From: Myxacorys almedinensis A
GTDB taxonomy: Bacteria; Cyanobacteriota; Cyanobacteriia; Leptolyngbyales; Leptolyngbyaceae
Length of the DNA stretch: 64,000 nucleotides
Assembly: GCF_010091945.1 (NCBI RefSeq)
Contig: NZ_WVIE01000004.1
Span: forward strand, 62,001 to 126,000
Reading direction: 5' to 3'
In this document: piece after piece, positions 1 through 64,000 of the stretch
How positions within the stretch are numbered: position 1 is the stretch's first letter
Layout of the letters: each line of letters begins with the position of its first letter
The notes under the pieces: generated by a model
What the model was told of the DNA's origin: nothing
Seen by the model: the letters and a program-made list of their open reading frames with translations, nothing else
Database searches by the model: none
Made by a program: the position numbers and the translations under genes

Positions 1-585
1 CCTTTACCACCCCGGTTAGCCCAGTGGCACGATCGAGCTAATCGTGGAGACTATTTTGAGCGAGTAGAGAAAACAACGCCAGGCTATCTGGTGTGGTCTG
101 AGTTTCCGGTTAAGGTTTATGTCGATGGGGGGCGAGAGGAGGCGCGATCGCAGGTCTGGGATGATGCCGTTCGCCAAGCTGTGGACGAATGGAGCGCCTA
201 CTTGCCCTTGCAGACTGTGACCCAAGCGCAACAGGCGGATATTGCGATCGTGCGGGCGGCTCCTCCCTTAAAATTTCCGCCGACGCAACGAGTCCGCTCG
301 GCAGAAACTCGATTTGAGCTTTACACGAAGGGATCACCGGCTATTTTGTATCATCGCTGCTCAATTTTTATTCAGCCAAGTCAGGCAGATATTTATCTAG
401 TCGCGGCGGCGCGGCACGAGCTAGGTCATGCGTTGGGTATTTGGGGGCATAGCCCAGTGGAGACAGATGCGTTATATTTTTCGCAAGTTCGCGATCCCTT
501 GCCCATTTCCGAGCGAGATGTAAATACGCTAAAGCGCGTTTATCAGCAACCCACGCGGCTAGGATGGAAGGTGTCTAAAAAATAA
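1..585 (+). CDS. matrixin-like zinc metalloprotease, 5' truncated by window edge
   Basis: The reading frame is open to base 1, so the gene begins outside the window; a GTG at 91 is internal and not needed as a start. The visible part is about 194 residues. Near the C-terminus HELGHALGIWGHS fits the HExxHxxGxxH zinc signature of metzincin proteases, with three His ligands and the catalytic Glu. The preceding part (VKVYVDGG, then an Asp/Ala-rich segment around DIAIVRA) resembles the beta-sheet of small predicted Zn-dependent proteases found in cyanobacteria. Its substrate is unknown, and any signal peptide would lie upstream of the window. The stop is followed 40 bases later by the DUF2252 gene on the same strand. 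Family assignment is firm; function is inference. Confidence 0.85.
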   Translation, partial: PLPPRLAQWHDRANRGDYFERVEKTTPGYLVWSEFPVKVYVDGGREEARSQVWDDAVRQAVDEWSAYLPLQTVTQAQQADIAIVRAAPPLKFPPTQRVRSAETRFELYTKGSPAILYHRCSIFIQPSQADIYLVAAARHELGHALGIWGHSPVETDALYFSQVRDPLPISERDVNTLKRVYQQPTRLGWKVSKK

Positions 586-625
586 TCTGGCTGTAGCAAA
601 TAGCTTACGCTACGGATGGGAGTGA

Positions 626-1834
626 ATGACCGAGCGAGATGTGGTTGCCCAAATTCAAGCCTTTAACAAAGGACGCCATCCTCAAGCGCTGATCTTGAAG
701 TATAAAGCGATGGCAAAGAACGCCTTTGGGTTTCTGCGCGGAACGTGTCATCTGTTCTATCAGGATTTGCCTGCTGCCCTGCCGGTCTTTCAAAAGGCTC
801 CACTTACTTGGAGTTGCGGCGATTTGCACTTTCAAAATTTTGGCAGTTTCAGAGGCGACGATCGCCTAGTCTATTTCGATGTGAATGATTTTGATGAAGC
901 GCTGCTTGCCCCTTGTACATGGGATATTTCACGATTTCTAACGAGCATTTTAGTTGGAGCGCATACCCTCGGCGTCACCGACGAAGACGCGCAAGCCTTG
1001 TGCCAGTGCTTTTTGAAAACTTATACGGCGGCATTGGCAACGGGAAAAGCGAGCACAGTGCACGGCACAACGGCAACCGGACTTGTAAAAGACCTGTTAA
1101 AGCATCTCAAAACCCGAAGCCGTAAACAGTTTTTAGACGAGCGAACCATTGTGAAGGGTAAGACGCGATCGCTAAAATTAATCCCAGACAAAACCCTTGC
1201 CATCCGTGATTGCGATCGCACCCGCATCACAACGTTGATCAATACGTGGGCAGCCCATCAGAGCGATCCCCAATTCTTCAACGTGTTAGACGTCGCCTAT
1301 CGCATCGCTGGCACTGGAAGTTTGGGCTTAGAGCGCTACAGCGTTCTGGTGGAGGGATCGTCTCACGGCAATTGTTTGCTCGACCTCAAAGCCGCGCGAC
1401 CGTCCTCGCTTCAACCCTACGCCCAATTTCCCCAACCGATCTGGGGCAGCGAAGCTGAGAGAATTACAGCAATTCAGTTTCGGTTTCAAGAATCTGCTCC
1501 GGCGTTGCTCAATCCGCTCACGCTAGCCGATAAATCCACCGTTAAATCCTTCGTGCTGCGAGAACTTCAGCCCACAGCCGATCGCGTGGATCTCAATCAA
1601 TGGAAGGGCAAAATCAAACGCCTACAGAACGTAGTGGAAACCATGGCAGAAGTGACCGCATGGGGACAGTTACGAAGTGGTGGGCGGCAAGGATCTGCGA
1701 TCGCAGATACCCTGATCGCCTTCGCGGAAGATCCCGTTTGGCATCCCCCTATTCTGGACTATGCGCGATCGTACGCCGCTCAAGTCGAAGCCGATTATCA
1801 GATCGCTCAGTCTGCCTGGAATGACCTTGCCTAA
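626..1834 (+). CDS. DUF2252 family protein
   Basis: A 402-residue protein. The segments GDLHFQNFGSF and VYFDVNDFDEA followed by WDISRFLTS are the hallmark of DUF2252, a family that looks distantly kinase-like (the His-Asn and Asp positions resemble aminoglycoside phosphotransferase and HipA folds). No substrate is established for the family. The ATG is preceded by GGGAG about five bases upstream, which supports this start. The last four bases overlap the 3' end of the convergent gene 1831-2226. Length is typical of the cyanobacterial members. Confidence 0.85.
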   Translation: MTERDVVAQIQAFNKGRHPQALILKYKAMAKNAFGFLRGTCHLFYQDLPAALPVFQKAPLTWSCGDLHFQNFGSFRGDDRLVYFDVNDFDEALLAPCTWDISRFLTSILVGAHTLGVTDEDAQALCQCFLKTYTAALATGKASTVHGTTATGLVKDLLKHLKTRSRKQFLDERTIVKGKTRSLKLIPDKTLAIRDCDRTRITTLINTWAAHQSDPQFFNVLDVAYRIAGTGSLGLERYSVLVEGSSHGNCLLDLKAARPSSLQPYAQFPQPIWGSEAERITAIQFRFQESAPALLNPLTLADKSTVKSFVLRELQPTADRVDLNQWKGKIKRLQNVVETMAEVTAWGQLRSGGRQGSAIADTLIAFAEDPVWHPPILDYARSYAAQVEADYQIAQSAWNDLA

Positions 1835-2226
1835 GCGTCTCCGCCTGCCCTTGCCGATGTTGGCACCCACGTCTGGCAGGCATTAATCCCTAGCTGCGGA
1901 TTCTGTTCGTACTCTGCGCCTGTTACCCAAACACTGATCGAGCGATCTGCGTCTACAAAGTAAAGATAGCGAGCCGTGGGATCATACTTCAACCCCACCT
2001 TGAGATTAGAGTAGTCATCCTCGCAAATCTCAAACCCAAACCGCACCACAATTTGAGCAATCAGGCATTCTGGTGTATCGCTCGATTCTCCAGAAATATC
2101 GCGTTCTTGCCAAAACTTATCTAAAAACCGTTCTAGAGTAGGCAACACCTTGCTAGGGGAGCCATCGCGACTGGCATACACGATCGCTGGGTTTCCCTCG
2201 ACAATAAAGTGGCAGGGAGTTTCCAT
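1831..2226 (-). CDS. conserved hypothetical protein, 131 aa
   Basis: I do not recognise a named family. The protein is acidic, has no signal peptide or membrane segment, and reads like a small soluble alpha/beta protein (FIVEGNPAIVYASRDGSP near the N-terminus, YLYFVDADRSISVWV near the C-terminus). It ends in a tail-to-tail overlap of four bases with the DUF2252 gene. The ATG start at 2226 has no strong ribosome binding site. The amino-acid pattern is consistent with a real cyanobacterial protein rather than a chance frame. Confidence 0.65.
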   Translation of the reverse strand: METPCHFIVEGNPAIVYASRDGSPSKVLPTLERFLDKFWQERDISGESSDTPECLIAQIVVRFGFEICEDDYSNLKVGLKYDPTARYLYFVDADRSISVWVTGAEYEQNPQLGINACQTWVPTSARAGGDA

Positions 2227-2294
2227 AAATTAGAAGTGCGTGAAGGATGACTTGATCATTCCACAATTCTCTCCAATCTCTTAAATCTTTTGAA

Positions 2295-2323
2295 ACCGTC
2301 GAGGATACTGCTACCTCAACGGT
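2295..2323. other. imperfect inverted repeat between divergent genes
   Basis: ACCGTCGAGG (2295-2304) and CCTCAACGGT (2314-2323) pair at nine of ten positions around a 9-base loop. It lies in the 266-base divergent gap between the 131-aa gene and moeA. No T-run follows on either strand, so an operator or an RNA hairpin is as likely as a terminator. Confidence 0.3.
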
Positions 2324-2492
2324 CTAGAACGTGAGAATGTTTGTAGTTCCTAACAGAACAAAAAAGTTGACAACTGCTTTAAGGGTGTGATGAAAGCCTT
2401 AAAGCAAGCCGTGCAGCGGCTCAAATCAGTAGAGACGAGGTGTAATACTAGGTATACCTGTTAGATTCCCCCTCATATTGGACATCTAGTAT

Positions 2493-3728
2493 ATGCTGCC
2501 TGCTCAAGAAGCTGAAGCGCTGATTCTCGAAGCTGTTCACCCCTTAACTGCCGAAAGCGACATAGAACAGGTTGAGTTAGCGTCTTGCCGCGATCGCGTC
2601 CTCGCAACCCCGGTCACTAGCTCGCTTGATTTTCCTCATTGGGATAATTCTGCGATGGATGGCTACGCTGTTCGGTTTGAGGATGTGAAAGGGTGCAGCG
2701 CTGAGCAGCCTGCGAGCCTAAACATTGTTGAAGAAATTCCCGCCGGGTATCAACCCCGCAAGCGCGTTCAAGCCGGACAAGCCGCGCGAATTCTCACGGG
2801 ATCACTGATGCCAGCAGGAGCCGACACGATCGTGATCCAAGAGCATACTCAACGGCACGAGGAAACGGTTTTGGTTTTAGAGCCGCCCTCAGAACCGAAG
2901 GCATTTGTTCGGCATCGCGGAGCATTCTACAAAGCAGGGAATCCCCTTTTAGCGCCTGGAATTAGGCTTAAAGCGCCAGAAATTGCGGTTCTGGCAGCCG
3001 CACAGTGTACAAAAGTGCCTGTGTTTCGGCGGTTGCGGGTGGCAATCTTATCAACCGGAGACGAATTGGTTTCACCAGAGCAACCGTTGCAGCCAGGGCA
3101 GATTGTCGATTCTAACCAATATGCTCTGGCGGCGCTAGTGGCGCAAATTGGGGCAGACCCCTTGCTGATGGGCACCGTGCGCGACAATCCGGACGATTTA
3201 AAGCGCGCTATCTCAACCGCTACTCAATCTGCCGATGTGGTGCTGTCGTCTGGCGGCGTTTCGGTGGGAGAGTATGATTATGTCGATCGCATCTTGGCAA
3301 CCCTAGGAGCCAACATTCACATCCGTTCGGTGGCGATCAAACCAGGGAAACCGCTCACGTTTGCTACGTTTCCCCATGCCTTATATTTTGGGCTGCCGGG
3401 CAATCCGGTGTCGGCAATGGTGACCTTTTGGCGATTTGTGCAGCCTGCCATTTTAAAGAAATCAGGCTTGGCAACCGGATGGCAACCGACGTTTATCCGA
3501 GCGATCGCATTACACGATCTGCGATCGAATGGGCAACGCGAAACCTATGTGTGGGGAACCATTACCCTTTCAGACGGCATGTACCATTTTGCTAGAGCAG
3601 GCGGCGACCACAGTTCGGGTAACTTAATCAATCTAGCGGGGACAAACGCTCTGGGCGTCATGGCGATCGGGCAAACCCAAGTCCGCGCAGGAGACTCCCT
3701 GCAAGTTCTAGATCTACATCGGGGGTAA
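2493..3728 (+). CDS. moeA: molybdopterin molybdenumtransferase MoeA
   Basis: A 411-residue protein that inserts molybdate into adenylylated molybdopterin to make molybdenum cofactor, in the cytoplasm. The N-terminal part has the MoeA signature DNSAMDGYAVR, the RILTGSLMPAGADTIVIQE segment of domain III, the MoCF-binding core ILSTGDELVSP ... GQIVDSNQY, and SSGGVSVGEYDYV and KPGKPLTFA further on. The C-terminal beta-barrel domain IV follows. Length matches E. coli MoeA (411). The ATG at 2493 is the natural N-terminus for the family. It stands alone; no other moa/moe gene is nearby. It is convergent with ftsZ, 75 bases away. Confidence 0.95.
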   Translation: MLPAQEAEALILEAVHPLTAESDIEQVELASCRDRVLATPVTSSLDFPHWDNSAMDGYAVRFEDVKGCSAEQPASLNIVEEIPAGYQPRKRVQAGQAARILTGSLMPAGADTIVIQEHTQRHEETVLVLEPPSEPKAFVRHRGAFYKAGNPLLAPGIRLKAPEIAVLAAAQCTKVPVFRRLRVAILSTGDELVSPEQPLQPGQIVDSNQYALAALVAQIGADPLLMGTVRDNPDDLKRAISTATQSADVVLSSGGVSVGEYDYVDRILATLGANIHIRSVAIKPGKPLTFATFPHALYFGLPGNPVSAMVTFWRFVQPAILKKSGLATGWQPTFIRAIALHDLRSNGQRETYVWGTITLSDGMYHFARAGGDHSSGNLINLAGTNALGVMAIGQTQVRAGDSLQVLDLHRG

Positions 3729-3803
3729 GCCAAAGCGTTGATCGACACCCAAAAGCAGATGGCGCATGGGGTTTCACCTGGTTTTTGAAAGCCTAGTACT
3801 GCA

Positions 3804-5111
3804 CTATTTTTGGGGTCTACGCCGTTGTAGGAACTCAGGAATATCCAGCCCACCCGGTTTTTGCTGTGGCGGCTTTTGCTCAGGGGCAGCCCCCGGCGGC
3901 ACAGACGAAGACCCAACTGCCGGACGTTTTGACGTTGGAACTGCCTCTTTGTCTGACGAGAGCGGCTGGGCATCGGGAGAAAACCCGGTAGCAATCACAG
4001 TGATGCGAATCTCTCCTTGCAGCCGATCGTCAATCACCGCTCCAAAAATAATATTGGCGTTGGGATCAACCGCTTCGTAAATAATTTCAGCGGCAGCGTT
4101 TACTTCGTGCAGGGTCAGATCTTGCCCACCCGTGATGTTGAACACGACACCCCGTGCTCCATCGATCGACGCTTCGAGCAGCGGAGAAGAAATCGCCGCG
4201 ATCGCAGCTTCTCTCGCCCTCGACTTGCCAGAACCAATGCCAATCCCCATCAATGCCGATCCCGCATCCGCCATAATTGCCCGCACATCAGCAAAGTCAA
4301 CGTTGACCAATCCTGGAATCGTGATGATGTCAGAAATACCCTGAATGCCTTGACGCAATACATCATCTGCCGTACGAAACGCCTCCTGCACCGGAGTTTG
4401 TTCAGAAATTACGGACAGCAATTTATCGTTGGGAATAATAATCAGCGTATCAACACGGCTTTGCAGAGCCGCGATCCCTTCTTCTGCCTGACCCGTGCGG
4501 CGGCGTCCTTCAAAGGTAAAGGGGCGAGTCACCACGCCAACCGTTAACGCGCCTAGCTCTTTCGCCACTTCTGCCACGATCGGGGCTGCCCCCGTTCCTG
4601 TACCGCCGCCCATGCCTGCGGTGATAAACACCAAATCCGAATGTTCTAGCGCCGAGGCAATCTCATCTCGCGATTCTTCGGCAGCTTTTTGCCCGATCGC
4701 CGGATTGCTCCCCGCCCCCAGCCCTCTGGTGAGTTTCTGACCAACTTGCAACCGCTTGGGGGCCGAAGACTGCGCCAGCGCTTGAGCATCGGTGTTGATC
4801 GACCAAAACTCAACCCCCGACACATCGCTTGCGATCATGCGATTGACCGCATTGCCGCCGCCACCCCCTACGCCAATAACCTTGATTTTCGCCATGCTCC
4901 CAGGCACAATGTCACCGCTCCTTAGATCTTCGCCAGGTACAGCTTTGAGTCCGGCAGATTGCCCTAAATATAGACCAGAATTAAAGGGGTTAGAGGTTTC
5001 TGCTGACGTTGAGAAATTATTCGGTGTTCCGTCCGTATGGGAGCTTTCGTAGCCCTGCTCTTTCTCGTTGAGCGTCATCGGAACGGCATTTGACTCATGG
5101 TTAAGCGTCAT
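3804..5111 (-). CDS. ftsZ: cell division protein FtsZ
   Basis: Tubulin-like GTPase that polymerises into the Z ring at midcell. The GTP-binding features are present: [13 protein letters not shown], the tubulin signature [10 protein letters not shown], and the T7 loop [11 protein letters not shown]. The globular core is preceded by about 55 extra N-terminal residues, as in many cyanobacteria, and followed by a Pro/Gln-rich linker and the C-terminal peptide [10 protein letters not shown], which binds membrane tethers. Two in-frame ATG codons (5111 and 5078) could start it, and the N-terminus repeats the short motif MTLN at both. It lies downstream of ftsQ on the same strand, the usual cyanobacterial order, with a 100-base gap. 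Confidence 0.96.
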
Positions 5112-5211
5112 TGGAATTTCAAGCGATGGGAGGACAGACCGTGAAGTTTCGACAATTTTAGGCGTAGGTGAAGAAATTAGCTAGTTGGGAAATTGTCCCA
5201 CAGCTTGGACT

Positions 5212-6036
5212 TTATGGAGTACCTAATTTTACAGGAGTTTTGGACGCATTCATATGAACCTTGGGCGAGTCAGGATTGCTCAGATCAATATGAGAGATCT
5301 GAGTGGGGCTGATGCGAGTATTTAGGCGGCGCATCTGATCGAGCCGCGTTAATTGATTGGGAAAATTATCGCCATAGGAACCAAAATGAACGACCCCCAA
5401 TTCTGTTTTTAAGATTAAGTTTGTGGGATCATCCCAAATTACCTCAAGCACTTTAACGGGGTTCCGCGCGATGGCTTGATAGAACGCTGACCAGTAGGGG
5501 CGGTAGGACTCTAGCTCACCACTCACTTTTAGCGTTGGTTGCTTAAAGTTTTGATTTAAGGCAGTGTAGCTCTGAAGGGGAATGGACAGACCGCTATCGT
5601 CTAACAGAGCAGGCTGAGTAGCCGATTGAGGCGTTTTTGCGGTTGAGACAGCCACCGGAACTCGTTCTTGAATCCGAACAGTCAAGCTGGGTGGAAAGAG
5701 TTGTCGATCGACCGTAGCTTGAGCGATCGGTGCTTTTGATTCGAGGGATTGGGCGATCGCTTGGGGCTGAATTTTGAGTAGCGACTGCGGGTAAACGATC
5801 GGCAGCAGCGATCGCACGGTTTGGTCAGAAATCAGGCGATTGCCCTCCACGGTTACTTGCTCTGGTTGACGAATGACCCAGGCAGGCAATGTCGCTGTCC
5901 AAACGGCTCCGGCAGCCAGTCCTAAAATAGCAATCTGACGCCATCCACTCTGAAAAAATCGAATGCGCCGTTGATGGCGGAGGGTGCGGCGGCGCTGGTT
6001 TAGTTCCGTGGGCGACACGGGGGCAATGGTAGTCAT
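5212..6036 (-). CDS. ftsQ: FtsQ/DivIB-type cell division protein with POTRA domain
   Basis: A bitopic membrane protein of the divisome. With the ATG at 6036 it has a short basic cytoplasmic segment (RRRTLRHQRRIR), one transmembrane helix (IAILGLAAGAVWTATLPAWV), then a POTRA domain beginning VTVEGNRLISDQTVRSLLP. The extracytoplasmic beta domain continues to the end. An upstream in-frame ATG at 6111 would add 25 residues without FtsQ character, so I prefer 6036. The gene immediately precedes ftsZ in the same direction, which supports the assignment despite the low sequence conservation of the family. Residues around IQERVPVAV fit the FtsQ consensus. Confidence 0.88.
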   Translation of the reverse strand: MTTIAPVSPTELNQRRRTLRHQRRIRFFQSGWRQIAILGLAAGAVWTATLPAWVIRQPEQVTVEGNRLISDQTVRSLLPIVYPQSLLKIQPQAIAQSLESKAPIAQATVDRQLFPPSLTVRIQERVPVAVSTAKTPQSATQPALLDDSGLSIPLQSYTALNQNFKQPTLKVSGELESYRPYWSAFYQAIARNPVKVLEVIWDDPTNLILKTELGVVHFGSYGDNFPNQLTRLDQMRRLNTRISPTQISHIDLSNPDSPKVHMNASKTPVKLGTP

Positions 6037-6277
6037 CCTGAACGTCTCACACAGGGCAAAGGGGAAATTGATCGTCTTAGCCATTCTGCCAAGACTTGCG
6101 ACGGATCTCAACCTAAAACTTGAAAGCCTGATCGCTCAACTGTTGCAAATCCCTACTCTAATCGATTTGCTCTGCGATCAAACAACTTTTTTGAGCAGCT
6201 AATCAAGCGATAGAGAGCGCTATAGCGATGAACTGGAGAACTCCTAAACGGGTGTGCTACCAAGGTGCGTGACAGGT

Positions 6278-6736
6278 CTACGAGCTTGAGGCTTCCTGTA
6301 AAAGAGTCGCTACCCGCTCGCCAAACTCTGGATCAACGTTAGCTAGACTCAGAAGCTGAAGGTATTCTTGCCGAGTCAGCCCTGCTTGTTCGATGAGGGC
6401 GATCGCGTCGGTTTCTATTTCTCGCTGAATGCGGAGCGATTCAGAGTCGGTTTCGGCGGCTTGCAGTTGTCCTTCACGCCGCTCGATCAAGCTCACCACT
6501 TGAAGACAGGCGGAAACGAACTGGCTCACTTTCTCTGAAGAGACTTTTTCCGAAGAAATGGTGCTGGTATCGATCCCCACACTAGAAGCCGCTTGGGATG
6601 GCACTATCGAACTATTCTCCTGAGCAGATGCCGCCAGAGATGCAGTAGGGTTAGCTAATACGCAATAGAGCGCGATCGCAATCATGAGCAACCCTCGCTG
6701 CGTTTCCTTCAAGATTCTGCACGGGACGACTTGCAT
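6278..6736 (-). CDS. DUF4168 domain protein, exported
   Basis: A 152-residue protein with an N-terminal hydrophobic segment (LLMIAIALYCVLANPTASLA) ending in an Ala-x-Ala-like signal-peptidase site, then a Ser-rich linker and a helical domain (KVSQFVSACLQVVSLIERRE ... AGLTRQEYLQLLSLANVDPE). The second half fits DUF4168, common in cyanobacterial periplasmic proteins of unknown function. The linker contains a direct duplication SSEKVSSEKVS. A start at the internal Met at residue 17 would give a shorter signal peptide and is possible. It lies 241 bases upstream of ftsQ on the same strand but probably has its own transcript. Confidence 0.75.
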   Translation of the reverse strand: MQVVPCRILKETQRGLLMIAIALYCVLANPTASLAASAQENSSIVPSQAASSVGIDTSTISSEKVSSEKVSQFVSACLQVVSLIERREGQLQAAETDSESLRIQREIETDAIALIEQAGLTRQEYLQLLSLANVDPEFGERVATLLQEASSS

Positions 6737-6797
6737 TTCAACATCCTTACGATTGCGACTTTAGCGTTGAGCCTACGGTTATTGAGCAGATGGTGAG

Positions 6798-7091
6798 ATG
6801 TCAGATTTGAGAGACGAGCTAAAACAATTGTTGGATGAGGCGAAATGGGATTGGTTAATGCCCCATGAGGAACGCGGTAGGGTAATTGTTGTCGCCGGGG
6901 GGTTGGATTTGGTCGAGGTGGGAGTTGCGATCGCAAATGACAATCTATCCTCTGTTCAACACTGGATCAGCCAATGTTTGATTTACAAACCCTCAGACGA
7001 GCAGAAAGCCGTTTGGAGCCAAGACCAAGCCAAGCGATTTGATGCGCTGATTGTGCAGCCTTATGTTTTAGTGCAAGAGCAGAAGGGATAA
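6798..7091 (+). CDS. DUF2288 family protein
   Basis: A 97-residue soluble protein. The pattern LRDELKQLLDEAKWDWLMPH at the N-terminus, an Arg-Gly-Arg with a hydrophobic strand (GRVIVVAGGLDLVEVGVAIA), then VQHWISQCLIYKPSDEQ and a C-terminal FDALIVQPYVLVQE is that of DUF2288. Function unknown in all members I know. It is divergent from the DUF4168 gene, with 61 bases between the two starts, so the two promoters must overlap. Confidence 0.8.
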   Translation: MSDLRDELKQLLDEAKWDWLMPHEERGRVIVVAGGLDLVEVGVAIANDNLSSVQHWISQCLIYKPSDEQKAVWSQDQAKRFDALIVQPYVLVQEQKG

Positions 7092-7218
7092 TTCAGAGTT
7101 ACCTGAGTCCCATTGGTAACCGGTTGAGTTAGGGAGGCTTTTTGAATCGCAGATGCTTTTGAGCAGATTCTGCGCTTCATCCATCCTCCAAGCGTCATCA
7201 ACGCGGCTCTTCTAAACC

Positions 7219-7851
7219 CTAATTTTTGCCATCCTTTAGATGGGTTAATGACGATCCCGTGTGCCCTGTTGCAATCCACACAAACGCCCGTCCACCGTCT
7301 CGAAGCGCTTTCAGCAAAGGTTCGGGTGCTTGGGTTGACGGCACAGAAACCGGTTTGAGATGAATTCCTCGACTCCCCAACACAATTTCGCCAATCATCT
7401 GGGCGCGGCGCATGTGATAGTCGGACGTGACCACATAAACGCTGCGAATGCCTTGCTGCTGAAAGCGATCCACTAACGTTGTGAAATTTGTAACCGTATC
7501 AACTGCCCGGTAGTCCAGATTTAGCCGATTTAGATCCACTCCTGCTTCAGAAAAGACCCATTCTGAATAATCTCGCGGGGTTCCGGAGGAGACCCAAATC
7601 GGTAGGTCAGGATACTGCTTGGCAAATTCTGCGGTAAACTGTTCACGCTCGGCAGCCCCTCCCAACACGAGGATGGCATCTGGCTGTTCAAAGTGAATCC
7701 GAATGGTGCGAACGCCAAACCACAGAACTAAGGGCACCGCCGCCCATGCCCAGGGAAACGATCGCCGCCGCGATCGCTTCGTTACCCGCCGCGCAGAAAC
7801 CGATCTCGATTGTGGGGAAAACTCGCTTCGCGATCGCATGATGCTACCCAA
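7219..7851 (-). CDS. YdcF/SanA (DUF218) family protein
   Basis: A 210-residue protein with a basic N-terminus, one transmembrane helix (FPWAWAAVPLVLWFGVRTI) and a DUF218 domain: PDAILVLGGAAEREQFTAEFA, PIWVSSGTP, the conserved TVTNFTTLV and VYVVTSDYHMRRAQMIG. The SDYHMRRA motif carries the conserved His/Arg of the family. E. coli relatives (SanA, ElyC) affect envelope integrity; the cyanobacterial role is not known. An in-frame ATG at 7839 is an equally good start. Confidence 0.85.
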   Translation of the reverse strand: MGSIMRSRSEFSPQSRSVSARRVTKRSRRRSFPWAWAAVPLVLWFGVRTIRIHFEQPDAILVLGGAAEREQFTAEFAKQYPDLPIWVSSGTPRDYSEWVFSEAGVDLNRLNLDYRAVDTVTNFTTLVDRFQQQGIRSVYVVTSDYHMRRAQMIGEIVLGSRGIHLKPVSVPSTQAPEPLLKALRDGGRAFVWIATGHTGSSLTHLKDGKN

Positions 7852-7975
7852 TTGCTCTAACCACGTTCACACTTCAATGCCCACCTTACCAATCCCGGAC
7901 ACCAGCGCCAGGTCAAGGGTCGCAAGCGGCACTGGCGGCACTGGATGCCACATCTAACACTACCCTACCCACGCC

Positions 7976-8860
7976 CTACTGCTCAGGAGTTTCAGGCTGG
8001 GTTACTCGCTCAGATTGCGCTTGGGCAATCGTCGCTTGAATTTTGGGAACCGCAAAAAACGTCTGCGTATCTGCCAGCAAACGAGCGCCCCAAAGATTAT
8101 CCTTCAAAAATTTAATATCGCTGTAGCGGCTATCCATTTTGAGCGCCGACTCGCCCAACGCTAGAGCTTGGGCGCGATCGCCTTTCGCATACAGCGCTAC
8201 TGCCACCGCCAACTTTGGCTCAACCGCTTTTGCATCTAGCAAAACCGCCTGTTTCCAAAGCTTGATCGCTTCGTTGGCATCCCCTGCTTCATACTTCACG
8301 AGACCAATGTTGTTGATCGCAGGCCAAAATGCCTTGTCTTGAGCGATCGCTTTTTGGTAGCTGTCGATCGCCTCGTTGGGATTGTTCAACATCATGTGGG
8401 CGTTACCCAAGTCAAACAAAGCTCCCGGCGTATTGGGCTTGAGCTTCAGACCTGCCTGAACATAGTTGATCGACTGGGAATAGTCAGCTTTCTGAAAATA
8501 GGCACTGCCCAAGGCAAACGAAATGGCAGCATTTCTGGGATCAAGAGACTGGGCTTTCTTCAGCGACTCAATACCTTTATCAAGGTCGTTGGCTTGCAAA
8601 TACAAACTCCCCAAAATTGCCCAAGATTCCGGTGCTTTTGGCGCAAGTTGAGTCGCAAGCCGCGCCCGCGATAACGCCAATGGAAATTGCTGGAACTGAG
8701 CAAGCTGCGTCGCCTCTTGCAATAATCCTAAACCTTGTTGCTCTAGCTTATTGAGATCAACCTGGGGGAGGTGAGGCACAAGCTGCGCGGATGCAGGATG
8801 GGCAACCGCCCAAAACCCAAGCGCGAGGCAGGCAGACAGGAGAGAAAAGCGTCTTGGCAC
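7976..8860 (-). CDS. secreted tetratricopeptide repeat protein
   Basis: About 294 residues from a GTG at 8860, which leads straight into a signal peptide (PRRFSLLSACLALGFWAV ending HPASAQ). A TTG at 8968 would add 36 residues with no clear signal, so the GTG is preferred, though neither has a good ribosome binding site. The rest is TPR array: APESWAILGSLYLQANDLDK, NAAISFALGSAYFQKADYSQ, TPGALFDLGNAHMMLNNPNE and ERF-like repeats to near residue 250. It should act in the periplasm or thylakoid lumen as a protein-binding scaffold. It is divergent from thyX. Confidence 0.82.
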   Translation of the reverse strand: MPRRFSLLSACLALGFWAVAHPASAQLVPHLPQVDLNKLEQQGLGLLQEATQLAQFQQFPLALSRARLATQLAPKAPESWAILGSLYLQANDLDKGIESLKKAQSLDPRNAAISFALGSAYFQKADYSQSINYVQAGLKLKPNTPGALFDLGNAHMMLNNPNEAIDSYQKAIAQDKAFWPAINNIGLVKYEAGDANEAIKLWKQAVLLDAKAVEPKLAVAVALYAKGDRAQALALGESALKMDSRYSDIKFLKDNLWGARLLADTQTFFAVPKIQATIAQAQSERVTQPETPEQ

Positions 8861-9035
8861 AATAAGATAAGACTTGAAAAACGACAGGGTGCTGTCAGCT
8901 AGCTTAATCGATTTTGTTCGCGATCGTGACAAAAAACTTAAAGGATTGACTCTACCGTTTCCGAGCAATTCGAGGTATTCTACCTAGTTTCAAACCCTCT
9001 ATCCCACAAAGCTCACCGCTGCCGCCGCTCAACTT

Positions 9036-9758
9036 ATGGATCGCTTTCAAGTCGAAGTTATCTCCCAAACGCCCAACCCTCAACAAACCATCTACGCTGC
9101 CATGCACCAGGATTATGCAGAGGGCTTTGTGTGGGACGATCGCCATCACTTCCCCGACGAGCGTAAAGCCGGGGAGATGATCATCAAACACCTGCTGGCA
9201 GGCAATCGAGGGCACTACGGCCCGTTGGAGCATCCTCAGATTGTCCTCAACTGTGGCTGGTTTCCCCACAGCACCATGCAGCAGATTCGGACGCATCGGG
9301 TAGGCATCTCGTTTGATGTTCAGTCTTTCCGTTATACCGGGCAGCGCGTTATCGATGTTGTCGAAGGTAAGCGCGACGTTGAGGAGGTGTTCTACTTACG
9401 CCCGTTAGGCTTGTATAGCGATCGCCAAGGCAAAAAATACGAATACACCCCCGAACAGCGTCAGCAAGATATTGAGTGGTGTCTAGAGGCATGCAAACGC
9501 TACCAATTGCGCATTGGGCAAGGCTTTTCAGAAGAACATGCGCGAGGCTTGATTCCCTTCGACGTGCGACAGCATTGGGTGATGTCTGCCAACGTGCGAT
9601 CGCTGATGCACCTTTTAGATCTGCGCTGGAAAGCAGATGCCCAACTTGAAGCTCAAAAGCTCTGTGAGTCAAGCTGGGATCATTTCAAAGCCTGGGTTCC
9701 AGAAATTGCAGAGTGGTATGAAACCAACCGGCTAAAAAAAGCTCGGCTCTCACCCTAA
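9036..9758 (+). CDS. thyX: FAD-dependent thymidylate synthase ThyX
   Basis: A flavin-dependent enzyme converting dUMP to dTMP using methylenetetrahydrofolate and NADPH. The ThyX motif region reads RTHRVGISFDVQSFRYTG, corresponding to RHRx7S with the first Arg displaced by Thr, as in other cyanobacterial ThyX. The Tyr-Gly-Pro-Leu-Glu-His segment (HYGPLEHPQI) and the C-terminal NVRSLMHLLDLR substrate-binding segment are present. At 240 residues it has the usual size. It would replace ThyA for thymidylate synthesis; I see no thyA in the window. Confidence 0.95.
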   Translation: MDRFQVEVISQTPNPQQTIYAAMHQDYAEGFVWDDRHHFPDERKAGEMIIKHLLAGNRGHYGPLEHPQIVLNCGWFPHSTMQQIRTHRVGISFDVQSFRYTGQRVIDVVEGKRDVEEVFYLRPLGLYSDRQGKKYEYTPEQRQQDIEWCLEACKRYQLRIGQGFSEEHARGLIPFDVRQHWVMSANVRSLMHLLDLRWKADAQLEAQKLCESSWDHFKAWVPEIAEWYETNRLKKARLSP

Positions 9759-9924
9759 GACTCTCACCCTAAACCCTAAATCTGAACTGTGTACTCGGTT
9801 CTCAGCCCAAGATGTCATTAACCCTTCAGTCAAAAGGTTAGGGGATCTGCAAATTTGGTATGCTTCTGTTTTGAAGTTGCAAACCCAGCACGCGGGGTGA
9901 GGCAGGTATGGAAGGAGAAGATCA

Positions 9925-10581
9925 ATGAATATCGTAGAACTGTTCCAGAAAGGCGGGGTGAGTATGCTTCCCCTCTTGCTGCTGTCGATCTTGGCGCTTA
10001 CAGCAGTTATTGAGCGATCGTGGTTCTGGTTCAATGTCCTCAATAAAGAAAAAGAAGTCGCCAACCGCATTCTTGATACCTCAAAGCGAGACTGGATCGC
10101 TGCTACAGAAATCGCTCGGCAATCCTATGACCAGCCGATCGGTCGGTTTCTCTACTCGCCCATGCGGCTGCAAGATCCCGATCCCGAACTGTTTCGCCTT
10201 GCGCTAGAGTCTACGGCAGATGAAGAAATCGCATCCATGCGCCGGGGGGACAAAATTTTGGAAGCTGTCATTGCCCTCGCCCCGCTCCTCGGTCTGTTGG
10301 GAACGGTGATTGGTCTGATCATTTCGCTGGGATCGATCCGCATCGGCGACATCGGCACTGCGTCAACTACTGGCGTCACAACAGGAATTGGAGAAGCGCT
10401 GATTAGTACGGCAACGGGTCTAGTTGTCGCCATTTTTGCTGCTTCCTTTTATCGCATCTTTCAGGGTCTAATTTTTAATCAGGCTAAGATTTTCCGGCGC
10501 ACAGGCAACGAATTAGAAGTGCTTTACCGTCAGAAATGGCAAGTTCAGCACGACAAAAATTTTTCCAATCAGCTTGATTAG
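9925..10581 (+). CDS. exbB: MotA/TolQ/ExbB proton channel family protein
   Basis: A 218-residue inner-membrane protein. TM1 is [22 protein letters not shown]2 begins [23 protein letters not shown]3 is [22 protein letters not shown]. The LLGTVIGLI and [11 protein letters not shown] segments are the ExbB/TolQ channel signature. A good ribosome binding site (GGAAGGAGA) precedes the ATG. It pairs with the ExbD gene 42 bases downstream, and together they should form a proton-driven energiser for an outer-membrane transporter or envelope machine. No TonB gene is next to them. Confidence 0.92.
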
Positions 10582-10623
10582 CGTCGCTAAGCTCGATCAG
10601 ATCGCTCATTTCCCTACCTCACC

Positions 10624-11289
10624 ATGAAAATCAATTTTGACTCGTCCGGCGATGATGCCCAGATTCAGATTATTCCGCTCATCGACGTGATTTTCTGCAT
10701 CCTCACCTTTTTCATTCTGGCGGCGTTGCAGCTAACCCGTCAGCAAGGTATTAATCTAGATTTGCCCAGAGCCAGCACTAGCAACGTGCAAATGCGAGAA
10801 ACGCTGGTTGTGACGATCGACTCGACAGGGCAAACCTTTGTCGATACCCAACTGATCAATCGCGCTCAGCTTTTTCAAGTCGTCAAGAATTACAACGATC
10901 AACGACCCGATGGGCTGCTGGTTCTGCGGGCATCCCAGACCGCGTTTTATAACGATGTGATTCAGGTGCTAGATATTTTAAGAGCCGTGGGTGGCGATCG
11001 CGTCGCTCTTGCCACCGAGCCGACAACTCAAGTGCCTGGGCAGTCCCCAGATCCAACCGCGCCAGGGTCTCAATCTCCGTTGATCCCAGCACCAGGATTA
11101 CCGGGATCGCCTGCTAGTCCTATCAATCCAAACGGGCTGCAACCTGTGCCTACTGATCCCAATCAAAATCAGTCGATCCCTGGTCAGTTAGCCCCTTTGC
11201 CCAATCAAAATCAGTCGATCCCTGGTCAGTCAGATCCGTTGCCCAATCAGGCTCCTGCTAATCCGGTTCCCGGTCAATCGCAACCCTAA
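10624..11289 (+). CDS. exbD: ExbD/TolR biopolymer transport protein with Pro-rich tail
   Basis: A 221-residue protein. The N-terminal ExbD part has the essential membrane Asp in IQIIPLIDVIFCILTFFILAA and the periplasmic domain (ALQLTRQQGINLDLPRA, VTIDSTGQTFVDTQ, RAVGGDRVALATE). From about residue 140 to the end the sequence is Pro/Asn/Gln/Ser-rich, with PNQNQSIPGQ repeated twice 42 bases apart (11158 and 11200). ExbD proteins normally end near residue 140, so the roughly 80-residue tail is an extension, probably disordered in the periplasm. It is cotranscribed with exbB. Confidence 0.9.
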   Translation: MKINFDSSGDDAQIQIIPLIDVIFCILTFFILAALQLTRQQGINLDLPRASTSNVQMRETLVVTIDSTGQTFVDTQLINRAQLFQVVKNYNDQRPDGLLVLRASQTAFYNDVIQVLDILRAVGGDRVALATEPTTQVPGQSPDPTAPGSQSPLIPAPGLPGSPASPINPNGLQPVPTDPNQNQSIPGQLAPLPNQNQSIPGQSDPLPNQAPANPVPGQSQP

Positions 11290-11295
11290 ACCCAC

Positions 11296-11320
11296 AAAAA
11301 AAGCAGGCATTTCAGCCTGC
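11296..11320 (-). terminator. Rho-independent terminator of the deoxyhypusine-synthase-like gene
   Basis: Stem GCAGGC (11303-11308) and GCCTGC (11315-11320) with a 6-base loop. On the minus strand it is followed by a run of T (plus-strand A-run 11296-11302). It sits 21 bases beyond the stop of the gene ending at 11342 and may also serve the convergent exbD transcript. Confidence 0.8.
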
Positions 11321-11341
11321 CTAACCGGAAACTAGCGACTC

Positions 11342-12547
11342 TTATGAATGACGACCATTCCGAATAGGAGTGCCGCAAGGATAGGTTGCTACGGGTTGAC
11401 GTTCGACCTTGGTAACGACAGAAACGGGTTCTGTGACAGGATGAGCCGGCTGTAACTTTGCGGCTTCATAATCAGCCTTGAGTTTTGCCATCATGTCACC
11501 GCGCCGCTCATAAAGGCGTTTGAGCGATCGCGGCGCGCATTGATTTATCACATAGGCAGTGATAATCGGTAGGGCGATCGTACTGTCGGTGTAACACACG
11601 ATCGTATCGGGCAATTCATCAGGATCAACCTTTCCCCAACTCACAGCTTCCGTGGGTGTTGCCCCCGAAAGACCCCCCGTATCAGGGCGTGCATCCGTCA
11701 CTTGAATGAAGAAATCGTGTCCCCGTTCTTCTAAACCCAACACCTCATGTAACTGGGGCTGAGTTTGCAGCAGAAAGTTTTTAGGGCTGCCGCCGCCAAT
11801 GATCAGCGCTGCACTCTTCCCCTCTACCTCCGGGATGCCAGACTCACGAGCCGCATACGCGATCGCGGCGGTTTCGTTGACGTCCACCAACGGATCGATT
11901 TGCAGCGCCGACCCTTCTAGCGCCATGGCTGCTAAGTTCATCCCAATCGAGCTATCTCCCGGAGACGAGGTATAGATCGGCACGCCGCACTCATAAGCTG
12001 CTGCCAGCAAAGAGGCATGTTTTACCCCCAATCGCTGCTCCACCTCATGCACATACTTTCCGAGCAGGTAGTGAAACTCTGCGGTTCCCATGCGCTTTTG
12101 AAACGGTTCTGCCTTGATAATTTCTCGGATGAAGGCGTCTGTGCCCAGCAGCACATCGTACTCAAAAACGATGTCGTAAATCCGAATCCGTCCTTCTTGG
12201 CGGAGTTTCACGTCATCCACAAACGGATTGCTAGCATACAGATCCAACCCTAATCCATAGTGCAGGTCATGATACAGATTGGCTCCTGTGCTGATAATCC
12301 AATCTACAAACCCATTTCGCATCAAGGGAGCCAGCACCGATGTGCCAAACCCAGCAGGCGTCATCGCACCCGATAGGCTCAATCCTACGGTCACGCCTTC
12401 TTGCATGACTTCGCGGCTCAGCAGATGGCACGCTTCTCGCAACCGTGCTGAGTTATAGGCAGTGAAATACCCATCGATCAGATCTACAACACTGATCTCA
12501 GCAGGCATGGGGGAGGGTGTAATTTTGTGACTAAGAAGTTTGGACAT
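11342..12547 (-). CDS. deoxyhypusine synthase family protein (probable homospermidine synthase-like)
   Basis: A 401-residue enzyme of the deoxyhypusine synthase fold. [14 protein letters not shown], a Rossmann-like NAD-binding core, [31 protein letters not shown] and [20 protein letters not shown] are all present. The EAVSWGK segment contains the active-site Lys used for the imine with the aminobutyl group. Bacteria lack eIF5A, and characterised bacterial members make homospermidine or related polyamines from putrescine and spermidine, so a polyamine role is inferred here. The start is ATG at 12547. It has its own terminator and a 723-base gene-free upstream region. Confidence 0.85.
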
Positions 12548-13270
12548 TGTTGCACTCCAGAGAGATTAAAACGCATAAAGTGAGGTTTAGAACAGTAGAA
12601 ATCAGTCAACTGACTGAGGATAGGCAGAAGATCTCTGTACTCTATAGCTTGAGAATTGGCAAAAAAGCCCCTCAGCATGACACCAGAAGCAACCCTTCAG
12701 AACAAGGGCGGAGAAGACCGCGTTCTCAACAAGACCCCGCCAAACTGCGATCGCTCCAGTGCACGAAGGGTCCTAGCTAGGAAACCGATCTACAAACCCT
12801 CGATCGCTGCTCGGAACTCAAGACGGCATATTTGCGATCGGCATCTAAACCTCGTCGCCCAGACCGCAGATCACCATCCAGTCACACTATTCAATTTTCA
12901 AAATTCTCTCTGCGGAGAACTCGACCGACCCAGTTCGCAAATCTATCAATCACAAAGCGTAACAACGGGTGACTGCGAACCTAAAGTTACAGATCGGTCA
13001 GTTCATACTGGGCGCTTCACAGCGGTCTGCCCAAGAAAGTGCAGGATCACACTGGCGCTTTCGCTTTAGCTTCATTTCCAGATACCAAAGCGGACGCCAA
13101 GGGTATCCAGCAAACGAGAACGATTTCAACGTTTTTGTAACCTATGAATAAGCACGAACGACTTTATACTAACACTAATGTCTCAACCAGCAGATACTTA
13201 ATGCGACTTTATTCAGTTAGAGGATTCAATTAGAGGGGCAGGTTTCATCGAAAAATTTGCCTCTTTGAGT
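12548..13270. other. gene-free interval of 723 bases
   Basis: I find no supported gene here. A plus-strand frame (12656-13069) is open, but its translation is rich in Arg, Ser, Cys and His with no domain, signal peptide or ribosome binding site. A 12-base palindrome TCCTAGCTAGGA lies at 12771-12782 and several GATCGC motifs are present. It is the 5' region of the deoxyhypusine-synthase-like gene and the 3' region of the 136-aa gene. A non-coding RNA could be present; I cannot identify one. Confidence 0.4.
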
Positions 13271-13681
13271 TTATGGTGTGCTGGTAGACTGCTGTTCGAT
13301 TGTGATGCCTAAGAGTTGGGTGAGGTGCGATCGTAGATCCTGTGCAAATTCAGAGCGCTGCTCGAAGCCATTAGTGCGAATAGGTTTACGCTCTGAGTCT
13401 AGTGTCCAGCCGTAGTCACTGCTGAGGCGTAACTTCCCTTGCCAATCTGAGATCGACACCACTAGTTGAGGTGCTAGAGAGTGGTCATACTCCAGCACCC
13501 GAAACACATAGCTGAAGGTGTTCTGGCTTGCCGCCGCTACGGTAGAAGCTTGCCCGTATAAGTGTTCTAGCTTGCTGTGAACTTGGTCAGCAAGTCCTGG
13601 TGTAGAAATATCTTCTAACGTGCGAACCACAAGCGTTAGGGCAAAATAAAACTCTTCAACCGGGACAAACTCAAGCTTCAT
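13271..13681 (-). CDS. conserved hypothetical protein, 136 aa
   Basis: I do not recognise the family. The protein is soluble, mildly acidic and mixed alpha/beta: MKLEFVPVEEFYFALTLVV at the N-terminus, then a helical stretch, then YVFRVLEYDHSLAPQLVVSI and LRLSSDYGWTLDSE. No signal peptide or membrane helix. The upstream region is occupied by a five-copy 17-base tandem array that begins 40 bases before the ATG, so the promoter must lie in or next to the array. Confidence 0.6.
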   Translation of the reverse strand: MKLEFVPVEEFYFALTLVVRTLEDISTPGLADQVHSKLEHLYGQASTVAAASQNTFSYVFRVLEYDHSLAPQLVVSISDWQGKLRLSSDYGWTLDSERKPIRTNGFEQRSEFAQDLRSHLTQLLGITIEQQSTSTP

Positions 13682-13720
13682 AAGGATGCGGCACGATGGA
13701 CGATGAACAAGCTTATCACC

Positions 13721-13805
13721 ATTTTTCTGACCACCCTATTTTTCTGACCACCCTATTTTTCTGACCACCCTATTTTTCTGACCACCCTATTTTTCTGACC
13801 ACCTT
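13721..13805. repeat. 17-bp tandem repeat, five copies
   Basis: The unit ATTTTTCTGACCACCCT occurs four times without change (13721-13788), followed by a fifth copy (13789-13805) ending CTT instead of CCT. It lies between the start of the 136-aa gene and the 3' end of the EAL gene. The period is not a multiple of three and the array is not coding. It resembles short tandemly repeated repetitive sequences common in cyanobacteria. Confidence 0.9.
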
Positions 13806-13858
13806 ACAGAGGCTTAAAATCTCTGGCTTTCGGGAGAAGAAGGAGAGATCGGATGGTT

Positions 13859-14992
13859 TTAGCAAGCGATCGCAGGCTTTATTTGAACAGGCTTTTCCCA
13901 AGGGGCAAGTTTGGGCATTCCCAACCCAAATCCTTGTCCTAGATCGACTCCGATATCGCGGCAAAACCGAATATCTTCTAGCAATTCTAAGCCTTCTGCT
14001 AGCACCAAAATTCCTAGCTCATGGGCAAATTGCAGCAAACTGCGAACCATCACCTGTTTCAATGGGTAGCGGCTACATTGATGAACCAATCGGCGGTCGA
14101 GTTTGATAACATCTGGGCGAAACTCGGTGCAGTAGTGATCAATCGCGACATTGCTCCCCAAATCATCTAGCGCTAAACCAAACCCCCAATCTCGAACTTG
14201 CTGAATCAGTCGGGGCAGTTCTGGGTGGTCTCCCAACGCTTCTACCTCGGTCAGTTCAAACACGATTTGTTCGGGACGCAACCCTAGATTGAGCACCTGT
14301 TGGCAATTTTCTTTGAGGGAAGTTGGATTTTGGGCGATCGCATTGGGCAAAACATTAATAAAAAAGGTGGGTTGTGGGTCTGATCCGGCAAACTGCTGGC
14401 ATACTTTCCCTAACGCCTCCAAGCAAGCCGTTCGTGCTGCATCGTCAAACTCGTGGGTCATGTTCATCTGCAATGCCGCATTGATCAGTTGCTGACCGCT
14501 AAATTCTTCTCCTCGCGCTCCCTGTGCTCTTGCTAGGCACTCATGGGCAACAATGCGTTCTGAGGCAAGATGCACGATTGGCTGAAAATTAAAAAACAAC
14601 CCTTGCTGAGTCAAGACTTGTAAAAACCAGGCATGTTCAATGAGTAGCGTCAGATCTCGCAACGACTGAGCGTTGAGAAATTCCAGTAGAAAAACCTTAG
14701 AATCAAGCGGCGATCGCGTCAAAATAAACCGAGAATGACACTGCCTATCTTCTGGCAAATAGCGACTAATTTTAAGAAATAGCTCTGACACCTCAGTCTC
14801 GTTTACATGGCAATACAGCAGTTGAGGAGCCATCGGCACCTTCCCGAATCCCAACTGATATAAAGCAAGATGAGACTCCCCATCACTGGGTTGCACAATT
14901 AACTTCAGAGCATCATCCACCGGGTTCACGTTCCGCACAGCCAACCATCCCCTTCGCTGCACAATAGAGGTTAAAACAGCACACCAGAGCAA
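13859..14992 (-). CDS. EAL-domain protein, probable c-di-GMP phosphodiesterase
   Basis: A 377-residue cytoplasmic protein. Residues 1 to about 120 form a sensor-like region I cannot name; from about 130 an EAL domain starts (FFNFQPIVHL). The signature Glu-Ala-Leu reads ECL (HECLARAQG), and the other catalytic positions are kept: Asn in FFINVLPN, FELTE, the DD pair in ALDDLGS, Lys in VIKLDRR, Glu in AEGLE and Gln in LGQGFGLG. It could therefore hydrolyse c-di-GMP, which would oppose the BcsA PilZ site at 38 kb. The TTG start at 14992 directly abuts a small upstream ORF; a GTG further in is an alternative. Confidence 0.85.
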   Translation of the reverse strand: MLWCAVLTSIVQRRGWLAVRNVNPVDDALKLIVQPSDGESHLALYQLGFGKVPMAPQLLYCHVNETEVSELFLKISRYLPEDRQCHSRFILTRSPLDSKVFLLEFLNAQSLRDLTLLIEHAWFLQVLTQQGLFFNFQPIVHLASERIVAHECLARAQGARGEEFSGQQLINAALQMNMTHEFDDAARTACLEALGKVCQQFAGSDPQPTFFINVLPNAIAQNPTSLKENCQQVLNLGLRPEQIVFELTEVEALGDHPELPRLIQQVRDWGFGLALDDLGSNVAIDHYCTEFRPDVIKLDRRLVHQCSRYPLKQVMVRSLLQFAHELGILVLAEGLELLEDIRFCRDIGVDLGQGFGLGMPKLAPWEKPVQIKPAIAC

Positions 14993-15148
14993 CTAGCTCA
15001 AGAGTGCTTTAGAGGCACACATGTACTGAATCAACCACCTGTCGCGCTTGCCTCGTCTACGCTCTGGTACATCCAAGCCCAGCACTTGAGTCAGCTTTCC
15101 AAGCTCTAAGTTGTTAAGCCACACCGCAACGTACAGAACCGAAACCAT
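14993..15148 (-). CDS. possible small protein of 51 aa upstream of the EAL gene
   Basis: An ATG at 15148 opens a 51-codon frame ending TAG at 14993-14995, directly abutting the TTG of the EAL gene. The translation looks protein-like: LYVAVWLNNLELGKLTQVLG then VPERRRGKRDRWLIQY. I recognise no family. The abutting stop and start suggest translational coupling. It could instead be the degraded N-terminal part of a longer gene. Confidence 0.35.
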   Translation of the reverse strand: MVSVLYVAVWLNNLELGKLTQVLGLDVPERRRGKRDRWLIQYMCASKALLS

Positions 15149-15289
15149 TCGTTTGAGTGGTGACTACAGAGCAATGAAGCCCTGACCTATAAACGCGAAT
15201 GGCTGCCCTGAATGCATGACTATGACATCAGAGTAATGTAGATTGTTTACTCAGGCAACCTCTTCGATATATTGATCGTGATTCAGATT

Positions 15290-16363
15290 ATGATCCAATC
15301 TTCTTCCTTAAGTACAAATTTAACAAGTTCTAAAGATTTATTAAATTGGTCAACGCTACTGCAACAATTACTCGATCGCGAATCGTTGTCAATTGAGCAA
15401 GCTGCATCCTTGATGGAAGGCTGGCTGACAGACGCCATTCCCCCGGCGCTGTCGGGGGCAATTCTGATGGCGCTGCAAACCAAACGCGTGTCGGCATCTG
15501 AGCTAGCAGGAATGGCGCGAGTCCTTCAGGCTCAAGCTGCTTCTCCTATCGCTGACACGCCACACCTTGCACCCCTAATTGACACCTGCGGCACTGGCGG
15601 CGATGGCGCGTCTACGTTCAACATCTCGACGGCGGTTGCGTTTGTGGCGGCAGCAGCGGGAGTGCAGGTGGCGAAACATGGCAATCGATCGGCATCAAGT
15701 CAGGTTGGGTCGGCGGATGTTTTGGAGGAATTGGGGATTCAGTTAGCTGCCCCGCCGGAAAAAATTCGAGCCGCGATCGCTGCTGTTGGCATCACATTTT
15801 TGTTTGCGCCGGGCTGGCATCCGGCACTGAAAACCGTTGCGCCGCTTCGTCAGCAGCTAAAAGTGCGAACTGTGTTTAATTTACTAGGTCCGTTGGTCAA
15901 CCCATTGCGCCCAACTGGGCAGGTAATCGGCGTGTTTAATGCAGAGTTGCTAGATGCGATCGCGGGAGCACTCCAGCAACTGGGTGTAAAAAACGCGATC
16001 GTGCTGCACGGCAGAGAACGGCTAGATGAGGCAGGTCTGGGCGATTTGACCGATTTGGCAGTTTTATCAGATCAGCAGATTCATCGTACAACTTTTGATC
16101 CCCAAAAGCTGGGGCTTGTTTCTGCCTCGCTAGAGGCCCTTAAGGGCGGAGATGTGAAAACAAATGCAGCTATCTTGAAGCAGGTTTTGCAAGGGAAGGG
16201 AACCCCTGCCCAGCGAGATGTCGTGGCGCTAAACGCAGCATTGGCGCTGCATGTTGGCGAGGCGGTTACGTCTTACGAGCAAGGGATCACTCACGCCCAT
16301 GACATTCTCGCTTCTGGCGCAGCGTGGGAGAAGCTAGAGCAACTGGTAGCATTCTTAAAGTAG
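15290..16363 (+). CDS. trpD: anthranilate phosphoribosyltransferase TrpD
   Basis: Transfers phosphoribose from PRPP to anthranilate, the second step of tryptophan synthesis. The PRPP/Mg site [17 protein letters not shown], the anthranilate-binding [20 protein letters not shown] and the second metal site [13 protein letters not shown] are present. The ATG at 15290 is chosen over an in-frame TTG at 15272, which would add six residues. The first 25 residues are Ser/Thr-rich and not conserved. It stands alone; trpB is 17 kb away, in keeping with the scattered trp genes of cyanobacteria. Confidence 0.95.
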
Positions 16364-16522
16364 CCAGAGGCTATGGCAGTCTGGGTCAAGGCTGATTGGG
16401 GTGTTGCGGCTTTTTCAACCTCTGCTGCGTTCTGGTTTGGTCGAGATGAATAGCGCTCCCTTGAATCTTTGCTCAGGTGCAGCTAGCCTCAGCACCAGTC
16501 TTCACTACCTTCTCTTGCCGCT

Positions 16523-17542
16523 ATGAAAGTTGCTGTCTTTAGCACCAAATCCTACGATCGCCAGTTTCTAATCGCTGCAAACTACGATCATGAGCACGAA
16601 TTGGTTTTTCTAGAACCCCGCCTCAGCCGAGAAACTGCCCTTCTGGCGAAAGGGTTTTTAGCGGTTTGTGTGTTTGTTAATGATCAGCTAGATGCCCATG
16701 TTTTAGAAGTTCTTGCGGGTCATGGAACTCGGCTGATTGCGTTGCGCTGTGCAGGGTTCAACAATGTGGATTTGAAAGCCGCTGCAAAATTGGGGATGAC
16801 GATCGCGCGGGTTCCTGCTTATTCGCCCTATGCCGTAGCCGAGCATACCGTGGGGCTAATGCTGACCCTCAATCGCAAAATTCATCGCGCCTATAATCGG
16901 GTTCGAGAAGGAAATTTTTCCCTGGATGGGCTGCTGGGATTTGATGTGCACGATCGCACCATCGGCATTGTTGGCACGGGGAAGATCGGACAAATCGTCG
17001 CAACCATTCTGCACGGCTTTGGCTGCCAAATTCTTGCCTATGATGTCGCTCCCAACCCTGCCTGTGAGGCGGTAGGGGCGAAATATGTTGACCTGGTGAA
17101 GCTTTTCGCTGACGCTGATATTGTTACGCTGCATTGTCCGTTGACGCCTGAGACGCACTATTTAGTCAATCAAGACTCGATTGCCCAGATGAAAAGGGGA
17201 GTGATGTTAATCAATACTAGTCGGGGTGCGTTGATTCATACAGAAGCGGTGATTCAGGGATTGAAGTCTCAGAAAATTGGGTCGCTGGCGTTGGATGTTT
17301 ATGAACAAGAATCGGATTTGTTTTTTGAAGACTTGTCGGATCAGGTGATCCAAGATGACGTATTTGAGCGATTGTTGACCTTTCCCAATGTATTGATCAC
17401 GGCTCATCAAGCATTTTTTACGAAAGAGGCGCTGCAAAACATTGCTGAAACAACGCTCTCGAATATTACCGACTATCAACAAGCCAAATCTTGTGCAAAT
17501 CAGGTGAATCTCGCTCAAGCGATCGCGCCTATGCCTGGATGA
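16523..17542 (+). CDS. ldhA: D-lactate dehydrogenase (2-hydroxyacid dehydrogenase, LdhA type)
   Basis: A 339-residue NAD-dependent enzyme reducing pyruvate to D-lactate. The Rossmann motif GTGKIG, the substrate Arg in [12 protein letters not shown], the Glu in [20 protein letters not shown] and the catalytic His in [15 protein letters not shown] match the E. coli LdhA subgroup, including the DLFFED insertion. This subgroup is the fermentative D-LDH used by cyanobacteria in the dark. It begins 159 bases after trpD on the same strand but is functionally unrelated. Confidence 0.92.
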
Positions 17543-17555
17543 ACCGTCGCTCGGA

Positions 17556-18407
17556 TTATTTGTTCTTTTGACATTGGGAAAACTCCACCACATCCCGCTT
17601 GATCGACAGATCGCAATCGCCAAACAAATCGTGACCCAGCAGCCCTACCTCAAGTGGTCCAATCGAGACGGGCACATCCACGATCGTGTTGTTGCCAACC
17701 GAGATCGAGTTAAGAAAGCCGATGTTTACGTCTGTTACGCCTGCGGCAGTTTGGGCTTTGCTGGTGCCGACTATTTTGACGCCTAACCGTTCTGCCATCT
17801 CTTCGTTGATCATGGTGTTGGATGCGCCTGTGTCTACCATCATTTCGTAACGTTGACTGCCATTAAAAATCACATCGATCACGGGAATCCGGTGCTTACG
17901 ATATTTGATCTTGACGCGATAAACCGCGTCTCCAGCGCTGTAGGAGGGCGTTAATTGAGTTTTGTCCAGTGGCTCATCGATACTAAAGCCGGGATCGATA
18001 ACCTTAATCTTGTCGGTGCCCATGCCCTTTGCTCGACCCTGGGCGATCGCAAGATTGCGCTGATAATCCCGCAACTTTTGGAGGGCAAATTTTTTATTGG
18101 GATCATGCGGCGGCACTTGTTTCAACAGGGCGATCGCTTGTTGCCACCGCCCGATGACCAATTCCCAATCTTCGGGCGACTGAGCCGATTCGGTAATGCT
18201 GCTGGCGCTATCTGCTCGATCGAGTGCCAGTCGGTAGCTTTCGTCTTGCAGCGTCTCTGGCGCGGTGGGCGTTGGTTGCGCGGTGGGCGAGCCGGTGGAC
18301 ATCACCGCCTTGGGCTTGGCAGAAGTAACCAGACGACTACACGCAACGCTGCCCAAGGCAAAAACGCCTGCGATCGCAAACAACAGTGCACCGGAAGACT
18401 TAGGCAT
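17556..18407 (-). CDS. retroviral-type aspartic protease family protein, lipoprotein-like
   Basis: From the ATG at 18407 the protein is about 283 residues and starts with a signal sequence (SSGALLFAIAGVFALGSVAC) whose final Cys fits a lipobox. An in-frame start further upstream would add 71 residues without protein character. After a Pro/Thr-rich linker and a helical segment comes the protease domain: VKIKYRKHRIPVIDVIFNGS, the catalytic VDTGASNTMI, and the flap and hydrophobic Gly region VGLLGHDLFGD. These clan AA proteases act as dimers. Substrate unknown. It is divergent from carA. Confidence 0.85.
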   Translation of the reverse strand: MPKSSGALLFAIAGVFALGSVACSRLVTSAKPKAVMSTGSPTAQPTPTAPETLQDESYRLALDRADSASSITESAQSPEDWELVIGRWQQAIALLKQVPPHDPNKKFALQKLRDYQRNLAIAQGRAKGMGTDKIKVIDPGFSIDEPLDKTQLTPSYSAGDAVYRVKIKYRKHRIPVIDVIFNGSQRYEMMVDTGASNTMINEEMAERLGVKIVGTSKAQTAAGVTDVNIGFLNSISVGNNTIVDVPVSIGPLEVGLLGHDLFGDCDLSIKRDVVEFSQCQKNK

Positions 18408-18599
18408 GGGTAAAGCAGGATAGGGAGGAGAAGCAGAACCGATCTGCGCTTTCCCTAGGGTTCCAAAAACCAGGAGAACCGCATCACACGATCGCCCACG
18501 GCTTGATGGCACTCCTCTTCTCAAAATAACTGCTGGCGCTGCCCCGCAAATCCAAAGACTCGTGGAATAATGAGGAGAATTTATCGCAACTTTTGTGCT

Positions 18600-19742
18600 A
18601 TGTCTCTCACTGCCGTTCAACCTGCCTTACTCGTTCTAGCAGATGGTACGACCTATTCAGGCTTTTCGTTTGGCGCTACAGGAACCACCATCGGAGAAGT
18701 TGTGTTCAATACGGGCATGACGGGCTATCAGGAAGTGTTGACCGATCCAAGTTACCGGGGGCAAATTATCACGTTTACCTATCCAGAATTGGGCAATACC
18801 GGTGTCAACCTAGAGGATGAAGAATCGAATGTGCCCCATGCGAAGGGCGCGATCGCTCGCAACATCTGCGATCGTCCGAGTAACTGGCGCTCTACCCAAT
18901 CGTTGCCCGATTATCTAAAGCAACATAATGTCGTCGGTATTTACGGCATCGATACCCGTTCTCTGACCCGCAAACTCCGGTCAGTAGGAGCTATGAACGG
19001 CGCGATTTCAACCGACGTGCTTGATCCCTCAGAGTTGTTAGAGCAGGTTCAAGATGCGCCCAGCATGGCAGGGCTGAACTTGGTAAAAGAAGTGACGACG
19101 CTAGAGGTGTATGAATGGTCGGAAGGGACAGATAAAGAATGGGAATTTAGCCCATCGGCACTGGCAAACGGTGCGGAACTGCTGACGGTCGTGGCGATCG
19201 ACTTTGGCATCAAGCGAAATATTCTCCGCCGCCTGGCAAGCTATGGCTGTCGGGTGATTGTGGTGCCAGTAGATACGCCTGCTGACGAGATCTTGAAGCA
19301 CAATCCGGATGGCATTTTCTTGTCAAACGGACCCGGCGATCCGGCGGCAAACATAGAAGGCATCGCCACGACGAAAGCGCTGCTAGAGGCGCAAAAGCCG
19401 GTATTTGGTATCTGTATGGGACACCAGATTTTGGGGCTATCCCTAGGAGCAGACACGTTTAAGCTCAAGTTTGGGCATCGGGGGCTAAACCACCCAGCGG
19501 GACTTCGGCAAAAAATTGAGATCACCAGCCAAAATCATGGGTTTGCGATCGCTGCCGATTCGCTCTCCGATGCTTTGGTAGAAGTGACTCATCTTAATCT
19601 CAACGATCATACGATCGCTGGTCTGCGTCACAAAACCCTGCCGATGTTCTCGGTTCAGTACCACCCGGAAGCGAGTCCCGGTCCTCACGATGCCGATTAT
19701 CTGTTTGAAAACTTCGTCAAAGCGATGCGCGACCGCAAATAA
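18600..19742 (+). CDS. carA: carbamoyl-phosphate synthase small subunit CarA
   Basis: The glutaminase subunit supplying ammonia to CarB for carbamoyl phosphate used in arginine and pyrimidine synthesis. The N-terminal domain begins [20 protein letters not shown]; the class I amidotransferase has the nucleophile in [15 protein letters not shown] and the His/Glu pair in [14 protein letters not shown] use the ATG at 18600 because the family starts close to this point; the ATG at 18570 adds ten basic residues. carB is not in the window, as is common in cyanobacteria. Confidence 0.95.
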
Positions 19743-19870
19743 CAGCCTAACCATCGTCTACTGCCCAACCCTCTGGCTGATTTCCCTCCCAAGCAGTAGC
19801 CAAGGTCTCTGCGAGAGTGTATACTTAAGCCTCAAATTCACCGATTTCATGTCATCGCTAGGAGGGAGCC

Positions 19871-20239
19871 ATTCCTGAGCAACTTACCCTAACGGTTAGT
19901 TTACGAGGCACACGAGAAGTTAGGGATAATTACCAATTGTTTCGCCTCACTGGTCTGTTGGATGCGTTTTCCGAGCCAACCTTCCGCAAAGTTCTGTCGA
20001 AATGTGTGGACGACGGTCCAAGGAACGTTGTACTCGATCTGTCTACTATCGACTTTATTGATAGTTCGGGACTCGGCGCACTCGTGCAGATTGCGAAGAA
20101 GGCTCAGTCTGCCAATGGCACATTGCAAATTGTCACCAATCCGCGGGTGACACAGACCGTTAAATTAGTGCGATTAGAAAAATTCTTGGCGTTGCAACCC
20201 TCAGTGGATGTAGCGATCGAGAATATCAAGTCTGCCTAA
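19871..20239 (+). CDS. STAS-domain anti-sigma factor antagonist with non-canonical or frameshifted start
   Basis: A single STAS domain: GLLDAFSEPTFRKVLSKC, VVLDLSTIDFIDSSGLGALV with the phosphorylatable Ser of the SpoIIAA family, and VTQTVKLVRLEKFL. Conserved residues (LTVSLRGTREVRDNYQLFRL) continue upstream of the only normal start codon, a TTG at 19937 that lies inside the domain. The frame is bounded upstream by TAG at 19859. The only plausible initiator is ATT at 19871, placed five bases after AGGAGG (19860-19865). Alternatively one extra G in the run at 19864-19866 has broken a gene starting at the ATG at 19849. Confidence 0.85.
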   Translation: MPEQLTLTVSLRGTREVRDNYQLFRLTGLLDAFSEPTFRKVLSKCVDDGPRNVVLDLSTIDFIDSSGLGALVQIAKKAQSANGTLQIVTNPRVTQTVKLVRLEKFLALQPSVDVAIENIKSA

Positions 20240-20260
20240 GTTCATCGCCAATCCGAAAAG

Positions 20261-20291
20261 CCGCTATCTTTTATTAGATAGTCGGTTTTTT
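20261..20291 (+). terminator. Rho-independent terminator after the STAS gene
   Basis: CCGCTATC (20261-20268) pairs with GATAG-T-CGG (20277-20285, one bulged T), followed by six T. It lies 21 bases after the stop codon at 20239. Confidence 0.75.
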
Positions 20292-20438
20292 CACGATTTT
20301 GGTTTTTTCACAACTTGAGTGATGCGATCCTTTCCCTATGCGCGATCGCATCAACTGGTCTGGTGAACGTTTGGATGTGGACTGTTGGAGGTGGACTGTT
20401 GGATGCAAACTATTCTATGAGTGCCTTAGAGAAAATCA

Positions 20439-20882
20439 GTGATCTCTAACGATCTGTCTCCTCTGAGCGATGGCATCGCGCTACCCTATGAAGGCGATGT
20501 AACCTCTGCTCAGGTTCAGCGCCTTGCCCCTGCTGCCTTAGCCTATTTGGGCGATGCCGTTTATGAACTGTATGTTCGTCGCCACTTTTTGTTGCCTCCA
20601 AAACGCTCTGATACCTATCATCGTCAGGTCGTTGCTCAGGTGAGAGCCGAGCAGCAAGCCGAACATCTGCGATCGCTCCTGCCACTCTTAAGCGAGAGCG
20701 AGCAGGGCATTCTCAAACGAGGTCGCAATGCCGCTTCCAATCGTCCCAAGCGACTTGATCCAGAAATTTATCAGCAAGCTACTAGCCTTGAAGCGTTGAT
20801 GGGCTACCTTTACCTCACCAATCCAACCCGCCTGCTAGAGCTACTCAACGCCCTGAAGTTGGATGAAGAGATAAAGGGGTAA
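20439..20882 (+). CDS. mrnC: Mini-ribonuclease III (MrnC)
   Basis: A 147-residue RNase III catalytic domain without a double-stranded RNA-binding domain. ALAYLGDAVYELYVRRHFL is the RNase III signature with the catalytic acidic residues. GRNAASNRPKRLDPEIYQQATSLEALMGYLYL is the second half, with the conserved Glu in LEALMGYL. Mini-III enzymes trim 23S rRNA precursor ends as dimers. The start is GTG at 20439, inside a short out-of-frame ORF; no better start is available. It lies 135 bases upstream of rlmB, another 23S rRNA maturation gene, so cotranscription would make sense. Confidence 0.88.
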   Translation: MISNDLSPLSDGIALPYEGDVTSAQVQRLAPAALAYLGDAVYELYVRRHFLLPPKRSDTYHRQVVAQVRAEQQAEHLRSLLPLLSESEQGILKRGRNAASNRPKRLDPEIYQQATSLEALMGYLYLTNPTRLLELLNALKLDEEIKG

Positions 20883-21017
20883 CCGGTGGAAAGGAATTAA
20901 GCGCTAGAATCGATATCTTGCAATTTTGAGATTCGGCATCTTTAGTTCAGCGCTTGCCCTTTGCTTTCATTTAGTTTTCACCATTGATCGATTACTCACT
21001 CCGTCAGGAAAAATATT

Positions 21018-22613
21018 ATGGCTACCGAGAAGCGTAACTTTAGCTCCCCCAATCGGTCAGGTAAGAAACCTAGATTTAAGGGCAAGCGACCGATCACGGG
21101 AGGTTCACGGCCCAATTCGCCAACCCTGCGCCGCAGACGGTTTGACGGAGATGCCCCAGAACGCGACGATCGCTCTGATGCGCCTAGCAGATATCAAGGA
21201 GAGCGGGATTCTCGTCGAGAAAGCCCGAAAAAGCGCTATGACACGGGCAAATACGATGCCCCAGAGACGGGTAGATACGATCGCGATTCCCGCCCTCAGG
21301 GGGGTCAAAAAGAGCGGCGGTTTGAAGGGCGCGAAGGCGGCTACCAAGGCAAACGCGACGATCGCGCAGGTGCAAAAAAGCAACGGTTTGATCACAGTGG
21401 TGGCGGCTATGAGAAGCGGAGTCCTCGTCCTGAACCGCGCTCTGGGGGATCAGGAGAGCGGCGGTTTGAAGGGCGCGAAGGCGGCGATCAAGGCAAACGT
21501 GACGATCGCGCGGGTGCAAGAGAGCGGCGTTTCGATTCAGGTAGTGGTGGCGGCTACGAGAAGCGGAGTCCTCGTCCTGAACCGCGCTCTGGGGGATCAG
21601 GAGAGCGGCGATTTGAGGGTGGAAAACGATTTGATCGCGACGATCGCGCGGGTGCGAAAGAGCATCGGTTTGAAGGGCGCGATGAGCGATCGAGTTCTGG
21701 AGAGCAGCGATTTGGTAAACCTGAGCGATCGTCGTTCCGCGATGGGAAGTATGAGCGTCGTCCTGCCTCTTTTAGTGGAGTCAACAATCGAGACTACGAT
21801 CGCGCTTTAGATGCTGAAATTGGGTCGCCCTTTGAAGAGGAAGCTCCTGATTTGCTCTACGGACGGCACACCTTATTATCTGCGTTAGAGGGCGATCGCA
21901 CGCTCAACAAAATCTGGGTCACCTCTAGACTCCGCTATGACAGCCGCTTTCATGGATTGCTGAATGAGGCAAAAGCCAACGGTTCGGTGATTGATGAAGT
22001 GTCACCGCAGCGACTAGATCAAATTACCCATCGTGCTAACCATCAGGGGATCGCAGCGCAAGTGGCAGCCCACGAATATCTTGAGATTGGCGACCTGATC
22101 GCACAAGCAAAAGCGGCTACCGATCAGCCCATCATTATTGCTGCCGATGGCATTACCGATCCCCACAATTTGGGAGCCATTATTCGTACTGCTGAAGCCC
22201 TAGGAGCGCAGGGGCTTGTCATTCCTCAGCGTCGGGCGGTGGGCGTTACCTCAACCGTGATGAAAGTCGCGGCAGGCGCGTTGGATAAGCTACCGATCGC
22301 ACGAGTGGTGAACCTTGCTCGTGCGCTTGACGATCTCAAAGCCGCTGGATTTTGGATCTATGGAACCGCCGCGGAAACCAGTCAGCCCGTTCACACCGTG
22401 AAATTTGCTAAAGCCACTGTTTTGGTGATTGGTGCTGAAGGCGAAGGACTTAATCTTCTCACTCAGAAAAGTTGCGATATCCTAGTGTCTATCCCCTTAC
22501 AAGGTGAGACTCCTAGCCTCAATGCTTCCGTTGCCGCTGGTATGGCGCTCTACGAAGTATTTCGGCAACGTTGGATCAGTACGATTCACCTTGATACAGT
22601 CAAAGCAACATGA
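21018..22613 (+). CDS. rlmB: 23S rRNA (guanosine-2'-O-)-methyltransferase RlmB with long repetitive N-terminus
   Basis: A 531-residue SpoU-family enzyme that 2'-O-methylates a 23S rRNA guanosine. The catalytic part starts near residue 275 ([20 protein letters not shown]) with the substrate-binding domain, then the SPOUT knot: [32 protein letters not shown] and [20 protein letters not shown]. The first 260 or so residues are Arg/Gly/Asp/Glu/Ser-rich and repetitive, with a 48-49 residue unit starting at 21312, 21456 and 21603 ([10 protein letters not shown] ... [15 protein letters not shown]). Typical RlmB is about 250 residues. The extension is probably disordered and RNA-binding. The start is ATG at 21018. 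Confidence 0.93.
21312..21640 (+). repeat. 144-147 bp in-frame tandem repeat within rlmB
   Basis: Three starts of a GAGCGGCG(G/A)TTTGA unit are spaced 144 and 147 bases apart (21312, 21456, 21603), the third copy truncated. A block of about 60 bases is nearly identical between 21403-21463 and 21550-21610. The unit carries HIP1-like CGATCGCGC cores, and all copies remain in frame. Confidence 0.85.
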
Positions 22614-22819
22614 TCCCCAATGCGATCCCTGCATAATTTAGACACAAGTGTGATTGCAAAACGAAATGCAAGGCAGTATAAAGAAATCTGTGCTTGCATT
22701 TTGGTTTGTAGGTCACAGTAGAAGAGAAAATTTTTGGGCAAAATTCATTCATGTGGAACGCAAGATGGATTTGACCAAACCATTCACAAGCAGTTCTTTA
22801 ATGTAGTGGCATTTGACTT

Positions 22820-23092
22820 ATGAACGAGTTTTTGACAAGCCTTTTAGATGCGATCGCGCTTGCTTGGTGGGTTGAAATCAAAACAGAAAACCCGCGCTGC
22901 ACCTACTTTTTTGGTCCTTTTTTAGATAAAGCCTCGGCCGCCTCAAGCCAGGGCGGATATGTGGAGGACTTAGAGCATGAAGGGGCACAAAATATTGCGG
23001 TTAGGGTGATGCGCTGCAAGCCTAAGAATTTGACGGTGTATGACGACAAAAGCGATCGAGTCAAGCTGGGAGTCTTGAGCAACCAATTTTAA
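22820..23092 (+). CDS. DUF1816 domain protein
   Basis: A 90-residue protein. AWWVEIKTENPRCTYFFGPF, a linker with AASSQGGYVEDLEHEGAQNI and a basic strand VRVMRCKPKNLTVYDD fit DUF1816, a small cyanobacterial family resembling CpcD-like phycobilisome linker domains. A structural or stress-related role has been suggested for relatives; nothing in this context decides. It has 206 bases of upstream sequence, so it is probably monocistronic. Confidence 0.82.
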   Translation: MNEFLTSLLDAIALAWWVEIKTENPRCTYFFGPFLDKASAASSQGGYVEDLEHEGAQNIAVRVMRCKPKNLTVYDDKSDRVKLGVLSNQF

Positions 23093-23118
23093 GCCCGGAA
23101 GGGATGAGAAAGGAGGTC

Positions 23119-23994
23119 TTAACCCGCCGATGGTTCTGCGGTTCCGCCAGCGTTGTTTCGCTTTGCGGCAACAGTCTCAGGATGCTGCGCTAACCACTGA
23201 TCAATGTCGCTCAAAAGTTGGGCAGGAATTTCCCATGGAAGCAGATGGGCGGTGTTGGGGTAAACTTTCGATTCGCAGTTGGGAATAGCGTCTGCCGTTT
23301 CCAAACTGGAAATTGCGCTGATGTGTCGATCGGCTTCTCCTGCCAGCATCAAGCACGGGCATCCAATCTTCTCATAGCCCTGAACGTGCGTGTAGCCTTC
23401 TCGCATTGCCTGAGTCAACGCCCGGTTTGCGGCGGGTGAGGTGTTGGCAAACGCATAGACCGCATCGCTTGCAATGTAGTGATAGGCGGCGGGGGTGTGT
23501 TGTTGAATCAAGTAGCGAAACAGCGATCGCTTGGCAAACGTTTCGATATTCCACTCCCATCCCGGCTTGACCAGGTTTAGCATTGCGGCGATCCCGGTAT
23601 ACACGTTATCTTGCAAGCTCACGGGCGGGTGGTTGCTCCACGGACGCCCTGCCGTCGCCACTAAAATTAGCCCACTAAATCGTTCTGGATGTTTGACTGC
23701 CAACTCTAGCGCCAAAATTCCCCCCAACGACCACCCCAAAAGCAGGCAGCGATCGAGGGAGTAGCGATCCAGCAACCGCTCTAAATCGCTCAAATGATCT
23801 GTCATCGTAAAATCTTGCCGGGTTTTGCTCTGACCGTAGCCCCGCAGATCAGGCGAAAGAGTTTGAAAGTTTTGAGCAAGATGCTCGGTAAATACCCGCA
23901 TACTCCGCCCCGATCCGGGATGCCCATGCAAGCACAAAATTGGATAGCCTTGACCCGCGATCGCGACTTTTAACTCAAACTCGCCCATTCCCAT
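23119..23994 (-). CDS. alpha/beta hydrolase
   Basis: A 291-residue cytoplasmic hydrolase. The oxyanion segment LCLHGHPGSGRSM, the nucleophile elbow LLGWSLGGILALELA (Ser), a likely Asp in LMLAGEADRHISA and the His in NTAHLLPWEIP make up the catalytic triad. The lid region around residues 130-200 is helical. Substrate cannot be told. The C-terminal 15 residues after the last helix are low complexity. Met 3 (23988) is an alternative start. Confidence 0.88.
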   Translation of the reverse strand: MGMGEFELKVAIAGQGYPILCLHGHPGSGRSMRVFTEHLAQNFQTLSPDLRGYGQSKTRQDFTMTDHLSDLERLLDRYSLDRCLLLGWSLGGILALELAVKHPERFSGLILVATAGRPWSNHPPVSLQDNVYTGIAAMLNLVKPGWEWNIETFAKRSLFRYLIQQHTPAAYHYIASDAVYAFANTSPAANRALTQAMREGYTHVQGYEKIGCPCLMLAGEADRHISAISSLETADAIPNCESKVYPNTAHLLPWEIPAQLLSDIDQWLAQHPETVAAKRNNAGGTAEPSAG

Positions 23995-24063
23995 ACCCCA
24001 TACCCTAGACTCCCACAGTCCGCTATCATTAAATCGAGTTGCTCAAGCAGAGGATTGTGAGCT

Positions 24064-24813
24064 ATGCCAGACGAAGAGACCAAGCGCAAAAACGACGCGG
24101 AAACCAAACCGCCTACAACCGCCGATCAGATGGCTCCAGAGGTCGTAGATGACCATATCACCCGCACAGGCGACCCTGCCACTACCGATATTCCAACTGC
24201 GAATGCGCCTGATCCCAACGCTGTAAATGCTGAGGACAATCCTAACGCAACGGTTCCGAAAGTTGCGAAAACCACAAAACCCGCTTCTCCATCCGACAAA
24301 GCGGTAAAAGCGGCGGTCGAGACGGCGGAGAAAACGGCGGAAGGGGAGAAGCCTGCTGCCAAAGCAAAAGCTGCAAAAGCGCCGGTACAGGATGAAAAGC
24401 CTGCGGCTAAGGCTAAGAAGGAAAAGCCCCCTGCCCTTGAAGACAAGCCGTTTACAGAGTTTATTCGGCAACATTATCTGCCAGCACTCAAAAAAGGGTT
24501 GGAAACCATGGGAGTGACGCCGCTCGATCTCTCCTTTGAGAAGGAAAAAATTCCGATTAAAGGCTATGCTCAGGCTGACGAATGCTGGCAAATTGTTGGC
24601 AAGTGGCAACCGCACCCCGCCCAACGACGGGAGTTTAATATCTTTTTCTTTGATGAAAGCATTAATGGGCTAAAAGGGTTTTCGTGTGCAGAGAGCGATC
24701 GCTTTAGCACGATGGAATCGTTTTTGATTGATGAACGCCGAGTCACGTTAGATCTGCTCGTGTATGGAGCCGTTCAGCGCCTCAATGGTCAGAAATGGCT
24801 GACGAGAAATTAG
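24064..24813 (+). CDS. DUF2996 domain protein with Ala/Lys/Pro-rich N-terminus
   Basis: A 249-residue protein. Residues 1 to about 125 are low complexity (Ala, Lys, Pro, Asp, Thr), with KPAAKAKAAKAP and KPAAKAKKEKPP as internal repeats. From about 128 the conserved domain begins (PALEDKPFTEFIRQHYLPAL) and continues with LSFEKEKIPIKGY, CWQIVGKWQP, REFNIFFFDESINGLKGFSC and ESFLIDERRVTLDLLVYG. This is DUF2996, restricted to photosynthetic organisms as far as I know. A ribosome binding site is weak. It is divergent from the alpha/beta hydrolase. Confidence 0.85.
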   Translation: MPDEETKRKNDAETKPPTTADQMAPEVVDDHITRTGDPATTDIPTANAPDPNAVNAEDNPNATVPKVAKTTKPASPSDKAVKAAVETAEKTAEGEKPAAKAKAAKAPVQDEKPAAKAKKEKPPALEDKPFTEFIRQHYLPALKKGLETMGVTPLDLSFEKEKIPIKGYAQADECWQIVGKWQPHPAQRREFNIFFFDESINGLKGFSCAESDRFSTMESFLIDERRVTLDLLVYGAVQRLNGQKWLTRN

Positions 24814-24969
24814 GGACAGGTTGCTGTGACCCAACCTCTCTCTTGGGCAAGGAGGGAGCCACCATCTCAGGAGTCACCCAGGGAATAGGTTACCCCGCGC
24901 GATCGCAGGTTTGAAATATTCCAAAATAGGTGAGCTACTGATAGTGACAACCACAGGGGTTGAGCTAAA

Positions 24970-25452
24970 TTACGATAATTCTTTGAACTCGTATAAAATA
25001 ACCCCAGTGTCGGGATCGTTGCTGACCTCGACATAGCCACTCTTCAGCATATCGCTCAGCAACGCTTCTATATCGGCAAAGCCAATTCCGGTTGCCATCA
25101 CTCCTTGCGTAACTGAAAGCTTTCCTCCTCGTGCATCTGCGGCTTTGAGTAAAGCAATAATCACCTGCTGGTGAGCAAAATTTGAACCCAAGCGCCCCGA
25201 ACTTGCTGGAGCACTGATCTCGATGGTCTGAATCTGCGCTGCATTTCCCTGCCCACTGCTCAGCCGAGCATTGTGCGACTCCACCATTTTTGGAATCAAG
25301 ATCAAGTCGGCTAATTGACCGACTCCAAACAATCCCCAAGTGAAGAGCCAAAGCAGCCCCGTTCGGACTTCGCCATTATACAAGCGATGCAGCCCTGCAA
25401 AGCCCAGCAGCCCTCCTAACCATAGAACATACGTAGTACCAACTTTGTTCAT
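24970..25452 (-). CDS. TM2-domain membrane protein
   Basis: From the ATG at 25452 the protein has 160 residues. Two helices ([20 protein letters not shown] and [20 protein letters not shown]) with the GLHRLYNG turn and Asp at the end of the second helix form a TM2 (NINE) domain. The C-terminal half is a soluble winged-helix-like segment ([20 protein letters not shown] ... [19 protein letters not shown]). A longer start at 25488 adds 12 residues before the first helix. Function is unknown; relatives are widespread in cyanobacteria. Confidence 0.82.
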
Positions 25453-25751
25453 AGATTCTTGGTGACGCAAGAGACGACTATCGATCATGATAAAAACTTT
25501 GCACGAGATCGGCTAGAAACTCTAGCAACAAGACGAGTGCGATCGCACTTGAATCGCCTTTTTATTGCAAACTGTAAACATCTGTTGCAAGTCTTAACGC
25601 GATCTCGGAATTTCTGTCGCAGTAAGCTTGGTAGACTAAAGGGCGTAATGCCGACTCCGGGATGCTAGTGGCGTCATCGCCCCACGCCGGACAGGTTCTG
25701 TTATTCAAGCCGCGATTAGCGCTTCGCGCCATTCCAGAGGAACGATAACTC

Positions 25752-26828
25752 ATGGTAGATTCTCTTAAAAAACCTAGCTTTGAAGAACTGCGCCCCGGAA
25801 TCAAAGTTCCGGCAAAAGAAACCATTCTGACGCCTCGGTTTTACACCACCGACTTTGAAGAAATGGCGCAAATGGATCTATCCCTCAACGAAGATGAGCT
25901 TCAGGCGCTTCTAGAAGAGTTTCGCATCGACTACAACCGTCATCACTTTGTGCGGGATGCCGAGTTCGAGCAATCCTGGGATCACATTGATGGCGAAACC
26001 CGCAAAATGTTTGTGGAATTTCTGGAGCGCTCTTGCACCGCCGAGTTTTCAGGTTTCTTGCTGTACAAAGAACTGTCGCGCAAGCTCAAAGACCGCCATC
26101 CCCTATTAGCTGAAGGCTTTGGGCTGATGGCACGAGATGAAGCTCGGCATGCTGGCTTCTTAAACAAAGCGCTGTCAGACTTCAATCTTTCCCTGGATTT
26201 GGGCTTTTTAACGAAGAGCCGCAAATACACCTTCTTCAAGCCAAAGTTTATTTTTTACGCCACCTACCTATCTGAAAAGATTGGCTACTGGCGCTACATC
26301 ACCATTTTCCATCATCTCGATCAGCACCCTGAAGATCGGCTCTATCCTATTTTCAAATTCTTTGATAACTGGTGCCAAGACGAAAACCGCCACGGCGATT
26401 TCTTTGATGCCGTGATGCGTGCCCAACCTCAGTTCTTGAACGACTGGAGAGCGAAACTGTGGTGTCGGTTCTTCTTGCTGTCGGTGTTTGCGACGATGTA
26501 TCTCAATGATATTCAGCGCTCTGGCTTCTACGAGTCGCTGGGTCTGAATACGCGGGAATTTGAGTATGAAGTGATTGAAAAGACCAATGAGACCGCAGGG
26601 CGCGTGTTTCCCGTGATTTTGAATGTGCAGCATCCTGATTTCTACAAGCGCTTGGAAATCTGCGTTGAAAACAATCAGAAATTGAGCAACATTGCGGCTC
26701 AGCAAGGTTCCAAAATTGTGAAGACCTTGCGGAAGGTGCCCTATTACGTTTCCAACGGCTGGCAACTGCTGAGACTCTATACGATCGCTCCGATTGACAT
26801 GGTTTCATCTCACGGCAAAGTCCGTTAA
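25752..26828 (+). CDS. acsF: magnesium-protoporphyrin IX monomethyl ester (oxidative) cyclase
   Basis: The aerobic cyclase that forms the fifth (E) ring of chlorophyll, converting Mg-protoporphyrin IX monomethyl ester to divinyl protochlorophyllide. The 358-residue protein has the diiron ligand motifs in [19 protein letters not shown] and [16 protein letters not shown] (two ExxH), plus [20 protein letters not shown]. Length and start match cyanobacterial AcsF/ChlE. It is membrane-associated rather than integral. A ribosome binding site (AGAGGAA) is present, and a strong terminator follows. This gene alone shows the organism makes chlorophyll aerobically. Confidence 0.97.
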
Positions 26829-26860
26829 TTTTAGCGATTCAAGTTACCCCTTGGTAATAG

Positions 26861-26889
26861 CGGCTCTGTGAAGGCAGAGCCGTTTTTTT
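26861..26889 (+). terminator. Rho-independent terminator after acsF
   Basis: CGGCTCTG (26861-26868) pairs perfectly with CAGAGCCG (26875-26882) around a 6-base loop, followed by seven T. Confidence 0.9.
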
Positions 26890-26977
26890 ACGCTGCACTG
26901 CTAAAAAATGTGTTAGATAAAGCCACCAACAGTCAGTATGATTCGTTAGATTTAATGCGGCTGAGTGCGGAGTTGGG

Positions 26978-27637
26978 ATGAAACGATTGTTAGCGGCGTG
27001 GGTGGGAGTGCTAGTTTTTACAAGTCCGGTGTTGGGAGAGGAAGCCTCATCGATTGATCTCGATCCTAGCGTTCTTCAAACTAGCCCCGTGCTGCAACGC
27101 TGGCTCAAAGACGTTCCAAACGTAGCCGACGATATTCAGAATGATCCTAGCTTTCGGACTCGGCTACGCCTAGGGTATTTACGATTTTCACCAGACGCCA
27201 ATCCAGGACTAGCTGTGGGTATTGAAGATCTGAGGATTGGTCAAACTCGACTAACGCTAAGTGGAAACTACCAAACCACGTTTAAGGGACAAAGCGCGAT
27301 CGACACCCACTTAACCTACTATTTGCGTCCTTTAGGAAGCTACGTTAATGTTGCTCCGATGGTTGGCTATCGTCATTTAGAAACCGATCGATACTCGACA
27401 AGCGGCGCAACTTTAGGGGTTCGTGTTCTATTCGTCTTGTCGCGAGGCGGCGGAGCAGATGTTGCATTGAGCCAAAGTTGGGTTGCTCCCGGAAGTGATT
27501 CGGAGATCGGACTTTCAAGGCTGTCTTTTGGGTATGCCGTGACCCATCATTTAAGACTTTCGACTGATTTTCAACGTCAGAATTCTCGCCAAGGGCGCGA
27601 CGATCGCATCGGTATTGGGCTGGAATGGCTGCCTTGA
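26978..27637 (+). CDS. exported beta-rich protein of unknown function
   Basis: A 219-residue protein with a signal peptide (KRLLAAWVGVLVFTSPVLG). The mature part has alternating hydrophobic strands (TRLRLGYLRFSP, DLRIGQTRLTLSGNYQTTF, SAIDTHLTYYLRPLGSYVNV, LSFGYAVTHHLRLSTDF, RIGIGLEWL) and ends in an aromatic/Pro residue, the pattern of a small outer-membrane barrel. I recognise a cyanobacterial conserved hypothetical but no named family. It follows the acsF terminator by 89 bases. Confidence 0.75.
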   Translation: MKRLLAAWVGVLVFTSPVLGEEASSIDLDPSVLQTSPVLQRWLKDVPNVADDIQNDPSFRTRLRLGYLRFSPDANPGLAVGIEDLRIGQTRLTLSGNYQTTFKGQSAIDTHLTYYLRPLGSYVNVAPMVGYRHLETDRYSTSGATLGVRVLFVLSRGGGADVALSQSWVAPGSDSEIGLSRLSFGYAVTHHLRLSTDFQRQNSRQGRDDRIGIGLEWLP

Positions 27638-27810
27638 TATCCATTTATTGAACACTGCCTGCTAGGGATGAGGTCAACTGCTCTAATGGCGTCAGCTATC
27701 GATTGAGTTCAGCGGCGGCTAGTAACCTTTGTATCCTAACCAACCATCTTTATTCCGCCGTTGCAACGATTTGTTATGCCGCCGCGATCGCCGCCCCCGC
27801 TTAACTCCCC

Positions 27811-28149
27811 TTAACGTTCAGGAGGAATTTGCAACTTTAACTCCTCAATCAAAGGTGGGATCTCTAATTGGATCACATCCCAAACGATGTTGAGGTTGAC
27901 ATCATCGTATTCATGCACTAGCCGATTTCGCATTCCATTGATTTCCGACCATGAGATGTTGGGCAAGTTCTGTCGTGTTGTTTCGGAAACTCGTCTGGCG
28001 GCTTCGGCAATTACCAAGAGCCGCCGAATCACTGAATCTTGAAGCTGCACATTTGCTACGAACTCAGCTTGCGAGCATTGAGCCGTGTAAGTCAAGATCA
28101 ACTCTGCAGATTGCAGCATATCAAGCAGGAATTGAAGATCCCGTTGCAT
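27811..28149 (-). CDS. hepT: HepT-family RNase toxin (DUF86)
   Basis: A 112-residue helical HEPN protein. The RX4HXY motif is intact at R74, H79 and Y81 (MRNRLVHEYDDVN), the active site of HepT-type RNases. It overlaps the 3' end of the nucleotidyltransferase gene by 29 bases, the standard MntA-HepT arrangement in which MntA AMPylates the HepT Tyr to neutralise it. It is the last gene of the operon with the restriction-methylation gene. Assignment to the family is firm; activity is inference. Confidence 0.9.
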   Translation of the reverse strand: MQRDLQFLLDMLQSAELILTYTAQCSQAEFVANVQLQDSVIRRLLVIAEAARRVSETTRQNLPNISWSEINGMRNRLVHEYDDVNLNIVWDVIQLEIPPLIEELKLQIPPER

Positions 28150-28453
28150 AAATCACCTGGGCGGAGGAAAGAATTTCGTGACGGCGTAAGTAGTTGCGGC
28201 TGGTTTCAATGCCCTGACGGGTGATCAAATCAACGTCTCGATCGAAGATGGTTTTTAGCTCGGCTTCCATTTGGTCGAGGGTGCTGAATGTGGGGTGAGC
28301 GTCCGGGTGGAATTGCACCATTACGTCAATGTCGCTGTCAGGGCGGAAGTCGTTGCGCAGGATAGAGCCAAATAGAGCAAATTCTGTCACCTGCCACCGC
28401 TCACAAAACTCAGCAATTTTTTCCATCTGTAGGTTGATCGCGGTAATGGTCAT
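28121..28453 (-). CDS. mntA: MntA-family nucleotidyltransferase antitoxin
   Basis: A 110-residue minimal nucleotidyltransferase. The GSX10DXD motif is intact: FALFGSILRN followed by PDSDIDVMVQF (G29, S30, D41, D43), so Mg-ATP binding and AMP transfer to HepT are possible. Its ATG overlaps the stop of the upstream methyltransferase gene in an ATGA (28450-28453), which implies translational coupling, and its own 3' end overlaps hepT. The genes form a defence operon. Confidence 0.9.
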   Translation of the reverse strand: MTITAINLQMEKIAEFCERWQVTEFALFGSILRNDFRPDSDIDVMVQFHPDAHPTFSTLDQMEAELKTIFDRDVDLITRQGIETSRNYLRRHEILSSAQVIYATGSSIPA

Positions 28454-31400
28454 ATCAGCGTTACCCCCAAGACTTCAAGTTGTTGGTTGATCCAAGCTGT
28501 TGCTGCCGCTTCATCGATTTCGATCGCTTTTTCTACTCCTGTTTTAGCAATTTCCAGCAGTTGTTTGGATTGCTCCTGCGCTTTGCGGGATTCTCTGACC
28601 TTTTTTGTAATTTCCTGACGAGTAGATTCTTCCGGTAAGGTAATCGGAATACTTAACAGATCCTCAGTTGAAATTGATGGATACATACTGGCAGTGGTAT
28701 GAAGATCTAGAATTTCGCAAACGATGGGCGATCGCAAATAAATTAGTAAAACTTCTGGCTCAATTTTGGTTGGTTTGAGAACAGCAAAACCAGATGAGCA
28801 AATGTAGTTATTCTGCTCGGATTCAATTAAGGCTGAAAGTCTGCGGATAGGGCGAACCGTTGATGTGATCACATCGTTAGTTTTTACAATCCACTGCGCT
28901 CGACTGGGGGCTTCTTCCATCGCTACCATTTCGCTATTCGCAAAGCCTTCTCCGCTGAGATTGCCAATTTCGATATAGTTAAATTCGCCTTGTTTGTCGG
29001 GCTGAAACTTGCGCTTTGCTAGTGAGACAACATCCGCAATGCAAAGACCAGATTGACGCATAATTGCCATTACTTTTTGCTGTTTTGGCTGGTAATACTC
29101 AGCGTCGAGGCGATCGCTCGACAAAAAAGACTCAGCAAAACTCTTGACGGCAACGGTTTCTTCGGTAGGTTGCCAATCCTTCAAGCCAAGCTCCGACAAC
29201 AGCAAATCCTCAGCTTGGCTATATAAGCTTTTCGAGACTGATATAAGTTCCAGGTATTTAAGAGCGGCTTTTCTGATAACGTTCTGAAAATCTTGACTTG
29301 CTTTATATATTCTGACTTTTTTAACCCGGTCAAGCGTTAATTGGTACTGAATCGTCAACTCTCTTTGTCGAAGTAATTGTTGAAATCCAAAGTGACTTCT
29401 CAGAAAAATAAGCAGGTAATAAGGATCTACATTTCTAATCTTCTTAATTCCTAGTACAGTTCTTGAAAGAGCTACCAAATCATAGTCTTCTACTATACTT
29501 GTATGACAAGGTGAACCAACCTTTGTAATTATTAAATCGCCCTTCTCTAAGACATTGATTCCTTTACTTTCTTCAACAAATGAGAATGGTATTCTTTCAA
29601 ACAAGTCATCCTGATCCTGCGTAATCAAGGGATAATTAATGCAATCTACACATCTAATGAAAGGCGTGTCACCAAACTCATAAAGCTGAGTTGCCGCCGG
29701 ATAAAATGCACTAGCGACAAAATCACCTAAATTCTTTAGTGGCTTAGTTTCTCTTTGCTTGAGGGTTGCTTGAATTTTCAAACTGTCTTTCCAAAAGTAT
29801 TCCGCATCAAACCTGTCCCCTAAGTCAATCTCACTAAAGTTAACTGCTGCCGCTTCAAGCCCATCCATCAATCGCTGATACCTGACAGCATCAAACGGTG
29901 TCACGGATGGGCTGGGTTCAAAAAAACTAAGCTTCTCCTTTTTGGCAAACTCAATGAACGCTTCCGCAATGCCGTCTTCCGTCAGTCCTTCATGGTTATA
30001 CAAATCATGATCCACTACTAAATGACCGTGAATATCTTGCAAGAAGTCGCCTTCTACGCCCACCATTCGCTGCATCGGAGAAGGTGGCATCAATTCACTC
30101 AGTTCGTCATCAGGCGGTGAAGTAGAAGATGGAATTTTTCGCCAGATCTTATCTCCAGAATTATCCTTCCCCGACTTCCGCATCGTCGCAAAAAAGATGT
30201 TGTAGTCATCTTGTCGAGGGCAGAGTGCGCCCGCCTTTGGGTCGTCATTCCACTTCTGCACAAGCAGCACCGAAGTCTTCGTGCCTGTATGCGGCTTGAA
30301 TGTATTGCCATGCAGCCCCACTACTGACAGAATCCGGCAGCGTGACGCAATAAACTCTCGAATACTCTTATCCGATGAATTGTTAAAGCGTCCTTGGGGA
30401 AGCACGATCGCCATTCTTCCCCCCGGCTTCAAAAAATCCAGATTCCGCTCAATAAACAAAATGTCCCGCCCAACCTTGGTCTGCCATTTCCCATCTGGCT
30501 TTTTTGCCAAATCATAGCGGGCAATCATGCGCGGTTCCTTAATATCTCCTGCAAACGGCGGATTCGCCATCAACACATCAAACTGAAACTCTCGAAAGTC
30601 TTTACTCCCTTTTGGTCGCAACCGTTTCAGCCGTTTGAACCCAGCATTATAAACATCATCCCATTCCTCTTGTTCCGTCACTTCATTCCAGAGGTCATAG
30701 TCCAGCGTGTTCAAATGCAGCACATTCGTCTGACCATCCCCCGCAATCAGATTCAGCGTCCGCGCCACTCGCACCGCCTTTTCATCAAAGTCGATCGCAA
30801 ACACCTTCTCTTCTACATATTCATTGCACCGGGGCGGCTTGTCTTCCAACGAAAACAAATGACTCGCTTCCAAGCCCTCATCCGCCAAAATCTGCCGCCA
30901 CACATGGAAAATCGTATGCACCGGAAACCCCGATGACCCCGCCGCCGTGTCGATCATGTACTCATTCTCTTGCGGATTAAGCATCTTCACACACATATCA
31001 ATCACATAGCGCGGCGTGAAATATTGCCCCTTATCCCCCTTGCTGCTCTGATTGATCAAATACTCAAACGCTTCATCAATCACATCCAGGTTGGAGTTAA
31101 ATAGCTTCACGTTTTCCAACGACGACACACACACCGACAAGTGAGACGGCGTAAGGCTAATCTTGGCATCCTCACTAAACACCCCTTCCCACTTTTTCGT
31201 CGCCCCATCAAACAAATCCTGAATCTTGCTCTTGAGGGCAGCTTCCGTCTGTCCCGTATTGCGAAACTCCAGAGAGCGAGTCTTGCGACGATTGCCCTGC
31301 CCGGAATACCACTCGTCATAGAGCTTGGTGAAAATCAGCTTAAACAATTCCTCAAACACATCCACCCCAGCATTCGCCAGCACCTCATCTTCCATTTCTT

Positions 31401-31785
31401 CGATCAAGGTCTTGAGCGATTTGTTCTCCTTAACCAACTTGTCATTGGCAATCAAGTCTTCTAGCGTGAACTTGATCTGGAGAATATCCGCCAGAGTTTG
31501 ATTGACATTAGGCAGACCCGGAATATCTTCAAAATAATTAGGGTCTTTGCGCTGGTAATAGGAGATTTGATCACCATTCGTCCAAACGGCGATCGGCGCA
31601 CCCGTCGCATTGCAGTAAGAGCGAAGCTGATCTTTTCCATCCTTCAGCTTTGGCTTCTTCAACTCCACAATCATGTAAACCGTGTTAGGACGATCTTTGT
31701 CCATCACCACAATGTCTGCCCGCTTCACCTCTCGCCCAAAGTTCACTCCATACTCAACCTGAATGCGATCGAGGGGATAATGCAA
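28450..31785 (-). CDS. single-chain restriction-modification protein (nuclease + N6 DNA methyltransferase + two target recognition domains)
   Basis: The uninterrupted frame encodes 1111 residues. Residues 5-80 form an HsdR-N-like PD-(D/E)xK domain with D24, E41 and K43 (RADIVV ... MIVELKKPK). Residues 140-560 are an N6-adenine methyltransferase: motif I DTAAGSSGF (279-287), motif IV NPPF (408-411). From about 655 there are two HsdS-type target recognition domains, each opened by a DAEY motif (RFDAEYFWKDSL, RLDAEYYQPKQQ). This R-M-S order resembles type IIG enzymes rather than three-subunit type I, and no separate hsdR or hsdS is near. The first 69 codons are in a frameshifted segment upstream. 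Confidence 0.85.
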   Translation of the reverse strand: MHYPLDRIQVEYGVNFGREVKRADIVVMDKDRPNTVYMIVELKKPKLKDGKDQLRSYCNATGAPIAVWTNGDQISYYQRKDPNYFEDIPGLPNVNQTLADILQIKFTLEDLIANDKLVKENKSLKTLIEEMEDEVLANAGVDVFEELFKLIFTKLYDEWYSGQGNRRKTRSLEFRNTGQTEAALKSKIQDLFDGATKKWEGVFSEDAKISLTPSHLSVCVSSLENVKLFNSNLDVIDEAFEYLINQSSKGDKGQYFTPRYVIDMCVKMLNPQENEYMIDTAAGSSGFPVHTIFHVWRQILADEGLEASHLFSLEDKPPRCNEYVEEKVFAIDFDEKAVRVARTLNLIAGDGQTNVLHLNTLDYDLWNEVTEQEEWDDVYNAGFKRLKRLRPKGSKDFREFQFDVLMANPPFAGDIKEPRMIARYDLAKKPDGKWQTKVGRDILFIERNLDFLKPGGRMAIVLPQGRFNNSSDKSIREFIASRCRILSVVGLHGNTFKPHTGTKTSVLLVQKWNDDPKAGALCPRQDDYNIFFATMRKSGKDNSGDKIWRKIPSSTSPPDDELSELMPPSPMQRMVGVEGDFLQDIHGHLVVDHDLYNHEGLTEDGIAEAFIEFAKKEKLSFFEPSPSVTPFDAVRYQRLMDGLEAAAVNFSEIDLGDRFDAEYFWKDSLKIQATLKQRETKPLKNLGDFVASAFYPAATQLYEFGDTPFIRCVDCINYPLITQDQDDLFERIPFSFVEESKGINVLEKGDLIITKVGSPCHTSIVEDYDLVALSRTVLGIKKIRNVDPYYLLIFLRSHFGFQQLLRQRELTIQYQLTLDRVKKVRIYKASQDFQNVIRKAALKYLELISVSKSLYSQAEDLLLSELGLKDWQPTEETVAVKSFAESFLSSDRLDAEYYQPKQQKVMAIMRQSGLCIADVVSLAKRKFQPDKQGEFNYIEIGNLSGEGFANSEMVAMEEAPSRAQWIVKTNDVITSTVRPIRRLSALIESEQNNYICSSGFAVLKPTKIEPEVLLIYLRSPIVCEILDLHTTASMYPSISTEDLLSIPITLPEESTRQEITKKVRESRKAQEQSKQLLEIAKTGVEKAIEIDEAAATAWINQQLEVLGVTLI

Positions 31786-31992
31786 GCGGATCGGTCAAGA
31801 CCCGTAGATATAACTGTCGAATCGCCTCCTCTGGTGTCAGCTTAATTGCCTTTTGCCGCACCAGACAAACCGTGTGGGGAACATCACCTTGGTCGGCTTC
31901 AGGGTAATTGCCTTCTCTAATTGCTCAATCTCAGCAGTCGTAAACTGCGACAGTTTATAGTTCGAGTCTTTGAGGATGTCGGCTAGGTTCAT
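31786..31992 (-). pseudogene. frameshifted 5' end of the restriction-modification gene
   Basis: Minus-strand translation from the ATG at 31992 gives MNLADILKDSNYKLSQFTTA and continues to LKPTK, typical of the family N-terminus, then runs into a stop. Reading resumes in another frame as DVPHTVCLVRQKAIKLTPEE ... RQLYLRVLTD, and the original frame returns at RLHYPLDRIQVEYG, where the long ORF begins. The pattern needs one missing base near 31880 and one extra base near 31792. The net frame is restored, so about 29 codons lie between the two lesions. Either the gene is decayed at the 5' end or the assembly has two indels. Confidence 0.8.
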
Positions 31993-32119
31993 CAGGCGCT
32001 ACAGGCTCTATAGAAAGGCTTAGTCAGGTATAGAGTGTAGCGCTATGTGGAAACCGACTGATAGGTTTTCTTAATATTTTGATGGCAATTCCCCAAAGGG
32101 GAGGCTCTGCTAACCCTTA

Positions 32120-32317
32120 CTAAGAGACTTTGAGAATCATTTCCTTCTCGACAACCGCAAAACGACTTAGTGCCCAATACTGGCAGATTGCTGTCAAGTA
32201 CCGCCCCCACCAAGGGCTTGCGGCATAACTACTTAGTAGCAGGACTGCACTCAAGGGGTCAGTTCCAAACCAGCGTTGCTCTATCGTCTGCCTGAACGAG
32301 TCGATCGACTGCATCAA
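32120..32317 (-). CDS. uncertain small ORF, 65 aa
   Basis: A minus-strand frame starting ATG at 32317 in the 42-bp repeat region. The C-terminal part (AVLLLSSYAASPWWGRYLTA, SRFAVVEKEMILKVS) is protein-like, but the N-terminus falls in the repeat. No ribosome binding site or known family. It may be chance. Confidence 0.2.
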   Translation of the reverse strand: MMQSIDSFRQTIEQRWFGTDPLSAVLLLSSYAASPWWGRYLTAICQYWALSRFAVVEKEMILKVS

Positions 32318-32416
32318 CTAGGGAATCTACTGAATGAACGAGTTAATAGACCGCATTGACTGAGGAAGATACTGCCTGGACGAGTCGATCGACTGCATCG
32401 ACTAGGGAAGTTACTG
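32291..32416. repeat. 42-bp tandem repeat, three copies
   Basis: ACGAG anchors recur at 32296, 32338 and 32380, exactly 42 bases apart, with CGATCGACTGCATC and TACTGA common to the flanking copies. On the minus strand one frame reads as a heptad-like repeat (LVDAVDRLVQAVSS) interrupted by a stop in the middle copy. Upstream of trpB. Confidence 0.75.
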
Positions 32417-32649
32417 AATCGTGGCAGGGATGGAGTGAACGGACAGGGCGATTGGCGCACAGGGCGACTTCAAAGACAGTGGCTTGGAGTGGCTTGGCTT
32501 TGCTCCGAAGCATCGCCTCCTTACTGTTGCGTTTCCGATTTCGAGGGATCTGCTGAAGCATTTGTAGCAACGATGAATTGATTTGATCGCACTCCAATTC
32601 TGCGCTCAGTCTCGATACAATAAAAGCTGTACTTTACTGGGTTCAGACT

Positions 32650-33894
32650 GTGACGACTACACCGCTTTCTCCTAACCAAAACCGTGTCTCTTCTGAAAAT
32701 CGCCCCGATGCACTTGGAAGATTTGGTAAGTTTGGCGGTAAGTATGTTCCTGAAACCCTCATGCCTGCTCTGACAGAGCTAGAGCTAGCCTATCAGCACT
32801 ACAGCCAAGATCCAAGCTTTCAAGCAGAACTTGGAGGACTACTCCGCGATTATGTGGGGCGTCCGAGTCCTCTCTATTTTGCAGAACGGTTGACCGCGCA
32901 CTATGCTCGACCCGATGGCACCGGCGCACAGATTTATCTCAAGCGAGAAGATTTAAACCACACGGGCGCTCACAAGATCAACAATGCGATCGCGCAAGCG
33001 CTCTTAGCCAAACGCATGGGCAAACCGCGTATCATTGCTGAAACCGGAGCCGGACAGCATGGCGTCGCCACGGCAACCGTGTGCGCTCGATTTGGCATAC
33101 AGTGTGTGATTTATATGGGCGTCCACGACATGGAACGGCAAGCCCTCAATGTGTTTCGGATGCGGTTGATGGGGGCAGAAGTGTGCCCTGTAGAGTCGGG
33201 CACAGGTACGCTCAAAGATGCCACGTCTGAAGCAATTCGTGATTGGGTCACGAATGTTGAAACTACACACTACATTCTCGGTTCTGTGGCGGGTCCTCAT
33301 CCTTACCCGATGATCGTGCGAGATTTTCACGCCATGATTGGGGCAGAAACTCGCGCCCAGTGTCAGGAAAAGTGGGGTGGTTTGCCAGATATTTTGCTGG
33401 CGTGTGTGGGCGGTGGCTCTAACGCGATGGGATTATTTCATGAGTTTATGGGAGAAGCCACCGTCCGGCTAATTGGGGTAGAAGCGGCAGGGCACGGCGT
33501 TGAGACCGCTAAACATGCAGCAACTCTGACAAAGGGGCGAGTTGGCGTATTGCATGGTGCGATGAGCTATCTGCTGCAAGATGAAGAGGGTCAGGTGATT
33601 GAGCCGCATTCCATCAGTGCTGGGCTAGACTATCCGGGCGTTGGCCCTGAACACAGCTACCTGATGGAAACGGCACGGGCAGAGTATTATGCAGTGACCG
33701 ATGAGCAGGCGCTAACTGCGTTTCAAAGGTTGTCGCAGTTAGAAGGGATCATTCCAGCCCTAGAGACTGCCCATGCGATCGCTTATCTTGATACTCTCTG
33801 CCCTCAACTTACGGGCAGCCCTCGCATCGTGATCAACTGCTCAGGTCGAGGCGACAAAGACGTGCTGAGCGTTTCTAGATTGCTAGAGTCCTAA
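32650..33894 (+). CDS. trpB: tryptophan synthase beta subunit TrpB
   Basis: PLP enzyme joining indole and serine. It has the PLP-Lys in [18 protein letters not shown], the conserved [17 protein letters not shown] and the phosphate-binding [10 protein letters not shown]. At 414 residues it has the normal length with a short variable N-terminus. The start is GTG at 32650, the first candidate before the conserved [19 protein letters not shown]. It is a TrpB1-type protein expected to work with TrpA, which is not in the window. Confidence 0.97.
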
Positions 33895-33920
33895 TCGAAT
33901 CGATAACAAGCGCGACTCAG

Positions 33921-34175
33921 TTAAAGCTCTGACTTCGTATCAGGCGCGATCGTGGTGCCATCGATGCCAACCGAAACCTGATTGTCTTTGATCAAATCGC
34001 TCAATTCATTGAACTCAATCCGCATATCGTTGCAAGCTTTTTCGAGTTCTGCCCGAAAGGTGTTGAGGTCGCTGCCATAGCCACACAAATTGGCGGCAGT
34101 TTCAACACCTTGCTTGGCATTGGCTCTAGCACAATCGACCAGATCGGTGCCGTGGAGGGGTGTTGGAGAAGCCAT
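33921..34175 (-). CDS. conserved cyanobacterial hypothetical protein, 84 aa
   Basis: A small soluble helical protein (TPLHGTDLVDCARANAKQGV, YGSDLNTFRAELEKACND, FNELSDLIKDNQ) with two Cys near DCARANA and NLCGYG. I have seen this pattern as an unnamed cyanobacterial family but know no function. It is convergent with trpB, 27 bases apart. Confidence 0.7.
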   Translation of the reverse strand: MASPTPLHGTDLVDCARANAKQGVETAANLCGYGSDLNTFRAELEKACNDMRIEFNELSDLIKDNQVSVGIDGTTIAPDTKSEL

Positions 34176-34348
34176 AGGTTTCTACTCTCGACTCAATTTA
34201 CTTGCCATCTAGTATTGAGGAAGAAGGCGCGATCGCACGACCTGCTTTTGGCGGATCAAACCTCTTCCGGAGGGATGAAGGGTACACAAAAGGTCTGGAA
34301 TCAGATCGCCTCCCAGACGCTTCTGCATTGACCGAGGCTCAAAGGTTT

Positions 34349-35218
34349 TTAAGCGCTTGCCATTGCGGGTTCACGCATCATCAATGCCAGGGGATCAGCA
34401 ACACCAGAGCCGTAAACCTCGCAAGAATTATTCGGACTCTCGATCAGCTTTACCTTAAAAAGCTGTGCCCCGATCGCGCCAATCGGTGTTTCCAGCAAAT
34501 CGCGAATGTGAACCGCAATATTTTCTGCGGTTGGAACGACGTGCTCAAAGTAGGCAATATCTTTGTTCAAAAACGTGTGATCAAACGGTTCGACAACAAA
34601 ATCATCCACGGCTTTTTGAAATGCCACCAGATCAGCGATCATGCCCGTGCGCGGATCGATGTCGCCTTTGATCGTGACTTCGAGATGGTAATTATGCCCA
34701 TGACCGTTGGGACGAGCGCATTTGCCATAAATTTCACAATTTTCCTCAAAGCTCAAATCAGGGCGAGCCAAGCGATGAGCGGCACTAAAATGTGTACTAA
34801 TAGTCAGATAAGCTTCCATGGTGTTTCCTAAGTAGTCAGCCCAAAGTTCAGGATGTTCGTAAAGGCGAATGCGAACGATCGGTAGATCGGCGCTAAGCCG
34901 ATGCCAAATCGATCGCGCAATATTCTCTGTAGTTGGCAGGGTTTCCTGAAACTCTGTCCAAGCCTCGTTAAGAAATGAAAAATCTAGCTGGCTCGTCACT
35001 TCTTTGTTGATGACATGCTTTACCTCTGAAAGATTAAGCACCATGCCATAGTCGTCGAGATCGCCCAACATCGAAACGTAGAGAACATAGTTATGCCCAT
35101 GCCCTGGATAGCGGGCGCAGGCTCCAAATCGTTCAAAATTTTCTGCCTCGCTCATCTCTGGTAGATAGTACTGATGACTTGCTGAAAACTGAGCGCGGCG
35201 ATCGATGATACATTTCAT
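34349..35218 (-). CDS. 6-carboxytetrahydropterin synthase/PTPS-like protein with two domains
   Basis: A 289-residue protein containing two consecutive PTPS (QueD) domains. Domain 1 (residues 1-135): His in FSASHQYY, CARYPGHGHNYVL with Cys and the HxH zinc ligands. Domain 2 (135-280): FSAAHRL, CARPNGHGHNYHLEV, then PTAENIAVHI. Both halves keep the three zinc His and the Cys of the active site, so both may be active. Classical QueD is about 120 residues and hexameric. The reaction would be 7,8-dihydroneopterin triphosphate to 6-carboxytetrahydropterin (queuosine) or 6-pyruvoyltetrahydropterin (biopterin); the choice cannot be made here. Confidence 0.88.
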   Translation of the reverse strand: MKCIIDRRAQFSASHQYYLPEMSEAENFERFGACARYPGHGHNYVLYVSMLGDLDDYGMVLNLSEVKHVINKEVTSQLDFSFLNEAWTEFQETLPTTENIARSIWHRLSADLPIVRIRLYEHPELWADYLGNTMEAYLTISTHFSAAHRLARPDLSFEENCEIYGKCARPNGHGHNYHLEVTIKGDIDPRTGMIADLVAFQKAVDDFVVEPFDHTFLNKDIAYFEHVVPTAENIAVHIRDLLETPIGAIGAQLFKVKLIESPNNSCEVYGSGVADPLALMMREPAMASA

Positions 35219-35531
35219 ACAGGTTAGGAAAGAGCGCAGAATGCTGAGAGTACGAGATAAAATTTCGGACAGGAAATATTAAGTTTGTTGAACTTACTTC
35301 TTTAGAATACCGAAATAATTTACAACTCGCGATCTGTCGTTCAGCCTTTAAGGCAAAGGTATCCGAATTAAAGCGATTTGTTGACATTTGCAAGACGTTG
35401 ACCACCAATCGCTCTTGCTCAACCCTGATGAAGAAGAGCGATCGCGGTTGTTGTCTTAAAGCAATACACTAAGCCAGTTCTAAAGCACTGCTCTAAAGCA
35501 CCACTATTCATGTCTCTCAGAGATTTGTTTC

Positions 35532-35662
35532 ATACCAAATTAATCCGTAAATGCTAGAGACGTGCGACCTCCCCCAATCTCTTCTGAGCCAGGAGGGGAG
35601 CCGGAAAGTCCCTCCTGCTGACCAAGGGGGGATGCCGTAGGCAGGGGGGTCGAGGATCTGTC
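35532..35662 (+). repeat. MITE-like dispersed repeat, copy 1
   Basis: Starts ATACCAAATTAATCCGTAAA and runs through GCGACCTCCCCCAA, a CCTCCT/AGGAGG-rich hairpin region, CCAAGGGGGGATGCC and CGAGGATCTGTCGC. The same series occurs in reverse complement at 59630-59782, with about four bases in five alike over most of it. Its right terminal inverted repeat is missing here. It lies in the 680-base gap between the QueD-like gene and the YkvA gene, where no other gene is supported. Confidence 0.8.
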
Positions 35663-35899
35663 GCCGCGATCGCTACCAATTAATGCACGTAGGTTGGAAT
35701 CGTTTGAGCCGGGTGTATCACAGCATCCTGCACTTTAGATACAAGTACGTGATGACCAACCTTTTTCTCTTATGCTGCTTTGCTGTTACTCCAATTAAAC
35801 CCCGGCATACGGTCTATACCACTTCTTTCGACAGTTTTCCACACCAGACTTCTCTGCAACAATTTGGCATGATAAAACCATAAGGTGAAGGAAAAAACT

Positions 35900-36190
35900 A
35901 TGAAAGTCCCGTTTTACGATTGGTATCGCAATACGATTCGCAACTCTCAGTATCGCTGGTTAATCATTTTTGGCACGCTTGCCTATATTCTTAGCCCGAT
36001 CGATTTGTTGCCCGACTTTATTCCGCTAATTGGTCAAATTGATGACACCGTAGTTCTGGGCTTGCTGATTGCTGAACTATCTACCGCCATGTTTGACCGA
36101 CTTAAGGCACAGAAGACCACAGAGGTTGCCACAGTAGATGGAGTTGCATCGTCTGATACGGTAGATGTCAATGCAACTAAGGTCGGTTAA
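35900..36190 (+). CDS. YkvA family (DUF1232) protein
   Basis: About 96 residues from the ATG at 35900, preceded by AAGGTGAAGG. The DUF1232 core is ILSPIDLLPDFIPLIGQIDD, which sits between two hydrophobic helices (YRWLIIFGTLAYILSP, VVLGLLIAELSTAMF). A GTG at 35885 would add five residues. A small membrane protein of unknown role, widespread in bacteria. A terminator-like hairpin follows. Confidence 0.85.
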   Translation: MKVPFYDWYRNTIRNSQYRWLIIFGTLAYILSPIDLLPDFIPLIGQIDDTVVLGLLIAELSTAMFDRLKAQKTTEVATVDGVASSDTVDVNATKVG

Positions 36191-36226
36191 GCAAGGTTGA
36201 ATCGTTATCGTGAATGGTGGTGTATG

Positions 36227-36256
36227 GAGGCGTGCACAAAGCGCCTCTTTGCTTTT
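36227..36256 (+). terminator. probable terminator after the YkvA gene
   Basis: GAGGCG (36227-36232) pairs with CGCCTC (36242-36247) around a 9-base loop, followed by TTTGCTTTT. The T-run is interrupted, so strength is uncertain. Confidence 0.6.
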
Positions 36257-36344
36257 AAACCTCTTTGCCGTTAAATAAACTTAGTCCCATCTCTCTGCAA
36301 TATTGGTTTGAGAAGTTTGTCAGGGTTGCGCTTGATCGGCAGTC

Positions 36345-36510
36345 AGCAAAATCTAATAAGCTATAAGCAAAATCTAATGTTGAGTAGGCAAAACTTGATT
36401 TAGACTAAGCAAAATCTAGTTTCGAGTCAGCAAAATCTAATTTCGAGTCAACAAAACTTGATTTAGGCTAAGCAAAATCTAATTTCGAGTCAGCAAAATC
36501 AATTAAAAGC
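36345..36510. repeat. 21-bp tandem repeat array, about eight copies
   Basis: Units AGCAAAATCTAATTTCGAGTC and variants begin at 36345, 36366, 36387, 36408, 36429, 36450, 36471 and a partial one at 36492. Two classes alternate: ...ATCTAATTTCGAGTC and ...ACTTGATTTAGGCTA. Stops are present in every plus-strand frame, so it is not coding now. It fills the gap before the aldo/keto reductase gene. Confidence 0.9.
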
Positions 36511-36620
36511 AATTGCTTATTCTATTAGCATTCTGCAAAACCGATTTGACAGCCTGCTAGTTTGCCAACAAAGGCGCGATCGGCGTCAACTCTATCGGCT
36601 CGCACCTCTCCAAAACCTTT

Positions 36621-37640
36621 ATGCCCTTACCTGAAGCCAGTCAATTTCAATTTACCCCCGATCTTAAAATTTGCCGAGTTCTAAACGGGATGTGGCAAGT
36701 GTCAGGGGCACATGGTGGAATCGATCGGCGTAAAGCGATCGCCGCAATGTTTGACTACATCGACGCTGGGTTCACAACGTGGGATCTTGCAGATCATTAC
36801 GGACCTGCTGAAGATTTTATCGGCGAATTTCGGAAACAGTTTGCTAAGGCTCGTGGCGAAGCAGCGCTCAGTTCCATACAAGCGTTTACAAAGTGGGTTC
36901 CTCGCCCCGGTCGCATGACTCGAAAACTTGTTGAAGACAATATCAATATCTCACGGCGACGAATGGGAGTAGAAACCTTAGACCTGTTGCAATTTCATTG
37001 GTGGGATTATCAAGATAAAAACTATTTAGAAGCGCTAAAGTATCTGGCAGAGCTTCAGCAAGACGGAAAAATTAAACACTTAGCCCTAACAAACTTTGAT
37101 ACCGATCATCTTGAAATAATTGTCGATTCTGGTATCAAGATTGTCTCCAATCAAGTTCAGTTTTCGTTAGTAGATCAGCGCCCCAGTTCACGCATGGCAA
37201 GATTCTGTGAGAACAACACTATTCATCTGCTAGCCTATGGCACTGCCTGTGGTGGATTGTTGTCTGAGCGATTTTTAAAGATGCCAGAACCCGGAAATGC
37301 CGGACTCACAACTGCCTCTCTGAGAAAGTACAAAAATATGATCGCGCTGTGGGGCGGTTGGGATCTATTTCAACACTTGCTAGCGGTCTTAGAACGGATT
37401 GCTAAGAAACATGGTGTGAGCATTACAAATGTAGCTGTTCGATATGTGTTAGAACGTCCCGCAGTAGCAGGCGCGATCGTAGGAACGCGGCTCGGCGTTT
37501 CAGAGCATATTCAAGAAACGGCTAGAGTGTTTAACATGGCTTTGGATGAAGACGACTACGCGCAGATTCAAGACATTACCGCGCGATCGCGCAACTTACA
37601 TCAAGCGATCGGTGACTGCGGCGACGAATACCGACGGTAG
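36621..37640 (+). CDS. aldo/keto reductase
   Basis: A 339-residue NADPH-dependent oxidoreductase with a TIM-barrel fold. The catalytic Asp and Tyr are in TTWDLADHYGPAEDFIG, the Lys in AFTKWVPRPG, the His in LLQFHWWDYQD. The nucleotide-binding C-terminus includes AGAIVGTRLGVSEH. Substrate unknown. The start ATG at 36621 has no clear ribosome binding site. Confidence 0.92.
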   Translation: MPLPEASQFQFTPDLKICRVLNGMWQVSGAHGGIDRRKAIAAMFDYIDAGFTTWDLADHYGPAEDFIGEFRKQFAKARGEAALSSIQAFTKWVPRPGRMTRKLVEDNINISRRRMGVETLDLLQFHWWDYQDKNYLEALKYLAELQQDGKIKHLALTNFDTDHLEIIVDSGIKIVSNQVQFSLVDQRPSSRMARFCENNTIHLLAYGTACGGLLSERFLKMPEPGNAGLTTASLRKYKNMIALWGGWDLFQHLLAVLERIAKKHGVSITNVAVRYVLERPAVAGAIVGTRLGVSEHIQETARVFNMALDEDDYAQIQDITARSRNLHQAIGDCGDEYRR

Positions 37641-37654
37641 CTTTTGCACTCCAA

Positions 37655-37682
37655 TAAAAAAGGCATCCTCAATGGATGCCTT
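37655..37682 (-). terminator. terminator of the cellulose synthase operon
   Basis: AAGGCATCC (37660-37668) pairs perfectly with GGATGCCTT (37674-37682) around TCAAT. On the minus strand a T-run follows (plus-strand A-run 37655-37661). It lies 21 bases after the bcsA stop and may also act on the convergent aldo/keto reductase transcript. Confidence 0.85.
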
Positions 37683-37702
37683 GGCGTTGAACAAAAATTA
37701 TT

Positions 37703-40255
37703 CTAGCTGAGGCTAGACATTAGCTCGTTAATCCTATCTTCCTGTCGCTGCATGACTTCTTCTGGAAATCGGAGTTCAACGACTAAATGATTTTCCAAAA
37801 GCTCTACATTCTCCACTTGAGCTAACAATCGTTTCGGCAATGCTTCGTCAGGTGCTTGGCTCAACAATAGCCCGACAAGCGGTTGATTCTCTTTCAAGTC
37901 TTCCCAATCGGTCAGAAATGGCATTTCTAGTTGCAAACTGCGTGAGCTAATCTTGAGCGCTGTTGCTGGGTAGAAATTTCCACGCCAGTAAATCTGGGCA
38001 TATGCCTGAATCTGCTTGCGGACTCGTGTGCTGGTGTTGGGTTCTGCTTCTCGTTTACGCAGCGATCGCGTCAAACTCGTTGCAATAAATTTCATCGACT
38101 CCATTGGGTCATCAATCGTCTCACGATGCTGCGAGTACCACTCCTTCACATCCGAAAACATGACAATGCTAAGTGCATCCAGTTGAGCGCGGGTGAGACT
38201 AACAAAGTCGATCGACAAAATCGACTGATTGTCATTCATCGGAACAACCCGAACAATGTGCCCTCTGATAAATGCCCGTGCGCCATAATCGCCGATCAGT
38301 TCTAAATCGGCTTCATCGACCAAACTTGCCCACGAGTCGAGAATCATCTGGCATCCCGTTTCGCTGATGTTGACTGTTTTGCCGTGCAGCGATCGTCCTT
38401 CGCTATAAATCACAGCATTGAGGCGACGATCGAGGCGGTGAGATCGCCGTAACTGGGGTTGCTCAAAGGCAACAATCAACGCAGATACAATCAATATCAG
38501 GTTAAAGAAACTCCAAAACATGTTGACGAGAACCGCTTCCGTTGCTTCTGGGTTTACCACTAGCCAGATCGGCACTGCCACGATCGAGGCAGCAACAATC
38601 GCTCCTACGATCGCTAATCCCCGTGCTGATGCCCAATCAAAGCTCCGTTTCGTGACCGACAGCCCTTTATCGGTTACGTTAAAACTTCCCAGTTTGGGAT
38701 TGAGCAACGCCAAAGTCGTGACCACGCCCGCATGGAACGACATCGCAAACTCGTAAATCTCATTCCAGAAAGAGAATCGGACACTTTTATAGGTGATGTA
38801 ATTTGCGTAGGTTGAAATGAAGAAATGTGGTAGCGCGTAGGCAAGCGTTTCTAACCCTAAACCGCGAATAGGATTGATGCCAAACACTAAAAACAAGGCT
38901 GGAGCTAAGGCATACATCAACCGAGGGAAGCCATAAAAGAAGTGAGAGGTTGCACTAAAATAACAAATCCGTTGAGCAATGCTGAGCTTGAGTTTTGGGT
39001 TAAATAGCGGATTTTCAATTCGCAAAATTTGCGCCATTCCCCGCGCCCAGCGAACTTGCTGACCCACATAAGCAGAAAACTTCTCTGGGGCTAGCCCCGC
39101 CACCATAATTTTGTCGTAATACACCGACTCATATCCCAGCGAGTGCAGCCGCAGCGAAGTATGGCAATCTTCCGTCACCGTCTCGACGGCAATGCCGCCA
39201 ACTTCTAGTAAGTGCGATTTGCGAACCACCGCCGCCGACCCACAGAAAAAAGCAGCATTCCAAAAGTCGTTGCCTTTCTGAAGCACTTTGTAGAAAAGCT
39301 CGTTGCCAACCGGGATTTTTCCGCCTGTCTTCAAGTTGCGCTCAAACGGGTCAGGATTGTAGAACCAGTGCGGCGTTTGAACGAGAGACACTTTGGAATT
39401 GTAGAAAAATCCTACCGTGTCTTTGAGAAAATGACGTACGGGAATGTGATCACAATCGAGAATCAAAATAAGATCGCCACCGGTACGCCGCAATGCTGTG
39501 TTGATGTTGCCTGCCTTTGCGTGATCGTTGGTATCCCGTGTTAGCAAAATGCAGCCCAACTCTTCGCACATCTGCCGCAAGGCTTGCCGTCGATCGCGGA
39601 ATTTTTCTGCCCGCCCATCATCTAAAATGTAAACGTGCTTGCGCTCACAGGGGTAATCGATCGCGATCGCACCCAATGCCGTTTTACGCACAATCTCCAC
39701 ATCCTCGCTGTAGGTAGGAATGTAGATATCAACGTTAAACCATTGATCTTCTGGAATGTTTGCTAGATCGATCGGTTTGCGCTCTTTGAGTTTGAGGGTC
39801 TGAAAAAACGCTAGCGCCAACGTCAAAATGGCATAGAGTTCTGCGCCGTAGAGCAACACGCTAAACGTTGCATCGAGCCAACCGCTTGTGAGATTGAGCG
39901 TGTAATGGGTGCGGTAATACAAATAGCGAAACGTGGTGATCAAACTCAGCCACACCATAAACAGGTGCAAATATTCGCTAGTGCGGCTTTCTGTCTGCTT
40001 GCGCTCGATCGTCGCAACAGACCAACCCAAGACAACCAAGGCGACAGCGACAATGCCCTGCTGCCAAATCTCTAATGGGGTAATAATCAGAGGAACCGAC
40101 AGCAGCAGCAATACTGCCATCAGCAACATCAGTTGAAGTTTGCCGCTCCGGGTGAGCAAGCGATCGAAGATATGCGGAATCAGTTCGGCAAGCCAAGCGA
40201 TCCGCCGTCCTTGCTTACGCCTCGATGGTTTGGGGTCAAGATTAGAAGTTGTCAT
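37703..40255 (-). CDS. bcsA: cellulose synthase catalytic subunit BcsA (UDP-forming)
   Basis: An 850-residue inner-membrane family 2 glycosyltransferase that polymerises UDP-glucose into cellulose and threads it through its own channel. N-terminal helices lie at about 40-150. The GT domain has DDG (212-214), DCD (267-269), FFCGS (337), TED (361-363) and QQVRW (399-403). The gating loop FNVTDK is at 525. The PilZ domain keeps RRSHR (603-607) and NISETG (629-634), the RxxxR and (D/N)xSxxG c-di-GMP motifs, so activation by c-di-GMP is expected. A C-terminal extension of about 150 residues follows. It starts six bases after the bcsB stop. Confidence 0.96.
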   Translation of the reverse strand: MTTSNLDPKPSRRKQGRRIAWLAELIPHIFDRLLTRSGKLQLMLLMAVLLLLSVPLIITPLEIWQQGIVAVALVVLGWSVATIERKQTESRTSEYLHLFMVWLSLITTFRYLYYRTHYTLNLTSGWLDATFSVLLYGAELYAILTLALAFFQTLKLKERKPIDLANIPEDQWFNVDIYIPTYSEDVEIVRKTALGAIAIDYPCERKHVYILDDGRAEKFRDRRQALRQMCEELGCILLTRDTNDHAKAGNINTALRRTGGDLILILDCDHIPVRHFLKDTVGFFYNSKVSLVQTPHWFYNPDPFERNLKTGGKIPVGNELFYKVLQKGNDFWNAAFFCGSAAVVRKSHLLEVGGIAVETVTEDCHTSLRLHSLGYESVYYDKIMVAGLAPEKFSAYVGQQVRWARGMAQILRIENPLFNPKLKLSIAQRICYFSATSHFFYGFPRLMYALAPALFLVFGINPIRGLGLETLAYALPHFFISTYANYITYKSVRFSFWNEIYEFAMSFHAGVVTTLALLNPKLGSFNVTDKGLSVTKRSFDWASARGLAIVGAIVAASIVAVPIWLVVNPEATEAVLVNMFWSFFNLILIVSALIVAFEQPQLRRSHRLDRRLNAVIYSEGRSLHGKTVNISETGCQMILDSWASLVDEADLELIGDYGARAFIRGHIVRVVPMNDNQSILSIDFVSLTRAQLDALSIVMFSDVKEWYSQHRETIDDPMESMKFIATSLTRSLRKREAEPNTSTRVRKQIQAYAQIYWRGNFYPATALKISSRSLQLEMPFLTDWEDLKENQPLVGLLLSQAPDEALPKRLLAQVENVELLENHLVVELRFPEEVMQRQEDRINELMSSLS

Positions 40256-40261
40256 GGCAGG

Positions 40262-42754
40262 CTATTCCGCTACACGCTTGAGGAAAAGTTGAGCAACACC
40301 GTACAGAAGCAGCGATGCAGTGATGATGCCGATGGGCACGAGATACCACTGTTCTTGTAGAAAGCGTCTCGTTTTACTGAGAAAGTTGGTGTTTTCGATG
40401 CGGTGACGATCCGCTTGGTCGAAAAATTGAAGTTGATAGGCGTTGGAATCGTACGACGAGACGGCTTGCCCGTTGGCATTGATCAGCACCGTATCGTTCT
40501 TGAGTTGATAGAACCACAGGTCATTGCCGATTAAATCTTGGACGTGTTTCAGTCCGTTCTCGGTTTGGGCGCTCAATGCCATCAAGACTCGCTCAGAATT
40601 CCACGGAGACAGAACGCTTTTGACGACGCCATTGGCATCGGGCAAGGTTTGGATCTGCTCTTGTCCGAGTTGGCGACCAAAGACATCCATCAGTCTGAAG
40701 CCATTGGTGTTCTCAAATGCCTCTTTGAGGGGGAAGCGATCGCGGGTGCCAATGCCGATGAGATGTCGCTCTTTGCGGATCGATTCGGGCAGCGTTGTTG
40801 CTTTATAGACCTCCAGTTTCACCGATGAGGCTTGGCTCAACCGACCCAGCCGCTCGCTCAATTTCAGCAGCGTCATCACCTCGGATGCGGTAGGAGAATC
40901 GGCAAGCACGATCGCGGTTTTTGACAAATCTTGGGGTGCGGTGAAGGGATATCCGGTAGTCAGCAGTTTGAGATCCGGCAGTTCAACCGCATTTTCTCGT
41001 CTGGTATTAAAGCTTGTGTCGCGGTGAACCGTTCCCCAAAGCTGCTGATCGCTGGCTTGTCCACATTTAGCCAAATCTTTGGGATACAAGTCAAAGGCAA
41101 CATCAATCACCGAGTTTGATGTGATTAAGTTTGCAGGGAGGTCAACGTTAAACGTCTCTTGCGATGCGCCATTGTCAGATGCGAGTTTTTTGCTGCCAAT
41201 TCCTACGCCATCGATCCGCACTGAAAGCGTCGAGAGTTTCGGATTGATCTGAGAACTATAGCTGTACTTCAGATTCATGGAACTGCCGCGCAAGAAGCGA
41301 TCGTCGGGCAATGCTCGAAAGTTAAACTGCACCGGTGGAGCCGAGGTGCCCCGCACAGTCACATCTCTAAACGGTCGGTTGTCTAGTCCTTTCAGGTCGC
41401 TGAGCTTAAAGGCATCTCTGGCGGGCAAATAGCGCTCCCACTCTCGCGGTTGCGGAGACGAAAGTTCGGAAATCTCAGAGACGATCACACCTTGACCGGT
41501 GCCGATTTGATGGCTTGTGGGTTGAACTAAAAACTGCATAGCTTTAGCAACGCCTTCGGCTCCGTTGCCAGACACCACCAAAACGGGTGTGTTTCCGTCG
41601 TTGATTGTGGTCAGCATGAGGACGCCAACCTGCTCAGGCAACGCAGTTTTGTTGCCGTCTAAGATCTGGTTATTGGCAAGCTTGAATGGAAGGTTCAGCG
41701 ATTTGAGCACAGATTGCTCGGCGGGCGTTCCCACAATCACGATGCGATTGGCTCCGCCAAGTTCTGAGGCATTACCCCCAGGCTTAAGAGTTTTGATTAG
41801 GCTCGTTTCTAGCGGTCGGAAATCTGCCAGACGCCCCATGGTGGTTTGAAAGCGGCTCGTTGCTGTCAGCCAACCTTCGCTGATCTGAGATGGCAGCAGA
41901 TACCCGATCCGGCTTGCATCCAAACCGTAGCTATCGAAAAACGGGAACGGATAGCGGCTGAAGTCTAACGTGGTTGGCTGCGTTTCCTGCTCGAAAACAA
42001 TTTTTGAATCAGGCAGCACTTCCGACCATAAGGATTTGTCATCCGGATTTGAGCAGGTCGCAGAATTATTTTGTTGGGCTGCGATCGCAAGTTCATTTTC
42101 GTTCTGAATCAATTTTGCGGGAATGGTAAAAACCGCTTCGCCAATCTGCGAATTCTTGAGGTTTAATGGCACACTGCCGATGCTCGTATCGTTGACTCGC
42201 ACCACAAGATCTGACTTGCTTGCCACCAAGGCGGGAGAATGCTGAAATCGCACAATAGCTTTGGCAGATTTAAGATTCCAGGTGCGGGGTCGGGTGAAGC
42301 CCAATCTTGCTTCTGCATACGTTCCTTCTAGCCGAAACCGGTTTCCCACGATCGGGCTACGATTAAACTCTAGAGCGTACTGGTTGAACGGGCTAACGCT
42401 CTTCTCTGCGGCGGTTTCAGGTTTTGTCCCGTTGTCTGGCAGTTCGGCTGTCTGTTCGGGCAGCGTCTCCGATGGCACCGCTTCTACGGGCGGAGTGGAG
42501 ATGGGCGTTTCGCTAGGACTTGGCAGCTTAAACAGTTGGGCGATTTGGGTAGGTCGTAATTGCCCCAGCCGTGGGAGTTGGGTAGAGCCAAGGGCATGCG
42601 CCGGATTGTGCCCGTTTAGCACAACGATCGCTAGCCCGGTCATCACTCCGGTACAGCACAAAAAGAGGGCGCGCATCATCATCGGGTTAGACACCATCGT
42701 TTTAGGGAAGCGAAACCGTCGCCGCAGGTTGGAACTTGAAAACCGTTTGTTCAT
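40262..42754 (-). CDS. bcsB: cellulose synthase regulatory subunit BcsB
   Basis: A periplasmic protein anchored by one C-terminal helix (YLVPIGIITASLLLYGVAQL) that pairs with BcsA and guides the glucan. From the ATG at 42754 it has about 830 residues, with an N-terminal membrane segment (MMMRALFLCCTGVMTGLAIV) and two repeats of carbohydrate-binding jelly-roll plus flavodoxin-like domain (for example SARIGYLLPSQISEGWLTAT, IVIVGTPAEQ, PREWERYLPARD). The start overlaps the upstream GH8 stop by four bases (ATGA). An upstream in-frame Met at 42832 lies inside the GH8 gene and is unlikely. Confidence 0.93.
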   Translation of the reverse strand: MNKRFSSSNLRRRFRFPKTMVSNPMMMRALFLCCTGVMTGLAIVVLNGHNPAHALGSTQLPRLGQLRPTQIAQLFKLPSPSETPISTPPVEAVPSETLPEQTAELPDNGTKPETAAEKSVSPFNQYALEFNRSPIVGNRFRLEGTYAEARLGFTRPRTWNLKSAKAIVRFQHSPALVASKSDLVVRVNDTSIGSVPLNLKNSQIGEAVFTIPAKLIQNENELAIAAQQNNSATCSNPDDKSLWSEVLPDSKIVFEQETQPTTLDFSRYPFPFFDSYGLDASRIGYLLPSQISEGWLTATSRFQTTMGRLADFRPLETSLIKTLKPGGNASELGGANRIVIVGTPAEQSVLKSLNLPFKLANNQILDGNKTALPEQVGVLMLTTINDGNTPVLVVSGNGAEGVAKAMQFLVQPTSHQIGTGQGVIVSEISELSSPQPREWERYLPARDAFKLSDLKGLDNRPFRDVTVRGTSAPPVQFNFRALPDDRFLRGSSMNLKYSYSSQINPKLSTLSVRIDGVGIGSKKLASDNGASQETFNVDLPANLITSNSVIDVAFDLYPKDLAKCGQASDQQLWGTVHRDTSFNTRRENAVELPDLKLLTTGYPFTAPQDLSKTAIVLADSPTASEVMTLLKLSERLGRLSQASSVKLEVYKATTLPESIRKERHLIGIGTRDRFPLKEAFENTNGFRLMDVFGRQLGQEQIQTLPDANGVVKSVLSPWNSERVLMALSAQTENGLKHVQDLIGNDLWFYQLKNDTVLINANGQAVSSYDSNAYQLQFFDQADRHRIENTNFLSKTRRFLQEQWYLVPIGIITASLLLYGVAQLFLKRVAE

Positions 42755-44040
42755 GGGGTTGTGTTTTGCAGAGCTTGAGTGGGTTGCGATAGGTAGGGGA
42801 CGATGATGCGGTGGGGCATCAGTCCGAACCATGCTAGGTTTTGCGTGTAATAAGCCGAATCGTTGTCCCAGAACCCGTCGTGGTACTGAGGCAACAACTT
42901 TCGCTCGAAAATCTCCTGCGCGATCGCCGGATCGGTGACTCGGAAGGCGGCATACAGCATTCCATACTGGGAGGTGGCTTCATACTCGACGAGGGGGCGT
43001 CCTTTTAGATCGAGTTGAGCCGGAACGTTTTGGTGTGAGATCCAGAGCGTCTTCAGGTGTTTCAGATGAGATTCTAAAAACGCGATCGCTCTGGGTTCTT
43101 GAAACCAAGTTGCATCCAAGGCGACGCGCCACCACACACGAGTTGCATCAAAGCCATACCGGCTGATCAGAGGTTCTGGCTCATTCACTGGGCTGTATTT
43201 CCCGGTTTTAGGGTTAAAGGCGATCCAATCACTCGGTAAGCCTACGGCAGAGGTTTGGGTGGAGTGTTCTAACAGGTGATAGCTACTGTCCACCAAGCTC
43301 AGCCAGTCGCGATCGGGATCGACTTGGGCAAAGAGGCGAAACGCATAGGGCGCAAGGTAAGAGGGGTTAAACCGAATCGTTCCGTCTCGTTGAAATGCCT
43401 TCAGAGGTCCGGGGAGAAGATAGCGTTGCGGGTCGATCTTTCGAGATGTTGCTGAGGGCGGCACGATCGTCACGGTGGCCTTATCCCAGATGTCTTTCAG
43501 TTTGGCTTTTGCGATCGTCAGGTAGTCTGGTTTTTGCCAGCGCCGAGATGCCAAAATCAGCGCGGTGGCGGCGTCGATGTCAGCATCGGTCGCAAAATTT
43601 TGATCTAGCGTTCCCCAAGTTCCAGAGGCGGTGCGTCCCCATTGCCAAGCCCATAGCTGATCGAGGGGTTGGTTTGCCGCATTCTGGCGTTTGAGATTGT
43701 TCTCTGACCATTGCAAAACCCGGTCGAAACTCTCTGGGCTGTCGGCAAAAACGGCTCTCAGCAAGGCGTAAGCCTGCCCTTCTGACGTTGATCGATCCGT
43801 GGCTTCGCGATCGATAATCCGCCCGTCTTGTTGAATAAATCGCTGACGATAGGCTGCCCAACTGTCTGCCAACATCGTGTCTATCCTCATTGCCGCCGGG
43901 TCGGATGCCTGGGTATTGGCTGCTGCTGTGCGGCTCAGGGGAGAGGGTAAAGCGCTCGATTTTCGCGATGCATTACAGGCTGCCAACCCTGCGGTCAGCA
44001 CCAAGCCAAATATCATCCGTGGTAAGAGCGATCGCAGCAT
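42751..44040 (-). CDS. bcsZ: glycoside hydrolase family 8 endoglucanase (BcsZ-like), lipoprotein
   Basis: About 429 residues from the ATG at 44040. The N-terminus (PRMIFGLVLTAGLAAC) is a lipoprotein signal with LAAC lipobox. The GH8 catalytic Glu is in DRSTSEGQAYALLRAVFADS and the Asp in ATDADIDAATALILA. TRVWWRVALD and SRYGFDATRVWWRVA fit the C-terminal part of the domain. BcsZ trims cellulose and is needed for normal secretion in proteobacteria. As a lipoprotein it should stay in the periplasm or outer membrane. A start at 44085 overlaps the TPR gene end by 16 bases but adds non-signal residues. Confidence 0.92.
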   Translation of the reverse strand: MLRSLLPRMIFGLVLTAGLAACNASRKSSALPSPLSRTAAANTQASDPAAMRIDTMLADSWAAYRQRFIQQDGRIIDREATDRSTSEGQAYALLRAVFADSPESFDRVLQWSENNLKRQNAANQPLDQLWAWQWGRTASGTWGTLDQNFATDADIDAATALILASRRWQKPDYLTIAKAKLKDIWDKATVTIVPPSATSRKIDPQRYLLPGPLKAFQRDGTIRFNPSYLAPYAFRLFAQVDPDRDWLSLVDSSYHLLEHSTQTSAVGLPSDWIAFNPKTGKYSPVNEPEPLISRYGFDATRVWWRVALDATWFQEPRAIAFLESHLKHLKTLWISHQNVPAQLDLKGRPLVEYEATSQYGMLYAAFRVTDPAIAQEIFERKLLPQYHDGFWDNDSAYYTQNLAWFGLMPHRIIVPYLSQPTQALQNTTP

Positions 44041-44069
44041 GATGAAAATACGTTTTGCACGACAGAAAA

Positions 44070-46424
44070 TTAGTACCGCTCCCAAGGAGGCTGAAACCCC
44101 CGTTGTCTCAGCATGTCTTCTTGAAGCTTTTGAATGCGTTGATCGAGTTCAGGATTGGCGCTGCCTGCCTGCTCGATTTTGAGCCGCTCAAACTGAGTCA
44201 GCGCATCGATCGAGTTGCCTTGGACGATCGCGAGTTCTGCTAGCGATCGCTGCGCGACCAGACTGTCAGGATTGACCTCAAGAATCTGACTATAAAGCTG
44301 AGCCGCCGAGTCAAACTTCCGTTGCTGAAACCGAATGCCGCCGAGAGACGCGATCGCGTCTAAATTCTCAGGCTGCATCTTGAGAATCGCTTGATAGGCA
44401 TCTTCTGCCCGGTTGAGATTGCCAAGAGTCTGCTCTAACTGACCCTTGAGAAAGAGCAGAGATACGTTGCTGCGGTCATCTGGCGATAGTTGCCGCACCC
44501 GGGCAATCAGTCGGTTTGCCTTTGCCCTTGCCTCGTAAGGATCGCGGGTCGCCAAGATTTGAATGAGCTTGACTTGAACCGGAACCTGGGTTGGATCGGC
44601 TTCGATCAGCGCTGTGTAAAGCGATTCCCGCTTTGGGTGGCTTGGCAACACACCTACTAAAAAGTAAAGCTCCTCTGGATTTTCAGCAGGGCGAGCTTGT
44701 AAAAACTGATCCAGCACGCGTTCGGCAACCGTCTCCGAGATTTTCTTGGCTTGATAGGCAACGGCAGTACGACCTAGCTGAAGTTTCAAGTCATCTGGAC
44801 TGCGAGAAATGAGTTGGTCGTAGAGCGTTAGCGCCTCTGAGAAGCGATTTTGGGACAGCCGCACGCCTGCCAATCCTCGAATGGCACCGTCTTCTAGATC
44901 GGTGCTGATCGAAGCGTTGGAAATGAGTGCCTCATAGCGGTTTGCGGCGGCATCAAGATTGCCTTGGCGTTGATCGAGTTCGGCTAGTAGCAGTTCTGAG
45001 GCGCGATCGCGGCTTCCGGCAGGCGTAGCTTGATAGGTTGCGATCGCGGTTTTCGCCGCTTCAAATTCGTTCTGCTCGATTAACAACTGCGCCAGCCGAA
45101 ACTGCAAAAACGGCTCATTCACCCCGGCTTGAATCAGCCGTTGGTAGATGGGGAGAAATTCCAAATCCGGTTCTAGCCGGACGAGCGCTTGAGCGATCGC
45201 CAATTGCTGGGTGGCGTCGCTGGGCAACGGGTCTAAAATCGGTTTGAGCCGTTGCCTCACCTCGGTGCGGCTTAGCGTTCCCAACTGGCTTTCAAGCGAG
45301 AGTTGCTGAATGATCAGAGTTTTATTCGTGGGCTGTTGCTGAACTAGTTGACGATAGAGTTGTAGCGCATACTGGCGCTCTTGGGCAATCCCGCTTAGCA
45401 CGTCCGCTGCTTCTCGAACGAGAGATTCATTCGGATTTGCGATCGTGTTGAGAACTTGTTTATATAGCGATGCCGCTTGCATTGAGAGTTCTGGTCGGTT
45501 TTCTTGTTTGCCAATTTCGTTGAGCGCCCGTGCGAGCGGCAGACGAGAATCAGTGCGATCGCGCAACGGGTCAAGAATCGCCAGTGCCTGCGCCGCCTGC
45601 CGATTGGCAAGATACGCTTGCGATAATTCTGAGCGTACCTGAATGCTGAACGCCGTGATCTGATTTGGCAGTTGAGCTTCAAGCATTTGGATCGCCTGCG
45701 CAGTGTTGCCGGTTGCTCGGAGGGCGCGGGCATACGCGATCGCGGCGTTTCCGGTAATAGCGCCACTCGTGCGCGATCGATACTGGTCAAACAATGCTAA
45801 GCCGCGCTGCGGATTGTTGGCATAGGTATAAATCTGAGCCGCATTTAACAACACTTCGGGGGCTGGAGTGCCTTGTAATACCAGTTCATAGTCTGACAGC
45901 GCCTCCGAAAACTTGCCCTGATAGCCATATAGCAATGCCCGTTGAGCGCGAGCTTCGGAGTCGCTCGGAACCAGATCTAGCAACGTCGTCAGGGCGGCGA
46001 TGCCTTGACTTTGCCATTCCCCCCGATAACCACCGAGAATTCCCACCGTTTTTAATGCTAATTGGTTGTTGGGATCTCGCTCTAGAACTTGCTGATAGGC
46101 TTGCCATGCTTCGCTATCTTGACCGGCACGACGATACGCGATCGCAAGTCCCAACCTTGCTTCCGCCGAGCTTGGATACGATTGGATGGCGCGCTTGAAC
46201 GCTGCGATCGCATCATTCACCCAACCTTTGCCCAGCAAGGCATAGCCTTCACGGATTCCTACCGGGACAGTTTCAGCCTGCGCCATCACCGTTTTAGCTT
46301 CAGCAAAGGTGAGCAGCGGCGTTCCGGTTACGAGCAGTCCCAAACATAGTGAAGCCACCCAGTGGTGAGCGTTGCGAATTGTTGGAAACATGGTTCGATG
46401 ACTAGCTAGAAGTTTCTCAATCAC
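44070..46424 (-). CDS. TPR protein, BcsC N-terminal-like cellulose scaffold
   Basis: A 784-residue exported TPR protein. GTG at 46424 overlaps the upstream stop (GTGA), suggesting coupling; an ATG at 46391 would give a cleaner signal peptide (NAHHWVASLCLGLLVTGTPL). About twenty TPR-like repeats follow (EARLGLAIAYRRAGQDSEAW, SEARAQRALLYGYQGKFSEA, LDAIASLGGIRFQQRKFDSA). The order matches the periplasmic TPR half of BcsC (E. coli BcsC is about 1157 residues), but the C-terminal beta-barrel is absent: the protein ends in TPR sequence. The barrel is encoded by the next gene upstream. Confidence 0.88.
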   Translation of the reverse strand: MIEKLLASHRTMFPTIRNAHHWVASLCLGLLVTGTPLLTFAEAKTVMAQAETVPVGIREGYALLGKGWVNDAIAAFKRAIQSYPSSAEARLGLAIAYRRAGQDSEAWQAYQQVLERDPNNQLALKTVGILGGYRGEWQSQGIAALTTLLDLVPSDSEARAQRALLYGYQGKFSEALSDYELVLQGTPAPEVLLNAAQIYTYANNPQRGLALFDQYRSRTSGAITGNAAIAYARALRATGNTAQAIQMLEAQLPNQITAFSIQVRSELSQAYLANRQAAQALAILDPLRDRTDSRLPLARALNEIGKQENRPELSMQAASLYKQVLNTIANPNESLVREAADVLSGIAQERQYALQLYRQLVQQQPTNKTLIIQQLSLESQLGTLSRTEVRQRLKPILDPLPSDATQQLAIAQALVRLEPDLEFLPIYQRLIQAGVNEPFLQFRLAQLLIEQNEFEAAKTAIATYQATPAGSRDRASELLLAELDQRQGNLDAAANRYEALISNASISTDLEDGAIRGLAGVRLSQNRFSEALTLYDQLISRSPDDLKLQLGRTAVAYQAKKISETVAERVLDQFLQARPAENPEELYFLVGVLPSHPKRESLYTALIEADPTQVPVQVKLIQILATRDPYEARAKANRLIARVRQLSPDDRSNVSLLFLKGQLEQTLGNLNRAEDAYQAILKMQPENLDAIASLGGIRFQQRKFDSAAQLYSQILEVNPDSLVAQRSLAELAIVQGNSIDALTQFERLKIEQAGSANPELDQRIQKLQEDMLRQRGFQPPWERY

Positions 46425-48187
46425 TGAACGGGTCTTCCTTTGGGTGTGACATCAAATTCGGTCTTGATACGAACACCTGCGATGATTTCTGAAAAATCGT
46501 TGCGCTCCTGAATCGAGAAGCCAACCCGCAAATTCTGTAAAAAGCGAAAATCGTAGAACAATTCCAAAGCATCAGGCTTTTTGTCGTTCGTCTGAAGGCG
46601 TAGCCCATCGTTCGATAAGCCGCGACCGTAAGCCAGTCCTAAGCGATCGTCTGGGGTGAATAGATCCAAGAACGTAATGCCAGCGCTAAAGGTATCTCCG
46701 CCTTGCCCTAAGTCCACATTGTTGTAGCGCCCATAGCGTCCAAAAATTCCCAGTTTAAGATTAGGAATAAAGTACTCTGCGTTGACGCCGTAAGCCTCCT
46801 CACGATCGCCCTTTAGCACGCCAAATTCATTGTTGCCACGAGCGAGGGAAAAGATTTCGCTAAAGCCAGTTTTAGAGCCGGAGTCGCGATCGCTGGCATA
46901 GGTTCCCCGCACAATCAAATTGCCGTAGCGGATGCCCAACTCTCCCGCAAATCCGTCAAGCGAAAAATCGCTTAACCCTCTAGATGATGAGAACACCGCC
47001 GCTTTTGCTTCAATGTTGTCATTCAAACTAAAGTTGACGAGCGCGCCCGGACGAGACGCAATTCCTGCCGCGCTCAAGGCAGGATTGGTTTGAAAGATGG
47101 GATTGAAGAAATGAGATGCGCCATCTTTTGCAAAGCTGTTGCGATCGAAGTACGACGTTAGATCCAGTTGCCCAACCACAAACCGCAAATTGGGAATATC
47201 TTTTGGTGCGATCGCAATATACAATTCATTGACATTAAATCCGTTTAATGGAGTATCCGTAAAGGCATTTCCAGTTGTTAAATCCAGCGTTGCACCGAAT
47301 AATACACTAGGCGATAACGGATACGTTCCCGTTAATCTTGCCCGTGCCGAGGTTTGGTCGCCCTGATACAAATAGACCCCCTGAAACGTGAGGTCGGGTG
47401 GCGTTAGTGCAGTGCTTCGCATAAATGGTCGATTTCTCAAAGATGTCGAGTTATAGCCCGACGACTGAGCGAGTAACCCTTCTTTGCTATGCGTTTCATC
47501 AATTGCTGTGACCTCAGGAGTTGGGACAATTGATGGCTCTGTAAATGCATCAGGGTTCACGCCCCGAAGTCCTGAGGTTGGCGCTGAAAACTGATATTCT
47601 CGTGGCTTGGTCTCAACTAATTGCAGTCCCACATCAGAATTCTGGGTTGCCGTTACCAAAACGGGCGGCGGTTGGGTAGTGCGAGGTTGTGCCTGAGCCG
47701 CAGCGCGTTGGAGTGCTGGAGGCACAATTTCGACAGCAGGTTGCTTTGTGATATTGCCAAAAGGCATTGTCGCGGTTGGCGGTTGGCGAGATGGCAAAGG
47801 CGCACTCAGCGCAGGACGCAACTCCGAAGAAACCGCTGCATTTCCAGACATCTGCCGAATCAAATCATCTTCGCTGATCACGTTTGAGCGAGTGGGCTGA
47901 AGCTGAGGTAAACCCGCTTTTGCCGAATGGCTGACCGCCGCAATCTCAGTTAGGTGCATCTGCTGATGTTCTGCAAATCGCAAATCTGCAAGTTTTTCAG
48001 CCTCTTGAAGGGCAACACGCTGATGCAATGGTGCTGGCTCAGACTCATGAGGTCGATGGGAGTTCTCTTGAGCGCTCACCGCAGGCATAAAAAGAGTAAA
48101 AAAAACGACTGCCTGCGCCAACTTTTCAAGGATCGCGCCGATCGACAACAGATATTTTGAGAGGGTGTACCGGGATAACTCAGACAT
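46421..48187 (-). CDS. outer-membrane beta-barrel protein of the cellulose operon
   Basis: A 588-residue protein, first gene of the operon. A hydrophobic segment near residue 25 (VVFFTLFMPAVSAQ) is the signal peptide, though it starts further in than usual. Residues 30-250 are Pro/Gln/Ser-rich and probably disordered. From about 255 an antiparallel barrel follows (DLTFQGVYLYQGDQTSARAR, PSVLFGATLDLTTGNAF, NLRFVVGQLDLTSYFDRNSF, LKLGIFGRYGRYNN, LRVGFSIQERNDFSEIIAGV) ending in KGRPVQ. It resembles carbohydrate porins of the OprB type more than BcsC_C. In this operon it is the best candidate for the cellulose exit pore. Family confidence is moderate. Confidence 0.78.
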   Translation of the reverse strand: MSELSRYTLSKYLLSIGAILEKLAQAVVFFTLFMPAVSAQENSHRPHESEPAPLHQRVALQEAEKLADLRFAEHQQMHLTEIAAVSHSAKAGLPQLQPTRSNVISEDDLIRQMSGNAAVSSELRPALSAPLPSRQPPTATMPFGNITKQPAVEIVPPALQRAAAQAQPRTTQPPPVLVTATQNSDVGLQLVETKPREYQFSAPTSGLRGVNPDAFTEPSIVPTPEVTAIDETHSKEGLLAQSSGYNSTSLRNRPFMRSTALTPPDLTFQGVYLYQGDQTSARARLTGTYPLSPSVLFGATLDLTTGNAFTDTPLNGFNVNELYIAIAPKDIPNLRFVVGQLDLTSYFDRNSFAKDGASHFFNPIFQTNPALSAAGIASRPGALVNFSLNDNIEAKAAVFSSSRGLSDFSLDGFAGELGIRYGNLIVRGTYASDRDSGSKTGFSEIFSLARGNNEFGVLKGDREEAYGVNAEYFIPNLKLGIFGRYGRYNNVDLGQGGDTFSAGITFLDLFTPDDRLGLAYGRGLSNDGLRLQTNDKKPDALELFYDFRFLQNLRVGFSIQERNDFSEIIAGVRIKTEFDVTPKGRPVQ

Positions 48188-48453
48188 GTTTCACTTACAC
48201 CGTTAGATAGGGGACGATTCTGAAACAGCTAGAATGAATGCTCAGAGCAAAATCGCTCAAAGTTTGAACGGTTTTACTGGTAAATGTACGGACATAAATT
48301 GAGTAACATATGAAACTCAACTTTGGAAGCCTGACTTAGCCCTCAGAATGCCCACCTTCGCACTGACAAGCTCACGTAGAAAAAATCATTTCTAGCTCTC
48401 TGAGGCATTTGGCAATGTCAGTGTAATTTTTTGCTTTCAATACTTTTAACTCA

Positions 48454-48486
48454 TATCCTCTATTTTGTAGCGTAAAATAGAGGATA
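48454..48486. promoter_or_regulatory. 13-bp perfect inverted repeat in the divergent promoter region
   Basis: TATCCTCTATTTT (48454-48466) and AAAATAGAGGATA (48474-48486) are exact inverted repeats around GTAGCGT. The site sits between the cellulose operon (start 48187) and the divergent lipoprotein gene. TTGACC at 48490 with TAGATC about 18 bases on could be a -35/-10 pair for the plus-strand gene. An operator for a dimeric regulator is the simplest reading; a bidirectional hairpin is also possible. Confidence 0.6.
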
Positions 48487-48616
48487 AAGTTGACCTATTT
48501 AAGTGTTTTTACGTAGATCTGAGCATTCAAGAAATCTTTTAGAGTTTTGCTGTGCAAATTGCGGGTATTACTAAAGCTAATTGAGAACGCTGAGAGACTT
48601 CTCGCGGTTATTTCCT

Positions 48617-49372
48617 ATGACAAGTCTGCACTTTGTTTTGCCTCATTTTTCAATGCCCAGTTTTTGCCGAAGTCGCTGGCTTTTCCATGTCTATCTCAGT
48701 ATCTTGCTGATCTGTACTGGTTGTGCTCAGGGGCAAGCCTCGAAAACAGAATTGACAATGCAAGTTCAACCGACTGGACAAGCAGGAGTTTATACGGTGT
48801 CTGGTCGCACAAATTTGCCTGAACAGACACGGATCACGGTTCAGGCAGTTCGAGATTTAAAAGCACAACCTTCATCCAAACTTACCAACGATTTTGTGAA
48901 GCTTGGCACCGCCGATCGTTCAACTTATTCGATTTTGGGGCGCACTCAAGTTAATGTGAAAGATGGTCAGTGGCAGACCAGTTTGAATCTTTTGCAATCT
49001 GTACCCGATCGGCAAACGCCAGGCACTCCAGGATTGCTAGAAACTTGGCAAGTCAGTAAGGCTCAGTTGGGGTTGCAGCCGAATCCGAGAGTGATATTCT
49101 TAGCTGTCACTGATCCAGTTAGTCAAGCCTTAACTGTTGAACAGGGTTCTCCCAGCGCTGCACAGGACAACTTGAGCATTCGCTTTACCAATGATGGCAA
49201 AAGCTATCTTCAGGCTGAGCAGGCACTTGTCATTGAGCCGCCAAACGTAAAAGTATCCACCCAACCGCCTGTTTCAACCATCGCCACCGTGCCTGTGAAA
49301 TCTCTTGATGGTTCTACCGAGTTGACAAAGCAGTCGAATGCGCCGCTCTCAACAAATGCGATCGCACGATAA
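48617..49372 (+). CDS. putative lipoprotein, unknown function
   Basis: About 251 residues from ATG 48617; an ATG at 48653 is the better start for a compact lipoprotein signal (RSRWLFHVYLSILLICTGC, with the lipobox Cys at ICTGC). The mature protein is beta-rich, with VSGRTNLPEQTRITVQAVRD and later VKDGQWQTSLNL resembling a Big-like or CARDB-like fold, then a Ser/Thr/Pro-rich tail. I recognise no named family. It is divergent from the cellulose operon and shares its promoter region, which may link the two. Confidence 0.7.
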   Translation: MTSLHFVLPHFSMPSFCRSRWLFHVYLSILLICTGCAQGQASKTELTMQVQPTGQAGVYTVSGRTNLPEQTRITVQAVRDLKAQPSSKLTNDFVKLGTADRSTYSILGRTQVNVKDGQWQTSLNLLQSVPDRQTPGTPGLLETWQVSKAQLGLQPNPRVIFLAVTDPVSQALTVEQGSPSAAQDNLSIRFTNDGKSYLQAEQALVIEPPNVKVSTQPPVSTIATVPVKSLDGSTELTKQSNAPLSTNAIAR

Positions 49373-49460
49373 CAACCGACTTGAAGCAGATTATGTAGAG
49401 AAGGACAGGATTGGTGAATCCATTCTTCTCTACATGACCTTTAAGTTATGAGGCAATGCT

Positions 49461-50339
49461 TCAGACGGCTTTAGATCGATCGAGGATTTGCCAGCGAGGT
49501 GTCAGTTCGTTGAGAGTTGTTTCTGTAGTTTGGATGCTTCCCAACTGAGCCGGAGCCGACTGCGGATTGACAGGAAGACTGTTTTGCAACCCCTCGATTT
49601 GGATCAAAATCTGCTGGAGTTGGCTGTGCAGTTCTTGCACTTGTGCTGTGCCTGCCGAATTGGGAGAGGCGGCAGTTACCAGGCGCAACTCGGCAGGAAC
49701 CAGGTCTGCCCCATCCCGATGCGCGCCCTCTGCTCGATGGTGAGCCTCTATTGAAGACCGCGAGAAGCTCAAAACAGCCTGCGCGGCTTGTGAGGGTAAA
49801 ACCGTCTTCTGCGATCGCATCTGTGCTTTAGCGGTCGGCGCTGCGCTAGGAGAAGAAACTTGTTCTGTGAGAACCGCCACTGATTTAGCTATGGGATGGG
49901 CTGTCAAAACAGCCTGGGTCGTTCTTGCAGGTTGAGGTGCCTGAGGTTGAGCGATCGCAGCATCATTTTCTAGGAAAAACTGCAATCCACTGTCTCTCAA
50001 ATAGGTCTCTGAGAGCCGCGTTCCTTGAAGTTGCGCTTGTTTAAGGCTAAATTGCTGCTCAACCTTAGCAAGTTGCATTTCTAACGCTTCGGACTGCCGC
50101 GCTGTTTGCCGCCAACCCAAAACTGCCACACTAGCGACGGTAGCACCCAAGCTAAGCACGCCAGCAAAGGTAAGATAGGGAGTCGCCATTTCTCTAAGTT
50201 GCCCTTCAAAGACGCTTTCTGTGCCGAGATGGATCTCAATTTGTTGAGATCCCCAAAAAGCTAGAGGCGCAGTTAATGTAGCAAAAATCGTACCAGCAGC
50301 GAGGGTCGCGGGAATTAAAAATTTTCCAGGTAAAGCCAT
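49461..50339 (-). CDS. membrane protein with coiled coil, unknown
   Basis: A 292-residue protein. Two N-terminal membrane helices (FLIPATLAAGTIFATLTAPL and YLTFAGVLSLGATVASVAVL) are followed by a coiled coil (RQSEALEMQLAKVEQQFSLK) and a long Ala/Gln/Ser/Pro-rich region, then a second short coiled coil (QVQELHSQLQQILIQIEGLQ). No domain recognised. It lies between the lipoprotein and the cellulase genes, convergent with the former. Confidence 0.7.
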   Translation of the reverse strand: MALPGKFLIPATLAAGTIFATLTAPLAFWGSQQIEIHLGTESVFEGQLREMATPYLTFAGVLSLGATVASVAVLGWRQTARQSEALEMQLAKVEQQFSLKQAQLQGTRLSETYLRDSGLQFFLENDAAIAQPQAPQPARTTQAVLTAHPIAKSVAVLTEQVSSPSAAPTAKAQMRSQKTVLPSQAAQAVLSFSRSSIEAHHRAEGAHRDGADLVPAELRLVTAASPNSAGTAQVQELHSQLQQILIQIEGLQNSLPVNPQSAPAQLGSIQTTETTLNELTPRWQILDRSKAV

Positions 50340-50895
50340 AATGTGACGTTTCTGAGTATCTTCAGGACTGAGAATGCAGAACCGGGGGCGTCAGTTTCTT
50401 AAATCTTGATTGCTCTAGATGTGTTGTGAGTGAGAGTTGAGCTAGAGCAATGGGCTGGGGGCTTACCATTAGTTACCAGAATAGTTGGGTGACCTCATCG
50501 ATCGGGTGTAGACCGGATGAAGAATCTCATCACCATAAAAAAGTTTATGTGAAATCTCGGATGCTACTTTCCAAAAACCTTCTCACAACTAGCGGATGAA
50601 ACCAGCGCCAGTTGGGATAGCAGCACGCAATGCTTTTTCTCAGGGCAAACTAGATAAGACTACACTTCTACACAATATCTGCATCAGAATTAGGCTTCTA
50701 TTCACGGCACAAAACCATCCCTTCTCAGCTTTTTCCTAGAGAAATAATGGAGTTTTGGACACTTCTCCCGGAAAGATGCGTCAAGATTTGGAGTTTGTAG
50801 TAACGAACAAAGTTTAGCATTGTGACTATCCAAGCAAGGCTAAGTGAATTTGCGCTGTTCTGGGCTTCTCCGATTTAGATGGGCTTATTGAAATC
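50340..50895. other. gene-free divergent interval of 556 bases
   Basis: I see no gene, tandem repeat or strong inverted repeat here. It must hold the promoters of the coiled-coil membrane protein gene and the GH5 cellulase gene. Confidence 0.5.
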
Positions 50896-52566
50896 ATGAC
50901 TAAGTTCTTTCGCTTTATCGCACTTGCTTTTCTCGTCGCGTTCCTCAGCCTATCGTCTTCCCATGCAGAAGTTTCTTCCCGGGCAGTTCCATCTCTTGAG
51001 ACGGCAACGATTCAAACTCCTCTCTCAACTCGTGGGGATGAGATTGTTGATCGCACAGGTCGAACCGTTTTACTCAGAGGCGTGAATTGGTTTGGATTAG
51101 AGACTGAAGCTCAGACCCCTCATGGGTTGTGGGCAAGAGATTATAAAGAGATGCTGGCTCAGATCAAAGGTTTAGGCTACAACATGATTCGGTTGCCCTA
51201 TTCGGTGAAAGGGTTACGGGCGACAACTGTTAGCGGTATTAATTTTGATTTAGGCAGCAACCAAGAATTGCAGGGAAAAACGCCTTTAGAAGTGATGGAT
51301 GCGATCGTTCAAGAGGCAGAACGACAGGGACTGATGATCCTATTAGATAGTCATCGGTTGAACAACACCCGCATTCCCGAACTGTGGTATGGCGACGGAT
51401 TCACGGAAACCGATTGGATTGACACTTGGATAATGCTAGCTGAGCGCTATAAAAATCAGCCGAATGTGATTGGGGCAGATCTAAAAAATGAGCCGCATGG
51501 CAAAGCGAGTTGGGGCACAAACGACAAAGCGACAGATTGGCGGTTGGCCGCAGAACGCGCAGGAAACGCCATTCTGAAAGTCAATAAGAATTGGTTAATT
51601 GTTGTTGAGGGTGTTGAGAAAAATGTCCCTAGGCAGAAGTTAAAGCAGCATTGGATGGGCGGCAATTTAGAAGGCGTTCGCAAGTTTCCGGTAAGGCTGG
51701 CTGTTCGGAATAAAGTCGTTTATTCTCCTCATGAATATGGCGCTGGAGTATTTGATCAGCCTTGGTTTGCAGAGAGAAGTTTTCCGAAGAACTTAAGCGA
51801 TCGCTGGGAAAAAGGCTTCTACTACATTGCCCGTCAGAAAATTGCGCCGATTCTCATCGGGGAATTTGGAGGCAGAAAAGTGGATGCAGAGTCCAAAGAA
51901 GGAATTTGGCAGCGACAGTTTGTAGCGTTTGTGAAGCGAAATCAACTGAGCTTTGCCTACTGGAGTTGGAATCCAAATAGTGCAGACACCGGCGGCATCT
52001 TGCTCGATGATTGGAACGCGATCGACGAACCTAAACAAGCACTTCTCAATCAACTTCTGCCTGCATCTAGACTGCGATCGCTCACAGAAGCTGTTTTGCC
52101 AAAGCCAAGTCTTCTGCCAAGTCCTGCGATCAACCCTATATCGAAGCCAATTAGTAGACCAATTTCGTCAACAAACCCTGGTTTGAAGCCCACGTTAAAC
52201 CCTCAACCTACGATCAATTCACCTGTACCGAGGGCGGGTAAACATGGCAAAACACCTGATCTGAACGCCAATCTGATGCTTCAATCGGACTGGAAAGAGG
52301 GGTTTTGCGCCAGCTTGGAAGTGAGAAATCCAAATCGAGTTGTGGTGAGCAATTGGCAGTTGAAATTTTTGATGCATCAAGCCGCAGTTTCTCAAAGTTG
52401 GAACGGTACTTTTGAGAAACAAGATTTGCGCTACACGGTCACGCCTCCAGATTGGGGACGCGACGTACAGCCCAACCAAACCATCTCGATGGGCTTCTGT
52501 GCAAAAAAGCTAGGAACCGATTACCTACCTAGACAAATTACGGTTACAAGCTCTAAACAGCTATAG
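50896..52566 (+). CDS. secreted GH5 cellulase with C-terminal CBM2-like module
   Basis: A 556-residue exported enzyme. Signal peptide (KFFRFIALAFLVAFLSLSSS ... HAE). The GH5 domain spans about 45-390: LLRGVNWFGLET, acid/base E199 in GADLKNEPHGKASW, nucleophile E323 in ILIGEFGG, and FAYWSWNPNSADTGGI. A Pro/Ser linker (roughly 395-455) joins a CBM2-like domain (DWKEGFCASLEVRNPN, VVVSNWQLKFLMHQA, WGRDVQPNQTISMGFCA) with two Cys that could form the family disulfide. It should bind and cut cellulose outside the cell. No gene regulates it visibly; 556 bases upstream are gene-free. Confidence 0.92.
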   Translation: MTKFFRFIALAFLVAFLSLSSSHAEVSSRAVPSLETATIQTPLSTRGDEIVDRTGRTVLLRGVNWFGLETEAQTPHGLWARDYKEMLAQIKGLGYNMIRLPYSVKGLRATTVSGINFDLGSNQELQGKTPLEVMDAIVQEAERQGLMILLDSHRLNNTRIPELWYGDGFTETDWIDTWIMLAERYKNQPNVIGADLKNEPHGKASWGTNDKATDWRLAAERAGNAILKVNKNWLIVVEGVEKNVPRQKLKQHWMGGNLEGVRKFPVRLAVRNKVVYSPHEYGAGVFDQPWFAERSFPKNLSDRWEKGFYYIARQKIAPILIGEFGGRKVDAESKEGIWQRQFVAFVKRNQLSFAYWSWNPNSADTGGILLDDWNAIDEPKQALLNQLLPASRLRSLTEAVLPKPSLLPSPAINPISKPISRPISSTNPGLKPTLNPQPTINSPVPRAGKHGKTPDLNANLMLQSDWKEGFCASLEVRNPNRVVVSNWQLKFLMHQAAVSQSWNGTFEKQDLRYTVTPPDWGRDVQPNQTISMGFCAKKLGTDYLPRQITVTSSKQL

Positions 52567-52609
52567 ATTTCAAGCCAAGCGGTCTGGAGTGCCAAAACTG
52601 GCATCAACC

Positions 52610-53341
52610 TTACTCGATCTCTCCAGGTTCCAAAATTCTTTGGAATAGATAACCTGTCCCCCTAGCTGTCAAAATCAGTTCTGGGTTGCTAGGATCATCT
52701 TCGAGCTTAGCGCGGAGGCGGGAAATATGAACGTCTACCACACGAGTATCAACGTGACGCTCAGGCGTGTAACCCCAAACCTCTTGCAAAATTTCTGAGC
52801 GAGAGAAGGGTTCTCCGGAGCGGCTTACGAGGAGTTCTAGGAGGCTAAATTCCATGCCGGTTAGGCGAATGCGTTCATCACCTTTATAAACTTGGCGCTT
52901 GTTGGTATCAATCCGAATGCTATTGATGTGGATCACACCAGAGCTAGGAATGCCTGTCACGCCCGTCTTGTCAACCCGGCGCAACACCGAACGGATTCGC
53001 GCTTCGAGTTCTTTTGGGGAAAACGGCTTGACGACGTAATCATCTGCACCGAGTTCTAACCCGGTGATGCGATCAGCGACATCTCCCAAGGCGGTGAGCA
53101 TGATGATTGGCACATCAGACTCTTTGCGAAGTTCTTGACAGACGCCATAGCCATCGAGCTTTGGCATCATCACATCGAGAACAACCAGGTCGGGATCGGC
53201 ATTGCGAAACGTATCGAGGGCTTCCTCACCGTCTGCCGCCGTCACCACATCGTAGCCAATCATTGAGAGGCGGGTCTCGAGAATGCGGCGAATGCTTGCC
53301 TCGTCATCGACAACTAGGATCTTTTCTTTATGAGTTTCCAA
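52610..53341 (-). CDS. rpaB: OmpR-family response regulator RpaB
   Basis: A cyanobacterial master regulator that binds HLR1 elements and controls light-stress and photosystem genes. The receiver domain has the phosphoacceptor in VVLDVMMPKLDGYGV, ILVVDDEASIRRIL at the start and the switch Lys in DDYVVKPFSPKELE. The DNA-binding winged helix contains EVWGYTPERHVDTRVVDVHI and ARGTGYLF. The sequence is almost identical to known RpaB/Ycf27. Both possible starts are TTG: 53350 lies only two bases after AAGGAG, so 53341 (METHKEKILVV) with an 11-base gap is preferred. Confidence 0.95.
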   Translation of the reverse strand: METHKEKILVVDDEASIRRILETRLSMIGYDVVTAADGEEALDTFRNADPDLVVLDVMMPKLDGYGVCQELRKESDVPIIMLTALGDVADRITGLELGADDYVVKPFSPKELEARIRSVLRRVDKTGVTGIPSSGVIHINSIRIDTNKRQVYKGDERIRLTGMEFSLLELLVSRSGEPFSRSEILQEVWGYTPERHVDTRVVDVHISRLRAKLEDDPSNPELILTARGTGYLFQRILEPGEIE

Positions 53342-53514
53342 GTTTTGCAACGCTCCTTGAAGTCAAATCTATAAACCTTAATTTTTGTACTTTATCATTA
53401 AAGATAGTAGTTCGTTTCTTCATTTTGAGGGCGTAAAAACCCTATTCTGTCTGAGCTTCAGAGTTTCTTAATGTTTACCTGTTCTACAAAGCAATCTAAT
53501 ATTAATTTTTGCAA

Positions 53515-54984
53515 ATGCCAAAAGTACGATCGACCTTTGTTTGTAATGAATGCGGAGCCGAATCTTCTCAATATTTCGGTCGCTGTCCCTCCTGTGGAAC
53601 GTGGAATTCTTTAGAAGAACAGGTCGTTCGCCCTGCTGCTCAGGCTGATACCGCGACCCGCGTTCGCAGCATTAATGGCAGTAAGACCCGCCCCGCGACC
53701 AAAAATCCCTCCGCTCATGCCGTTTCATCCTTAAAACTTACGGAAATTTCTGATCACACCGAAACTCGCTTAGCGTCGGGCTATACGGAGCTTGATCGGG
53801 TGTTAGGGGGCGGCATCGTTCCAGGGTCTTTGGTACTGATCGGGGGCGATCCTGGCATTGGAAAATCGACGCTGCTGCTGCAAACCGCCAATCAGCTATC
53901 GACGCGCTATCCGACGCTTTATGTGTGCGCGGAGGAATCGGGACAACAGGTGAAGCTGAGGGCGCAACGGCTCGGCATTAAGGGAGACAAAGGAGATGAG
54001 GGAGAAACTCCTTCTAATCTGTATTTGTTGCCGGAAATTGATCTGGATACAATTTTGGCGGAACTGGAGTCGCTGAGACCTAATGTTGCTGTGATCGATA
54101 GTATTCAAGCGCTCTACTATAGTGCATTAACTTCGGCTCCGGGATCGGTGTCGCAGGTGCGGGAATGTACGTCGATTTTGATGCGGGTGGCAAAGCAGCA
54201 AAATATTACGCTGTTTATTGTGGGACATGTGACGAAAGAAGGTGCGATCGCAGGTCCAAAAGTCCTCGAACACCTTGTTGACACGGTGTTGTATTTTGAA
54301 GGCGATCGGTTTGCCAGCCATCGACTGCTGCGCTCAGTAAAAAATCGCTTTGGGGCGACTCACGAGATCGGCGTTTTTGAGATGGTGGATCAAGGACTCG
54401 AAGAAGTTACGAATCCATCGGAACTGTTTTTGGGCAACCGAGAAGAAGGGTCTTCAGGAACAGCCACGATCGTAGCGTGTGAGGGAACCCGTCCTATCGT
54501 AGTGGAACTGCAAGCACTCGTCAGCGCGACGAGTTATAGTTCACCACGCCGCTCGACAACTGGGATTGAGTACAATCGCCTGTTGCAAATTCTTGCTGTG
54601 CTAGAGAAGCGAGTTGGCATTCCCCTTTCTAAACTTGATGCTTATGTTGCGTCGTCTGGCGGTTTAAATGTGGGAGAACCAGCGGCAGATTTAGGAGTCG
54701 CGGTGGCAGTGGCGGCAAGTTTTCGCGATCGCATCATCGATCCCCACACCGTTGTCATTGGTGAAGTCGGTTTAGGCGGACAAGTTCGCCCCGTTTCTCA
54801 AATGGAACTCCGACTCAAAGAAGCCTCAAAGCTTGGATTCACGCGGGCAATTGTTCCGAAAGGGGGGAGTTACAAAGACGTTGGGCTAGAGGTGATTCCG
54901 GTGTCGCGAGTGGTGGATGCGATGACGGTTGCCCTAGCGGGTAGTCGCAGTCGGCAACAAGAAGAAACGGAGGCTGAGGAATAG
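53515..54984 (+). CDS. radA: DNA repair protein RadA
   Basis: RecA-related branch-migration protein. From the ATG at 53515 (a TTG six bases earlier is unneeded) the four-Cys zinc finger CNECGAESSQYFGRCPSCG is followed by the Walker A GGDPGIGKSTLL, the RadA-specific KNRFG (LRSVKNRFGATHEIGVFEM) and a C-terminal Lon-protease-like domain (PAADLGVAVAVAASFRDR, VIGEVGLGGQVRPV). 489 residues. It is divergent from rpaB, with 174 bases between the starts. Confidence 0.96.
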   Translation: MPKVRSTFVCNECGAESSQYFGRCPSCGTWNSLEEQVVRPAAQADTATRVRSINGSKTRPATKNPSAHAVSSLKLTEISDHTETRLASGYTELDRVLGGGIVPGSLVLIGGDPGIGKSTLLLQTANQLSTRYPTLYVCAEESGQQVKLRAQRLGIKGDKGDEGETPSNLYLLPEIDLDTILAELESLRPNVAVIDSIQALYYSALTSAPGSVSQVRECTSILMRVAKQQNITLFIVGHVTKEGAIAGPKVLEHLVDTVLYFEGDRFASHRLLRSVKNRFGATHEIGVFEMVDQGLEEVTNPSELFLGNREEGSSGTATIVACEGTRPIVVELQALVSATSYSSPRRSTTGIEYNRLLQILAVLEKRVGIPLSKLDAYVASSGGLNVGEPAADLGVAVAVAASFRDRIIDPHTVVIGEVGLGGQVRPVSQMELRLKEASKLGFTRAIVPKGGSYKDVGLEVIPVSRVVDAMTVALAGSRSRQQEETEAEE

Positions 54985-55070
54985 GATAGATCGAGATCGT
55001 ACCTTCACCAGCGCGATCGCGATCTCAATTCTTGATACATTAGCTAAACAATGAATGAGTAAAGGGAATT

Positions 55071-55190
55071 GTGCAAATTAACGCTGAGCTAAATCATGAA
55101 TCTGCTCAAAAGCTAATCTACATAAAGAGCAGACTGATCAAGAAGAGACTGCGATCGCTTGCTCAACATAACCCAACGGTTGGGTTATGA
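55071..55190 (+). pseudogene. possible antitoxin remnant, 39 codons
   Basis: A GTG opens the frame VQINAELNHESAQKLIYIKS, which resembles the N-terminus of small cyanobacterial antitoxins with a long helix, then becomes basic (RLIKKRLRSLAQHN) and stops inside a palindrome. I recall similar starts but cannot verify the family. It occupies part of a 400-base gap without other genes. Confidence 0.25.
55167..55189. promoter_or_regulatory. 23-bp palindrome
   Basis: CATAACCCAAC and GTTGGGTTATG are exact 11-base arms around a single central base. No T-run follows. It could be an operator, a small dispersed repeat or the relic of an insertion. It lies 196 bases upstream of the HAD gene. Confidence 0.55.
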
Positions 55191-55384
55191 CAAGCACTCC
55201 GCATTCATATACTCAGAGTTTTCAAGTGAATTTTAGGAGAAACCCGATCTTGCGCTTTGAAAGGACGGTAAAGTACCGCGACGTACCTATCAATAGAACA
55301 GCAAAAATCCCTCTTAGAATCGATTATCTGAATTGAAAGGTTGAGAATACGATAGGGTGAGACTACAACGATTTTCGAGGAACT

Positions 55385-56170
55385 ATGCCTGCAAGCAATC
55401 CCACTCTTTTGGCGCTCGACTTTGATGGTGTGATTTGTGATGGGTTGAAAGAGTATTTTCAAACAGCGTGGAAGGCATATTGTCAGATTTGGCAACCGGA
55501 TCAAAACAATCCGCCAAAAGGTCTTGATCAGAAGTTTTATCGGTTGCGCCCTGTCGTGGAAACAGGGTGGGAAATGCCAGTTTTGTTAAGGGCACTGGTG
55601 TTAGAAACGAAGGAAGATGAGATTCTTGAGCGATGGGTAGCGATCGCATCTGAAATCATCACCAACCACAGGATCAAGCCTCCGGAAGTTAGCGCGATCG
55701 TAGACACCATTCGAGATCATTGGATTGCATCGGATTTAGATAGCTGGTTGGCTGAACATCGCTTTTATCCAGGCGTAGTTGAGCGACTGCAAAAAGCGCT
55801 TGCTCGCTCTACAAACTTCGTTATTATTAGTACAAAAGAAGGACGTTTTATTAAGCAACTATTGCTGCAACAAGGTTTAAAGCTGTCAGATTCTCAGGTT
55901 TATGGGAAAGAAACAAAGTGTCCGAAGCACCAAATTTTGCAAGAATTGAATCAAAAAAATTATGACAATGATTCGATAATTTGGTTTATTGAAGATCGCT
56001 TAAAAACTTTGCAAGTTGTTCAGCATCAACCTGCTTTAGAAACAGTAGAACTCTTTCTAGCAAATTGGGGTTACAACACTTCTGAAGAACGGCAACAAGC
56101 CTTTAGAGATAGCCGAATTAATCTTTTGTCGCTCGACCAATTTCGCCAAGATTTTTCGATGTGGTGTTGA
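55385..56170 (+). CDS. HAD family hydrolase
   Basis: A 261-residue haloacid-dehalogenase-like phosphatase. Motif I is LLALDFDGVICDGLKEY (nucleophile Asp and general-acid Asp), motif II the Thr in VIISTKEGRF, motif III Lys in GKETKCPKHQIL and motif IV IWFIEDRLKTL. The cap is helical and inserted after motif I. Substrate unknown. It is followed 101 bases on by nurA. Confidence 0.88.
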   Translation: MPASNPTLLALDFDGVICDGLKEYFQTAWKAYCQIWQPDQNNPPKGLDQKFYRLRPVVETGWEMPVLLRALVLETKEDEILERWVAIASEIITNHRIKPPEVSAIVDTIRDHWIASDLDSWLAEHRFYPGVVERLQKALARSTNFVIISTKEGRFIKQLLLQQGLKLSDSQVYGKETKCPKHQILQELNQKNYDNDSIIWFIEDRLKTLQVVQHQPALETVELFLANWGYNTSEERQQAFRDSRINLLSLDQFRQDFSMWC

Positions 56171-56271
56171 TGGCGTGGCAAGCAGTAATTTAGATTCTAA
56201 TCTTTTAAAGAAGACTGACTCACTCGATTAAAAGCGCTATGCTACTAGTGCAAAAGAACTGGTGTGCGCGA

Positions 56272-57477
56272 ATGCTGGATCTGACAAAACTCGCTCAGCA
56301 AATGCAAGGAATTAGTCAACATCTTACAGTGGAGGCAACTGCCACTCGTCAACGCATCGAACGTGCCGAACTGCTGATGGCACAAGCCTATGAGCGACAA
56401 GCAGAGCTAGTAGAAATGCAAAAACTGTGGCGCGATCGCTTCATCTTTACCGCCGCCGAGCCGATCGAATCGCTCAACAGCCGCATTGATATCGACTCCG
56501 CTCCGTTGGCTCACACAGTCATCGCGACTGACGGTTCTCAAATTGCGCCAAGCCATCACGAAATTGCCTACTGCTATTTAATCAACATTGGGCGGATCAT
56601 TTTGCACTACGGACAAAGCAAACTGCCTCTGCTTGATAGTTTGCCCGAAGCATTTTACCGTTCTGAAGATCTGTATGCATCGCGGCAATGGGGCATCCGC
56701 ACCGAGGAATGGATGGGCTATCGCCGCACGACTCAAGAAGCATGTGTGTTGGCAGAGTTAGCAGAAGCGTTGGGAGAAGAACGGGAGCGCGTCGCGCCGA
56801 CGATCTCGCTAGTGGATGGATCGCTGCTGTACTGGTTCTTGGAGCCGTTGCCTGCTGAAGCGCGGGATCAAATCTTAAGTCCGATTTTAGAGGCTTGGGA
56901 CAAGTTGCGATCGCTTGACGTTCCCCTCGTCGGCTACATCAGTGCATCGCGCAGTGGCGAAGCGCTGAACTTTTTGCGGTTACAAAGTTGCGCGTATCTT
57001 GCACCCGATTGTGCCTCCCATTGTGCTGGGCAAACAGGTCGCGAAGTGTCTTCTAACCGCGCTCCCTGCCAAGTGCTTGATCCCTTAAAGGACACGGCAT
57101 TGTGGGGGCGATTGCTTCAGCCTGGGCAGCGCAGCCCATTATGGAAAAGTTCGGCGCGAATTCAAGAGTTTTATGGGGATCATGCCATTCATTTTTGCTA
57201 CATGCATGTGGGGAGCGAAATCGCCCGGATCGAGGTTCCGGGTTGGGTGGCGTGCGATCGCGAAATGTTAGATTCAGCGTTGAGTTTGGTATTGGCTCAA
57301 GTTCAGAAAGGCTATGGCTATCCGGTAGCATTGGCGGAAGCGCATAATCAAGCCGTGGTGAGGGGGGGCGATCGCGCTCGATTTTTCGCCCTGTTAGAAC
57401 AGCAGATGATTCGCGCTGGATTGAAAAACGTGGGAACGTCTTATAAGGAAACTCGTAAACGGGGCAGCATTGCGTAA
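56272..57477 (+). CDS. nurA: NurA-domain DNA repair nuclease
   Basis: About 401 residues from the ATG at 56272; an upstream ATG at 56239 adds 11 residues. The NurA metal-binding Asp is in VIATDGSQIAPSHHEIAYCY, a second acidic site in ISLVDGSLLYWFLE, and a conserved C-terminal segment is YPVALAEAHNQAVV. NurA works with HerA in archaeal end resection; cyanobacterial NurA-domain proteins are widespread but uncharacterised as far as I know. A coiled coil lies at about 20-60. Downstream lies the decayed MntA-HepT locus. Confidence 0.88.
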   Translation: MLDLTKLAQQMQGISQHLTVEATATRQRIERAELLMAQAYERQAELVEMQKLWRDRFIFTAAEPIESLNSRIDIDSAPLAHTVIATDGSQIAPSHHEIAYCYLINIGRIILHYGQSKLPLLDSLPEAFYRSEDLYASRQWGIRTEEWMGYRRTTQEACVLAELAEALGEERERVAPTISLVDGSLLYWFLEPLPAEARDQILSPILEAWDKLRSLDVPLVGYISASRSGEALNFLRLQSCAYLAPDCASHCAGQTGREVSSNRAPCQVLDPLKDTALWGRLLQPGQRSPLWKSSARIQEFYGDHAIHFCYMHVGSEIARIEVPGWVACDREMLDSALSLVLAQVQKGYGYPVALAEAHNQAVVRGGDRARFFALLEQQMIRAGLKNVGTSYKETRKRGSIA

Positions 57478-57479
57478 TT

Positions 57480-57556
57480 ATGAACTTTCAAGCCTTGCAA
57501 GAAAAGCGGGATAAAATATTAGCGATCGCATTCTAGCGGAGACAAAACTGCTATGA
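57480..57556 (+). pseudogene. remnant of an mntA nucleotidyltransferase gene
   Basis: The ATG at 57480 starts MNFQALQEKRDKILAIA, the usual N-terminus of MntA-like antitoxins, then stops. In another frame the next 27 bases read ILAETKLL and end with TGA in an ATGA overlap with the hepT-like start at 57553, as at an intact mntA 3' end. About 80 codons, including the GSX10DXD site, are deleted. The overlap shows this was once an intact operon. Confidence 0.7.
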
Positions 57557-57908
57557 AAGACAGCCGAGTTTACCTGATTCATATTCGAGATTGTATTATA
57601 AAAATTGAAACCTATTTATATAGAAGGAAAATTCGGCTTTCTAGGTAATATAAAAACTCAAGATGTCGTCCTTGGAAAGCTGCAATCCTTGTTTGAATCA
57701 ACCCAGCGTTGACCTGATGAGTGGAAACAAGCACACCCTGAACTGAATTGTAGGCAAACGGGTGACTTCCACAATCTACTAACTCATCAGTATTTAAGTT
57801 CAGTATTTAGGTATTGATCTCACAGTTGTATGGAACATCATTGAGAATTATTTACCCGACTTAAAGCGAACAGTCGAAGTAATGACAGAAGAATTTCAGG
57901 ATACCTAA
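57553..57908 (+). pseudogene. remnant of a hepT-family toxin gene
   Basis: Family-like segments appear in successive frames: MKDSRVYLIHIRDCIIKIET, then EGKFGFLGNIKTQDVVLGKL, then EWKQAHPEL and HNLLTHQYL, and finally LGIDLTVVWNIIENYLPDLK with RTVEVMTEEFQDT at the end. At least three frameshifts and several stops interrupt it. The RX4HXY Arg is His in the surviving HNLLTHQY. It is distinct from the intact hepT at 27.8 kb. Confidence 0.78.
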
Positions 57909-57929
57909 ATAGTTGCTAAAGTATAGTTG

Positions 57930-58202
57930 CTAAAATTCCGATTCGTCGGTCAACGTTTCAATCAGCAAATCGACTTGTTTTTGTCGTTCTGCTAAAAAAG
58001 ATTCGCATTGTCGCAAATACTCGACCGCCGCAGAAAATTCTTCAAAGACAGCCGCGAGTTCTAATTCACCAGCCTCAATCCTTGTCAAAATTTCTTCAAC
58101 TTTGGCGACTGTTTCTTCATAATTCCAGTTGTCTTCATCAACAGTTGATGACAAGCGAGTCACCTTTGCAGAAGCCGTTTTAGAACTAGGGGAATTAGCC
58201 AT
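57930..58202 (-). CDS. xseB: exodeoxyribonuclease VII small subunit XseB
   Basis: A 90-residue helical protein. [20 protein letters not shown] and [20 protein letters not shown] fit the XseB family, which binds XseA in several copies. The first 25 residues are Ser/Lys-rich and variable. It lies 46 bases downstream of xseA on the same strand and is surely cotranscribed. Confidence 0.9.
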
Positions 58203-58248
58203 ATTACCCCAAAGATAAGCGAAGTGAGCGTTCTCTTCTTTATAATCC

Positions 58249-59502
58249 CTATTTAGAAAACTTGGGTGAAGCGTCTGATACGTCGGTGACTGTGACCTTG
58301 ATCTGCCCTTGACCTAGTTGAATAGTTAAATCTTCATTCAAATTAACATCCGCGATCGCTCGTACAATCCCACCATTCTGCTGCCTCACCACCGCATAGC
58401 CTCGCTGCAAGACGGCTTGAGGATCAAGGGTAGATAATTTTTCTTGCAGCATTTGGTGATGTTGCTGTGCCGTTTGAAAGCGGCGTTGCGTCGATTGGAT
58501 CAACCGTTGCCGCAGCCAAAACACAACTTGAGATTCTTGTTTGAGCAGACGATCGAGCTTCAGACGACCGCAGCGATCGCGCAGACTCTGCAAGCGATCG
58601 TCTGCACAACTCAAATATCGGCTCACGGCTTGATTCAAAGCATTCAGCCGATCCTGATGCTCAACCCGTAGATCTGCCAGACAGGGAACCGCTTGTTCGG
58701 CGGCGGCAGTGGGCGTGTGGACAAACACATCCGCCGCCAAATCAGACAACGATTCGTCACGCTGGTGCCCAATGCCTGCAATCACCGGAATGGGGCAATT
58801 TGCCACCGCTCGTACCACAATTTCATGATCAAAACATGCCATATCCTCGATCGCCCCGCCGCCCCGTGATAGAATTAGTACATCCGCTCTATTGTCACGT
58901 TCGACTCGTGCGATCGCAGCCACAATAGATGCAGGAGCCTGATCTCCTTGCACCAGTGCCGGAGAGAACAGGACTCGCAATCCGGGATAGCGGCGTTTTA
59001 AGGTTCGTTGAATATCTCCCCAAGCGGCAGCCTGCGGTGAGGTGACAACAGCCACCGTTTGCGGATGAAGCGGTAGAGGACGCTTTCGCGCTGGGTCGAA
59101 CAGCCCTTCTGCCTCCAGGCGATTCCGCAACTGCCGGTAGCGCAACGCTCGTAACCCCTCTCCCCCAGGCAGAGCTTGCCACACAATCAGTTGGTAAGTG
59201 CCGCGATGCGGTTGCACATGCACCCGACCCAGCAAAATTAGCTGTTCTCCCTGAACGGGCAACGTCGCTAACTTATGCAACTGACTCTTCCAGACCACAC
59301 AACTAATGGCGGCTTTCGCATCCGGGTCTTGCAGCGTGAAAAACAAGCCACTCTTGTATTGTGTTGCGCTCGACACTTCTCCGGTGAGCCAAACTTGACG
59401 CAGTTGGTCGTCTTGTTCGAGCAGCAGTTGAATGTATGCCGTAAGACCCGCCACAGAAAGGGCGGTATCTGGCACCAGCAAAGACGGCAAATTAAAGGTC
59501 AT
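58249..59502 (-). CDS. xseA: exodeoxyribonuclease VII large subunit XseA
   Basis: Catalytic subunit of a single-strand DNA exonuclease. The N-terminal OB fold begins [20 protein letters not shown] and continues with [20 protein letters not shown]. The catalytic core includes [40 protein letters not shown] and [17 protein letters not shown], and a C-terminal helical region follows. 417 residues, typical. It is divergent from recA, with the MITE-like repeat copy 2 between. Confidence 0.95.
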
Positions 59503-59629
59503 CGTGTGTACCCTGGAGGAAGGTAAAGATGTAAGCTCACCCGTTTAAACTCTCATGCTGTAGATGGAAAGATTAATTTCCATGCTACAAAGTTTGAGAT
59601 TCGTTGTTCGTCATTCATAGTTAGTTGTT

Positions 59630-59782
59630 ATACCAAATTGATTTTTCACTGCGACAGATCCTCGACCCACCCTGCCTAGGGCATCCCCCCTTGGTCAAGA
59701 GGGGCTTTTCGGCTCTCCTTCCTTACTAAGGAGGGGTTGGGGGAGGTCGCAGGTCTGTAGCATTTACAGATTAATTTGGTAT
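59630..59782 (-). repeat. MITE-like dispersed repeat, copy 2
   Basis: Full-length copy, 153 bases, bounded by ATACCAAATTGAT (59630-59642) and its inverse ATTAATTTGGTAT (59770-59782), 12 of 13 bases matching. The inside is inverted relative to copy 1 at 35532. No coding capacity. It ends 70 bases before the recA start, so it may carry or displace the recA promoter. Confidence 0.85.
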
Positions 59783-59851
59783 TAGATAGAAGTCACAGCT
59801 AACCCCGATCGGTCTATCCCCCATTTAATACTTTCATTTTCTGAGGCGCTA

Positions 59852-60922
59852 ATGGCAACCAAAACAGAGACTTCCGACAAGCAAAAAGCCCTAAGCATGG
59901 TGCTCACACAGATTGAGCGCAACTTTGGTAAAGGCAGCATTATGCGCCTGGGTGATGCCACCCGGATGAAGGTGGAAACGATTTCGAGTGGTGCCCTGAC
60001 GTTGGATCTTGCCCTGGGTGGTGGGTTGCCCAAAGGTCGAGTGATCGAGGTTTACGGCCCTGAAAGTTCGGGTAAAACGACGATCGCGCTTCATGCCGTG
60101 GCAGAAGTTCAGAAAGCGGGCGGCGTGGCGGCGTATGTCGATGCAGAACATGCCCTTGATCCTGCCTATGCTGCTAACTTGGGCGTAGACATTGACAATC
60201 TACTGGTGTCTCAACCGGACACCGGAGAAGCCGCACTGGAAATTGTCGATCAATTGGTGCGATCGACGGCCGTAGATATCGTCGTGATCGACTCGGTAGC
60301 TGCCCTTGTGCCCCGCGCTGAGATTGAAGGCGAAATGGGCGATTCTCACATGGGTCTGCAAGCCCGTCTGATGAGCCAAGCCTTGAGAAAGATTACTGGA
60401 AATATCGGTAAGTCTGGCTGCACGGTGGTATTCATCAACCAGTTGCGTCAGAAGATTGGCGTTACCTATGGTAGCCCCGAAACGACGACAGGCGGACAGG
60501 CGCTGAAGTACTATGCTTCGGTACGACTCGATATTCGTCGGATTCAAACCCTGAAGAAGGGCAATGAAGAATATGGAACTCGTGCCAAGGTGAAAGTGGC
60601 GAAGAATAAAGTCGCGCCGCCGTTCCGCATCGCTGAGTTTGACATCATCTTTGGTAAAGGCATTTCCACCCTGGGCTGTTTGATCGACATGGCCGAAGAA
60701 ACGGGCGTTGTGGTTCGCAAAGGGGCTTGGTATAGCTACAACGGCGACAATATCAGCCAAGGTCGCGACAATGCGATTAAGTACATGGAAGAAAAGCCGG
60801 AGTTTGCTGTAGAAGTTGAGAAACTGGTGCGCGAGAAGCTAGAAATGGGCGCAGAGGTGTCGGCAAATACGGTGGGTGTTGTTGATGAGCATGACAGCGA
60901 AGATGATGAGCTAGAAGAATAA
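59852..60922 (+). CDS. recA: recombinase RecA
   Basis: The strand-exchange ATPase. Walker [15 protein letters not shown], Walker [15 protein letters not shown], the L2 and filament residues in [20 protein letters not shown] and the acidic C-terminus ([12 protein letters not shown]). 356 residues, typical length. No LexA-type box is visible in the 70 bases between the repeat and the start. A terminator follows. Confidence 0.98.
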
Positions 60923-60952
60923 GACTCGTCCTGGTAACTGAAATTTTATTGA

Positions 60953-60979
60953 GGGTAGGTTTTGTGCCTGCCCTTTTTT
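60953..60979 (+). terminator. Rho-independent terminator after recA
   Basis: GGGTAGG (60953-60959) pairs with CCTGCCC (60967-60973; one G-U) around a 7-base loop, followed by six T. Confidence 0.85.
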
Positions 60980-61175
60980 AGACCTATAACTTAGGGTGAG
61001 CAGAATGTAGGAAATTTTGATTTTGTCTACTCAAAAACGCCTGAGCGTCACAAAATGATTACGATCGCATTAAAATGCCCTAGACCTCTGAAGATCTAGG
61101 GACACCCTTTTCTAACCATTAAACTTTGAGACCATCAATCGAGGCGATGCAAGACTGGCGAGCCAAACACTGGCG

Positions 61176-61361
61176 TTAGAGATCCGCAGCGCCCTCACTG
61201 CCTCTGTTTGCGCCTTCTTGATCAGACTCGGACTCACTCCGATCGTTGTCGTAGCGTCTTCTAGACGACATCCGACCGTTGTTTGTGCGTTTGCGAAACT
61301 TACGAGCGTAAGCTTGATTACGAAGAGCTTTTTCTTTCTTTTGGTTGCGGCGTTTAGCCAT
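61176..61361 (-). CDS. small basic conserved protein, 61 aa
   Basis: Begins AKRRNQKKEKALRNQAYARK, then a basic stretch (FRKRTNNGRMSSRRRYDNDR) and an acidic Ser/Glu/Asp tail. A small cyanobacterial family of unknown function with this N-terminus exists; the charge suggests RNA or ribosome binding. It lies between recA and recF on the opposite strand. Confidence 0.72.
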   Translation of the reverse strand: MAKRRNQKKEKALRNQAYARKFRKRTNNGRMSSRRRYDNDRSESESDQEGANRGSEGAADL

Positions 61362-61633
61362 GTTTACCCCTTTTACGACATCTCATAGATGCAAAGATAT
61401 GCAAATAGCTATTTTAAAGGATTGCTGGGGTTTTTTGACAATTCTCGAAACTTTTCATTTCCCACGGTTGGTTAGGGCGCGATCGCACCCCGGAGGTGAA
61501 CATCGCGAGACTGCCGCTTTACGGATGGGTGACGGATCGCTAGGATAGGCTTCTGTCCCCCGATATTGAGAAACCATTTAGCTACACACTATCGGGCTAT
61601 TACCGTTCAGAGTGCTTTGCTTCCCCACTGCTC

Positions 61634-62770
61634 ATGTATCTCCGGTCTCTGCATCTCAAACACTTTCGGAACTATCAGGCTCAGTCTATTGAATTTACCG
61701 CCGCAAAAACGATTTTGATTGGCAACAATGCCCAGGGAAAATCTAATCTGCTGGAGGCGGTTGAGTTGTTGTCGTCGCTCAAGTCTCATCGGACTTCGCG
61801 CGATCGCGACCTGATTTTAGATGGAGAACTGTTTTCGCAGGTGGGCGGGCAGCTTGAAAAAGACACGGGCAGCATTGAACTAGCGATGACGCTTCGCCAA
61901 AATGGGCGGCGCACGGTTGCCCTCAATAGCATTTCTCTGCGTCGGCAACTCGATTTTCTGGGGACGCTGAACATGGTTCAGTTTTCTAGTCTCGATTTGG
62001 ATCTGGTGCGCGGCGGGCCAGATCAGCGTCGTCAATGGCTCGATGCGCTGCTGATCCAACTTGAGCCGATTTACGCCTACGTTCTCCAGCAATATAACCA
62101 AGTCCTGCGCCAGCGCAACGCTTTGCTAAAGGCAATCCAAAAGTCGGCGGCTCACCCGCCCCATTCCTCCTCTTCTGAACTGGCGCTTTGGGATGCTCAA
62201 CTAGCGATCGCAGGCTCTAGGGTGATTCGCCGTCGTGCCAGAGTTCTCGATCGCTTGGTGCCGTTTGCCCGATCGTGGCATCAAACGATCAGCGGCAGCA
62301 CAGAAGTGTTGGAAATTCGGTATGCCTCGAATGTGACGGCAGACGAAGATACGCCGGAAGCGCTGCAACAGGCATTTTTAGAGAAAATTCAGCAGCGATC
62401 GCTTCCAGAGCACTATCAAGGCACAACGCTGGTTGGCCCCCATCGCGACGAAGTGGACTTTACCATCAATCAGACGCCCGCTAGGCAATATGGCTCTCAA
62501 GGGCAACAGCGCACCTTGGTGTTAGCCCTCAAGCTGGCAGAACTGAAGCTGATTGAGGATGTCATCGGTGAGCCGCCGCTTTTGCTGCTAGATGATGTGC
62601 TTGCCGAACTCGACCTCAACCGCCAAAATCAGCTTCTAGACGCGATCCAAGATCGGTTTCAGACGCTGATTACCTCGACCCATCTTGGCTCTTTCGATGC
62701 TCAGTGGATCAACTCGGCTCAGATCCTAGAGGTTAAAGCTGGAACGCTACTGGAGCAAGAGTCGTTTTAG
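61634..62770 (+). CDS. recF: DNA replication and repair protein RecF
   Basis: SMC-like ATPase that loads RecA at gaps. Walker [18 protein letters not shown], the signature [20 protein letters not shown] and Walker [19 protein letters not shown]. The N-terminus is [20 protein letters not shown]. 378 residues. It is followed 29 bases after its stop by a 21-bp repeat array. Confidence 0.96.
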
Positions 62771-62799
62771 CGATCCTCTGGCTTTTGAAAGGAAGGTTC

Positions 62800-63009
62800 C
62801 CTGATCAAACAGAAACATTCCCTAATCAGACACAAACATTCCTTGCTCAAATAGAAGCATTGCCTGATCAGATAGAAGCATTGCCTGATCAGATAGAAAC
62901 ATTGCCTGATCAGATAGAAACATTGCCTGATCAGATAGAAACATTGCCTGATCAGACACAAACATTGCCTGATCAGATAGAAACATTGCCTGATCAGACA
63001 CAAACATTG
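62800..63009. repeat. 21-bp tandem repeat array, ten copies
   Basis: Units CCTGATCAGATAGAAACATTG and variants start at 62800 and every 21 bases to 62989. Each unit has a TGATCA palindrome. Both strands are open: the plus frame reads heptads of DQIETLP type from a TTG at 62785 to 63051, so a repetitive peptide could be made, but no ribosome binding site supports it. Confidence 0.92.
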
Positions 63010-63022
63010 CCTGGCTCCAAGT

Positions 63023-63047
63023 CCCCCAAATTGGGGAATTTAGGGGG
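63023..63047. repeat. imperfect inverted repeat
   Basis: CCCCCAAATT (63023-63032) faces AATTTAGGGGG (63037-63047) across GGGG, with one extra A in the right arm. A common type of short cyanobacterial dispersed repeat. Confidence 0.6.
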
Positions 63048-63092
63048 TTAAAGCCCCGAACAACGAAGCAGATAGTTTACATCGAACTCTCG

Positions 63093-64000
63093 TCAACTCA
63101 ACTGCACAACCGGCTGATCTTCGACCAACGTTCTGGCGGTGAGCAGATCTTCTACCGTGATTCGTAGAAAACGTTGTTCGTCAACTTGAAACTGAACTTT
63201 GATGCGATCGTTCCCTGGCACTCCCGGCGGATCAAGCTCAGCGATCGCGCGTGCCCCGTCTCGATCGTTTAATGGCTGCACCAAGGTTTGACCACTCGAT
63301 AAATTGCGCGTGATTAAGCGATCGCCATCAAAATAGACCTCTGTTTGCAGGGTTTCTGTCCCCAACTCTCCCACGATCAATTCAATGCTGGGCTGGTTAT
63401 CGACCGATGCACCCAACACCAACTCCACCGAATTGCTCATCGGGTAAGGCTGCCCCGCTTTGATCAGAGGATGCCAACTATGCCCTTTTTGCCGCCGATC
63501 CCAATAGCGAACGCCGTACCCGTGGTAGAGAAAGTCTTTGAGTTGTATCCCTTGGCTCAGGTGCAGCGCCCCTTGAGCGATCGCTTCAAACGGCTTCTCG
63601 CACCGCACTTTCGAGGCATCAAAATATTGCTTGACCCACGTTTGTACAGCCGGAATCTGCACCGTGCCACCGACCAGCAGCACAGCATCAATATCACTCA
63701 CAGTCAATCCTTGCCGTCTTGCCTGCTGAAGCACTTGCTCCATCGCGGTGGTAAGGCGATCGAAAAATTGGTGATCTTGAAGAATGTTCACGAAGCGATC
63801 GCGGCTGATCGACAAATCGTAGCTCTCAAACGTTTCATCATTGAAATAGACTTCCTGGGCCTGGGGCTGCACCGAAAGCTGAATTTTGAGCCGCTCAGCT
63901 AACCGGGTCGTGAGTGGGGTCACCGCTAAGCCCTGGGTTTCAGCAAAGTAATCAACCAACCAATTATCTAGATCTGAGCCGCCCAAATTTTGTCCTGCTT
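63093..64000 (-). CDS. Hsp70 family protein, C-terminal part (N-terminus beyond window)
   Basis: The frame is open to base 64000, so the gene enters from outside. GQNLGGSDLDNWLVDYFAET at the edge is the actin-like phosphate-2 region, and VSDIDAVLLVGGTVQIPAVQ is the adenosine motif of the DnaK ATPase. The C-terminal substrate domain is divergent: HGYGVRYWDRRQKGHSWHPL and DNQPSIELIVGELGTET instead of the usual DnaK sequence. No DnaK helical lid remains. It is a DnaK-like protein of the non-canonical cyanobacterial group, client unknown. Confidence 0.88.
   Translation of the reverse strand, partial: AGQNLGGSDLDNWLVDYFAETQGLAVTPLTTRLAERLKIQLSVQPQAQEVYFNDETFESYDLSISRDRFVNILQDHQFFDRLTTAMEQVLQQARRQGLTVSDIDAVLLVGGTVQIPAVQTWVKQYFDASKVRCEKPFEAIAQGALHLSQGIQLKDFLYHGYGVRYWDRRQKGHSWHPLIKAGQPYPMSNSVELVLGASVDNQPSIELIVGELGTETLQTEVYFDGDRLITRNLSSGQTLVQPLNDRDGARAIAELDPPGVPGNDRIKVQFQVDEQRFLRITVEDLLTARTLVEDQPVVQLS

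What the first reader, a model, noticed from the sequence alone, without database searches (positions are those of the whole stretch)
57480..57908. Decayed second MntA-HepT locus
The mntA remnant keeps its first 17 and last 8 residues, and its stop still overlaps the hepT-like ATG (ATGA) although the middle is deleted. The hepT-like part shows several frameshifts, and the RX4HXY Arg is lost. The antitoxin lost its catalytic site, so the toxin must have been inactivated at the same time or before; this is a snapshot of toxin-antitoxin decay. The intact pair at 27.8 kb belongs to a different subgroup.
Basis: seen in the sequence. Interest (0 to 1): 0.55.

Follow-up and report, generated by a model that had tools for sequence, protein, structure and literature searches.

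The report
Dead toxin-antitoxin pair behind nurA
A cyanobacterium carries the wreck of a two-gene toxin-antitoxin system whose sister species still has the antitoxin intact but a freshly broken toxin, which fits the expectation that such pairs die toxin first; it is a clean example of a known process.

Summary
Window 57480-57908 is a degenerate MntA-HepT locus directly behind nurA. The sister genome (Myxacorys californica) has the same locus at the same place with a full-length mntA, which fixes what was lost. The mntA remnant is 77 nt because exactly 211 nt are missing between two copies of the cyanobacterial palindrome HIP1 (GCGATCG at mntA positions 43 and 254). The hepT remnant has a +1 frameshift, an in-frame TGA, the RX4HXY Arg codon read as His, and a 13-nt tandem duplication. 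It evolves without constraint: polarised second-codon-position changes are 11 on the window branch and 1 on the sister branch.

The sister's hepT is otherwise open but has TGA at the same Arg codon, so there the toxin is broken and the antitoxin intact. In a census of MntA/HepT loci from 388 genomes of the class, 21 loci had a strictly intact antitoxin with a broken toxin, and 2 had the reverse (p = 7e-5). Toxin-first order is thus well supported in general, but not proven in the window's own lineage, where two other related MntA copies could have covered. A real, ordinary pseudogene; new member of a known kind.

The parts
56272..57477 (+). nurA (401 aa), intact upstream neighbour; in the sister genome mntA overlaps its stop by one base
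   Evidence: Pfam NurA E=1e-49; 95% identical orthologue in G001/Myxacorys californica; sister geometry
57480..57556 (+). mntA remnant, 77 nt: first 17 codons joined out of frame to the last codons; a 211-nt stretch holding the GSX10DXD catalytic site is missing
   Evidence: comparison with the 288-nt intact mntA of G001
57522..57529 (+). HIP1 palindrome GCGATCGC at the deletion junction; the sister has GCGATCG at both ends of the missing stretch
   Evidence: positions 43 and 254 of G001 mntA; 254-43 = 211 = 288-77
57553..57618 (+). hepT remnant piece 1 (N-terminus, ATGA overlap kept), ends at a one-base frame change
57620..57799 (+). hepT remnant piece 2, with an in-frame TGA at 57710-57712 and CAC at 57770-57772 in place of the Arg codon of RX4HXY
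   Evidence: sister has TGA at the same codon
57787..57812 (+). 13-nt tandem duplication (57787-57799, 57800-57812), second frame change
57804..57908 (+). hepT remnant piece 3 (C-terminal helix region, stop TAA 57906-57908)
   Evidence: Pfam HepT-like E=5.9e-5 for 57804-57896
57930..58202 (-). xseB-like ORF (90 aa; name by eye), convergent downstream neighbour, also downstream in the sister
28124..28453 (-). intact mntA of the other, distant pair (110 aa), for comparison
   Evidence: Pfam NTP_transf_2 E=1.9e-15; NCBIfam MntA_antitoxin 1.1e-11, below cut-off
27811..28149 (-). intact hepT of the other pair (112 aa), for comparison
   Evidence: Pfam HepT-like E=4.9e-25

Best explanation
This is a pseudogenised class I HEPN/MNT (MntA-HepT, 'type VII') toxin-antitoxin operon that sat directly behind nurA in the ancestor of the genus. 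How an intact pair works (established for relatives, not tested here): HepT is an RNase whose active site is RX4HXY, and MntA adenylylates the Tyr of that motif to silence it. In the window lineage the hepT reading frame was destroyed by several lesions, and mntA lost 211 nt between two HIP1 palindromes, most simply by recombination or slippage between these 7-8-nt direct repeats. Shown: homology, synteny, lesions, exact deletion length, loss of constraint in hepT. Strongly suggested (about 75%): the toxin died before or with the antitoxin, because the sister species has a dead toxin with a whole antitoxin at this locus and the class-wide census leans 21 to 2 that way. Inferred: the deletion mechanism, and that nothing from the remnant is functional.
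For: Syntenic sister locus with full-length mntA (95 aa; the GSX10DXD residues can be read in the translation, and one search's GS.{8,12}D.D pattern matches) and hepT cut by TGA at the motif Arg. Remnant 77 nt = 288 - 211, with GCGATCG at mntA 43 and 254 in the sister. hepT pieces against the sister: second-position differences 17 of 109 codons, against 8 of 401 in nurA; third-position 39 of 109 against 156 of 401; polarised with six outgroup loci, 11 second-position changes fall on the window branch and 1 on the sister branch. Census: of 148 non-edge units with an intact HepT, 2 have a clearly broken MntA (G082 nonsense, G183 5' truncated), one more (L350) has a 5'-truncated HepT itself, and no unit lacks MntA except 2 at contig ends. 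Of 26 inspected units with a broken HepT, 21 have an MntA with start codon, motif and stop; 21 vs 2 gives p=6.6e-5.
Against: The order of events inside the window lineage is not visible: the sister's hepT lesion (TGA at the Arg codon) differs from the window's (CAC at the same codon), so toxin loss there is a separate event. Other MntA copies in the genome (C9, C8) could have made antitoxin loss tolerable first. The sister is a metagenome-assembled genome, so its single TGA could in principle be an error. The HIP1 junction is one case: the synteny shared by the fetched contigs is only about 8.5 kb (52413-60923), too little to look for others.
Confidence: 0.88

Rival explanations
1. Antitoxin-first loss made harmless by cross-neutralisation: mntA was deleted first while another MntA (C9 or the orphan at C8) silenced HepT, and hepT decayed afterwards.
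For: Two related MntA genes in the genome: C9 (65% identity to the sister's MntA, with its own HepT) and C8 (61%, no HepT similarity downstream). Two loci with intact HepT and broken MntA exist in the census (G082, G183).
Against: Sister species shows the opposite intermediate at the same locus; the census favours toxin-first 21 to 2. In G183 the mntA truncation lies upstream of hepT and may also cost expression (inference).
Confidence: 0.15
2. One event silenced both genes at once: the deletion frameshifts mntA and may uncouple translation of hepT, whose ATGA start overlaps the mntA stop, so both products dropped together; the hepT lesions came later by drift.
For: ATGA overlap kept; 211 nt is not a multiple of three, so mntA translation ends 18 codons in, 16 nt upstream of the hepT ATG (geometry).
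Against: Loss of translational coupling seldom abolishes expression wholly (general knowledge); a deletion of this kind first would need the residual HepT to be tolerable. Not testable here.
Confidence: 0.2
3. Assembly or sequencing artefact of an intact pair.
For: Draft assembly (85 contigs).
Against: Remnant matches nothing else in its own genome; it carries many substitutions spread over all codon positions, not one or two errors; contig of 249 kb.
Confidence: 0.02
4. The remnant is retained for another role, for example a short peptide, a regulatory leader or a spacer between nurA and the xseB-like gene.
For: The first mntA codons and the ATGA overlap are still readable.
Against: hepT pieces show unconstrained substitution; nurA loci of other genomes manage without it (MntA/HepT hits downstream of nurA only in the two genomes of this genus; the window's own mntA remnant is too short for a hit there).
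Confidence: 0.05

Closest known systems
Class I HEPN/MNT (MntA-HepT) toxin-antitoxin pairs, e.g. Shewanella oneidensis SO_3165/SO_3166
   Same: Gene order mntA-hepT, HepT-like Pfam family PF01934, NTP_transf_2 PF01909 in the sister's intact MntA; the closest solved HepT relatives of the subgroup are chains named toxin-antitoxin toxin HepN family (6m6u, 5yep, 6m6w)
   Different: In the window both catalytic motifs are gone: GSX10DXD deleted, Arg of RX4HXY replaced, frame broken
Decay of chromosomal toxin-antitoxin systems (ccdO157 in E. coli, Mine et al. 2009)
   Same: Progressive loss of an addiction pair on a chromosome; two reviews cite it as a known degenerative process (PMC2654758, PMC7167474: passages read)
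   Different: Other family (ccd, type II); here the sister intermediate and a class-wide count are for MntA-HepT. The Mine paper itself is not held and is known to me only through those citations and recall
HIP1-associated deletion in smtB of Synechococcus PCC 6301 (Gupta et al. 1993)
   Same: Deletion in a cyanobacterial gene tied to the palindrome GCGATCGC (title seen in the reference list, and a passage on HIP1 in smtB, of PMC6331805)
   Different: There in cadmium-tolerant cells (title); here a natural deletion in an antitoxin gene. The original paper was not read

Membership tests
Class I MntA-HepT pair (functional member): window remnant | HepT of PF01934 with an RX4HXY motif in one open frame | tested here: not met
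   Arg codon reads CAC, frame broken twice, in-frame TGA; last piece matches PF01934 at E=5.9e-5
Class I MntA-HepT pair (functional member): window remnant | MntA with GSX10DXD | tested here: not met
   The stretch holding it is the 211 nt that are missing
MntA-HepT family (homology of the remnant, i.e. pseudogene of the family) | Sequence similarity and gene order mntA-hepT with abutting or overlapping ends | tested here: met
   blastn E=1.5e-60 to the syntenic sister locus; ATGA overlap kept; tblastn E=9.6e-31 to an intact HepT
Class I MntA-HepT pair: sister locus in G001 | MntA full length with GSX10DXD | tested here: met
   95 aa, PF01909 E=1.2e-10, pattern GS.{8,12}D.D present; NCBIfam MntA_antitoxin 45.5 bits, below the 60-bit cut-off
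Class I MntA-HepT pair: sister locus in G001 | HepT in one open frame with RX4HXY | tested here: not met
   TGA at the Arg codon; the frame beyond is open
Class I MntA-HepT pair | HepT RNase toxicity and its neutralisation by adenylylation | not testable with these tools
   Described in PMC7641770 (passages read); needs experiment
HIP1-bounded deletion | Both ends of the missing stretch in the ancestor carry the same HIP1 sequence, one copy left at the junction | tested here: met
   GCGATCG at 43 and 254 of the sister gene, GCGATCGC at 57522-57529 in the window, lengths agree exactly; ancestor inferred from one sister

The most novel reading that the evidence does not exclude
The direction of decay of MntA-HepT loci across this class of genomes is a natural genetic test of which partner is poisonous: HepT is lost first, by many independent lesions, while MntA is kept whole and often ends up alone. 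That agrees with the later biochemistry (PMC7641770) and goes against an earlier prediction in print that MNT is the toxin (PMC2701414). Retained orphan MntA proteins, like the one in M. californica, may stay on as immunity against related HepT toxins, and toxin lesions gather around RX4HXY.
Probability: 0.45. Interest if true: 0.5.

Novelty: new member of a known kind. Interest (0 to 1): 0.34.

Why it matters
Toxin-antitoxin pairs are expected to die toxin first, but intermediates at one locus are seldom caught. Here the same locus is seen in two sister species at two stages, and a count over the class shows a strong lean the same way. If the lean holds in a larger, quality-filtered set, the direction of decay could tell toxin from antitoxin in uncharacterised pairs without any experiment. 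The HIP1-bounded deletion adds one natural case to a small set of hints that this palindrome, whose role is still debated, sits at deletion end points.

Tried and rejected
Intact twin in the strain, i.e. assembly error: looked for with the remnant DNA in the own genome, only itself found. The C9 pair is a paralogue (65% to the sister's MntA, 38% to the G004 HepT), not a twin.

A lesion shared by both species, which would put toxin death in their common ancestor: not found. The only common target is the Arg codon, and it differs (TGA against CAC); the sister's hepT is otherwise open. Parallel loss is the simpler reading, though one ancestral change followed by others cannot be excluded.

HIP1-bounded deletions elsewhere between the two genomes: the whole of G001:C119 against the window and most of the rest of C44 (fetched) gave only four matching blocks, all at window 52413-60923. 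Too little shared sequence; dropped.

Clustering of toxin lesions: 17 of 28 first lesions (window excluded) lie within -8 to +15 codons of the motif Arg; scan test p=0.002. The positions were read by eye and the window width was chosen after looking, so it is a lead only. Several lesions sit after the motif and leave R, H and Y in place, so loss of toxicity there is assumed.

Selection on orphan MntA after toxin loss: one orthologous pair (G306/G324) differs at 6 third, 2 second and 1 first positions over 85 codons. Too few changes to claim constraint.

Census limits. 234 units came from 233 loci plus a window stretch. Hits not listed, and a few listed ones (for example G310:C17, G289:C249, G317:C284, G152:C1:874466, G027:C183, G031:C339), were not fetched. 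31 units with intact MntA and no HepT by the profile are not counted as toxin loss. Some are second MntA copies beside a pair, two (G123, G098) turned out to hold HepT remnants and moved to the inspected set, one more (G039) holds only a C-terminal scrap of HepT and was left out, and other toxin types were not looked for. From the 26 inspected toxin-broken units I dropped five from the strict count: G320 (MntA ends early), G261 (near a contig end), G015 (motif not matched), G186 and G372 (no start codon found within 20 codons). L350 was taken out of the reverse class because its HepT lacks its own 5' end. Units with both genes broken include G020, G072:C35 and the window. Sequencing error in metagenome-assembled genomes was not modelled; it should hit both genes alike. 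Relatedness between the counted loci was not corrected for.

Literature: searches (listings; passages read). One search found no paper holding all five terms; none of the listings shows a decay census for MntA-HepT, but subscription papers are mostly not held, so no claim of priority is made.

Full report
What is there. The stretch lies between nurA (56272-57477, Pfam NurA E=1e-49) and a convergent xseB-like ORF (57930-58202, name by eye). It contains an ATG with 17 readable mntA codons, a short mntA tail ending in a TGA that overlaps the next ATG (57553-57556), and a hepT-like sequence spread over three frames. A profile search of the pieces apart gives HepT-like for 57804-57896 (E=5.9e-5) and weakly for 57713-57799 (0.077), and nothing for the two N-terminal pieces. 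The DNA match to a sister genome (E=1.5e-60) and tblastn to an intact HepT (E=9.6e-31) make the homology certain.

Where it comes from. The genome is a draft of 85 contigs; the only other genome of its genus that is held is G001. In G001 nurA is followed by mntA, one base overlapping its stop, then hepT with an ATGA overlap, then the xseB-like ORF. Among the nurA loci fetched, tblastn with MntA and HepT finds hits next to nurA only in this genus. The pair was therefore most likely there in the common ancestor of the two species.

How it broke. The sister's mntA is 288 nt and carries GCGATCG at positions 43 and 254; the window remnant is 77 nt with one GCGATCGC at the junction. 254-43 = 211 = 288-77, so the whole difference is one excision between two HIP1 copies and no other indel. 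HIP1 occurs 96 times in the 64-kb window (1.5 per kb). The missing stretch holds the GSX10DXD site that PMC7641770 describes as the adenylylation motif (passages read). In hepT there are a one-base frame change near 57612-57620, a TGA at 57710-57712, CAC at 57770-57772 where the relatives read the Arg of RX4HXY, and a 13-nt tandem duplication at 57787-57812.

How old. Compared piece by piece with G001, hepT differs at 17 second, 19 first and 39 third positions over 109 codons. nurA differs at 8, 31 and 156 over 401 codons. With six intact outgroup loci to polarise the changes (at least 5 of 6 agreeing), second-position changes number 11 on the window branch and 1 on the G001 branch. First-position changes do not show this (5 on the window branch, 6 on the G001 branch). 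On balance the window's hepT has been free of constraint for a good part of the time since the split, and the sister's has not.

The sister intermediate. G001 hepT has a single evident lesion: TGA at exactly the Arg codon of RX4HXY, with the frame beyond it open and similar to relatives. Its mntA is full length with the catalytic pattern. So the same locus is seen with antitoxin whole and toxin broken in one species, and with both broken in the other. Because the two lesions at the Arg codon differ, this is a parallel loss and does not prove the order in the window lineage.

Census. I searched 388 genomes of the class with an intact HepT of the subgroup and with the sister's MntA, and fetched regions around listed hits. 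I built profiles in the box and classed 234 units: 142 both intact; 23 with intact MntA and a HepT in pieces or incomplete; 31 with intact MntA and no HepT by the profile; 3 with intact HepT and an incomplete MntA; none with intact HepT and no MntA except 2 at contig ends; the rest edges, motif variants, both broken, or distant nucleotidyltransferases. I then checked each broken HepT by tblastn against the nearest intact one and 26 neighbouring MntA genes for start, motif and stop. Of these 26, 21 have a strictly intact MntA. Of the three in the reverse class, two stand (G082 with a nonsense codon in MntA, G183 with MntA cut at its 5' end) and one falls because its HepT is itself truncated. 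21 against 2 gives p=6.6e-5; without the sister locus 20 against 2 gives 1.2e-4.

Lesions are of many kinds (insert sequences): an insertion of about 1.5 kb that splits HepT after codon 20 (G123; coordinates), a short element with terminal inverted repeats after HxYL (G074), a near-perfect palindromic insert (G044), an 18-nt tandem repeat (G020), nonsense codons and frameshifts. First lesions gather near the motif (17 of 28 within -8 to +15 codons, scan p=0.002), a post hoc observation.

What it works like. An intact pair of this kind is a class I HEPN/MNT module; PMC7641770 reports that MntA adenylylates the Tyr of RX4HXY and so blocks HepT, an RNase (passages). The solved relatives found by sequence are HEPN toxin chains for HepT and a putative minimal nucleotidyltransferase, 1wot, for MntA. 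An early comparative prediction had the roles the other way round, with MNT as possible toxin and HEPN as antitoxin (PMC2701414, passages). The direction of decay seen here speaks for HEPN as the toxin.

Limits. The window genome has two other MntA genes of the same broad subgroup, one with its own HepT on C9 and one with no HepT similarity downstream on C8. The phrase 'must have been inactivated' is therefore too strong. The sister is a metagenome-assembled genome. HIP1 as the cause of the deletion rests on one junction; a wider comparison failed for lack of synteny. HIP1 has been tied to a deletion in the metallothionein locus before (title in the reference list of PMC6331805), and PMC4390886 reports some evidence for site-specific recombination and none for homologous recombination (passages).

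Verdict. A real pseudogene of a very common family with a clean deletion junction and a good sister intermediate. The locus itself is ordinary; the 21-to-2 lean is the part worth following.

Noticed in passing
G000:C8:42965-43231 (L060): The window's own genome also carries a lone MntA-like ORF (89 aa, 61% to the sister's MntA) with no HepT similarity downstream: another orphan antitoxin candidate.
   Followed up: partly
L183 (G074), L242 (G044), L155 (G020), window 57787-57812: Four different insertions or tandem duplications within about 13 codons after the HepT motif Arg, three of them at or near TATTTAG: an element with terminal inverted repeats, a near-perfect palindrome, an 18-nt repeat and the window's 13-nt repeat.
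   Followed up: partly
L046 (G006:C1) 1460-1564 and 2491-2595: Behind nurA of a relative the last 105 nt of nurA are present twice (87% identical, 1031 nt apart), with a two-gene module that looks RelE-like by eye in between on the other strand: the nurA end seems to take up small toxin-antitoxin-like modules in more than one genus.
   Followed up: partly
L213 (G039), L200 and L300 (G038), L350 (G072:C49): Further degenerate MntA-HepT loci, including two in one genome (G038) and one whose HepT follows integrase-like sequence by eye.
   Followed up: no
L216 (G306) and L223 (G324): A lone MntA-like ORF sits upstream of a DnaG-like (by eye) reading frame in two related genomes, no HepT in either.
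   Followed up: partly
window 52413-60923 against G001:C119: The two genomes of the genus share only about 8.5 kb of synteny around nurA on the contigs compared, although NurA is 95% identical, which points to heavy rearrangement or fragmentation.
   Followed up: no
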